Positions 1-37,121 of a stretch of 37,121 bases of DNA are shown here, piece by piece. Made by a program: the position numbers and the translations under genes. Under the pieces are notes generated by a model, which worked only from the letters and a program-made list of their open reading frames with translations, did not search any database and was not told the DNA's origin. Numbering within the stretch: position 1 is the stretch's first letter; every line of letters starts with the position of its first letter. Origin of the DNA: Candidatus Angelobacter sp. (GTDB lineage: Bacteria; Acidobacteriota; Terriglobia; Terriglobales; Acidobacteriaceae); NCBI GenBank assembly GCA_025462835.1, contig JAOAPH010000217.1:1-37121 (forward strand). Direction: 5' to 3'.

Positions 1-167
1 TCTTTCTTGACGTCATCTTGTGCCTTGGGGCTGTACTTGCGCCTGCCGGAGCTCTTCTTGGCCGACGAAGAAGACGAGCGGGAAGAGCTCGACCGCTTTT
101 TTGAACTGGCAGAACGGCTTCGCGAAGAAGCTGATCGCGATGATCTGGACTTCTTGGTTGCTGGCAT
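1..167 (-). CDS. Basic Lys/Ser/Arg-rich protein, DUF6496-like (3' part cut off by window edge)
   Basis: An open frame runs leftward from an ATG at 167 off the window edge and gives 55 residues. The first forty are almost only Ser, Arg, Lys and Ala (MPATKKSRSSRSASSRSRSA and onward), followed by GRRKYSPKAQDDVKK. I associate that ending with the start of the DUF6496 domain, in which a disordered basic arm precedes a short Lys-rich domain. The start is supported by a GGAGGA Shine-Dalgarno sequence at about 176-181, seven to eight bases upstream. Function is unknown. The composition suggests nucleic-acid binding or a histone-like role, but that is inference. The gene is divergent from the response regulator at 413. 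The Ser/Arg repeats make the opposite strand read open, but the minus strand carries the recognisable sequence. Confidence 0.75.
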   Translation of the reverse strand, partial: MPATKKSRSSRSASSRSRSASSKKRSSSSRSSSSSAKKSSGRRKYSPKAQDDVKK

Positions 168-273
168 TTTCGTTTTCCTCCTTGATCGAAATGGCAGCAC
201 TTTTCCGCGCTGCACGTTACTCACCTGCTTGCTTGATGAGACGCGAGCGGAATCGGTGAGGTTGGCAGAAGTC

Positions 274-301
274 CGGGGAGGACAAATGGGAACACTCCCC
301 G
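274..301. repeat. Small inverted repeat in the divergent intergenic region
   Basis: CGGGGAG at 274-280 and CTCCCCG at 295-301 are perfect 7-base inverted copies separated by 14 bases. They lie between the divergent basic-protein gene and the response regulator gene, so they could be an operator or a transcribed hairpin. No T-tract follows on either strand, so it is not a convincing terminator. Confidence 0.4.
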
Positions 302-348
302 ACCCCACCTAAGCAATACCCTTAGCCTTCATTTAGGGTGTCTTTCCA

Positions 349-377
349 TTGACTTACCTACCGCAAACCAGTAATTT
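349..377 (+). promoter_or_regulatory. Putative sigma-70-type promoter for the response regulator gene
   Basis: TTGACT at 349-354 and TAATTT at 372-377 are separated by exactly 17 bases. Transcription would start near 384, leaving a leader of about 30 bases before the GTG start at 413. The -10 box is imperfect, so this is a moderate prediction from sequence only. Confidence 0.4.
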
Positions 378-412
378 TCCCTATGTATTCCTGCCTCAAC
401 GAAGGATGATTC

Positions 413-2155
413 GTGGCCACTAAGATCCTGCTTGCCGATGACAGCATGACCGCCCAGAAAATGGGCAAAGATATCCTGACCGCTGCAGGATACGAAGTAA
501 CCGCCGTGAGCAATGGCGCTGCCGCTTCCAAGAAGCTCGTCGATAAATTCGACCTCATCATCCTTGACGTTTACATGCCCGGATACAGCGGCCTGGAAGT
601 CTGCGAGAAGGTCCGCGCCAACATGGAGATCGCCAAGACTCCAGTGCTGTTGACCGTGGGCAAGATGGAACATTACGAGCCGGCTGACACCCAACGGGTG
701 AAAGCGGATGGCGTGATCATTAAGCCGTTTGAAGCCACTGACCTGCTGGCCGTGGTGAGAAAGCTGGTGGAAAAAGCATCGGCTGCTTCAGCCCCCAAGC
801 AGGAGAAGCCCGATTACGAAAAGACGATGATCTTCACCGCTCCGCAGATCCAGGAGTTCAAGGATCAGAGTTACGCTGAGTGGAAGACTGATGCTCCCGC
901 CGAAGCAGAAGTGGCTGAAGCGCCTGCTGCACCTGCATTTGAGATGACGCACGCCGAAGCCTCTGCGCCCGCGTTTGCCATGGACATGGCTCCCTCGGTT
1001 TCGTCTTTTGATGAGACAGTCAACATTCCGCCTGCGCCGCCAGCGGCAACGTCGTTCGATGAGACCGTGGGATTTTCTCCCTCGGCCCCGGCGATGGATT
1101 TTGGAACCGCCGTGGCTCCGGCGTTCGAGTCGCCAGCAATGGAAGCCGCGCCCGGCTTCGACATGTCTGCGCCCGCAAGTGGTTTTGATATGGCTCCGGT
1201 ACCAGCCATGCCCAGCTTTGAGGAACCGGTTCCGCTGCCAACGCTTGAGCCAACCGTGATGGCCAGCGTCAGCATTGCCGTATCTCTCGACCCGCATCTG
1301 GAAGTTCCAGCGCCGCCGCCCGAAGTAAAGTATTCGATACCTTCACAGGATCCCGCACTCGCCTCCCGAGTTGAGATGGCCAGCGAGGAATTCATCACCA
1401 GGATCGGCGCATCTGAGCCTGAACCCGAGACCGTTCCAGATGCAGCAGCAGACGAAGCCGCGGAACTCGCAGCGGCAGCGGCAGAACTTGCCGGAACTCC
1501 CGCACCAGTCGCGGAAATAGATGACTTCGAGGCCCGCGTGGCCGCCCGAATGTCTGGATTCGAATCAGCCGAACCGGTGCAAGCCATTGAAGCTGAGCCA
1601 GAACCTGAGCCGGTTGTAGCCGCTGAGCCTGAATCGCCGACTTACGAAGATACGCAAAAGCTTGAGGCTGTACCCGATCCGGAACCGATAGAAGTCGCCG
1701 CTGTGATGGATGAAGCGGTAGGGGCAGAGCCGGTGATGGAAGCCGAACCCGCTGCCGAATCGGTTTCTGAATCGCAAGCCCCGCCGGATGGTATGCACGA
1801 TGCCACCCTCGTCGAACAGATGCAAGCTGCGTTTGCTGACCTGCCGGTTGAAACCGCGCCGCACGTAGTGGAAGAACCGATTCCCGTTGCAGAAGCGCCG
1901 GAGCCAGTTATTGCGATGTCAGCGCCCGAAACTCCGGCTGCTGGCGGCCACGACCTGGAACTCGCCTCCGCGCTCGCAGCGGCAATGGGTGGCGAAGCTC
2001 CCGCTCCCGAAGTCATGGCCGCAGCAGCGGCTGCGCCAGCAGCAAGCGGCATGGATCCGCACACCATCGCGCAAGTGGTCACACGCGTGATGGAACGGAT
2101 GCTGCCCGCAGTAATGCATGAGATCGCGAAAGAGCTGGAATCGGCGAAGAAGTAA
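413..2155 (+). CDS. Response regulator with long disordered Ala/Pro/Glu-rich tail
   Basis: Residues 1-120 form a CheY-like receiver domain: acidic pair D9/D10, phospho-acceptor D52 in LIILDVYMPG, T81, and K104 in the IIKPFE motif. No DNA-binding or enzymatic output domain follows. Instead about 430 residues of Ala/Pro/Glu-rich low-complexity sequence lead to a C-terminal amphipathic helix (about 550-580, VVTRVMERMLPAVMHEIAKE). The tail has spaced copies of an aromatic-acidic-x-Thr motif: YEKT (135-138), FDET (199-202 and 215-218) and YEDT (411-414). These resemble phospho-threonine sites bound by FHA domains; that reading is inference. The start is GTG, preceded by GAAGGAT; the nearby ATG at 406 is out of frame. 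The likely role is phosphorelay signalling with a protein-interaction tail. No partner kinase is in the window. It precedes valS, but 260 bases separate them. Confidence 0.85.
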   Translation: MATKILLADDSMTAQKMGKDILTAAGYEVTAVSNGAAASKKLVDKFDLIILDVYMPGYSGLEVCEKVRANMEIAKTPVLLTVGKMEHYEPADTQRVKADGVIIKPFEATDLLAVVRKLVEKASAASAPKQEKPDYEKTMIFTAPQIQEFKDQSYAEWKTDAPAEAEVAEAPAAPAFEMTHAEASAPAFAMDMAPSVSSFDETVNIPPAPPAATSFDETVGFSPSAPAMDFGTAVAPAFESPAMEAAPGFDMSAPASGFDMAPVPAMPSFEEPVPLPTLEPTVMASVSIAVSLDPHLEVPAPPPEVKYSIPSQDPALASRVEMASEEFITRIGASEPEPETVPDAAADEAAELAAAAAELAGTPAPVAEIDDFEARVAARMSGFESAEPVQAIEAEPEPEPVVAAEPESPTYEDTQKLEAVPDPEPIEVAAVMDEAVGAEPVMEAEPAAESVSESQAPPDGMHDATLVEQMQAAFADLPVETAPHVVEEPIPVAEAPEPVIAMSAPETPAAGGHDLELASALAAAMGGEAPAPEVMAAAAAAPAASGMDPHTIAQVVTRVMERMLPAVMHEIAKELESAKK

Positions 2156-2166
2156 GAGCGAAAACC

Positions 2167-2349
2167 AACCGCGGATAAAAGACGGATAAGATCTGATTCT
2201 TTTTTGGTCGTTCGTTCATTAGCCTTTCATTTGCGACTTATGCCTCCGAAGTCTCCGGCACGCCTCAGCCCTCAAATCCGATTTGATCTTTCTTTGATCC
2301 GCGGTTAAAGCTTTTGCCTTTCTCCGTGCCTCCGTGCCTCCGGGGTAAA
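2167..2349. repeat. Intergenic inverted repeat and CTCCGTGC tandem repeats upstream of valS
   Basis: AACCGCGGAT near 2167 and ATCCGCGGTT near 2298 are perfect 10-base inverted copies about 120 bases apart. Weaker similarity extends inward (gatAAAAGACGGATAAGATC against its complement). Next to the right arm lies a short tandem array with an 8-base unit, CTCCGTGC CTCCGTGC CTCCGGGG, at about 2324-2348. The stretch has no plausible gene. It resembles the CCGTG-based repeats downstream of valS, suggesting one dispersed repeat family that flanks this gene. Confidence 0.5.
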
Positions 2350-2415
2350 GGCCTCTGATGGCGCTCTCCTGTTATCATTTTTGTTTACCCTTTCACGTCA
2401 GGAACCTGCATATAG

Positions 2416-5172
<2,757 letters not shown>

Positions 5173-5173
5173 C

Positions 5174-5359
5174 CTTATCCGTGCCAATCCGTGCCATCCG
5201 TGGCAAGCTTTTGCCTTGTCCCCCTCAAAACTTTGTGTCCTTTGTGAAACCTTCGTGCCCTTCGTGTTTTCAGGTTTGAGGCTCGCGTCCAACTAAGTGC
5301 AGAACGGAACACTAACCGAACTTATCCGTGCCATCCGTGAAATCCGTGGCAAGTTTTTG
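5174..5359. repeat. Direct repeat pair and CCGTG/TTTGTG tandem units downstream of valS
   Basis: Two near-identical copies of a roughly 39-base element lie at 5174-5213 and 5321-5359. Both start CTTATCCGTGCCA and end ATCCGTGGCAAG followed by CTTTTG or TTTTTG. Each is made of two or three ATCCGTG(CC) units of 8-10 bases. Between them (about 5232-5268) are related 9-base units, TTTGTGTCC TTTGTG and TTCGTGCCC TTCGTG. There is no coding sequence here. This is a dispersed-repeat type of intergenic region, of unknown function to me. Confidence 0.6.
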
Positions 5360-5363
5360 ATGT

Positions 5364-5741
5364 CTACCGTGCCACCTCACTCATCAACCCCAGCAGATTG
5401 TTTTCCGAATCCCTGAAGAAGGTCATCCACAAATCATACGTCGGCATGGGCGCGACTACGTGTGGCTTGTCTTCGAAATTCACGCCGCGGGCCTGCATCG
5501 CCTCGTACTGCTCCTGAATATCATCCACTTTGAAATAAATGATGGAACTAGGATGATCGAACTCCGGCTTCTCCGGCGGCGAGAGCATCAGTCGGACGCC
5601 ACCCGCATCGAAGAAGGCGAGCGTGCCAGCGGAGAACAGGTGTTTCATCCCCAGCTTGTCGCGATAAAACTCCGTCGCGCGGTTGCTGTCGTGAACATTG
5701 ATGGCAATCTGCCCGATCTGTGAGAGTCCTGAATCTGCCAT
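5364..5741 (-). CDS. VOC-superfamily (glyoxalase/bleomycin-resistance-like) protein
   Basis: A 125-residue protein with the paired beta-alpha-beta-beta-beta pattern of the vicinal-oxygen-chelate fold: IGQIAINVHDSNRATEFYRD at the N-terminus, then GVRLMLSPPEK, a second module IIYFKVDDIQEQYEAMQARG, and the closing FFRDSENNLLGLMSE. Such proteins are often glyoxalases, dioxygenases or antibiotic-binding proteins, and the substrate cannot be assigned here. The start is taken at the ATG at 5741 (MADSGLSQ) because GAGG lies about eight bases upstream. An upstream in-frame start would add 25 unconserved residues. It is transcribed away from the HD-GYP gene. The CCGTG repeats lie just beyond its stop codon. 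Confidence 0.85.
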   Translation of the reverse strand: MADSGLSQIGQIAINVHDSNRATEFYRDKLGMKHLFSAGTLAFFDAGGVRLMLSPPEKPEFDHPSSIIYFKVDDIQEQYEAMQARGVNFEDKPHVVAPMPTYDLWMTFFRDSENNLLGLMSEVAR

Positions 5742-5815
5742 TTCGTGAGCCTCGTTGCATCGCATTCTACAAGCTTTGTCTGACTGGCCATGTACTTCCG
5801 GCATCAACTTTGCCA

Positions 5816-5844
5816 TTGCCGCCCGGTCCTTATAAGGCTACGAT
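5816..5844 (+). promoter_or_regulatory. Putative promoter for the HD-GYP gene
   Basis: TTGCCG at 5816-5821 and TACGAT at 5839-5844 have a 17-base spacer. The predicted start near 5851 gives a leader of about 50 bases to the ATG at 5904. Moderate match only. Confidence 0.3.
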
Positions 5845-5903
5845 TCGCGTTTGCTCCCAAGTACGGTCAATTTCCCGAAATCGCTAAAGTGCGGGCAAGC
5901 CTG

Positions 5904-6875
5904 ATGAAAATTAAGCTGGAGAAGATCAACTCGCATTTGTTGGCCAAGACCAATTCCGAGTTTTGGCTGATTCTTTCTCTCTTCGTCCTGGCTGGGATCC
6001 TGAATTTTCTGGTCTCTTCCCACAAAATGGTTTTGGGCTTGTATTCCCTGCCCACGCTTTTTTCTGCCTACACGTATGGCCGCCGTCATGCCGTACTGAC
6101 TGCGTTCGCCAGCATTTTCCTGGTGGGCATGGTGGTGTATTGGTCGCCGCAACTTTCGAAGACCGGCCCCAGCATCTTTTCCATCGACGAGCAGTGGTTC
6201 GACATCACCGTCTGGGGCGGCATCCTGGTGGTGACCGCCTACGCAATGGGAACGCTGTATCAGAAGCAGCAAGAACAAATGCAGGAATTGAAGGAGACTT
6301 ATGACGGCGTGCTGATGATCCTTCAGCAATTCATTACCAAGGACAAATACACGCAGAACCATTCCTATCGCGTATCGGTCTATGCCTGCAAGATCGGCGC
6401 CTGCTATGGGCTTTCACAATCGCGCATCGAGGACATCCGTGCCGCGGCGCTATTGCATGACATCGGCAAGCTGGACATCAGCCGCGAAATCCTTTACAAG
6501 GCCGCGCGCCTGACCAAGGAAGAATTCGACGAGATGAAACAACACGTGGAAAAGGGAATGGATATCCTGGAGCCGGTCGGCGGAACTCTGCGCCGGGTGC
6601 TGCCCATCATCCTCTCGCACCATGACAAGTTCGATGGCAGTGGCTATCACCCCACGAAGGGTGAAGAAATTCCGCTCGAGGCGCGCATCATTTCTGTCGC
6701 CGATGTTTACGATTCACTCACCAGCGACCGTCCATACCGCAAGGCCATGTCCACCTTCGATGCCAAGGAGATCATTGAAAAAGGTGCTGGTGTTGATTTC
6801 GATCCGCGCGTGGTAACAGCCTTCCAGGTCGCGTTCCGGCGGCACGAACTGGAAGTCCCGGAAGTTGTGGTTTAG
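5904..6875 (+). CDS. Membrane-anchored HD-GYP domain protein (putative c-di-GMP phosphodiesterase)
   Basis: About 323 residues. The N-terminal 120 or so carry hydrophobic segments (FWLILSLFVLAGILNFLV, AVLTAFASIFLVGMVVYW, ITVWGGILVVTAYAMGTLY) and form a membrane sensor-like region, followed by a short coiled coil (YQKQQEQMQELKETY). The C-terminal half is an HD-GYP domain: HDIGK with H185/D186, and HHDKFDGSGYH at 239-249, then IPLEARIISVADVYDSLTSDRPYR. HD-GYP enzymes hydrolyse cyclic-di-GMP. The signature here is GYH-P rather than GYP, with a shortened following loop, so activity is likely but not certain. The ATG at 5904 is chosen because translation further upstream gives unconserved sequence. 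A GTG at 5889 is also possible. Confidence 0.88.
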   Translation: MKIKLEKINSHLLAKTNSEFWLILSLFVLAGILNFLVSSHKMVLGLYSLPTLFSAYTYGRRHAVLTAFASIFLVGMVVYWSPQLSKTGPSIFSIDEQWFDITVWGGILVVTAYAMGTLYQKQQEQMQELKETYDGVLMILQQFITKDKYTQNHSYRVSVYACKIGACYGLSQSRIEDIRAAALLHDIGKLDISREILYKAARLTKEEFDEMKQHVEKGMDILEPVGGTLRRVLPIILSHHDKFDGSGYHPTKGEEIPLEARIISVADVYDSLTSDRPYRKAMSTFDAKEIIEKGAGVDFDPRVVTAFQVAFRRHELEVPEVVV

Positions 6876-6937
6876 AAAACGCGATATATACTGTCAGCGA
6901 AGCCCATTATCCTTGAAAGAAACAGGATTAGAGTCCC

Positions 6938-7816
6938 TTGGACTGGCATAGCCGACGTATAACCGCAATACTCGAGAACGCGCTGCTCGAAGACAAGGCC
7001 ACGCGCGACGCCACCACTTACGCTACTATCGAGCCACAACAGCGGGCCACAGCCACCGTCATTGCCAAACAGGATTGCATCCTCTCCGGCATCGGCGCGG
7101 TCGCAAGGATCATAGAGATCTTCGAACAGCTCGACGGCGCCGTCATCGGCCACTCTGAAGTCACCAGCCATCCGGAGATTTTCGATGGCATCAAGTTGCG
7201 TCCGGGACAGCCGGTCGCAGTCGTCCGCCACAACGCGCGCGTCATCCTCTCCTGTGAGCGCGTGATATTGAACGTGCTGCAACGGATGAGCGGGGTGGCC
7301 ACGCTCACCCGCAAGTTCGCTGACGCGGTCGCCGGCACGCATGCGCGCATTCTCGACACGCGTAAGACAGTTCCCGGATTGCGTGTGCTGGACAAGTACG
7401 CCGTCCGCTGCGGCAACGGCTTCAATCATCGCCTCGATCTCTCTGACGGCGTGCTCATCAAGAACAACCACATCGCGCTCGGCGGCGGCATCGCCTCGGT
7501 GTTGGAGAAGGCGCACCGCAACCGGCGCGGCGAACAGCCCATTGAGATCGAAGTCCGTAATATTCAGGAGCTGGAACAGGCGCTTAACAGCGGCGCCGAG
7601 GCGATTCTCCTCGACAACATGACTCCGGAGACGGTGCGCCTCGCCGTGGAGCGCGTGCAGAGCCATTCCCGGCGTGTCCCGCTGGAATGCTCCGGCGGCA
7701 TCAAGCTGGAAAATGTTCGTGCATACGCGGAAACCGGAGTAGACTACATCTCCGTGGGCGCGTTGACCCATTCCGCTGCGGCCGTGGATATGAGCATGCG
7801 GATTGTGGCGGCTTGA
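6938..7816 (+). CDS. nadC: Nicotinate-nucleotide pyrophosphorylase (quinolinate phosphoribosyltransferase)
   Basis: Converts quinolinate and PRPP to nicotinate mononucleotide in de novo NAD synthesis. Family motifs are all visible: ERVILNVLQRMSGVAT, ILDTRKTVPGLRVLDKYAV, GGNGFNHR-type CGNGFNHRLDLSDGVLIKNNH, IEIEVRN, ILLDNMTPE, LECSGGI and DYISVGALTHS. The 292-residue length is typical. The start is TTG at 6938, the only suitable codon ahead of the conserved sequence, with AGGATTAGAG upstream. nadA and nadB are not in the window. Downstream genes for biotin ligase and pantothenate kinase make this a cofactor-metabolism neighbourhood. Confidence 0.96.
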   Translation: MDWHSRRITAILENALLEDKATRDATTYATIEPQQRATATVIAKQDCILSGIGAVARIIEIFEQLDGAVIGHSEVTSHPEIFDGIKLRPGQPVAVVRHNARVILSCERVILNVLQRMSGVATLTRKFADAVAGTHARILDTRKTVPGLRVLDKYAVRCGNGFNHRLDLSDGVLIKNNHIALGGGIASVLEKAHRNRRGEQPIEIEVRNIQELEQALNSGAEAILLDNMTPETVRLAVERVQSHSRRVPLECSGGIKLENVRAYAETGVDYISVGALTHSAAAVDMSMRIVAA

Positions 7817-7905
7817 TCCGGGTCGAATAAAACAATGTATCGCCGCACTTGAGGCATTCTAAGCACCTACTCTCAAAATTCCAAAAACTATCAGGAGTCA
7901 CATCC

Positions 7906-8571
7906 ATGCGTACCATTAGATCAAAGGGTCTGTTTCTCGCGGTGCTGTTTGCGCTGGCGCTTTCCGCCTCCGCTCTTGCTGCAGATCAATACAAAATCGA
8001 TCCCAACCATTCGTCGGCAACGTTTAGCGTTCGCCACAATTTGATCAGCAATGTTCCCGGACGCTTCTCAGATGTAAGCGGCTTCATCAACTATGACCCG
8101 GCTGATGTCACTAAGTCCTCAGTTGAAGCCGTGATCAAGGTGGCCACCATCAACACCGACAATGAAGGTCGGGACAAGCACTTGAAGAGCGCGGATTTCT
8201 TCGACGCAGAAAAATATCCCGAGATCACTTTCAAGAGCAAGCGCATAGAAAAACGCGGTAACCAGTTAGTCGCAATTGGGACGCTCACCATGCGGGGCGT
8301 CAGCAAGGACATCGAGCTGCCATTCGAGATCAATAAGCTCACTACTCCTCGCGGCACGACGGTGGGCGTGGTCGCCGAGACCAAGCTCAACCGTCAGGAC
8401 TACGGAATCAATTGGAGCAAGGCGCTCGACAACGGGGGACTAGTCGTTGCCAATGATGTGAATATCCAGCTGAGCCTAGAAGCACGTCCCGCACCGCCCG
8501 CACCCGCACCTGGAGCGGCCGCAACCACGCCCGCAGCGGCACCGGCTGGAAGCTCGCCTGCAAAGAAGTAG
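7906..8571 (+). CDS. Secreted YceI-family protein
   Basis: A 221-residue protein with a classic signal peptide (MRTIRSKGLFLAVLFALALSASALA, cut before ADQYK) and a YceI domain. The domain shows YKIDPNHSSATFSVRHN, GRFSDVSGFINYDP, RDKHLKSADFFDAEKYPEITFKS split around the usual landmarks, LTMRGVSKDIELPFEI and LNRQDYGINW. YceI proteins are periplasmic lipocalin-like beta-barrels that bind isoprenoid lipids. The exact ligand here is unknown. The last 35 residues are an Ala/Pro-rich tail, probably disordered. The ATG at 7906 is chosen because AGGAG sits nine bases before it. A rho-independent terminator follows at 8593, so it is likely transcribed on its own or with nadC. Confidence 0.93.
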   Translation: MRTIRSKGLFLAVLFALALSASALAADQYKIDPNHSSATFSVRHNLISNVPGRFSDVSGFINYDPADVTKSSVEAVIKVATINTDNEGRDKHLKSADFFDAEKYPEITFKSKRIEKRGNQLVAIGTLTMRGVSKDIELPFEINKLTTPRGTTVGVVAETKLNRQDYGINWSKALDNGGLVVANDVNIQLSLEARPAPPAPAPGAAATTPAAAPAGSSPAKK

Positions 8572-8592
8572 GACGCAATCTTTTCCTGATCC

Positions 8593-8623
8593 GGCGTACT
8601 CTGCATTTCGGAGTACGCCTTTT
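8593..8623 (+). terminator. Rho-independent terminator after the YceI gene
   Basis: GGCGTACTC at 8593-8601 pairs perfectly with GAGTACGCC at 8611-8619 (9 base pairs, 9-base loop), followed by TTTT at 8620-8623. It lies 20 bases after the YceI stop codon and just before birA, separating the two units. Confidence 0.8.
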
Positions 8624-8633
8624 CATTCTGCCC

Positions 8634-9452
8634 ATGTGCGACCTGCTCACAGCCGCGAACCTTTCTGCTACTTCAAGATTGAGCGGAACCATCTTCGCAT
8701 CCGAGCGGCGGATCCATCACTTTGCCGTGATCGATTCCACCAATTCTGCGGCGATGCAAGCCGCAGGCAGCGGCGCAGAGGAAGGCAGCGTCTTCGTTGC
8801 GGAAGAGCAACTGGCAGGACGCGGTCGCGGCGGACACAGTTGGCACTCTGAGCCTTCGAGCGGCATTTACCTGTCCCTAATCCTGCGCCCAACTCTGACT
8901 CCGAACGATGTGCTTTGGCTCTCGCTCATCGCCGGACTGGCCGCGCATCATGCAGTCGAATCTGTGGTCGGCGTCGCGCTCGACCTGCGCTGGCCCAACG
9001 ACATCATGCTAGGCGACAAGAAACTCGGCGGAATACTCACCGAAGTCAACGCGGACATGCGCAGCGTGAAGTATGCCGTGATTGGCATCGGATTGAATGT
9101 CAATCAATCCCTCTTCCCCGCTGAGATCAGCGACCTCGCGACCTCGTTGCAGATCGAGACCGGTCGCGAATGGCCGCGCGTCGAGATTGCCGCGGCTTTG
9201 CTAGAATCGCTTGACCGCGAATATCGCACTTTGCAAGAAGGCGTGGCGTTGGGGGCAGCGGAATCGGTCATTCGCCGCTTCGAGCAATGCTCCTCATACG
9301 CGCGTGGAGCGAATGTGCTGGTGCACGAGCAGGGCGGTCCGGATGTTGGATACACTGGAAGAACGCTGGGACTTGATTCACGCGGATTCCTGAAGATACA
9401 AACCGATTCCGGCGTAAGGACTTTGATTAGCGGCGGCGTTCGGAAGGTTTAG
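8634..9452 (+). CDS. birA: Biotin--[acetyl-CoA-carboxylase] ligase, catalytic domain only
   Basis: Activates biotin with ATP and attaches it to the biotin carboxyl carrier protein of acetyl-CoA carboxylase. Signature motifs: DSTNSAAMQ, the adenylate-binding loop GRGRGGHSWHSEPSSGIYLS, LRWPNDIMLGDKKLGGILTE and GIGLNVNQ, then the C-terminal SH3-like domain (GYTGRTLGLDSRGFLKIQ). At 272 residues it starts directly at the catalytic domain. The N-terminal winged helix that makes E. coli BirA a repressor is absent, so this is a monofunctional ligase. The ATG at 8634 is plausible; the first 25 residues are poorly conserved and the true start could be slightly later. coaX follows 12 bases on, suggesting co-transcription. 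Confidence 0.93.
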   Translation: MCDLLTAANLSATSRLSGTIFASERRIHHFAVIDSTNSAAMQAAGSGAEEGSVFVAEEQLAGRGRGGHSWHSEPSSGIYLSLILRPTLTPNDVLWLSLIAGLAAHHAVESVVGVALDLRWPNDIMLGDKKLGGILTEVNADMRSVKYAVIGIGLNVNQSLFPAEISDLATSLQIETGREWPRVEIAAALLESLDREYRTLQEGVALGAAESVIRRFEQCSSYARGANVLVHEQGGPDVGYTGRTLGLDSRGFLKIQTDSGVRTLISGGVRKV

Positions 9453-9464
9453 AGATACATAACG

Positions 9465-10337
9465 ATGCTCCTCTTACTCGACGTGGGCAACACGAATACG
9501 GTGCTGGGACTGTACGCCTCTGAAGGCCAAAGCCCCTCCGAAGCCGACTCCGCCGCAAAATACACGAAGCTGGTGGCCCACTGGCGGGTGGCCACTATAA
9601 AAACGCAGACGGTGGACGAGTACGGTGTTCTCTTCCGCAATCTTTTTGCGATGGACAACATCGAAGTGAAACAAGTCCGCGGCATCGTGATCTCATCGGT
9701 TGTGCCTCCGATGGACACAACTCTTCGCGAACTCTGCGAGCGCTACTTCCATATCAAGCCGCTGTTCATCGAACCCGGCGTGAAAACGGGAATGCCGGTG
9801 CAGTATGACAATCCCGCGGAAGTGGGTGCCGATCGCATCGTAAACGGCGTTGCCGCTTTCGAGAAGTACGGCGGTCCGTGCGTGGTGGTCGACTTTGGCA
9901 CAGCGACCACGTTCGACGCAGTTTCAAAAAAGGGCGAGTACATGGGCGGAGTGATTGCGCCGGGGATTGGAATTTCCGCGGAGGCGCTCTTTGAACGCAC
10001 TGCTCGGCTTCCTCGTGTTGACATCCGCAAACCGCAACGCAACAGCGTTATCGGCACGAATACTGTCGGCAGTGTGCAATCGGGCTTGTACTACGGCTAT
10101 TTAGGATTGGTGGACGGCATTCTCGAGCGACTGGTCGCCGAGATGGGGCCGGAGCTGAAGGTGGTAGCCACTGGCGGCTTGGCCCCGCTGATCGCAGCGG
10201 GATCGAAATACATCACCGCTGTCGACGACCTGCTCACGCTCGATGGCCTGCGCATCATCTGGGAGCGCAATGCGCATATTCGTCCCCGGCCCGCTCGCGA
10301 AGAGGCCGACACCGCAGCCGCACACAGACGAAAATAG
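9465..10337 (+). CDS. coaX: Type III pantothenate kinase
   Basis: Phosphorylates pantothenate in the first step of coenzyme A synthesis. It belongs to the ASKHA fold: the phosphate-1 loop is [14 protein letters not shown] at the N-terminus, then [17 protein letters not shown], and [15 protein letters not shown] with the phosphate-2 motif, [10 protein letters not shown] and [11 protein letters not shown]. The 290-residue length is slightly above the usual 255-260 because of a C-terminal Arg/Ala-rich tail and a loop near residues 20-35. It sits 12 bases after birA, a pairing common in bacteria, and its stop codon abuts the next ATG. Confidence 0.96.
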
Positions 10338-10739
10338 ATGAAAAAACAAAAAGGATCTTACCGGGACCTGCAATGGCCCATTCGTCCAAGACGCAAATTT
10401 GGTTGGCCAGTGCACGCAGGGGCTATTGCGCTGGGAGCATCGGGCGCCGCTGCTGACATTTGGTTCGGTCAAAATGGTTGGAGCATTTCAGTAGTACTTG
10501 GAGTGGGGGTTATAGGTTGCGCGATTCTTGTCATGCGACGCTTCTGGCATAGGTTGGCATTTTGGATGACTCTGGTTGCGATGTCAGCCTTCCAAGTCCC
10601 ATTAACAATTCTTGCCCACCGAATGGTAAGCCAGCTTACATACTTATCCATGTTCGCATTTTCGATTGTCGATTTTTTCGTAGTGGCGCTTGTGGTCAAC
10701 TGGGTCTGTCCCGATCAGGAAGATCACCAAAACGCATAA
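10338..10739 (+). CDS. Hypothetical membrane protein (3-4 predicted spans)
   Basis: A 133-residue protein starting at the base after the coaX stop codon (TAG ATG). After a basic N-terminus (MKKQKGSYRDLQWPIRPRRK) there are hydrophobic stretches near 27-45, 48-67 (WSISVVLGVGVIGCAILVM), 74-94 (FWMTLVAMSAFQVPLTILA) and 100-124 (LTYLSMFAFSIVDFFVVALVV), ending in an acidic tail. I do not recognise the family. Codon use is more AT-tolerant than in coaX or birA, which may mark a recent insertion into this operon. The zero-gap junction suggests translational coupling. No function is proposed. Confidence 0.65.
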   Translation: MKKQKGSYRDLQWPIRPRRKFGWPVHAGAIALGASGAAADIWFGQNGWSISVVLGVGVIGCAILVMRRFWHRLAFWMTLVAMSAFQVPLTILAHRMVSQLTYLSMFAFSIVDFFVVALVVNWVCPDQEDHQNA

Positions 10740-10757
10740 ACGATTGGCCGGCCTTCC

Positions 10758-11453
10758 GTGGAAAACTACTTCAACTACTTCACTGAGATCGAGGAGCAGT
10801 ATCAGCGCCGACGCGGTGCCGCGCTGTTGATGTCCACCCTTGATTGGGCGCTGATCGAGACATGGAAGGATACGGGAATTCCGCTGGAGGCGGTGTTGCG
10901 TGGCATCGACTCCGCGTTTGATTCGTATGACAGCAAGCCAGCGCGGGCGAAGACGCGTAAGGTCAATAGCCTTGCTTACTGTTCGCAGGAGGTGCTCGCA
11001 GCCGCTGAAGAGATGAAGGAGGCCGCGACGGGAAGTCCTGCAAAAACAAGTGCTGAAGCACCCGGAATGGAAGCGAGCGCAGTTGCGACGTTCTTGAACA
11101 GGAATGCGGCGACACTGGAGAACGCGGCGCTTTCGCCCGCTGCGAAGGCACTGACAAAGCAATTCGCTGAGTCGCTGAAATCGCTTGCGGCGCAGACATC
11201 TGGCGGAGAATCGCTGAAGTTGGAAGACCTGGAACGGCAACTGACAGTCATGGAAGAAAAATTATTTGCCGCGCTGCTCACCTCCACCTCTGATGCCGAG
11301 CTTCTCGAAGTACGAGCACAAGCAGAACGCGACATCGCCCCCTATCGGAGCAAGATGATCTCCGCACAGATCGAACAGCTTCATCGACAATACGTAAATA
11401 AACGTTTATTGGAACGGGCCAAGCTACCCCGCTTGAGCCTGTTTTACATGTGA
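10758..11453 (+). CDS. Conserved hypothetical helical protein (Acidobacteriota-type)
   Basis: A 231-residue soluble protein of unknown function. The N-terminal 75 residues (ENYFNYFTEIEEQYQRRRG, LLMSTLDWALIETWKDTGIP, LEAVLRGIDSAFD, VNSLAYCSQEVL) look like a conserved helical domain that I recall from other acidobacterial genomes. An Ala/Ser-rich linker follows, then a helical C-terminal region ending RAKLPRLSLFYM. The start is GTG at 10758; an internal ATG would remove the conserved segment. Its stop codon overlaps the start of the rRNA methyltransferase gene by four bases (GTGA), so the two are translationally coupled. A link to RNA modification or translation is only guilt by association. 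Confidence 0.75.
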   Translation: MENYFNYFTEIEEQYQRRRGAALLMSTLDWALIETWKDTGIPLEAVLRGIDSAFDSYDSKPARAKTRKVNSLAYCSQEVLAAAEEMKEAATGSPAKTSAEAPGMEASAVATFLNRNAATLENAALSPAAKALTKQFAESLKSLAAQTSGGESLKLEDLERQLTVMEEKLFAALLTSTSDAELLEVRAQAERDIAPYRSKMISAQIEQLHRQYVNKRLLERAKLPRLSLFYM

Positions 11454-12748
11454 GCAAATTGAAGCTGAAGATTGAAAAACTCGTTTACGGCGGTGATGGA
11501 CTGGCGCGCTTGCCAGCGACGGATGCCTCTGGCAAGGGCAAGACAGTATTCGTTCCTTTTGTGCTCGAGGGCGAAGAGATTTCCGCCCGAATCATCGATG
11601 AGAAATCCGGATTCGCACGCGCGCGAGCTGAAGAGATACTTGTTCCTTCACCGCAGCGGACAGTCCCTGAATGTCCTTACTTCCAGAACTGCGGTGGCTG
11701 CCACTATCAGCACACCAGCTACGAACATCAGCTTGAGATCAAAAAGAACATCCTGTATGAGACGCTGAAACGCACGGCGAAGCTGGATTGGCGACAACCC
11801 ATTCAGTTGCATGCATCGCAGCCGTGGAATTATCGCAACCGGACGCGCATGAAAGTGCGCGCGGCTGACGCGAACAGATTTGAGATGGGCTATTACCGAT
11901 TCGGCTCGCATCAACTTCTGCCGGTGGAACACTGTCCGATCAGTTCTCTGCTGATCAATCGCGCCATCACGTCCGTTTGGGAGTTAGGCAAGCGCGGCAG
12001 CGTTCCGGCAGAAATAAGCGAGATCGAATATTTCGTGAACGCGGAAGACAACGAACTGCTGCTGGAACTGTATGTCTCCGGGCAAGAAGGTACCAAGCTT
12101 GAAAGCTTTGCTGAGGAGCTCAAGGCAGCATTGCCGGAATTTATTGGCGCGGCGGCATTTGCGAGCGCAGATCCGGACAAGATTCTCTGGTCGATGGGCC
12201 AAACCGAGATCATCTATCGCACGAAAACGGATGCCTACCACGTTCGCGCCGGATCGTTCTTCCAGACGAATAGATTCATGGCGGATGAGCTTGTTTCGGC
12301 GGTGACGAAAAACAGATCGGGCGGACTCGCTCTCGATCTGTACGCCGGCACCGGATTGTTCTCATTGCCGCTTGCGCGAGCGTTCAAGCGCGTGATTGCC
12401 GTGGAGTCGTCTCCAGCTTCGTTTGCGGACCTGCGCACGAACGCGCCAGACAATGTCGAAAGCGTTCGCAGCACTACGGAGGACTTCTTGCGCAAGCCCT
12501 CATTGCAGTCCAAGCATCCCGATCTGGTCGTAGTGGATCCACCGCGCGCTGGACTCGGCGACCAAGTCACCCGCAGTCTGGCAAAGGTCGAATCCAAAGC
12601 CATCTGCTACGTCTCCTGTGACCCATCTACTCTCGCCCGCGATTTGCGTGTGCTGATCGAATCGGGATATCGAATCGAATCTATAGATTTGGTTGACCTC
12701 TTCCCGCAAACATTTCATTTAGAGACAATCGTGCAACTTGTGCGATAA
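11450..12748 (+). CDS. rlmD: 23S rRNA (uracil-C5)-methyltransferase, RlmD/RumA type
   Basis: A 432-residue SAM-dependent enzyme that methylates carbon 5 of a uracil in 23S rRNA (U1939 for E. coli RlmD). An N-terminal TRAM domain (about 1-65) precedes the iron-sulfur site: C75, C81, C84 (CPYFQNCGGCHYQ) and C162 (EHCPIS), matching the four-cysteine 4Fe-4S pattern of RumA. The SAM-binding motif is LDLYAGTGLFSLPLA (295-309), then VVDPPRAGLG, and the catalytic cysteine C389 in YVSCDPSTLARDL. The GTG start overlaps the previous gene by four bases. Which exact uracil is modified (RlmD or RlmCD type) cannot be settled from sequence alone. Confidence 0.93.
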   Translation: MSKLKLKIEKLVYGGDGLARLPATDASGKGKTVFVPFVLEGEEISARIIDEKSGFARARAEEILVPSPQRTVPECPYFQNCGGCHYQHTSYEHQLEIKKNILYETLKRTAKLDWRQPIQLHASQPWNYRNRTRMKVRAADANRFEMGYYRFGSHQLLPVEHCPISSLLINRAITSVWELGKRGSVPAEISEIEYFVNAEDNELLLELYVSGQEGTKLESFAEELKAALPEFIGAAAFASADPDKILWSMGQTEIIYRTKTDAYHVRAGSFFQTNRFMADELVSAVTKNRSGGLALDLYAGTGLFSLPLARAFKRVIAVESSPASFADLRTNAPDNVESVRSTTEDFLRKPSLQSKHPDLVVVDPPRAGLGDQVTRSLAKVESKAICYVSCDPSTLARDLRVLIESGYRIESIDLVDLFPQTFHLETIVQLVR

Positions 12749-12814
12749 CATCCCTCTGCGTTTGTTGCGGATCTGGGACGCACGAATCGCTCTGTTCAAT
12801 CTCAAAGGAGAGCA

Positions 12815-13111
12815 ATGCCGTACGCAATCGGTGTGATCCGTTATCGTCGTCCCTTGGAAGAAGTCTTGTCGCATGTCGAGGCTCATCGCGCGTATCTGCG
12901 CGGGCTCAAAGAGCAAGGCATCCTGCTGGTTTCCGGTCCGTTCTCTCCGCGCAATGGTGGCGCACTGCTTTTGAGATTGTCCGAGGGAGATCTGGAAGCG
13001 CAACTCGATCGGATACGTGACCACGACCCCTACGTGAAAGCTGGAATGGCCCAATACGAAATGTTGGTTTGGGAACCCGGCATTGGACGCGAAGCGCTCG
13101 ATAACTTGTAA
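12815..13111 (+). CDS. YciI-like protein
   Basis: A 98-residue protein with the YCII ferredoxin-like alpha/beta fold pattern: YAIGVIRYRRPLEEVLSHVE, AHRAYLRGLKEQGILLVSGPF and the closing DPYVKAGMAQYEMLVWEP. The His in VEAHRAYL and the Asp-Pro of DPYVKAG are the residues usually conserved. YciI family members are small dimeric enzymes or binding proteins, mostly of undefined function. ATG start with AAAGGAG seven bases upstream. It lies 66 bases after rlmD and 24 before comEC. Confidence 0.85.
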   Translation: MPYAIGVIRYRRPLEEVLSHVEAHRAYLRGLKEQGILLVSGPFSPRNGGALLLRLSEGDLEAQLDRIRDHDPYVKAGMAQYEMLVWEPGIGREALDNL

Positions 13112-13135
13112 GCGGTAACCGATTGCTCCGCACCC

Positions 13136-15907
13136 GTGGAGCCCCAGCGTAATCCCGAAGCGACTGACCTGCCTCGCTCCAGCGACCAGCCTGTTTTTTA
13201 TGCAGTGGTCGCCTACTCGCTCGGCATTGTTTGGGGGACCTACGCCATTTCCCCAATGTCGTGGTGGCTGGTGGCATTGGCGCTTCTATTCGCGTATGCA
13301 GTGTATTCGATGCGAGATCGGGTCCGAATCTCATTTCTCGCTGGACTGGCATCGCTGCTGCTGCTCGGGGCCATGCAAGTACAACTTGAGCAGCAGACCG
13401 ACGGCAGTACTCCAGACCTCTCGCATCTCGCGAATGGCGAACAAGTCACAATCACCGGACACGTCGTCCGCAGCGGATTGCTGCGCACTTCAGGAAGCTT
13501 TGCCTTCCGAGCCGGCGGCTCGCAGCAGGAGCGGCGGCAGACCATTGACCTTGAAACCGAGCAGATCGCCTACTCAACAGAAACAGGTGAAGAGCGCGTA
13601 CCGATTGCGATCGGCATCCGCGTAAATGTTCACTCGAAGATCGCCGGTGATTCTGACGAAGATGCATCGCCGGAATTGGCAAGCAACGATCCTCACTCCG
13701 CCATCCCTGTCTTCCTCTATGGGGAACGCATTCAATTCGCGGCAAAATTGCGCGAACCCCGCAATTACGGAAATCCCGGCGCGATGGATTACCGCGGATA
13801 CCTGCATGACAACGGCATCGCCGCGCTCGCATCCGTCCGCGCCGACCGCGTGGAAAAGCTTCCAGGGTTTTCCGGCTCCAAGCTCGGGCTCTGGCGCAGT
13901 CGCATGCGACGCAGCCTGGTCGACCACATGCTTGGATTATCTCGAATGGCATTTCCAGGCAGCACCAGAGCAGGCAAGCTGTTTTCGATGAACGAGGAAG
14001 AGGCCGGCGTGTTGGCGGCGATGATCATCGGCGAACAATCATTGCTTCAGCGTGACACGCGCACCGACTTTCAGCGCACGGGCACATATCACATCCTGGT
14101 GGTATCAGGGATGAACGTGGGAATACTCGCCTTCGTGATCTTCTGGCTGGCAAAACGCTTTCGCGCCAGCGAGGCGGTGACAACCGCTGTGACGATCATC
14201 CTTTCATTGTTCTACGCATACATGACCGATCTCGGGTCGCCGATCGTGCGCGCGGCTCTGATGCTGTCACTTTATCTGACCGCGCGGCTGCTCTATCGCG
14301 AAAAGTTTTCGTTGAACTCGATCGGCACAGCAGCTCTGCTGATGCTGCTCGCTTCTCCACATACCCTGTTTGAAGCGAGCTTCCAGCTTACGTTCTTAAG
14401 CGTCGTCATCCTCGGCGGGATCGTGCAGCCGCTACTGGAACGAACTTCCGCGCCCTATCAGCAAGCGACGTCGGTCATCGGCCTCACCGGATATGATGCG
14501 ACGCTCCCACCGCAGCTGGCGCAATTTCGACTCGACCTGCGGATGATCAGCGCTCGCGTCGCGCGGCTCTATTCATTCGCGTGGATGAGATTCTTCTTGC
14601 CTCGCCGATTCGATCCGGAGTTGTTGCGATTGCGCTTCTCAACATGGTTGGTGGTGGGCTGTGTGCGGATTGCGATCGCCATCTTCAATCTCATCACCGT
14701 ATCCACCATCATCCAAGTCGCACTGGCGCTGCCCATGGTGATTTATTTCCACCGCTTGGCCATGCTGGGATTGCCGAGCAACATGGTTGTTGTCCCACTG
14801 ACGGCGATACTGATGCCGATTGGAATTGTTGCAACACTCTTGAGCTACGTTTCCCAACACATTGCGGCACTTCCCATCGCGCTCACAGCTCTCACACTTC
14901 ACGGAATCACGGGAACTGTGCGACATCTGGGAGGCGTCCGGTTCGCCGACGTTCGCATCGCCATGCCCTCAGCAACCGTCTCGCTGATTGCAGCGGCGGC
15001 CTTCGTGTTCGCAATGCTTACCTCGCGAAGCAAACGGGGGGCATTCACTACAGCAGGAATCGTCGGCCTCTTCCTTGCCGCGTGGCTGCTGGTGATTCCA
15101 TCCGCCCCGAGCTTGCGGCCCGGTGTTGCCGAGCTCACTGCGATCGACGTCGGTCAAGGAGATTCGATCCTTGTCGTCACTCCCGACGGAAGAACGCTCC
15201 TGATCGACGGTGGCGGCCCCGTTGGCGGTGCGCATTCGGATTCGTTCGACATCGGGGAAGACGTGGTCTCCCCATATCTTTGGTCGCGCGGCATAAGCCG
15301 GCTGGATGCGATCGCACTGACGCACGGACACTCTGACCATCTCAGCGGACTGTTCAGCGTGATGGCCAACTTCAAGCCAAAAGAACTGTGGGTAGGAGTG
15401 AACCCGCCGACGGCTTCCTATCGCGAGCTCCTTCGACAGGCCGGAGAACAAGGCGTCGCAGTAGTCCATCGCACCGCTCCGGATCAATTTGATTTCGGTC
15501 AGTTGCACGTCAATGTCCTCGCGCCGGAGGCAGATTATGTTCCTTTGCGTGAAGCCAAGAATGACGATTCGCTGGCCATGGAAATCAGCTACGGAGACAC
15601 TTCTGCCCTGCTTGAGGGCGATGCTGAGAAAAAAGTTGAGCGAAAGATCGCAGCGCATGCCCACCATTCTGACCTGCTGAAAGTGGGCCATCATGGCAGC
15701 GCTACTTCGACGACTCCGGAGCTGCTGGATGCGGTGCATCCTCAGTTCGCGGTGATCTCGGTGGGATATCGCAGTATTTACGGACACCCGAAGCCGATAG
15801 TCCTCGCCCGGCTGATGGCAGCGCGCGCACGGACTTTCCGCACCGACCTTCAAGGGGCAGTCACGTTCTACATGGACGGAAAAAAAGTAAGCCCCAAGAT
15901 GGAATGA
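13136..15907 (+). CDS. comEC: ComEC/Rec2-family DNA uptake channel with metallo-beta-lactamase domain
   Basis: A 923-residue polytopic inner-membrane protein. It has N-terminal spans and an OB-like DUF4131 region (about 20-260). The competence domain (about 290-640) contains the signature GEQSLLQRDTRTDFQRTGTYHILVVSGMNVG and many hydrophobic helices. The C-terminal metallo-beta-lactamase domain (about 665-923) has IDVGQGDSILVVTPDGRTLL, IDGGGP, THGHSDH at 729-735, LLEGDAEKKVER and LLKVGHHGSATST. ComEC translocates single-stranded DNA in natural transformation and the soluble domain is thought to be the nuclease. Here that domain keeps a complete HxHxDH metal site. The start is GTG at 13136. No other competence genes are in the window. 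It ends nine bases from the convergent DUF2007 gene. Confidence 0.95.
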   Translation: MEPQRNPEATDLPRSSDQPVFYAVVAYSLGIVWGTYAISPMSWWLVALALLFAYAVYSMRDRVRISFLAGLASLLLLGAMQVQLEQQTDGSTPDLSHLANGEQVTITGHVVRSGLLRTSGSFAFRAGGSQQERRQTIDLETEQIAYSTETGEERVPIAIGIRVNVHSKIAGDSDEDASPELASNDPHSAIPVFLYGERIQFAAKLREPRNYGNPGAMDYRGYLHDNGIAALASVRADRVEKLPGFSGSKLGLWRSRMRRSLVDHMLGLSRMAFPGSTRAGKLFSMNEEEAGVLAAMIIGEQSLLQRDTRTDFQRTGTYHILVVSGMNVGILAFVIFWLAKRFRASEAVTTAVTIILSLFYAYMTDLGSPIVRAALMLSLYLTARLLYREKFSLNSIGTAALLMLLASPHTLFEASFQLTFLSVVILGGIVQPLLERTSAPYQQATSVIGLTGYDATLPPQLAQFRLDLRMISARVARLYSFAWMRFFLPRRFDPELLRLRFSTWLVVGCVRIAIAIFNLITVSTIIQVALALPMVIYFHRLAMLGLPSNMVVVPLTAILMPIGIVATLLSYVSQHIAALPIALTALTLHGITGTVRHLGGVRFADVRIAMPSATVSLIAAAAFVFAMLTSRSKRGAFTTAGIVGLFLAAWLLVIPSAPSLRPGVAELTAIDVGQGDSILVVTPDGRTLLIDGGGPVGGAHSDSFDIGEDVVSPYLWSRGISRLDAIALTHGHSDHLSGLFSVMANFKPKELWVGVNPPTASYRELLRQAGEQGVAVVHRTAPDQFDFGQLHVNVLAPEADYVPLREAKNDDSLAMEISYGDTSALLEGDAEKKVERKIAAHAHHSDLLKVGHHGSATSTTPELLDAVHPQFAVISVGYRSIYGHPKPIVLARLMAARARTFRTDLQGAVTFYMDGKKVSPKME

Positions 15908-15916
15908 GCCAGAAGA

Positions 15917-16222
15917 CTAAGCGGCAGGGTCTTTGTCCGATTGGTCGCATTTGTCTTGCTCAACCATCTCGGCTTCATTACCGGAGCAATAGTCCTCGAT
16001 CAGCAGGCGAGCTTGATCGGCAAATTCTTCCGCAGTCCGAACCAGTATCACGCCCACCCCCGGTAGCACGTCCAGTGGGCCTGCCTCGGCGGTGATCAGT
16101 GACTCGATTCCGGCTGCGTCGAGCAAGCCTTTCACAACGAGTGCTTCCGGCTCCTTCACAGTTTCGAAAACCGTTGCCAACTCCCGATGATCATCAGAAT
16201 CAGTGATTGCTTGTGTTGCCAT
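15917..16222 (-). CDS. DUF2007-type putative signal-transducing protein
   Basis: A 101-residue protein whose core (about 12-82) matches the DUF2007 pattern: ATVFETVKEPEALVVKGLLDAAGIES, LITAEAG, and VILVRTAEEFADQARLLIEDY. The fold resembles a PII-like ferredoxin fold, and the biochemical role is unknown. The C-terminus is acidic and polar. The ATG at 16222 has GGAGG six bases upstream, a strong Shine-Dalgarno sequence. It lies 61 bases after the DUF3108 gene, at the end of the minus-strand envelope operon, and may be its last member. Confidence 0.82.
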   Translation of the reverse strand: MATQAITDSDDHRELATVFETVKEPEALVVKGLLDAAGIESLITAEAGPLDVLPGVGVILVRTAEEFADQARLLIEDYCSGNEAEMVEQDKCDQSDKDPAA

Positions 16223-16283
16223 AGAGGCCTCCGCTTTTTACAGATTACACCCGTGGAGTTGGATGCGTTTTTCGGGTTGCAAT

Positions 16284-17093
16284 TCAGCGCTGAGGCGAGT
16301 TTTCGATCTTCTGCAGATGAAAGACAAGCGTTCCCCAGAAGAGGCGGGCCTTCATCTGCACGGGCGTGTGCGCGGCATCGTCGGTGTACCAGATCCAGAT
16401 CTGGCCGCGGTTCTTGAGGGGGCCGTTTTCGGCAGCGGCAACTATGCGGACCGTCTTGAATGTCCCGGCGGGAGTCTTTACATCTTCCCGCGCTTCGACG
16501 GTGACTTTCACGTCGACCGTTTTCCCGCCGTCATTCATCGGAAACCGGTGAACACCGTTGGCAACCAGTGGCAATGAGGAAATGTAATAGGCGGAGGAGA
16601 CCACATCCACCACGCATCCGGGCGTGTCATTTTCCACTTTTTTGCTTTGACTGGTTTTCAGATTCTTTTCGGAGAGCACGCTCTTTCGGCGAGCCTGATC
16701 AAAGGTGATGTTCGTCTCCAGCCGGCGGAAGCCCTCTTCGGTGTGCTTGCTCAGGGTGAGCGAGCAGTAAGTCTTGGGATCGACAAACGATTCGAACCGG
16801 TCCTGCACGTGATAGAGCAAAGCCACAAAACCTAATGCGTCCGCGGTGGCCACAATGCGCTGCTCGCGACCTGCGCGCTCCATCCGCAGTGTCGCCGTGC
16901 CGGCATTGAACAACCGCCAGTCCACGCCATAGACCAGCGTTTGCCCGTCGGGAAATTTGTAGGCGGCATTGGGAGCGGTCACTTGCGAACCGGCGCCGAT
17001 CGTCGATGTAGTGGTCTGCGGGCTCTGGGCGAAACCGCAGCAGGCCGCACACAGCAATGCGGCGAGAAAATATTTTTTGTTTGAGGTCAGCAA
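16284..17093 (-). CDS. Secreted DUF3108 protein
   Basis: A 269-residue protein with a signal peptide (MLTSNKKYFLAALLCAACCGFAQ) and the DUF3108 beta-rich domain: FPDGQTLVYGVDWRLFNAGTATLRM, then FESFVDPKTYCSLTLSKHTEEG, FPMNDGGKTVDVKVTV and IWIWYTDDAAHTPVQMKARLFWGTLVFHL. It is predicted periplasmic or outer-membrane associated, with no catalytic role known to me. The start is TTG at 17093, one base after the stop codon of the ICMT-like gene. No ATG or GTG precedes the signal peptide, so translation is probably coupled. Its place at the end of the Kdo/heptose operon suggests a role in envelope assembly, which is inference. Confidence 0.87.
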   Translation of the reverse strand: MLTSNKKYFLAALLCAACCGFAQSPQTTTSTIGAGSQVTAPNAAYKFPDGQTLVYGVDWRLFNAGTATLRMERAGREQRIVATADALGFVALLYHVQDRFESFVDPKTYCSLTLSKHTEEGFRRLETNITFDQARRKSVLSEKNLKTSQSKKVENDTPGCVVDVVSSAYYISSLPLVANGVHRFPMNDGGKTVDVKVTVEAREDVKTPAGTFKTVRIVAAAENGPLKNRGQIWIWYTDDAAHTPVQMKARLFWGTLVFHLQKIENSPQR

Positions 17094-17094
17094 A

Positions 17095-17685
17095 TTAAAC
17101 GGCGCCCCTGGTCTTTGCGGAAGTCCAAACCAGTTTCAGGACGAGAGCCAGCATCATCAATAATGAGCCTACCACAGCGTTGTACTCGCGATGCTTCAGA
17201 TAAAGCTGCCGCGAGAAACTGGTCGCAGTAGAGCCACTGGCGGCACGCAATCGGGGGAACAGTCGCGGAACATTGTGGGCATATTCATCGAAATTGCCGA
17301 ATGCACCGCGTAGAAAAACTTCTTCTGACTTGATCACCGGAAGATAAATCGCCAGGAACAGGACGATGATCGCCACTGCCACCCAAAGACTTTCAGAAGC
17401 GACACCGAATCCCAATGCGATGATGATCGACCCCAAATACAGCGGGTTCCGCGTGTACGCGTACGGCCCGGTCGTAGTCAACTCAGCGTTTTTCCGGACA
17501 TGTCCCGCGGCGATTGCGCGCAGCCAAACTCCGGGCGCGGCGATCAGGCAGCCCGCGGCGATCGATGTCCACGTCGGTTTCGCCAGCCAGAGATATAGCG
17601 CAGCAAAAACAAATCCCAGCGGGACACGGATGCGCCGGGCGATGCGGCTCCACGTCCATGCGGTTTTTTGCGCGGCATCATTCAT
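17095..17685 (-). CDS. ICMT/PEMT-like membrane methyltransferase
   Basis: A 196-residue membrane protein of the isoprenylcysteine carboxyl methyltransferase-like family. The SAM-binding signature is visible: ELTTTGPYAYTRNPLYLGSI around 70-87, followed by a hydrophobic hairpin, and EEVFLRGAFGNFDEYAHNVPRLFPR (about 120-145), with the Glu-Glu and Arg-Phe-type residues of the family. Hydrophobic segments occur at 20-35, 40-58, 84-115 and 168-187. The substrate is unknown; bacterial homologues methylate lipids or small molecules. It begins three bases after the waaC stop codon and ends one base before the DUF3108 start, so it belongs to the lipopolysaccharide operon. A lipid or core-sugar methylation role is a guess. 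Confidence 0.85.
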   Translation of the reverse strand: MNDAAQKTAWTWSRIARRIRVPLGFVFAALYLWLAKPTWTSIAAGCLIAAPGVWLRAIAAGHVRKNAELTTTGPYAYTRNPLYLGSIIIALGFGVASESLWVAVAIIVLFLAIYLPVIKSEEVFLRGAFGNFDEYAHNVPRLFPRLRAASGSTATSFSRQLYLKHREYNAVVGSLLMMLALVLKLVWTSAKTRGAV

Positions 17686-17688
17686 AGG

Positions 17689-18726
17689 TCATTTGTTTAG
17701 CAGTGTACGCGCAGCGGCGACCACTTCGGCAGTAGTGATGCTCATCAGGCCTTCATGCTGGCGGTCGTGATGCGAGTAGCTGGTCTCACTCGATTCATGC
17801 CGGAGGACAATATTGGGCGAAAAGTAAGGGCCATTGCGCTCCGGGTTAGTAGGCCCGAAGATCGCCACCACCGGCACTCCAAGGATATTGGCGAGATGCA
17901 TCGGTCCAGTGTCGCCACCGATAAAGAGGGCCGCACGCCGGGTGAGTGCGATCAATTGTCCGATCGATCCGGAGACGCGTCGCGTCGAACCATTGCAGGT
18001 CGATTCCACTTTTGCTGCCAGATCATTTTCGTTTGGCCCAATGTTCAATATGCTGGCGACCCCGTCTCTCGCAAGCTCGCGCGCAACTTCGCCGAATCGC
18101 TCCGGCGGCCATTCCTTCGCGCCCCAACCGGCGCCGGGGCTTAGGATCGCAAATCTTGCAGACGAGAGCTTCTGGACCTCGGCATCGCACCAAGCCTCCG
18201 CTAGCGGATCATGCGGCAACATCTCCTGCTGTCGCTGCGGGAATGGCAGCGACGTAAGGCTGACATTCTGCTCGATGATGTGGGCGCCCTGCGCCTTGAT
18301 CTTCTGTTTGTAGAGATAACGGGCGGGACGCTCACGAGGTGAATCAAATCCAACGATGCGGGGCGCCGCCGAAAATCGCGCAATCACTACCGAGCGGATT
18401 GCGCCTTGTACGTCTATGACCGCCGTGTACTCACGTTCACGAATGCTACGACGTAGCGCGGAGATTTCACTCCGAGTGCGCGTCGCAAGCAGATGATCGC
18501 GCCATGACCTTGTATTCACTGTATGAATCGTATTTACTAATGGCTTCTGCGGATTGCGCGGCGCGTCCAGCGATGTCCCACGCGCACAAAGCAATTCCTG
18601 CCAGCGCTCTTCAAGGACCCAGTCAATGATCGAATCGGGATACGCCTGTTGCAGCGCGGCGGCAACAGGAAGGCTGTTGACGATGTCGCCCATCGCGCTG
18701 AGGCGAACGATTAAGATTCTTTCCAT
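17689..18726 (-). CDS. waaC: Lipopolysaccharide heptosyltransferase I
   Basis: Glycosyltransferase family 9 enzyme, 345 residues, that adds the first L-glycero-D-manno-heptose to Kdo of the inner core using ADP-heptose. The N-terminus [20 protein letters not shown] is the GT9 acceptor-side signature, with [10 protein letters not shown] after it. The C-terminal donor-binding half has [20 protein letters not shown] and [21 protein letters not shown] followed by [13 protein letters not shown]. The ATG at 18726 lies inside the end of the heptose adenylyltransferase gene (16-base overlap). Peripheral inner-membrane enzyme. The donor pathway is encoded immediately upstream. Confidence 0.94.
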
Positions 18727-19190
18727 TTACGGAGCAATTCGGTGGAGGAGTGGTCCTTCGGGTCCCCGACAATCGCCACGCGCCCGCCGTATTCCATCAC
18801 GACAGCGCGCTCAGGAACGGATTCTGCGGTGTAGTCGGTGCCCTTGGCATGCACGTCAGGACGAATCTCGCGGATCAACTGCGTGGCGTCGGGCTCGGGA
18901 AAAATGACAACCGCATCGACATCGGCCAGCGCCGCAATGATCTCCGCACGCTCGGACTCGGGAATGCGCGGACGCCCATTGCCCTTCAACGCGCGCACAG
19001 TTGCATCCGCATTGATGCCGACAATTAATTTCCCGCCTAATTCTTTTGCCGCATGGAAATAGCGAATGTGTCCCACGTGCAGCACGTCAAAGCAGCCATT
19101 CGCAAGAACGATGGACTCGCCTGCCTTACGCCACTCGGCTACTCGCTGGCGTAGGAGATCGCGGTTCACGATTTTTGCTGCATCAGACAA
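18711..19190 (-). CDS. rfaE2: D-glycero-beta-D-manno-heptose 1-phosphate adenylyltransferase (stand-alone)
   Basis: Nucleotidyltransferase of the HldE C-domain type that forms ADP-D-glycero-beta-D-manno-heptose from heptose 1-phosphate and ATP. The HxGH motif is HVGH in [18 protein letters not shown]. Also seen are [50 protein letters not shown] and the closing [16 protein letters not shown]. The gene is separate from its kinase partner, whereas E. coli has a fused HldE. The start is uncertain: TTG at 19190 begins just after the kinase stop codon and gives 159 residues; GTG at 19169 and a longer form from 19283 that overlaps the kinase are alternatives. No clear ribosome binding site decides it. 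Confidence 0.9.
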
Positions 19191-19201
19191 TGAATTGGTA
19201 G

Positions 19202-20221
19202 TCAGCTTTCTAAACAATGGCGAAGCTCGTCTGCGGAGACGGTTGCGGTACCGCGTTTCATGACGACGATCCCTCCGGCGCAATTCGCCAGCCGCGCAGC
19301 ATCTTCAGGATCCGCGCCCGCAGCCAGCGCTGCCGTAAATGTGGCAATAACGGTATCGCCCGCGCCAGTGACGTCGGCGACATCGTCCGTGCCGTGGATC
19401 GGAATCTCCACTGGTTTGTTCCCGCGCTCGAAGCTGACCATCCCATGACGGCCGCGTGTGATGATCAGCGAATCCATCTTCATCTTCTGGAGGATGGATT
19501 TGCCCGCAGCATAGAGCCGCTCGGTGTCCGTGCCGATCTTCACATTCAACGCCTCTTCCACTTCCGGCTCATTGGGCGTGGCGGCGGTGATGCCTGTGTA
19601 TTCCAGCATTCGATATCGCGAATCCAGCGTGACCGCGATCCCGTTCAGGTTGTTCTTGGCGCGAACCGCATTCAGCATCTCCGGAGATGCGGCTCCGTAT
19701 CCGTAATCCGATACCAGCAGCGCGTCCGCCGCTTTCGCGTATCCATTTGCGGCAAGAACAAGTTCGCGCTTGGTGAGTGCGTCGAGTCCGTCCTCGGGCT
19801 CGCGGTCCACGCGCACAACCTGTTGCCGCGATGAATGTGTCTGGCCCGCGAGTATGCGCGTCTTCGTGACCGTCGAGCGACCCTTGATCTTCATTATGCC
19901 GCTGATGGGAATGTGTTTCTGGCGAAAGGCTCTCAGGAGCAGTCGACCGGGCTCATCGTCGCCAACAACGCCAATGGGAAGCACGTTCACGCCGAGGTCG
20001 GCGAGATTGTAGATGGCATTCGCCCCGGCGCCGGGCAGCACGGTGCGTTCGCGATGCTTCAGGATCAGCACAGGTGCCTCGCGCGAAACGCGAGCGATCT
20101 CGCCATAGATGAATTCGTCCGCGACCAGATCGCCCAGCACCGCTACGCTTACGCGGGGAAAAGATTCCACGATTTTTATCAGACGTTGATTAACGGCGTT
20201 CTTCACATTCTTATTATTCAT
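19202..20221 (-). CDS. rfaE1: D-glycero-beta-D-manno-heptose-7-phosphate kinase (stand-alone)
   Basis: PfkB/ribokinase-family enzyme, about 339 residues, that phosphorylates D-glycero-D-manno-heptose 7-phosphate to the 1,7-bisphosphate. Motifs: [26 protein letters not shown], the glycine-rich [47 protein letters not shown] and the catalytic [20 protein letters not shown] near residue 285. The ATG at 20221 starts 16 bases after the lpxK stop codon. An upstream start would overlap lpxK and add unconserved residues. The bisphosphate phosphatase (gmhB) and isomerase (gmhA) are not in the window. It works directly with the adenylyltransferase encoded next. Confidence 0.93.
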
Positions 20222-20237
20222 CAGAATCGGAATTGTC

Positions 20238-21236
20238 TCAGCCTGTGACGTGGCATTGCAAGCTTTCGGCGATAACTCCCAGCATTGAATCCAGCGCGCG
20301 ATCCCCATCGATCAGCTCCATCTTGAGTGGAACTGCTGTAAGCGGCTGCACCGATTTCAGCAGCTCAGGCGGATTCTGTGCCAGATTAATCGCGTCCTTC
20401 TCACTGGTTACAAAGCCGCCTGCATTTTTCTGCTCGCGCAAACGCAACAGCTCGCGAAGATCGGATTCCGTGTAGGCGTGATGGTCAGGAAAGATGGCCT
20501 CGTCCGCAATTTCAATTCCGGCAGCACGCAAGTCATTGAGAAATCTTTCGGGCCGCGCGATGCCGCAAATCGCGATGGGGCGCGATGGAACGCCAGTAAC
20601 ATCGATTCTGCGAGTGACTCTCCAGACATTTTGATTCTCGATGGGAAGCCCTTCGATCGATGCGCCTTCCGTGAGCACAATCGCCTGTGCACGACGTAAT
20701 GACGAGATGGGTTCGCGCAAGCGTCCAGCAGGCAGAAGGCGGTCGCGCACATCTTCCGGCGGGACAATGACGATGTCGAAATCTCGATGCAACCGGCGGT
20801 GCTGAAAACCATCGTCGAGCAGATGCAACCATGTTCCGCCGTGCGCGGGACGCAAACCGGAAAACTGGGTTTCCGAAAATAGGCCGGCGGCAAAGCGCTC
20901 AGCGCCCACAATCACTGGCACTCCCAACTTCCGCGCCATCAGCAATGGCTCGTCCCCGAACTCCGCGGCAGAACCTTTTTCATCGACCAACCTTATGCCA
21001 CCACTCTTGCGGCCATACCCGCGGGAGAGTATGTCGAAGGCGATCTTGCGGGCCTGCAACATCTCGCCCAGCATGATGGTGAACGGCGTCTTCCCCGTTC
21101 CGCCGACGCTCAAATTCCCAACACTCACCACGGGCCACTTGAGCCGTTGCGTTTTCAACACTCCGGAATCATAGAGCGCATTGCGCGCAGCAACACCTGC
21201 CCCGAAGACCGCCGAAAGCGGAGTCAGCGCACTCAT
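20238..21236 (-). CDS. lpxK: Tetraacyldisaccharide 4'-kinase (lipid A 4'-kinase)
   Basis: Adds the 4'-phosphate to the lipid A precursor at the cytoplasmic face of the inner membrane. The Walker A sequence is VGNLSVGGTGKTPFTIML at about 38-55, preceded by the conserved N-terminal membrane-associated helix (SAVFGAGVAARNALYDSGV). Also seen are DILSRGYGRKSGGI, FGDEPLLMARKLGVPVIVG, LLDDGFQHRRLHRDFDIV, ICGIARPERFLNDL and FPDHHAYTESDL. The length is 332 residues, typical for the family. The ATG at 21236 overlaps the waaA stop codon (ATGA), a strong sign of translational coupling and of the correct start. Confidence 0.96.
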   Translation of the reverse strand: MSALTPLSAVFGAGVAARNALYDSGVLKTQRLKWPVVSVGNLSVGGTGKTPFTIMLGEMLQARKIAFDILSRGYGRKSGGIRLVDEKGSAAEFGDEPLLMARKLGVPVIVGAERFAAGLFSETQFSGLRPAHGGTWLHLLDDGFQHRRLHRDFDIVIVPPEDVRDRLLPAGRLREPISSLRRAQAIVLTEGASIEGLPIENQNVWRVTRRIDVTGVPSRPIAICGIARPERFLNDLRAAGIEIADEAIFPDHHAYTESDLRELLRLREQKNAGGFVTSEKDAINLAQNPPELLKSVQPLTAVPLKMELIDGDRALDSMLGVIAESLQCHVTG

Positions 21237-22537
21237 CGCTGCACCTGATCGTATTGTCTCTTGATGCTGGACGGCATCCACATCAGCACTTCCAGCGCGT
21301 CCAGTGTCCTCTGCGTCGCGCCCGCTTGCGATCGGAATACCTGCAATGCGCGTTCGCCCATGGCTTGCCATCTCGGATCGAGAAGGGATGCAAAGTCCAA
21401 TGTATTTCGGTCGATCACATGCACCGCATTTTCGCGTTTGAAAATGTTGATGATGTCGCGAAAATTTTCCGTGTGCGGCCCCACAAAGATGGGCTTGCCG
21501 AACTGTGCCGCTTCGAGAATATTATGTCCGCCTCTCGGCACCAGGCTTCCACCGACGAATACGACTGTCGCGAGAGCATATACTGAGGCAAGCTCTCCTA
21601 TTGAATCGAGCAAGATGACTCCGCTTTCAATTTGCCCGCCATTCCAGGTGCTGCGTTGAACGAACGGCAGGCCACGACTAGAGACCATTTCCACAACGCC
21701 AGCAAAACGCTCCGGATGCCGCGGAGCGAGGATTATCACTGCTTGCGGATTCGTGTCCAGCATCCGCGTGAACGCATCCAGCAAAATTGCTTCTTCACCT
21801 TCAACGGTGCTGCCGCATACGATTACCGGCGTTGCGGGCGATATCACCGCGCGCAGTTGGCCGGTCAATTTGCCTTCCTGCGGCGCGGTAATGTCGAACT
21901 TCAGATTGCCACTGACCTGCACTCGTCCAGGATCTGCTCCGATGGCGACCAGCCGATCTCGATCAGCTTCGCTCTGCGCCAGGAAAATATCTACGTCACG
22001 CAAGATCCCGCGAAGCAGTCTGCGAAATGTTTTATATCTTGGAAATGAGCGGTCCGAAATTCGTGCATTGACCACGGCCACCTTTGCGCCCATCGACTTC
22101 GCCAACCGCAGGAAGTTCGGCCAGAATTCAGTCTCGGCCAAAATCACCAGCCGCGGACGCAGCAATCGAAAATACGGACGCAGCGCAAAGGAGAAATCCA
22201 TCGGGAAATAAAACACGTTTGCTTCGCCAAATTTCTCTCGTGCCAGCTTTTGGCCTGTTGCGGTGGTGGTTGAGATCGCTATCCGCCATCCCTTTTCACC
22301 AAGGCGCGCTTGCAGACTCGTGATGATGCCACTCACTGCGATCACTTCGCCGACCGACACCGCATGTATCCAAATGCAGTTCTCATCCGCCCGGGTGCGC
22401 CGCAATCGCTCCGGGACCGAACCAAAACGCTCACCCAGACCGGCGCGATACTTGCCCTTGCGCGCTGCCTGGACCATCCAATAGGGCAACGTCACCAATA
22501 AAGCCAAGGCCAACCCGGCGCTGTAAATGAGGTACAT
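21233..22537 (-). CDS. waaA: 3-deoxy-D-manno-octulosonic acid (Kdo) transferase
   Basis: Glycosyltransferase family 30 enzyme, 434 residues, that transfers Kdo from CMP-Kdo to lipid IVA. An N-terminal membrane anchor (YLIYSAGLALALLVTLPYWM) is followed by IWIHAVSVGEVIA (the GE motif), ISTTTATGQKLA, VILAETEFWPN, VVNARISDRSFPRY, VSGNLKFD, then the C-terminal VFVGGSLVPRGGHNILEAA and PIFVGPHTENF. It is the first gene of the minus-strand envelope operon and overlaps lpxK by four bases. No strong Shine-Dalgarno sequence precedes the ATG at 22537. Confidence 0.96.
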   Translation of the reverse strand: MYLIYSAGLALALLVTLPYWMVQAARKGKYRAGLGERFGSVPERLRRTRADENCIWIHAVSVGEVIAVSGIITSLQARLGEKGWRIAISTTTATGQKLAREKFGEANVFYFPMDFSFALRPYFRLLRPRLVILAETEFWPNFLRLAKSMGAKVAVVNARISDRSFPRYKTFRRLLRGILRDVDIFLAQSEADRDRLVAIGADPGRVQVSGNLKFDITAPQEGKLTGQLRAVISPATPVIVCGSTVEGEEAILLDAFTRMLDTNPQAVIILAPRHPERFAGVVEMVSSRGLPFVQRSTWNGGQIESGVILLDSIGELASVYALATVVFVGGSLVPRGGHNILEAAQFGKPIFVGPHTENFRDIINIFKRENAVHVIDRNTLDFASLLDPRWQAMGERALQVFRSQAGATQRTLDALEVLMWMPSSIKRQYDQVQR

Positions 22538-22656
22538 TCGGTTTGAGCGGGTATTCTAAATGCGCTGCAAAGAGCGGCTACAATCAACCTGTGCTGTCGA
22601 GCTGCATTCAACATCTTAAGATTGCAGTATCCGCGCCCACTCAGGATAATTGACTC

Positions 22657-23325
22657 ATGCGAAATACGCGCCGTTTATTGCTTGTTGCCTCCATTCTTGC
22701 CGCAGCGCTCATGTTCAGTGCGATTACCGCCTTCGGCAAGGACAAGGTTTTCTCTCGGCCACGCGCCTTCAACGCGAAAACCTACCCGGCACACGAAACC
22801 CATGACGATGAAAAGGTCTCCATCGCCGCCGATCCCTATGACATGCCAGAAAAAACCGTTGGCACGTTCACCGTGGATTACAAGAAAGAGGGTTTTCTGC
22901 CTATTTTCTTGGTCCTTACGAATGATGGGGACGGCGCCGTTTCGCTCGCAGACATGAAAGTCACGCTAGTCACCAGAAAGCGCAGCAAGGTCGGTCCCGC
23001 CGACCCCGACGATATTTTCCGGCGGATCTCAAAGCAGACCATGCGTGGTGACGAGCCGCAGCGCCCCTTCCCGTTGCCGAAAAAGAAGTCCACCACCATC
23101 AGCAAGGAAGCGCGTGACGAAGTGAAAGATTCGCAGTTCATGGCGCGGGCAGTGGAGCCGCACGGCAACCAGTCAGGCTTCCTGTTCTTCGACGTGGGCG
23201 ATATTGATAGCCCGCTCGCGGGAGCCAAGCTGGTGGTAACCGGGCTGACCGACTCCAATGGTCATGAGTTGTTTTATTTCGAGATCCCCATGGAGAAGTA
23301 TCTCAGCTATCAACCGGTGAAATGA
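22657..23325 (+). CDS. Secreted protein of unknown function
   Basis: A 222-residue protein with a signal peptide (MRNTRRLLLVASILAAALMFSAITAFG, cut near GKDKVF). The mature part has a beta-sandwich look: VGTFTVDYKKEGFLPIFLVLTNDGDGAV, then LADMKVTLVTRK, a charged loop with PFPLPKKKS, and SGFLFFDVGDIDSPLAGAKLVVTGL. The sequence IFLVLTNDGDGAVSL resembles proteins that decorate envelope assemblies through an immunoglobulin-like fold, but I do not recognise a named family. AGGA lies about 12 bases before the ATG. It is divergent from waaA and ends one base from the convergent hydrolase gene. Confidence 0.75.
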   Translation: MRNTRRLLLVASILAAALMFSAITAFGKDKVFSRPRAFNAKTYPAHETHDDEKVSIAADPYDMPEKTVGTFTVDYKKEGFLPIFLVLTNDGDGAVSLADMKVTLVTRKRSKVGPADPDDIFRRISKQTMRGDEPQRPFPLPKKKSTTISKEARDEVKDSQFMARAVEPHGNQSGFLFFDVGDIDSPLAGAKLVVTGLTDSNGHELFYFEIPMEKYLSYQPVK

Positions 23326-23326
23326 C

Positions 23327-24178
23327 TTACGACATCGGAAGCTCGCGCACCGTGATCTTCCCCGGCTTCGGGGATTCCAGATAGGCCCATGGCGTGGTGT
23401 GGTCGTGCGTAAAGATCGTGAGCCACTGCTCCGGGATAGCGCGGCTGTAATAGCGTTTGCGGCTTTCAATCGTTTCCAGAGGAAAAAGATCGTAAGACAT
23501 CACCCAAGTGAGGTCGATGTGTGCGGCGGTGGGAATCAGATCTGAGATGTAGCACGCCGTCTTTCCTCCACTCTCGATCATCACGGCTTGCATATTGCGC
23601 GTGTGCCCCGGATAGAGCGCCACTGAAACCCCCGGAATGATCTGCGCATCCCCCGTGAGCAATTGCATCTGTCCACTTTCAATCAGCGGATCGTAGTTGT
23701 CGCTCATGTAGCTGATCTTGTCGCGCTCCAATTGCTTGCGGCCATGCTCCCATTCGCCGCGCTGCGCGTAATACTTCGCGTTCGGAAATGTCGGAACCGC
23801 CTTGCCACCCTTGTAAATCGTGTTCCAGCCGCAATGGTCAAAATGCAGATGGGAATTAATGACAATGTCAATCTCATCTGGTGAAACTCCGGCAGCCTCA
23901 AAACTTTTCATGAGCAGTTCCTGGGGCTCGTAGATGGCTTTGAGCTTGTCCGAAAGCTTGTTCCCGATGCCGGTCTCGATCAGCACATTCTTGTCGCCAC
24001 TTCGTACTAGGACTGAATTTAGTCCGCAATCCATCTGGTTGCGTTCGTTGACTTGCGCCTTCTTGCTCCATAGCGATTTCGGCACTACGCCGAACATGGA
24101 TCCGCCGTCGAGAAAGTAGGTGCCGTCGGAGAGAATGGTAAGTTCGAAATCGCCTAAAGTCTGTTTTTGCTGGGGCAT
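23327..24178 (-). CDS. MBL-fold metallo-hydrolase
   Basis: A 283-residue hydrolase of the metallo-beta-lactamase superfamily with a complete metal site: HLHFDH at 110-115, H192 in YPGHTRNM, D213 in CYISDLIP, and a late His in IFTHDHTTPWAY. The opening strand (FELTILSDGTYFLDGGSMFGVVP) and NSVLVRSGDKNVLIETGIG resemble the lactonase/methyl-parathion-hydrolase branch. The substrate is unknown. The start is taken at the ATG at 24178 (MPQQKQTLG). A longer reading from 24271 would run into the start of the divergent membrane-protein gene and adds unconserved residues. No signal peptide is seen, so it is probably cytoplasmic. Confidence 0.88.
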   Translation of the reverse strand: MPQQKQTLGDFELTILSDGTYFLDGGSMFGVVPKSLWSKKAQVNERNQMDCGLNSVLVRSGDKNVLIETGIGNKLSDKLKAIYEPQELLMKSFEAAGVSPDEIDIVINSHLHFDHCGWNTIYKGGKAVPTFPNAKYYAQRGEWEHGRKQLERDKISYMSDNYDPLIESGQMQLLTGDAQIIPGVSVALYPGHTRNMQAVMIESGGKTACYISDLIPTAAHIDLTWVMSYDLFPLETIESRKRYYSRAIPEQWLTIFTHDHTTPWAYLESPKPGKITVRELPMS

Positions 24179-24252
24179 AGTTTCTGTTGGAAGCCTAAGT
24201 CTTTCACCTGATTGGAACCGCTCATTCCTTTGGGCTAAAGTCCAGATTCCGC

Positions 24253-24489
24253 ATGATATTAGAAATCGCACGATTGGTGTTGGCGCTGCTCATCCTCTGC
24301 TTCCACAGGCAGATCGCCGATTTCATCCTGGAACACGAGCGCCGGCTGGTCATCATGCTGAACCAGCGAGGCTTGCGACTTCCGGACGTGCCTCGCCGCG
24401 AACTCGTCCATAATCTCTATTTCAGTATCGGCGCAATCGCCTCGGTTGCATGCATGGCGCGTCTCTGGATGACGTTTTACCTAGGCTGA
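24253..24489 (+). CDS. Small hypothetical membrane protein
   Basis: A 78-residue protein with two hydrophobic segments: MILEIARLVLALLILCFH at the N-terminus and YFSIGAIASVACMARLWMTFYL at the C-terminus. A charged amphipathic middle (HERRLVIMLNQRGLRLPDVPRREL) separates them, suggesting a two-span hairpin. I do not recognise the family. It lies between the divergent MBL hydrolase and the zinc-ribbon protein. No strong ribosome binding site is visible, so it is called on hydrophobic pattern, plausible codon use and intergenic position. Confidence 0.6.
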   Translation: MILEIARLVLALLILCFHRQIADFILEHERRLVIMLNQRGLRLPDVPRRELVHNLYFSIGAIASVACMARLWMTFYLG

Positions 24490-24537
24490 ACGCCCTTTCC
24501 CTCCGCCGAAAGTGCTACAATTTGCATACCCTTCCTT

Positions 24538-25611
24538 ATGAATCCTGATTTGCAGAAACTAATAGAACTGGACAAGGTCAGCCAGGAAATTGTCCGCCTC
24601 CAAGATGAAATCGCCTCATTACCTAAGCGGGTGGCTGAGATTGAAACGAAGTTATCAACTGCCAAGTCCCAGGTAGAAGCTGCCAAGACTGCCATCAAGA
24701 ACTACGAAGCCAACAAACGAAAATCAGAATCTGACATTCAGGATTGGCAGCAGAAGATCTCAAAGTTTCGCGAGCAATCGCTGGCGGTGAAGACCAACGA
24801 ACAATACAAGGCCTTGATGCACGAGATCGAATTCGCGCAGAAGCACATTAACGATTGCGAAGAACAGATCCTGGCCGGCATGGATTCTGCGGAAGGGTTT
24901 GCGAATTCACTCAAAGCTGCGGAAACAGAGCTCAAATTTGAGACTGACGAAGTAGAAAAAGAAAAAACCCACGCTCGGGCGGTCACGGCAGAAGATGAAA
25001 AGAAGCTTTCAGACCTGAACCAGCAACGGCAAAGCTTGCGCGCAGGCGTGGATCCTGCAATGTTTGCCCATTACGAGCGTGTGGCCGGAAAACGCAAAGG
25101 CGCCATCGCGGCTGCCTTCGATCACAAGTGCAGCGCCTGTAACGTGATGATGCGTCCGCAGAAATACAACGAGCTTCTTTCAAATTCTGAGTTGGTCACC
25201 TGTGATTCTTGCGGACGTATTCTGTATCACGACGCGAGCCGCCAACCCGAACCGCCCCAGGCCGGCCGAGGTGCCAAAGGTGGCTTGCGCGCCAATGAGC
25301 GTGCCTGGTTCTATTTGCGCACAGGTGGGGAGAGCGGTAGATTCGCTTACTTCGCCAATTCCAAGGGCGGCTGCACCATGCGTACCTTTGACGCGTTGAC
25401 GGGGCAATTGCTCGACAAGGTTGTCAAGAAAAAGACTACATTCCGTGAAGCCTTCCCTGAATTTTTGTCGGACGCCTTAGTCCTCCATCCGGAGCATCTA
25501 AACATCCAGCAGGAATTTGAGGAACAGCTTCCGGCAGACATGCTGGAAGAGTTCCAACTGCAAGCCCGTATCGCGCCCGGTACTTCGGCGGCAGTGCCCA
25601 CAGCCCACTAG
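24538..25611 (+). CDS. Coiled-coil C4 zinc-ribbon protein with an unrecognised C-terminal domain
   Basis: Residues 1-170 are a long antiparallel coiled coil (LQKLIELDKVSQEIVRLQDE onward). Residues 195-232 form a C4 zinc ribbon with C198/C201 and C222/C225 (CSACNVMMRP, TCDSCGRILYH). This is the architecture of the widespread zinc-ribbon protein often annotated as a nucleic-acid-binding or CdsZ-like protein, normally about 240 residues long. Here the protein continues for about 115 residues (245-357) with ERAWFYLRTGGESGRFAYFA, GGCTMRTFDALTGQLLDKVV and FREAFPEFLSDALVLHPEHL, a compact-looking extra domain I do not recognise. A TACAAT box at 24516-24521 may be its -10 element, with a very short leader. 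Confidence 0.85.
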   Translation: MNPDLQKLIELDKVSQEIVRLQDEIASLPKRVAEIETKLSTAKSQVEAAKTAIKNYEANKRKSESDIQDWQQKISKFREQSLAVKTNEQYKALMHEIEFAQKHINDCEEQILAGMDSAEGFANSLKAAETELKFETDEVEKEKTHARAVTAEDEKKLSDLNQQRQSLRAGVDPAMFAHYERVAGKRKGAIAAAFDHKCSACNVMMRPQKYNELLSNSELVTCDSCGRILYHDASRQPEPPQAGRGAKGGLRANERAWFYLRTGGESGRFAYFANSKGGCTMRTFDALTGQLLDKVVKKKTTFREAFPEFLSDALVLHPEHLNIQQEFEEQLPADMLEEFQLQARIAPGTSAAVPTAH

Positions 25612-25631
25612 GCGGACGCTCCGGTGATCGG

Positions 25632-26645
25632 ATGCAAAGTCGTTCCATTTTCCGCGCCTTTCTTTTCTTGACCACGCTTGCGCTGGTCTCGCCATTCGGC
25701 ATTGCTCAAGTCGCCAATACCCCAGGGCAAATACCGTTGCGCCCCGCCGACGTCGAAGTACGTATCACCTATGAGAATGAGCGTCCCGCTGACGGACAGA
25801 TCCGTGTGGACTTGCTCACCAGCGGTGGCGCTATCGTCGCTCAACAATTCACCCGTGATCAGGGACAGGTAACTTTCCACAGTGTCTTCCCCGGGAATTA
25901 CAGACTGCGCGTCGGCGGTATCGATATAGAAGACAATTCGGAAACGTCTTTTTCGGTGGAATCCCGCGAATCAATTCACTTTGAGACCGTGCGCGTAAAA
26001 CTAAAGAAGACTGAGGCCCAGCAATCCAGCAATCAGGGAAATATCTCCGCCGCAGTCTTGAACATCCCCGATAAGGCACGCAAGGAATTCGAAAAGGGAG
26101 TCTCCAGCATGTCGAAGAATGACATGCCTGAGGCTCAGAAGCATTTTTCCAAGGCCACGGAAATATATCCGCAGTATGCGGGTGCATATAACAATCTCGG
26201 CGTGATTGCCATGAAGTCTGGCAGTCCTGATGACGGAAAGAAGCTCTTCGAGCAGGCGGTCCGCGCCGATGCTAACAACCCCAATGCCTATGTCAACCTG
26301 GCGCGATGCCTGATCATGAAGGAAAATTTCTCGGAAGCCTTGCCGCTGTTGGAAAAGGCCAGTGCCTTGAATCCCTTGGACGCTGAAGCGTTGACATTGC
26401 TTGCCCAATCCCAATTATCTTCCCACCAGCTGGATGTCGCACTGGCCAATGCGCGTAAGGTGCACACGATGGAACACCAGCGGTTCACGCTTTCTCACCT
26501 CATCGCGGCCCGGGTCTTGGTGTTGCAGGATAAACTGGAGGAAGCCGCCGCCGAATACAGGACATTCTTGAAAGAATCTCCGGAAAGCCCCAAGGCCGAA
26601 AGCGTACGCGCTGCTATCCAAACTATTGAGAATCGGCCAAGGTAA
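25632..26645 (+). CDS. Secreted TPR-repeat protein
   Basis: A 337-residue protein with a signal peptide (MQSRSIFRAFLFLTTLALVSPFGIAQ). A beta-rich region follows (about 40-125, VEVRITYENERPADGQIRVD to YRLRVGGIDIEDNSE) that resembles a carboxypeptidase-regulatory-like sandwich. At least four tetratricopeptide repeats lie at about 150-330 (AQKHFSKATEIYPQYAGAYN, GKKLFEQAVRADANNPNAYV, ALPLLEKASALNPLDAEALT, AAAEYRTFLKESPESPKAES). Such proteins usually scaffold periplasmic complexes. The precise partner is not visible. It starts 20 bases after the zinc-ribbon gene. Confidence 0.85.
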   Translation: MQSRSIFRAFLFLTTLALVSPFGIAQVANTPGQIPLRPADVEVRITYENERPADGQIRVDLLTSGGAIVAQQFTRDQGQVTFHSVFPGNYRLRVGGIDIEDNSETSFSVESRESIHFETVRVKLKKTEAQQSSNQGNISAAVLNIPDKARKEFEKGVSSMSKNDMPEAQKHFSKATEIYPQYAGAYNNLGVIAMKSGSPDDGKKLFEQAVRADANNPNAYVNLARCLIMKENFSEALPLLEKASALNPLDAEALTLLAQSQLSSHQLDVALANARKVHTMEHQRFTLSHLIAARVLVLQDKLEEAAAEYRTFLKESPESPKAESVRAAIQTIENRPR

Positions 26646-26655
26646 GTCCACGTCC

Positions 26656-27873
26656 GTGCCCACTCAACAAAAAACTGCGCGCATCGCTGTGAATACACGG
26701 GCTGCAAAGCGCCTCCGCAGCGGACATCCCTGGGTTTACCTTTCTGACCTTTCACAAAAAGCCTCCGCTCCGATTCCCTCTGCATCGCTGGTCCACATAG
26801 TGGACGAGCGTGGAAAGTTCCTCGGATCGGCGCTCTCCAGCTCTTCTTCGCAGATTGCGTTGCGCATGATCTCCGATGCCCCGCTCGAGGATGACGGCAA
26901 GCAATTGCAGGCGCTGATCCGCACGCGTGTCGCGGCAGCAATCGATTATCGAAATCGTGTAGTTCACGGCAGCGATGCATATCGCGTCGTTTTCAGCGAG
27001 GCTGACGGGCTCCCCGGCCTCATCGTAGATCGTTACGACGACGTGATCACGCTGCAAGTCCTGACGCAAGCCATGGACCGCCCCGACTTGCGCGATGCCG
27101 CTCTTCAATCGCTCATCGCAGAATTTGGGAGCGACGTCAGCATAGTAGAGCGAAGCGAGCCCCGCATTCGCGAACTGGAAAAGCTTCCTGCCTTCGACAT
27201 CAAACTCCTCCATGGAAGCACCAGTGCCACCCGCTTCCAGATGAACCGGCTGGAGTTCCATTTCGACGCCGCCTCTGGGCAGAAGACCGGGGCATTTCTT
27301 GACCAGCGCGAAAACTATGCGGCAGCCGCTGCCTATGCGCACGGAGAGGCGCTCGATGTCTTCTGTTATCAAGGTGGCTTTGCATTACATCTTGCACGGG
27401 TGTGCCAGCTTGTTACCGGCGTGGACTCCTCACGAGCGGCCTTGGAGATCGCCGAGCAAAATGCGCAGGCCAATGCAGGCAAGTTGAAAAGCGGCGATAT
27501 CGAGTGGATCGACGCCAACGCCTTTGACCTGCTGAAAGACTTTTCATCCGAAGGCAAACACTACGACACCATCGTGCTTGATCCGCCCGCATTCGCAAAA
27601 AGCAAGCGCGCCTTGCCCACCGCATTGCGCGGATACAAGGAACTGAATCTGCGGGCCTTGAAAATGCTGCGACCCGGCGGCATCCTCGTTACGAATTCAT
27701 GTTCCCATCACGTCAGCGAGGCCGATTTCTCGGAAATGCTGGCCTCGGCGGCTGCCGATGCCCATCGCACAGTCAAAATCCTTGAAAAACGCAGCCAATC
27801 CAAAGACCATCCGATTGTGGCCACGATCCCAGAAACCGCCTACCTGAAGTGCTTTATCTGCTGGATTTCATAG
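26656..27873 (+). CDS. Class I SAM-dependent rRNA methyltransferase, RlmI-like, with PUA domain
   Basis: About 405 residues. The N-terminal PUA domain (about 10-85: TRAAKRLRSGHPWVYLSDLS and HIVDERGKFLGSALSS) is followed by the EEHEE-like linker region and a C-terminal Rossmann methyltransferase domain: GAFLDQRENY, ALDVFCYQGGFALHLA (SAM motif I), VTGVDSSRAALEIAEQNA, and the catalytic motif IVLDPPAFAKSKRAL, then NLRALKMLRPGGILVTNSCSHHV. This is the arrangement of RlmI, which makes m5C in 23S rRNA (C1962 in E. coli). The GTG at 26656 is preferred because it lies beyond the previous stop codon. A TTG at 26626 would overlap the TPR gene. Confidence 0.9.
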   Translation: MPTQQKTARIAVNTRAAKRLRSGHPWVYLSDLSQKASAPIPSASLVHIVDERGKFLGSALSSSSSQIALRMISDAPLEDDGKQLQALIRTRVAAAIDYRNRVVHGSDAYRVVFSEADGLPGLIVDRYDDVITLQVLTQAMDRPDLRDAALQSLIAEFGSDVSIVERSEPRIRELEKLPAFDIKLLHGSTSATRFQMNRLEFHFDAASGQKTGAFLDQRENYAAAAAYAHGEALDVFCYQGGFALHLARVCQLVTGVDSSRAALEIAEQNAQANAGKLKSGDIEWIDANAFDLLKDFSSEGKHYDTIVLDPPAFAKSKRALPTALRGYKELNLRALKMLRPGGILVTNSCSHHVSEADFSEMLASAAADAHRTVKILEKRSQSKDHPIVATIPETAYLKCFICWIS

Positions 27874-27920
27874 AGTAAAATTTCATTGTAATCAGATGAT
27901 AACAAAGCTGTTTGCCTGAC

Positions 27921-27949
27921 TTGACAATAACAGACTAAGGTTTTATGAT
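27921..27949 (+). promoter_or_regulatory. Strong sigma-70 consensus promoter for hsp20
   Basis: TTGACA at 27921-27926 and TATGAT at 27944-27949 are separated by 17 bases, close to the ideal housekeeping promoter. Transcription would start near 27956, giving a leader of about 60 bases. The surrounding 140 bases are AT-rich and otherwise empty. Confidence 0.75.
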
Positions 27950-28015
27950 TCTTGTGTTGTTAATTCAGCATCAAAGGTTTCACAGACCAAAATTATTCGC
28001 TTTGGAGGTTAGAGT

Positions 28016-28507
28016 ATGGCTACGCTTTCTCGTATGGATCCTTTCCGCGAAATGAACGTTTTGCAATCAAACTTGAACCGGATCTTCCAGGACTACGGCA
28101 GGGGCAGCGACGAGTTGCTCACCAGCGGCACCTTTGTTCCGCCTGTCGATATCTATGAGGACGACCAGAACATTGTTTTGAAGATGGAAATCCCGGGAGT
28201 CGACCCGAAGGACATCAACATCACCATGGAGAACAACACACTCACGGTCCGGGGTGAGCGCAAGATCGAAAAGGATGTGAAGGAAGAGAACTTTCACAGG
28301 ATCGAGCGTCGTTACGGATCATTCACGCGCTCGTTCAGCCTGCCCAACACCGTGGATTCCGACAACATAAACGCCAATTTTGAAAACGGCATTCTAACCA
28401 TCAAATTGGCAAAGCGCGCAGAGGCCAAGCCCAAGCAGATCAAAGTGGGCACCAGCCCTGCAAGCGGGACCAGCAAAGAAATCAAGGGAAGCACTCAGGC
28501 AGCTTGA
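28016..28507 (+). CDS. Small heat-shock protein, Hsp20/alpha-crystallin family
   Basis: ATP-independent holdase chaperone, 163 residues. The alpha-crystallin domain spans about 42-140: PPVDIYEDDQNIVLKMEIPGVDPKDINI, NTLTVRGERKIE, FHRIERRYGSFTRSFSLPN and the FENGILTIKLAKR signature. The C-terminal PKQIKV carries the IxV-type motif used for oligomer assembly. The N-terminal arm (MATLSRMDPFREMNVLQSNL) is typical. The ATG at 28016 has GGAGG seven bases upstream. It has its own promoter and terminator. Adjacency to clpB fits the known co-operation of Hsp20 and ClpB in protein disaggregation. Confidence 0.95.
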   Translation: MATLSRMDPFREMNVLQSNLNRIFQDYGRGSDELLTSGTFVPPVDIYEDDQNIVLKMEIPGVDPKDINITMENNTLTVRGERKIEKDVKEENFHRIERRYGSFTRSFSLPNTVDSDNINANFENGILTIKLAKRAEAKPKQIKVGTSPASGTSKEIKGSTQAA

Positions 28508-28536
28508 TCCTGCCGAAAGAAAAAAGCTTTAAGTCG

Positions 28537-28566
28537 AACGGGAGGCGGGGACGTCTCCCGTTTTTT
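28537..28566 (+). terminator. Rho-independent terminator after hsp20
   Basis: AACGGGAG at 28537-28544 pairs with CTCCCGTT at 28555-28562, extended by a G-T and a C-G pair. A run of six T at 28561-28566 follows. It lies 30 bases after the hsp20 stop codon and should end or attenuate transcription before clpB. Confidence 0.85.
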
Positions 28567-28613
28567 GCTGGCAAGCATCTGTATAAGCATCTCTATAAAT
28601 TCGAGAATTAATC

Positions 28614-31292
28614 ATGGCAATACGTTGGGACAAACTTACGATCAAAGCTCAGGAAGCCATTCAGCGCGCCGGAGAGGTCGCGGCTGAACACGGCAATCCT
28701 GAGATCATGCCTATTCACCTCCTCATGGCTCTGGCCGCAGACCAGGAGGGCGTGATCGCTCCAGTGCTATCCAAGTTAGGCACCAGCCCCGAGACGTTGC
28801 GCACAGAGGCACTGACGGAGATCGAACGCCTGCCCAAGTTGAGCGGTCAGGCGGCACAGCCGTCGTTGTCCCAACAACTCTCCAAGGTCTTGGATCAAGC
28901 CTTCAAGGAGGCGGATTTATTCAAGGACGAGTACGTCTCCACCGAGCACTTGCTGCTGGCTATTGCGCAAGCCAAGAATGACGCAGCTCAAAAACTTCTC
29001 GCGCAGCACGGCGCCACACATGGCGCCATCCTAAAAGCGCTCACCGGAGTGCGCGGTTCGCAACGCGTCACTGACCAGAACCCTGAAGCGAAATACCAGG
29101 CGCTGGAACGCTATGCCAAGGACCTGACCGAGCTTGCGCGGCGCGGAAAATTGGATCCGGTGATCGGGCGTAATGAAGAGATTCGCCGTGTCATACAAGT
29201 CCTTTCGCGTCGCACAAAAAACAATCCCGTGCTCATCGGCGAACCCGGAGTGGGAAAGACGGCAATCGTTGAAGGGCTGGCGCAGCGCATCGTCTCCGGC
29301 GATGTGCCTGAGGCCTTGAAGAACAAGCGCGTCGTGGCGCTTGATCTCGGATCGATGCTCGCAGGAGCGAAATACCGCGGCGAATTTGAAGACCGCCTCA
29401 AGGCAGTACTAAAAGAGATTGAAGACTCTGCCGGCGAAATCATCTTATTCATCGACGAGTTGCATACGCTGGTAGGAGCGGGCGCGGCCGAAGGCGCGAT
29501 CGATGCCTCTAACATGCTAAAGCCGCCGCTCGCTCGTGGAGAGCTGCGCGCTGTGGGCGCGACGACCCTCGCCGAGTATCGCAAATACATCGAAAAAGAC
29601 GCTGCCTTGGAGCGCAGGTTCCAAATCGTCATGGTGAACGAACCCAGCGTGGAAGACACTATCGCGATCCTTCGCGGGTTGAAAGAAAAATACGAAGTGC
29701 ATCATGGCGTCCGAATAAAGGACGCGGCCATCGTTGCCGCAGCCACACTATCTTCGCGATACATCTCGGACCGTTTTCTTCCCGACAAAGCAATCGATCT
29801 TGTCGATGAAGCCGCGGCTTCGCTCCGCATCCAGATCGATTCCATGCCTACTGAGATCGACGAGCTCGAGCGCCGCGCAACGCAGTTAGAGATTGAGCGG
29901 CAGGCGCTGAAGAAGGAGTCTGACCCGAATTCCCGCGAGCGGCTGGCGATCGTCGAACGCGAGCTTGCCGAACTCCGCGAGCAATCCAACGCGCTCAAGC
30001 TGCGCTGGAAGCAGGAGAAGGAGTTGATCTCGCGCGTCCGCGAGGTGAAAGAGCGTATCGAGGAGCTGAAAGCGGAAGAGCAGATTGCGGAGCGACAAGG
30101 AAACCTGCAACGTGTTGCGGAGATCCGTTACGGCCTCTTGCGCCAAGCCGAGGAGGAGCTCAAGAAGCTGAGCGCCGAGGCTCAAAAGCTTCCAGAGGGA
30201 ACGCGTCTGCTGAAAGAAGAAGTGGACGAAGAAGATATTGCCGGCATCGTCTCCAAGTGGACAGGCATTCCGGTTTCGAAGATGCTCGAAGGCGAGATCC
30301 ACAAGCTGGTGCAGATGGAAGACCGCCTGCGACAACGCGTCGTCGGCCAGGATCAGGCCTTGGAGCGCGTCTCCAACGCTATTCGCCGCTCGCGGGCAGG
30401 ACTGAGCGATCCGCGTCGTCCAATCGGTTCGTTCATCTTCCTCGGTCCAACCGGCGTCGGCAAGACCGAGCTTGCGCGGGCGCTCGCCGAATTTCTCTTC
30501 GACGACGAACATGCCATGATTCGCATCGACATGTCAGAGTACATGGAAAGACACGCGGTTGCGCGGCTCATCGGCGCTCCTCCGGGATACATCGGGTTTG
30601 AAGAGGGAGGTCAGCTGACTGAGGCTGTCCGAAGACGTCCCTATTCGGTATTGCTGTTCGATGAGATCGAGAAAGCGCACTCCGATGTCTTCAACATCCT
30701 GCTGCAGATTCTGGACGACGGCCGCTTGACTGACTCCAAAGGCCGAACCGTGGACTTCAAGAACACGGTGATCATTATGACGTCGAACCTGGGATCCGCG
30801 TTCCTGAACAGCGAAGGACTGCGCTCGACTGAGGAATTTGAGGTGGCACAGGAACAGGTGATGGCTGCGCTTCGCGCGCATTTCAAGCCCGAGTTCCTCA
30901 ATCGCGTGGACGACATTGTGATCTTCAACCCGCTGCAGGAGGAGCAGTTGAAGCACATCATCGAGCTGCGACTGGAGGACCTGCGGCGCATACTGCAAGA
31001 CCGCAAGATCACCATCGAGTTGACTCCGTCTGCGCAAGAGCTGCTGTTTGTCGTGGGCTATGACCGCGCTTACGGTGCGCGTCCGCTGAAACGTGCGATT
31101 CAGCGCCTGGTGCAGGATCCGCTTGCGCTGAAATTGCTCGAGGGTGAAGTGAAGAACGGAGACCACTTGGTGGTCGATGGCGACTTAGGCGCCCAGAAGA
31201 TGATCTTCCACGTTACTTCGCCCGGCGCAGAGACACCGGGCGAACCAGAGATGGCTGGAATCAAGACCGATCGCAAGCGTCCGAAAAAGTAA
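28614..31292 (+). CDS. clpB: ATP-dependent chaperone ClpB
   Basis: Hexameric AAA+ disaggregase, 892 residues. The N-terminal double Clp repeat spans about 1-145. The first AAA module has Walker A GEPGVGKT at 209-216 and Walker B ILFIDE around 277-282. The long coiled-coil middle domain (about 405-530, [20 protein letters not shown] to [16 protein letters not shown]) distinguishes ClpB from ClpA and ClpC. The second module has Walker A GPTGVGKT at 611-618 and [19 protein letters not shown]. No IGL/F ClpP-binding loop is evident. A charged tail ([11 protein letters not shown]) ends the protein. Works with the DnaK system, which is not in the window. Its terminator overlaps the end of bamD. Confidence 0.97.
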
Positions 31293-31310
31293 GTTCGCTC
31301 GCGAATGAGT

Positions 31311-32672
31311 CTAGAAGGGGATCAGTTTTCTGAGCCCCTTTTTCTTTTTCTGCTTGCTGCTGGACTCCTTATTGTCTTTGCTTTGATCCTGATCTTTTGC
31401 GTCTTTGTTTTGGGCCTGGTCTTTGTTGTCTTTTGTTTGGGTCTTGCCCTGATCTTTAGAGCTCGATTCAGCAGCTCCGCTATCAGTCTTGGGGGAGCTT
31501 TCCACGGCCACATCATTGACTTGGTTCGGCGGAGGTGCTGCCAACTGCGAGCGCGGCACCGGATCGCTTTCCTTTGATGCTCCCGGCTTGATCGTCTCTA
31601 CTGAGGCCTTGCCATCGATGTCCTTAGTCGCCGCCGTCATCAGGTCTTTCATGACTTGGGGCGCGCTGGTCTGCTTGGGTTCTTCGAGCGAAGGTTCACC
31701 AATCTTCACAGCCTGGGCCATATCTGGTCGTTTCTTGAAATTGCCCATGATTACGGCTAGGCGTCCGCTCTGGCTGCGGCTTTCCTCTTCTTTCTTGTTT
31801 TGCGCGATCATCTCCGGAGTAGGCGTCGGGATCGGACGGTGCAAGGCCTGAAGCCGGTTCTTTGCATCTGCTACTCGGTCCATCGCCGGATATCGCGAAA
31901 CGATCTTGGCATAGCTCTCCGCCGCCCGGTTGGTGAGATCGTTGAGGACGTTTGCTTTGGGAGTCTCCTGCAGTTTGCCTGCGCGGATCGTATTTATTTC
32001 GCCCTCGTACGCCTGACCTAGCGTGAACAAGGCTTCGTCGATCTGGCTGTAAAGTGGATAGGCATCCACTAAGGAACGCAGCCGCGCGATAGAGGCTGCA
32101 TAGGACTCGCGCACAAAATAGAAACGGCCAATGCGGTATTCGCGTTCCGCCAAAACTTCCTGTACCTGAAGCAAACGCTGCTTCGCCTCAGGAACGAGCT
32201 TGCTGTCCGGGAACTGCTGGATCAGTTGCCGATACTCATCTTCGGCGCGCTTCGCATGAGTGAAGTCGCGATCCGGCTTTTCCATCTGCTTGTAGTGAAT
32301 GCCCGCAACTTTCAACTGGGCTTCAGCCGCTTCAGGCATGTTGGGAAAGAAGGTGATGAAATCCTTGTATTCCGCCTCAGCCTGTTGCAGAGCGGCGGAA
32401 CTTCCTTCTTCATACCAGGAATCGCCCACTGCAAGCTTGGCGCGCGCGATGTATTCAGAATCCGGATAAGTGTTGATGAGGGTCTGCAGCGTGATCCGCG
32501 CGGTGTCGAATTTGTTGTGTTGCAGGGCATCCATGGAGCGGTCAAAAAGCACTTTGTCGGGCTGCTTGGAATCCACCTGCGCGATCGGATTAACCGCCTT
32601 GTTCTTGCGGCAACCGGCGCCAGCCAATGCAACCACGATCAGCAAAAAAAGAATGAGTGTGCGACGAAACAT
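31311..32672 (-). CDS. bamD: BamD-like outer membrane assembly lipoprotein with charged C-terminal tail
   Basis: A lipoprotein with lipobox LAGAGC (signal MFRRTLILFLLIVVALAGAG, lipidated Cys at about 21). BamD-type tetratricopeptide repeats follow (about 40-265: DKVLFDRSMDALQHNKFDTA, LQTLINTYPDSEYIARAKLA, AEYKDFITFFPNMPEAAEAQ, EYRQLIQQFPDSKLVPEAKQ, and the fifth after YRIGRFYFVRESYAASIA). BamD is part of the BAM complex that inserts beta-barrels into the outer membrane. E. coli BamD has about 245 residues. Here about 190 extra residues follow, ending in a Lys/Asp/Gln/Ser-rich disordered tail and KKKKGLRKLIPF. The ATG at 32672 is preferred over the TTG at 32681. It lies 22 bases after rpe. Confidence 0.88.
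   Translation of the reverse strand: MFRRTLILFLLIVVALAGAGCRKNKAVNPIAQVDSKQPDKVLFDRSMDALQHNKFDTARITLQTLINTYPDSEYIARAKLAVGDSWYEEGSSAALQQAEAEYKDFITFFPNMPEAAEAQLKVAGIHYKQMEKPDRDFTHAKRAEDEYRQLIQQFPDSKLVPEAKQRLLQVQEVLAEREYRIGRFYFVRESYAASIARLRSLVDAYPLYSQIDEALFTLGQAYEGEINTIRAGKLQETPKANVLNDLTNRAAESYAKIVSRYPAMDRVADAKNRLQALHRPIPTPTPEMIAQNKKEEESRSQSGRLAVIMGNFKKRPDMAQAVKIGEPSLEEPKQTSAPQVMKDLMTAATKDIDGKASVETIKPGASKESDPVPRSQLAAPPPNQVNDVAVESSPKTDSGAAESSSKDQGKTQTKDNKDQAQNKDAKDQDQSKDNKESSSKQKKKKGLRKLIPF
31315..31345 (+). terminator. Terminator of clpB overlapping the 3' end of bamD
   Basis: AAGGGGATCAG at 31315-31325 pairs with CTGAGCCCCTT at 31330-31340, with one mismatch and a four-T loop. TTTTT, C and another T run follow on the plus strand. 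It sits 22 bases beyond the clpB stop codon. On the minus strand the same bases encode the last residues of bamD. Confidence 0.75.
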
Positions 32673-32694
32673 GAGAATCAATAACCCCGAATCC

Positions 32695-33390
32695 CTAAAC
32701 TTGTAGCAGATTTGCTTCCCTGCCGGTTTTCAGCAGCCGTTCCGTGTTCTTCCTGGGATCGCCACTCCCGAATACCGCGCTTCCAGCAACGATCACTTCT
32801 GCACCCGCGCGCACCACTTCGGCGATGTTCTCCAGCGTAATCCCGCCATCCACTTCGATCTTAAAGCCGGTGCGCAGCGTTGACTTGATAGCTGCCAGCT
32901 TGCGGATCTTCTCCAAGCATGAGGGAATGAATTTCTGTCCGCCAAATCCCGGGTTCACTGACATCACCAGAACGTAATCCACCATATCCAGCACTTCGGT
33001 CAGCGCCCCAATGGGAGTAGCAGGATTGATCACCACGCCCGCTTTCAGTCCGTGTCCCTTGATGTGCTGCAACACCCGATGCAGGTGAACACAGGCCTCC
33101 TGATGGACAGATATCCAATCCGCGCCAGCATCAGCAAATGCCGGGATGAACTGGTCTGGATCCTCGATCATTAGATGGCAATCTAGAGGGATGTCGCTGA
33201 TGATGGCCTTGCGCAAAGATGCGACTACCGGAGGCCCAATCGTGATGTTAGGAACAAAGTGGCCGTCCATCACATCCACGTGCAACAGGGTGGCTCCGCC
33301 CTCAATGGCCTCCTTGGCGCTGGCGGCCAGACAGGCAAAGTCAGCCGACAAGATGGAAGGCGCGATTTGAATCACGTGGTTATTGGACAA
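32695..33390 (-). CDS. rpe: Ribulose-phosphate 3-epimerase
   Basis: TIM-barrel enzyme of the pentose phosphate pathway that interconverts ribulose 5-phosphate and xylulose 5-phosphate. Motifs: IAPSILSADFACLA, LLHVDVMDGHFVPNITIGP (metal His and catalytic Asp), LDCHLMIEDP, VHQEA, MSVNPGFGGQKFIP and FKIEVDGGITLENI, then IVAGSAVFGSGDP. The 231 residues are slightly longer than usual by about ten at the C-terminus. The start is TTG at 33390; a GTG at 33375 is an alternative. It leads bamD with a short gap, so the two are probably co-transcribed. Confidence 0.96.
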   Translation of the reverse strand: MSNNHVIQIAPSILSADFACLAASAKEAIEGGATLLHVDVMDGHFVPNITIGPPVVASLRKAIISDIPLDCHLMIEDPDQFIPAFADAGADWISVHQEACVHLHRVLQHIKGHGLKAGVVINPATPIGALTEVLDMVDYVLVMSVNPGFGGQKFIPSCLEKIRKLAAIKSTLRTGFKIEVDGGITLENIAEVVRAGAEVIVAGSAVFGSGDPRKNTERLLKTGREANLLQV

Positions 33391-33434
33391 AAAGAGGGCC
33401 TTCTTGTGTTAGTTGCACCCGAGAGTTATCGAAA

Positions 33435-33459
33435 ATTGTAGCACGGTTAATAGGTTCAA
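33435..33459 (-). promoter_or_regulatory. Possible extended -10 promoter for rpe-bamD
   Basis: On the minus strand TGCTACAAT (33443 down to 33435) is an extended -10 element, about 45 bases before the rpe start. The nearest -35-like sequence, TTGAAC, is only 13 bases upstream and is probably not used. The same GTGCTACAATTT string occurs before the zinc-ribbon gene (24513-24523), suggesting a common local promoter form. Confidence 0.35.
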
Positions 33460-33500
33460 AATGGGCCAAAGTACCTGATTGTCAGGTGTTTCCACGCTCG

Positions 33501-33720
33501 GGTGGCGCAGGCCTTCAGGCCTGTATTGCAGACGCTATTCACCTGGGGGCTTTAGCCCCGGAGGTCAAACATGCTTTGACAGGGCACGGCTTCAGCCGTG
33601 CCGCATTAGCAATTTTATGAATGGGCTTTAGCCCCTGAGGTTTTCAGCGCCAGAGGCGCGCCATTTTTATAGCCCGGAGCACAAATAAAAATGTCGCGCC
33701 CCGTAGGGGCGACATTCACG
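33501..33720. repeat. Cluster of six short hairpins (REP/BIME-like intergenic repeats)
   Basis: The non-coding stretch 33391-33846 holds a row of compact palindromes: CAGGCCT-TC-AGGCCTG (33508-33523), GGGGCT-TT-AGCCCC (33546-33559), GGCACGGCT-TC-AGCCGTGCC (33583-33602), GGGCT-TT-AGCCC (33623-33634), GCGCC-AGA-GGCGC (33647-33659), and an AATGTCG..CGACATT stem around GCCCCGTAGGGGC (33690-33716). The two GGGGCTTTAGCCCC copies are related. They look like mobile palindromic elements of the REP type, not like terminators, because no T-tracts follow. No gene or transposase is present in this stretch. Confidence 0.65.
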
Positions 33721-33801
33721 CAAGGAGCACGCATCTACTACCCACCTTAACCGCCCCATTCCCTCATCCCAAGCGGACGACACCGTGTGGCACAGAGCCT
33801 G

Positions 33802-33820
33802 CCCTGAGCGAAGTCAAAGG
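33802..33820. repeat. CCCTGAGCGAAGTC-type dispersed repeat motif
   Basis: The string CCCTGAGCGAAGTCAAAGG matches, with one substitution, a phrase (CCCTGAGCGAAGTCGAAGG) that I have seen in intergenic DNA of many unrelated bacteria. Here it lies about 25 bases before the truncated secreted-protein gene, close to the break point in that gene. Confidence 0.45.
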
Positions 33821-33846
33821 ATGAAGTCACAGGTGGGCGAGTGTGA

Positions 33847-34965
33847 GACGCCAATTGGGCAGGCGTGCATCTTACTTATTCGGGAAGGCTGGGAGACTTG
33901 GTCGCCACAGGAATGGCCTACTCTGAGAACCTGAGGTACGGCGCGCAGTCTCCATTCAGGACGACAATGGGACCCATGTGGAAAGGCGGCATGTGGAAGG
34001 TGGACACCACCCACAACAGCCTGATCACCGCAGGCAACGGCGGCAGCACTCCGGCCACTGTAGCATTCTCGCTTTTCGCAGCCGACGGAACATCCAGGTA
34101 CGATTTCCCAGACCGTACTTTGCAGCCGGGCGAACAGATTTGGGTGGACGTGGGCAAGGTGATTCAAAGCCAACTTCCTGACAAGAACGGAAAGACGCTG
34201 CCTCTTGGGACCGCTGCCGGAAGTTATCAGATCCAGGATTTAGACCACCCGCTAATCGGCTACATATTTGAAGGCAAATTGGTCTTGGATAAGACCTACG
34301 GCCACGTCGGATATGGCTGTGCCCGGTGCTGCGCAAAAAGCGTCGCGCAATATGATGACCCATTGGGTTTTTTCGTCGGAGACGGGAGCGCGCAATGGGT
34401 AGCCGCCACTGATGATTGCACAGGTGGATCACAGGATGTCACAAAGTATTCCTATGGCTGGTACTCGTCCAATACTTCGGTAGTGGATGTTGGGTATAAC
34501 GGCGCCTCCACAGCCATGGGACCGGGTACTGCCGAAATTGATGCATTTATCGACGTGGTTTCGGACACTATGTACGCCGACCCATGCCCTACGGCTACGA
34601 TGATGCCCAGCGCGCAGGTCTCAGTTTCGGATCCCTGTATCGTGTCTGTACTTGCTACTGCCACTAGTCCACTTCAATCGCAATGTTCAGGAACTACTGA
34701 GGTTGCGAACTCGAGTGTTCACGCCGACCACGATTTTAGCGCTTTTACTGTTACCAATGTAAGCGTTACCCACAGCCCTGCAATCACGCTGATCGACGGA
34801 CCAACCTTTGACTTTGGAACGTACATTTCCGGCACGCGATCGGCAAAGGTCCATTACTCTACCTTTGAAGGCGGCAGTATCGATTGGACTTGGACAGTTA
34901 CTTGCGGGGGAACTCCTCGTACCTACACTGCTCATCAAGTCGTTGCTTGTCCACCAATTCAGTAA
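33847..34965 (+). pseudogene. 5'-truncated secreted protein with Ig-like region (likely gene remnant)
   Basis: The frame opens right after a stop codon at 33844. It reads ANWAGVHLTYSGRLGDLVATG from its first codons, with no signal peptide and no ribosome binding site. A GTG at 33865 could start 366 residues. The sequence (AYSENLRYGAQSPFRTTMGP, WKVDTTHNSLITAGNGG, QPGEQIWVDVGKVIQSQLPDKNGK, FEGKLVLDKTYGHVGYGCARCC) belongs to a family of large secreted acidobacterial proteins as I recall them, here starting in mid-domain. A BIG-2-like Ig segment follows (VTKYSYGWYSSNTSVVDVG to GPGTAEIDAF), then a Cys-containing C-terminus. The 5' part is replaced by repeat-rich DNA. It could still be translated, but as a remnant it probably lacks export. 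Confidence 0.55.
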
Positions 34966-35006
34966 GGCATTCAGTAAGGCACACTGTACGCAAAGGAGGG
35001 CAGCAT

Positions 35007-35897
35007 ATGAGAAAGTTAATTGCAATCTCAATTTACGTAGCTCTTTGGACTAATCTCGGGTTTGCGGAAAAACCAAAATCACTCTGCTCGGTATCCGGCT
35101 TGGCGTCGCAAATGCCGGCGGAATCGGGAATAGCCGCAACCAATTTAGAATTTTACGCAAGTTCCGAAGACTCTGGCGCTAGGCTTGTCTTATCCAACCG
35201 TTCCCAGAAGCCCTTGAATAATATTTTTCTTCTGATGGAATTTTTGGGTGACGGCGACCGGCGTATAGTTTCTGTGCCGTTTTTTGCGGCGATCCCGCCA
35301 TATGACACTCGCTTCAGTTTAACCACCCCTCACATGACAAGCACTCAAATGAATAAGCCTTTATCGCCAGAAGAGGAAGTTGCCGTATCCGGCATCACCG
35401 GCTTGACGTCAGCGCAGTGCCCGACCAAGGTTCGGGTCGGTGCGGTCGAGATTAGTTTTTCCGACCACACCAGTTTCCATTACTCTGCTCCAGAATGGGA
35501 ACTCGACCCCACGATTCGGAAAGCTGATCCACTCAAGCTCCAAAGCGTCTCAAACCAATTCCCTTTAGAAGCAGAAGTGGAGGTAAACCTGGATTCGAAG
35601 GGGCGTATAACGGCGCTGAACCCTCATGTTACAAATAAAAATTTAGCTGATCTTCTCCAAGCACAATTGGCTTCATGGCTATTCAATCCGAAAATGAAGA
35701 ACGGGATAAAAGTAGATAGCCAAGTTGTTCTTCTATTCCGAATCCACAAGATATTTGATAGGCAGGATGGCACCTTATTCGACGAGACCGCCTTGCAGCG
35801 CGGACCGGCGATTCCAGTCGACGTTTTCTTGAAGCCAAATAGTTCTACGAATGAGCAACTTGTCTTAGTTGCTGGTTTGCCAATTGTTTCGCCGTGA
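35007..35897 (+). CDS. Secreted protein with TonB-C-like domain
   Basis: A 296-residue protein beginning at the ATG at 35007, which has AAAGGAGG about eight bases upstream. A longer in-frame reading from 34884 would overlap the preceding gene. The signal peptide is MRKLIAISIYVALWTNLGFA. A beta-rich domain of unknown type (about 35-160) precedes FPLEAEVEVNLDSKGRITAL, VTNKNLADLLQAQLASWLFNPKMKNG and SQVVLLFRI (about 185-250). That pattern resembles the TonB C-terminal domain, with its V-x-V-x-x-D-x-x-G-R start and W-x-F-x-P core. There is no membrane anchor or proline-rich linker as in true TonB, so energy transduction is unlikely. A binding or assembly role is a guess. Codon use is more AT-rich than in the core region. 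Confidence 0.7.
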   Translation: MRKLIAISIYVALWTNLGFAEKPKSLCSVSGLASQMPAESGIAATNLEFYASSEDSGARLVLSNRSQKPLNNIFLLMEFLGDGDRRIVSVPFFAAIPPYDTRFSLTTPHMTSTQMNKPLSPEEEVAVSGITGLTSAQCPTKVRVGAVEISFSDHTSFHYSAPEWELDPTIRKADPLKLQSVSNQFPLEAEVEVNLDSKGRITALNPHVTNKNLADLLQAQLASWLFNPKMKNGIKVDSQVVLLFRIHKIFDRQDGTLFDETALQRGPAIPVDVFLKPNSSTNEQLVLVAGLPIVSP

Positions 35898-36080
35898 TCC
35901 ACCCAAGCGCTCAGTCGCATTGGTCCGGATGCGCTCACTCAAGCAGAGCCCTCGCTCAGAAAAATGATGGGGGACGCTTCTCAACCCGCGGAGGTTGCTA
36001 AGGCTGTCAAACAGGCTTTAGCTACTCTTGCTCGACAGCGAAAAGAGATTGACTTGCCGCCCCGACCTACACTTCCTTGA
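35898..36080 (+). other. In-frame open stretch beyond the stop codon of the TonB-C-like gene
   Basis: After the TGA at 35895-35897 the same frame stays open for 60 codons to a TGA at 36078. It encodes plausible protein: STQALSRIGPDALTQAEPSL, RKMMGDASQPAEVAKAVKQA, LATLARQRKEIDLPPRPTLP. An internal ATG at about 35963 would give 39 residues but has no clear ribosome binding site. It may be the remnant of a longer gene, a small separate gene, or chance. Its final TGA overlaps a TTG (36077) that could start the next gene. Confidence 0.35.
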
Positions 36081-36085
36081 TCCCA

Positions 36086-36814
36086 GTGAAATCGTTTATC
36101 AAACGCGGGCTTCCCGTTTTGCTATACGCCTTAAGCGGAATCAGCACGGGCGTTCCTGTCGTTTACTTGTATTTGTGGTCGGTGTGGGGCGCTCCGACAA
36201 GTTTTGTTGAATTCTTGTCGATATCAGGGTCTCTGGCACTGATAATTGCCGCGGTTCTGACGATTAAAAAACCTATATTGGCAGCAAGAGTAGCATTTTT
36301 CGGATCTCTTGCTGTTTGGTCCTTTTATTTGCCGGCCATTGTCAAGCAAGTCCAAATAACGTTGAATGCCCGGAGGATAACAGTTCGCGTACTCAAATGG
36401 AGCCCGACGGCAGCGCCGCTGACAATCGTGGATTCCGGAGAGAATTCTTCTGCAACGCATTTATCCGATGAAGAAATTGAGAAAATCAGAAATTTGGGGA
36501 TTACAGGAAAGCTCGAAAATTGCAGCTTGCAACACTGGGGAGCAGGCAGGAGAAGCCAATCAGTGTTAATTATTTCTCAGCCACCGAAGCGTACAGTCGA
36601 ATTGCCCGAACCAGATGAGGGAACCATCATCTACTTGCAGCGTGGGGATGAATGGGAAAAATACCCGCCGAACGCCCGCACTCTAAAAAGAACGATTCGA
36701 GTTGAGCCATATAGTGCGACCGAAACCGTTGTCACAGCCGAACTCTCAGACGGTTCGAGACAAGGCTCCGCAGCATGTCTGTGGTCGACTCCTCGTTCAG
36801 CAGGAGTGCGATAA
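36086..36814 (+). CDS. Hypothetical membrane protein with soluble C-terminal domain
   Basis: About 242 residues. The N-terminal part has three hydrophobic spans (LPVLLYALSGISTGVPVVYLY, FVEFLSISGSLALIIAAVLTI, AARVAFFGSLAVWSFYLPAIV). A soluble, probably cytoplasmic or periplasmic beta-rich domain follows (TVRVLKWSPTAAPLTIVDSG to VVTAELSDGSRQGS). I do not recognise the family. The start is uncertain: GTG at 36086 is used here, and a TTG at 36077 that overlaps the preceding TGA is also possible; neither has a good Shine-Dalgarno sequence. The stop codon overlaps the ATG of the microprotein gene by one base. Confidence 0.6.
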   Translation: MKSFIKRGLPVLLYALSGISTGVPVVYLYLWSVWGAPTSFVEFLSISGSLALIIAAVLTIKKPILAARVAFFGSLAVWSFYLPAIVKQVQITLNARRITVRVLKWSPTAAPLTIVDSGENSSATHLSDEEIEKIRNLGITGKLENCSLQHWGAGRRSQSVLIISQPPKRTVELPEPDEGTIIYLQRGDEWEKYPPNARTLKRTIRVEPYSATETVVTAELSDGSRQGSAACLWSTPRSAGVR

Positions 36815-36900
36815 TGCAGTCGCTGGTCATTATTGGAATTCTGTTCTTGGTTTTGGCTACCCTACACTCATTCTTAGTAGGGTTCAAAAGGAACAGGTGA
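36814..36900 (+). CDS. 28-residue single-span membrane microprotein
   Basis: ATG at 36814 shares its A with the upstream TAA stop codon (TAATG). AGGAG at 36802-36806 lies seven bases before it. The predicted peptide is MQSLVIIGILFLVLATLHSF followed by LVGFKRNR: one hydrophobic transmembrane helix and a short basic C-terminus, so the Arg/Lys-rich end should face the cytoplasm. The ribosome binding site, the stop-start overlap and the ideal single-span composition support a real gene. Such peptides often bind and regulate a neighbouring membrane protein, so the overlapping upstream membrane protein is the obvious candidate partner. Function is inferred only. Confidence 0.6.
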   Translation: MQSLVIIGILFLVLATLHSFLVGFKRNR

Positions 36901-36997
36901 TCTCTCGTTGGTCGCAATGTTACCCTTAGACACCCCATCTATGACTAAGTCCCACGTGCCGAGCTCGATATTTCTGCTCCCCATCTCTTGATTTCCC

Positions 36998-37026
36998 TTG
37001 ACAACAAACGCGAATAAAGATATAGT
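36998..37026 (+). promoter_or_regulatory. Strong sigma-70 consensus promoter reading out of the window
   Basis: TTGACA at 36998-37003 and TATAGT at 37021-37026 with a 17-base spacer. The predicted start is near 37033. No open reading frame follows before the window ends, so it must drive something beyond 37121. Confidence 0.7.
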
Positions 37027-37037
37027 CAATGCAACTA

Positions 37038-37056
37038 TATTAACTAAAAGTTAATA
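37038..37056. repeat. Perfect palindrome just downstream of the promoter
   Basis: TATTAACT (37038-37045) and AGTTAATA (37049-37056) are perfect inverted copies around AAA. The position, five or so bases after the predicted transcription start, fits an operator or a 5' leader hairpin. Confidence 0.55.
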
Positions 37057-37068
37057 CGTTCTTTGACA
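37057..37068 (+). promoter_or_regulatory. boxA-like antitermination element
   Basis: CGTTCTTTGACA closely resembles the NusB/NusE-binding boxA of rRNA leaders (E. coli TGCTCTTTAACA, Bacillus TGTTCTTTGAAA). It lies about 25 bases after the predicted transcription start, in a leader with no obvious coding sequence. boxA elements mark rRNA operons and some CRISPR leaders. Confidence 0.45.
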
Positions 37069-37121
37069 TCCCAAGTCACGCCGCTAAGTCCCTTGCTTTC
37101 TATATTTTGATGTGTAACTCC

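Follow-up and report, generated by a model that had tools for sequence, protein, structure and literature searches.

The response regulator encoded near the start of the window (the whole stretch of 37,121 nucleotides analysed here) carries a short motif repeated along its tail, in which the Thr residue is singled out both by enrichment across homologues and by conservation among relatives, and which tends to occur where the genome also encodes a GarA-like FHA protein. The regulator is best described as a putative receiver-domain scaffold whose tail resembles a multivalent FHA ligand. The features of the locus are listed in Table 1.

Table 1. Features of the regulator locus, with positions in the window.
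Feature	Position	Strand	Basis or observation
Response-regulator gene	413..2155	+	ORF, single frame; 580 aa, GTG start; Pfam Response_reg
Receiver domain, residues 1-126	413..790	+	Invariant columns in alignment A2; pLDDT mostly >90
Motif 1, YEKTMIF (T138), receiver-proximal	815..835	+	Thr in all five sequences compared
Segment after motif 1, APQIQEFKDQSYAEWKT	839..889	+	Alignments; AlphaFold2 helix 143-159, modest confidence
Motif 2, FDETVNI (T202)	1007..1027	+	Kept in L073; absent in L075 and L076
Motif 3, FDETVGF (T218)	1055..1075	+	L073 only, among four relatives compared
Motif 4, YEDTQKL (T414)	1643..1663	+	Thr in all five sequences compared
C-terminal helix, residues 549-579	2057..2149	+	Alignment A3 (21 sequences); pLDDT about 87-91
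valS (valyl-tRNA synthetase), downstream neighbour, outside the system	2416..5172	+	Pfam

In the predicted protein a receiver is followed by a tail that is mostly disordered and by a C-terminal helix that is conserved. Pfam recognises the receiver domain alone (PF00072 Response_reg, 4e-17), and the same family was matched in all 38 aligned members of the regulator family. D9, D10, D52 and K104 are invariant across these 38 sequences; following textbook roles, we take D9 and D10 to be the acidic pair and D52 the presumed phosphoacceptor, alongside K104. When the protein was modelled with AlphaFold2 using 38 sequences, the receiver reached a pLDDT of about 90 or more, and most of the Ala/Pro/Glu-rich tail of about 420 residues stayed below 60, with a few short helices of low confidence. 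An earlier note on this DNA, which had described the tail as disordered apart from its motifs, was thus right for most of its length, but other short segments of the tail are conserved and it is not featureless. The closest record, L073, is 90% identical over residues 1-580, and the nearest named records are metagenome-assembled Acidobacteriaceae or Acidobacteriales. At E<=1e-20 we found homologues in 43 of 150 genomes of the order, and in 131 of 397 when a larger set was drawn.

The valS gene lies downstream on the same strand in at least 12 of 42 relatives' loci, where a bamD-like gene was found upstream of the regulator in at least 24 and rpe in 19; the bamD-like and valS counts are lower bounds because the loci were cut and open reading frames were filtered by overlap, and the neighbours were named from the Pfam matches of their window copies. 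In the window itself the bamD-like (YfiO) gene and rpe are at 31311-33390 on the minus strand, about 29 kb from the regulator, so that the gene order looks rearranged in this lineage. At the window's edge (3-308, minus strand) there is a Ser/Arg/Lys-rich open frame which runs off the window and has no Pfam match; by eye it resembles a basic, histone-like tail.

The three-part plan of the regulator is also that of RomR, the polarity response regulator of Myxococcus xanthus, which the available portion of its description gives as a receiver, a lineage-variable unstructured linker and a conserved helical C-terminus, RomR-C, that is Glu-rich with an invariant Trp and Pro (PMC3441718). The same source reports RomR homologues in Acidobacteria, two acidobacterial RomR sequences being without RomR-C (PMC3441718). 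The regulator could accordingly be a RomR-type polarity scaffold acting with MglA and MglB, its tail serving as a localisation linker in which the Thr motifs are incidental, and the shared plan, in which the C-terminal helix often has a Pro, speaks for such a reading. We nevertheless regard it as very unlikely. MglB (PF03259, Robl_LC7) was matched in none of the 33 genomes searched, out of the 43 that carry the regulator, compared with 3 of 14 control genomes, and in alignment A3, which holds 21 of 35 C-terminal sequences, the helix Pro is common without being invariant and the helix Trp occurs in 2 of the 21 (a third helix Trp was seen in G146), RomR-C being taken here from its description (PMC3441718). 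The Thr motifs go unmentioned in the available portion of that paper, and a localisation linker would leave the Thr enrichment described below unexplained. Membership of RomR was rejected on the absence of MglB matches from the 33 genomes searched and the missing RomR-C Trp, and the regulator is therefore not filed under that name.

The earlier note had pointed to four heptads with an aromatic-acidic-x-Thr core, YEKTMIF, FDETVNI, FDETVGF and YEDTQKL, and all four are present in the one frame; to its description we add a hydrophobic residue at +3 as a feature of the motif. The regulator's own tail contains [FY][DE].T five times against 0.17 in shuffled tails, a count reached in none of 1000 shuffles, but this test is post hoc since the pattern was picked on the same protein, and we therefore tested the tails of homologues instead. 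The fifth site, FEMT at 938, lacks the +1 and +3 features. When we compared the protein with its sibling L073, its genus mate G089, L075 and L076, only T138 and T414 among the 20 tail Thr were Thr in all five sequences, that is, 2 of 4 motif Thr and 0 of 16 others, and the contrast that the earlier note had proposed between motif Thr and the rest of the tail is borne out in this comparison. Ser 153, 324 and 381 are also kept in all five, and 135 of 454 tail columns are identical. Elsewhere in the tail, the segments at 1382-1408 (SEEFITRIG) and 1520-1564 (DDFEARVAARMSGFE) are conserved among near relatives.

The individual motifs differ in their histories. The site of motif 4 reads YEDTQKL, YERTQKL or YERTIKI across the compared sequences, and L075 and L076 have a motif 1 without the aromatic residue (EKTVTL) as well as an extra IERTQPI. 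In the place of motif 2, G089 has TDETAGF, in which the Thr is retained and the motif degraded. Judging from these alignments, the FDETV copies (motifs 2 and 3) are young or lineage-specific and are not conserved beyond the sibling of about 90% identity. Such turnover around a kept core would be the usual behaviour of multivalent linear motifs.

Across homologues the pattern [DE].?T[VIMLQ].[ILF] occurs 33 times in 39 of the 43 tails (our own protein, the genus mate G089 and the near-copies G005 and G021 being left out), against 6.2 expected, and none of 300 shuffles was as high. When Thr was replaced in the pattern, the same 39 tails gave 9 occurrences for Ser (8.3 expected) and 20 for Ala (21.7 expected), and the Val, Gly, Pro, Glu and Gln versions all fell inside the shuffle range. 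In 38 tails from FHA-bearing genomes, leaving out our own, G089 and G374, the Thr motif was found 54 times against 7.7 in shuffles and the Ser version 9 times against 8.6, whereas in 82 tails from genomes lacking the FHA gene the Thr count of 21 was inside the shuffle range (13.5 expected).

Anchoring the search on the upstream residues gave a similar picture. In FHA-bearing genomes, with our own protein excluded and its genus mates included, [FY][DE].T is followed by I, L or F at +3 in 20 of 29 sites (background 0.10) and by V, I, M, L or Q at +1 in 26 of 29 (background 0.22), while [FY][DE].S is followed by I, L or F at +3 in 0 of 13. The 14 [FY][DE].T sites in the 82 FHA-negative tails have the same tendency (6/14 at +3 and 10/14 at +1). 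The commonest residues over the 33 proximal sites, our own included, are Y-E-K-T-V-K-L, and in homologues the motif narrows to [YF]-E-[KR]-T-[VIMQ]-x-[LIF]. Taken at the level of protein sequence, the signal is Thr-specific, with a conserved acidic residue at -2 and a hydrophobic one at +3.

A tail so rich in Ala, Pro and Glu could in principle generate motifs of this kind by composition, and shuffled tails do yield 6 to 8 look-alikes per data set. We find this hardly credible as the explanation, given that the excess is five- to seven-fold and restricted to Thr, that T138 and T414 are conserved, and that the Ser, Ala and Val versions and the flanking-ORF control are flat, the Thr pattern occurring 64 times against 60.4 expected in 318 non-regulator flanking ORFs from the homologue loci and the window; the artefact was rejected on these controls. 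The lack of enrichment of the Ser, Ala and Val versions also bears on the proposal of a short linear motif that some other folded partner recognises independently of phosphorylation, for example through beta-strand addition followed by a short helix. Hydrophobic residues at +1 and +3 are typical of strand addition; both are present in the regulator motif, and a conserved helix-like segment follows motif 1. A restriction to Thr is nonetheless hard to explain without Thr phosphorylation, and we consider such a motif improbable.

As a separate observation, the aromatic Ser pattern is in excess in the flanking ORFs (16 against 2.4). We also searched eight genomes at the DNA level with a strict pattern, Y-E-x-T-[VIM]-[KR-like]-[IL-like], which does not fit the window protein's own motifs, and obtained 13 matches (control 4), of which three were in regulator tails (two in G110 and one in G064). 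The other ten were in other open frames, by eye none of them in a comparable disordered signalling tail, and thus this search of eight genomes found no wider client set.

The motif co-distributes with the FHA gene. Of 150 genomes, 22 were found to have the FHA protein; each of these is one of the 43 that carry the regulator, and the 107 genomes lacking the regulator gave no match. In a count of 123 homologues the proximal motif is present in 33 of 41 from FHA-positive genomes and in 10 of 82 from FHA-negative ones (Fisher p 7.5e-14); the occurrence among homologues on which the earlier note had made its interpretation depend is found on the FHA-positive side, the proximal motif being absent from 72 of the 82 FHA-negative homologues. 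At least one motif copy was found in 33/41 against 20/82, eight of the 41 FHA-positive homologues being without any copy, and two or more copies in 17/41 against 1/82. Regulators from genomes without the FHA gene mostly lack the motifs and retain the receiver and the C-terminal helix. The Ser control gave no such association for at least one copy (6/41 against 18/82, Fisher p 0.47), but at the proximal site it also leans towards FHA-positive genomes (8/41 against 3/82, Fisher p 0.0063), and part of the proximal signal may for this reason be compositional.

These counts refer to the 131 regulator-bearing genomes less eight: G294, whose sequence was missing from the set; G211, G319, G271, G168 and G235, whose gene is near a contig end by coordinates (G271 may be complete); G390, a fragmentary genome with two matches; and G361, whose match resembles the second G347 match. 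A genome was scored as FHA-negative when no match reached E<=1e-10, the assemblies being of varying completeness. G003, with a partial match in a 956-aa frame, and G374, with a 56-residue piece at a contig end, were counted as FHA-positive, and G292 and G360, whose tails run off the stretch taken, were still counted.

The raw association is strong, but it is confounded by descent, FHA presence being clustered on the receiver tree. In phylogenetically independent pairs the average number in which the motif goes with FHA exceeds the number in which it goes against it, in no case significantly. With 43 rows (3 pairs), at least one copy goes with FHA in 1.6 pairs and against it in 0.0, and the proximal site in 1.7 and 0.0; with 123 rows (6 pairs), the averages are 3.0 and 0.0 for the presence of any copy, and 1.4 and 0.4 for the proximal site. 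The independent evolutionary events are too few for significance, and the association between motif and FHA gene is suggestive and not proof.

Ser/Thr kinases, which the earlier note had called abundant in this phylum, account for 27 Pkinase matches in the organism's own assembly, which is 83.6% complete and also has five FHA matches, some of the matches being cut by contig ends. The motif Thr could be kinase substrates forming a local phospho-switch, for example for the activity of the receiver, for dimerisation or for scaffold assembly, with no FHA reader at all. The position of the proximal motif close behind the receiver would suit such a switch, and so would the upstream acidic and +3 hydrophobic residues, which also fit mycobacterial phosphosites (PMC7164672). 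In the available part of that work, the logo of the sites lost on PknA depletion is acidic at -1, from -3 to -6 and at +7; it shows Pro at both -1 and +2, Leu or Val at +3 and basic residues at +4 (PMC7164672). The fit to the regulator motif is partial, the logo being without an acidic -2, and it counts for the reading with an FHA domain as well. Kinase preference alone would leave unexplained why the motifs are concentrated in genomes with the FHA gene, a correlation that is itself confounded by descent, and we judge a switch without a reader to be unlikely.

If the tail is read by an FHA domain, the most likely reader, on the features of its sequence, is a GarA-like FHA protein (C8, L079:2572-3342; FHA Pfam E 9.5e-23) whose gene directly follows a PP2C gene, which in turn is preceded by a kinase gene; the regulator (C97) and this FHA operon (C8) are on separate contigs. 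In a fold search the top entries were GarA (7rj3) and GarA complexes, with EmbR, FhaA, OdhI and DgcB lower down. R27, S41, H44 and N63 do not vary among 21 orthologues, and we take the Arg, Ser and Asn to be the phosphothreonine-binding residues, as in textbook FHA domains. Of 20 relatives, 18 have a PP2C-like ORF in the stretch of about 5.5 kb that surrounds the FHA gene (none in G070 and G014). The neighbouring kinase has GETMIFGG and DSTVMV ahead of its kinase domain, and three relatives have segments like these. The stretches taken contained this kinase in just 4 of 21 genomes (our own, G022, G012 and G140), and for this reason we do not name it as the writer. A scan of viral contigs with the FHA protein found no relative. 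Of the other FHA-match proteins, L078, L081 and L082 have what by eye look like nucleotide cyclase-like domains, and L078 and L081 adjoin a Hanks kinase gene.

The linker of the FHA protein holds KMEATMVLDTKKAKEM, and a similar Thr motif is found in 19 of the 21 orthologues, G110 having Ser and G064 lacking the segment. AlphaFold2 models the FHA domain, and linker residues 98-118 have a pLDDT below 50, which leaves the linker motif at low confidence; the models of the FHA protein and of the regulator showed no sign of docking. The protein is possibly a GarA-like self-inhibited switch, associated with PP2C, in the Acidobacteriota. A strict profile shared by the linker and the regulator tail was tried and rejected: when a position matrix built from 20 linker segments was scanned over 43 regulator tails, 3 tails had a match at p<=0.01 with the 9-residue matrix and 1 with the 14-residue one, and the hits fall away from the proximal motif. 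The linker profile thus fails to transfer, and the resemblance between linker and regulator is at the level of pattern only. The linker is itself well kept, as T-[MV]-[VM]-L-D-T, and at about 160-255 the FHA protein has a second, beta-rich C-terminal region, for which Pfam gives ThiS below the cut-off only.

The available text describes the known FHA ligands GarA, OdhI and DgcB as hydrophobic at -3, +2 and +3, with Glu in position -2 and Ser in position +1 (PMC6733907). The regulator motif shares with them the hydrophobic -3, Glu -2, the Thr and the hydrophobic +3, and motif 1 (Y E K T M I F), like the FHA linker (M E A T M V L), has all the features except Ser +1; the commoner form in homologues, with Lys or Arg at +2 in place of a hydrophobic residue, fits less well (PMC6733907). 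The earlier view of the motifs as FHA docking sites is therefore partly supported: the Thr-specific enrichment and the GarA/OdhI/DgcB-like residues at -3, -2 and +3 agree with it, as does the conservation of T138 and T414, and the unshared Ser +1, the failure of the linker profile, the low confidence of the modelled linker, the absence of the proximal motif from most FHA-negative homologues and the lack of significance in independent pairs do not. The likeness to GarA and OdhI extends to the candidate reader, whose FHA fold matches GarA best and whose own linker has a similar motif; the difference is that here the motif, known from sequence alone, is found also on a separate receiver-domain protein and in several copies.

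In mycobacteria, according to the accessible part of a review, phosphorylation of a kinase juxtamembrane segment recruits FhaA (PMC12189002). The likeness would be a phosphorylated segment outside the kinase domain to which an FHA protein is recruited, as is proposed for the regulator tail. The difference is in the carrier, which is a kinase there and a response regulator here. The Ser/Thr kinase PrkC reportedly acts on the WalRK two-component system, and CovR, GraR and DevR are further two-component regulators under Ser/Thr kinase control. The regulator would resemble them in being part of a two-component system acted on by a Ser/Thr kinase; their known sites, however, are in or near the receiver or the DNA-binding domain, whereas here we propose a multivalent tail with an FHA domain as its reader. 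Among the titles and abstract openings covered on FHA domains together with response regulators or two-component systems, none reports a response regulator whose tail is bound by an FHA domain.

Our leading explanation is that the regulator acts as a receiver-domain scaffold whose disordered tail would present several Thr motifs (Y/hydrophobic-E-x-T-hydrophobic/Q-x-L/I/F). A Hanks-type Ser/Thr kinase would phosphorylate the motif Thr, an FHA domain, probably that of the GarA-like protein beside PP2C, would bind the phosphothreonine with the help of the +3 hydrophobic residue, and the PP2C phosphatase would reset it; we weigh this written, read and reset scaffold at about even. The C-terminal helix may be a dimerisation or localisation element. 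The FHA groove may be contested between the regulator tail and the FHA protein's own linker motif, much as GarA and OdhI bind themselves, and aspartyl phosphorylation of the receiver would then be integrated with Thr phosphorylation of the tail on one polypeptide. The full version, in which FHA occupancy would add up the histidine-kinase and Hanks-kinase signals as the multivalent scaffold competes with the linker, we put forward more tentatively.

Most of the known cross-talk between two-component systems and Hanks-type kinases consists of a kinase modifying the receiver or the DNA-binding domain. Our analysis suggests that this regulator links two signalling systems that are normally separate, and it narrows the question to one testable reader among five FHA matches and to two key Thr out of twenty, with a predicted preference for Thr over Ser. 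If the reading is true, a string of FHA-type Thr motifs serving as an output region would be a direct physical junction of both systems, and it would suggest a function for regulators of the Acidobacteriota that have no recognised output domain.
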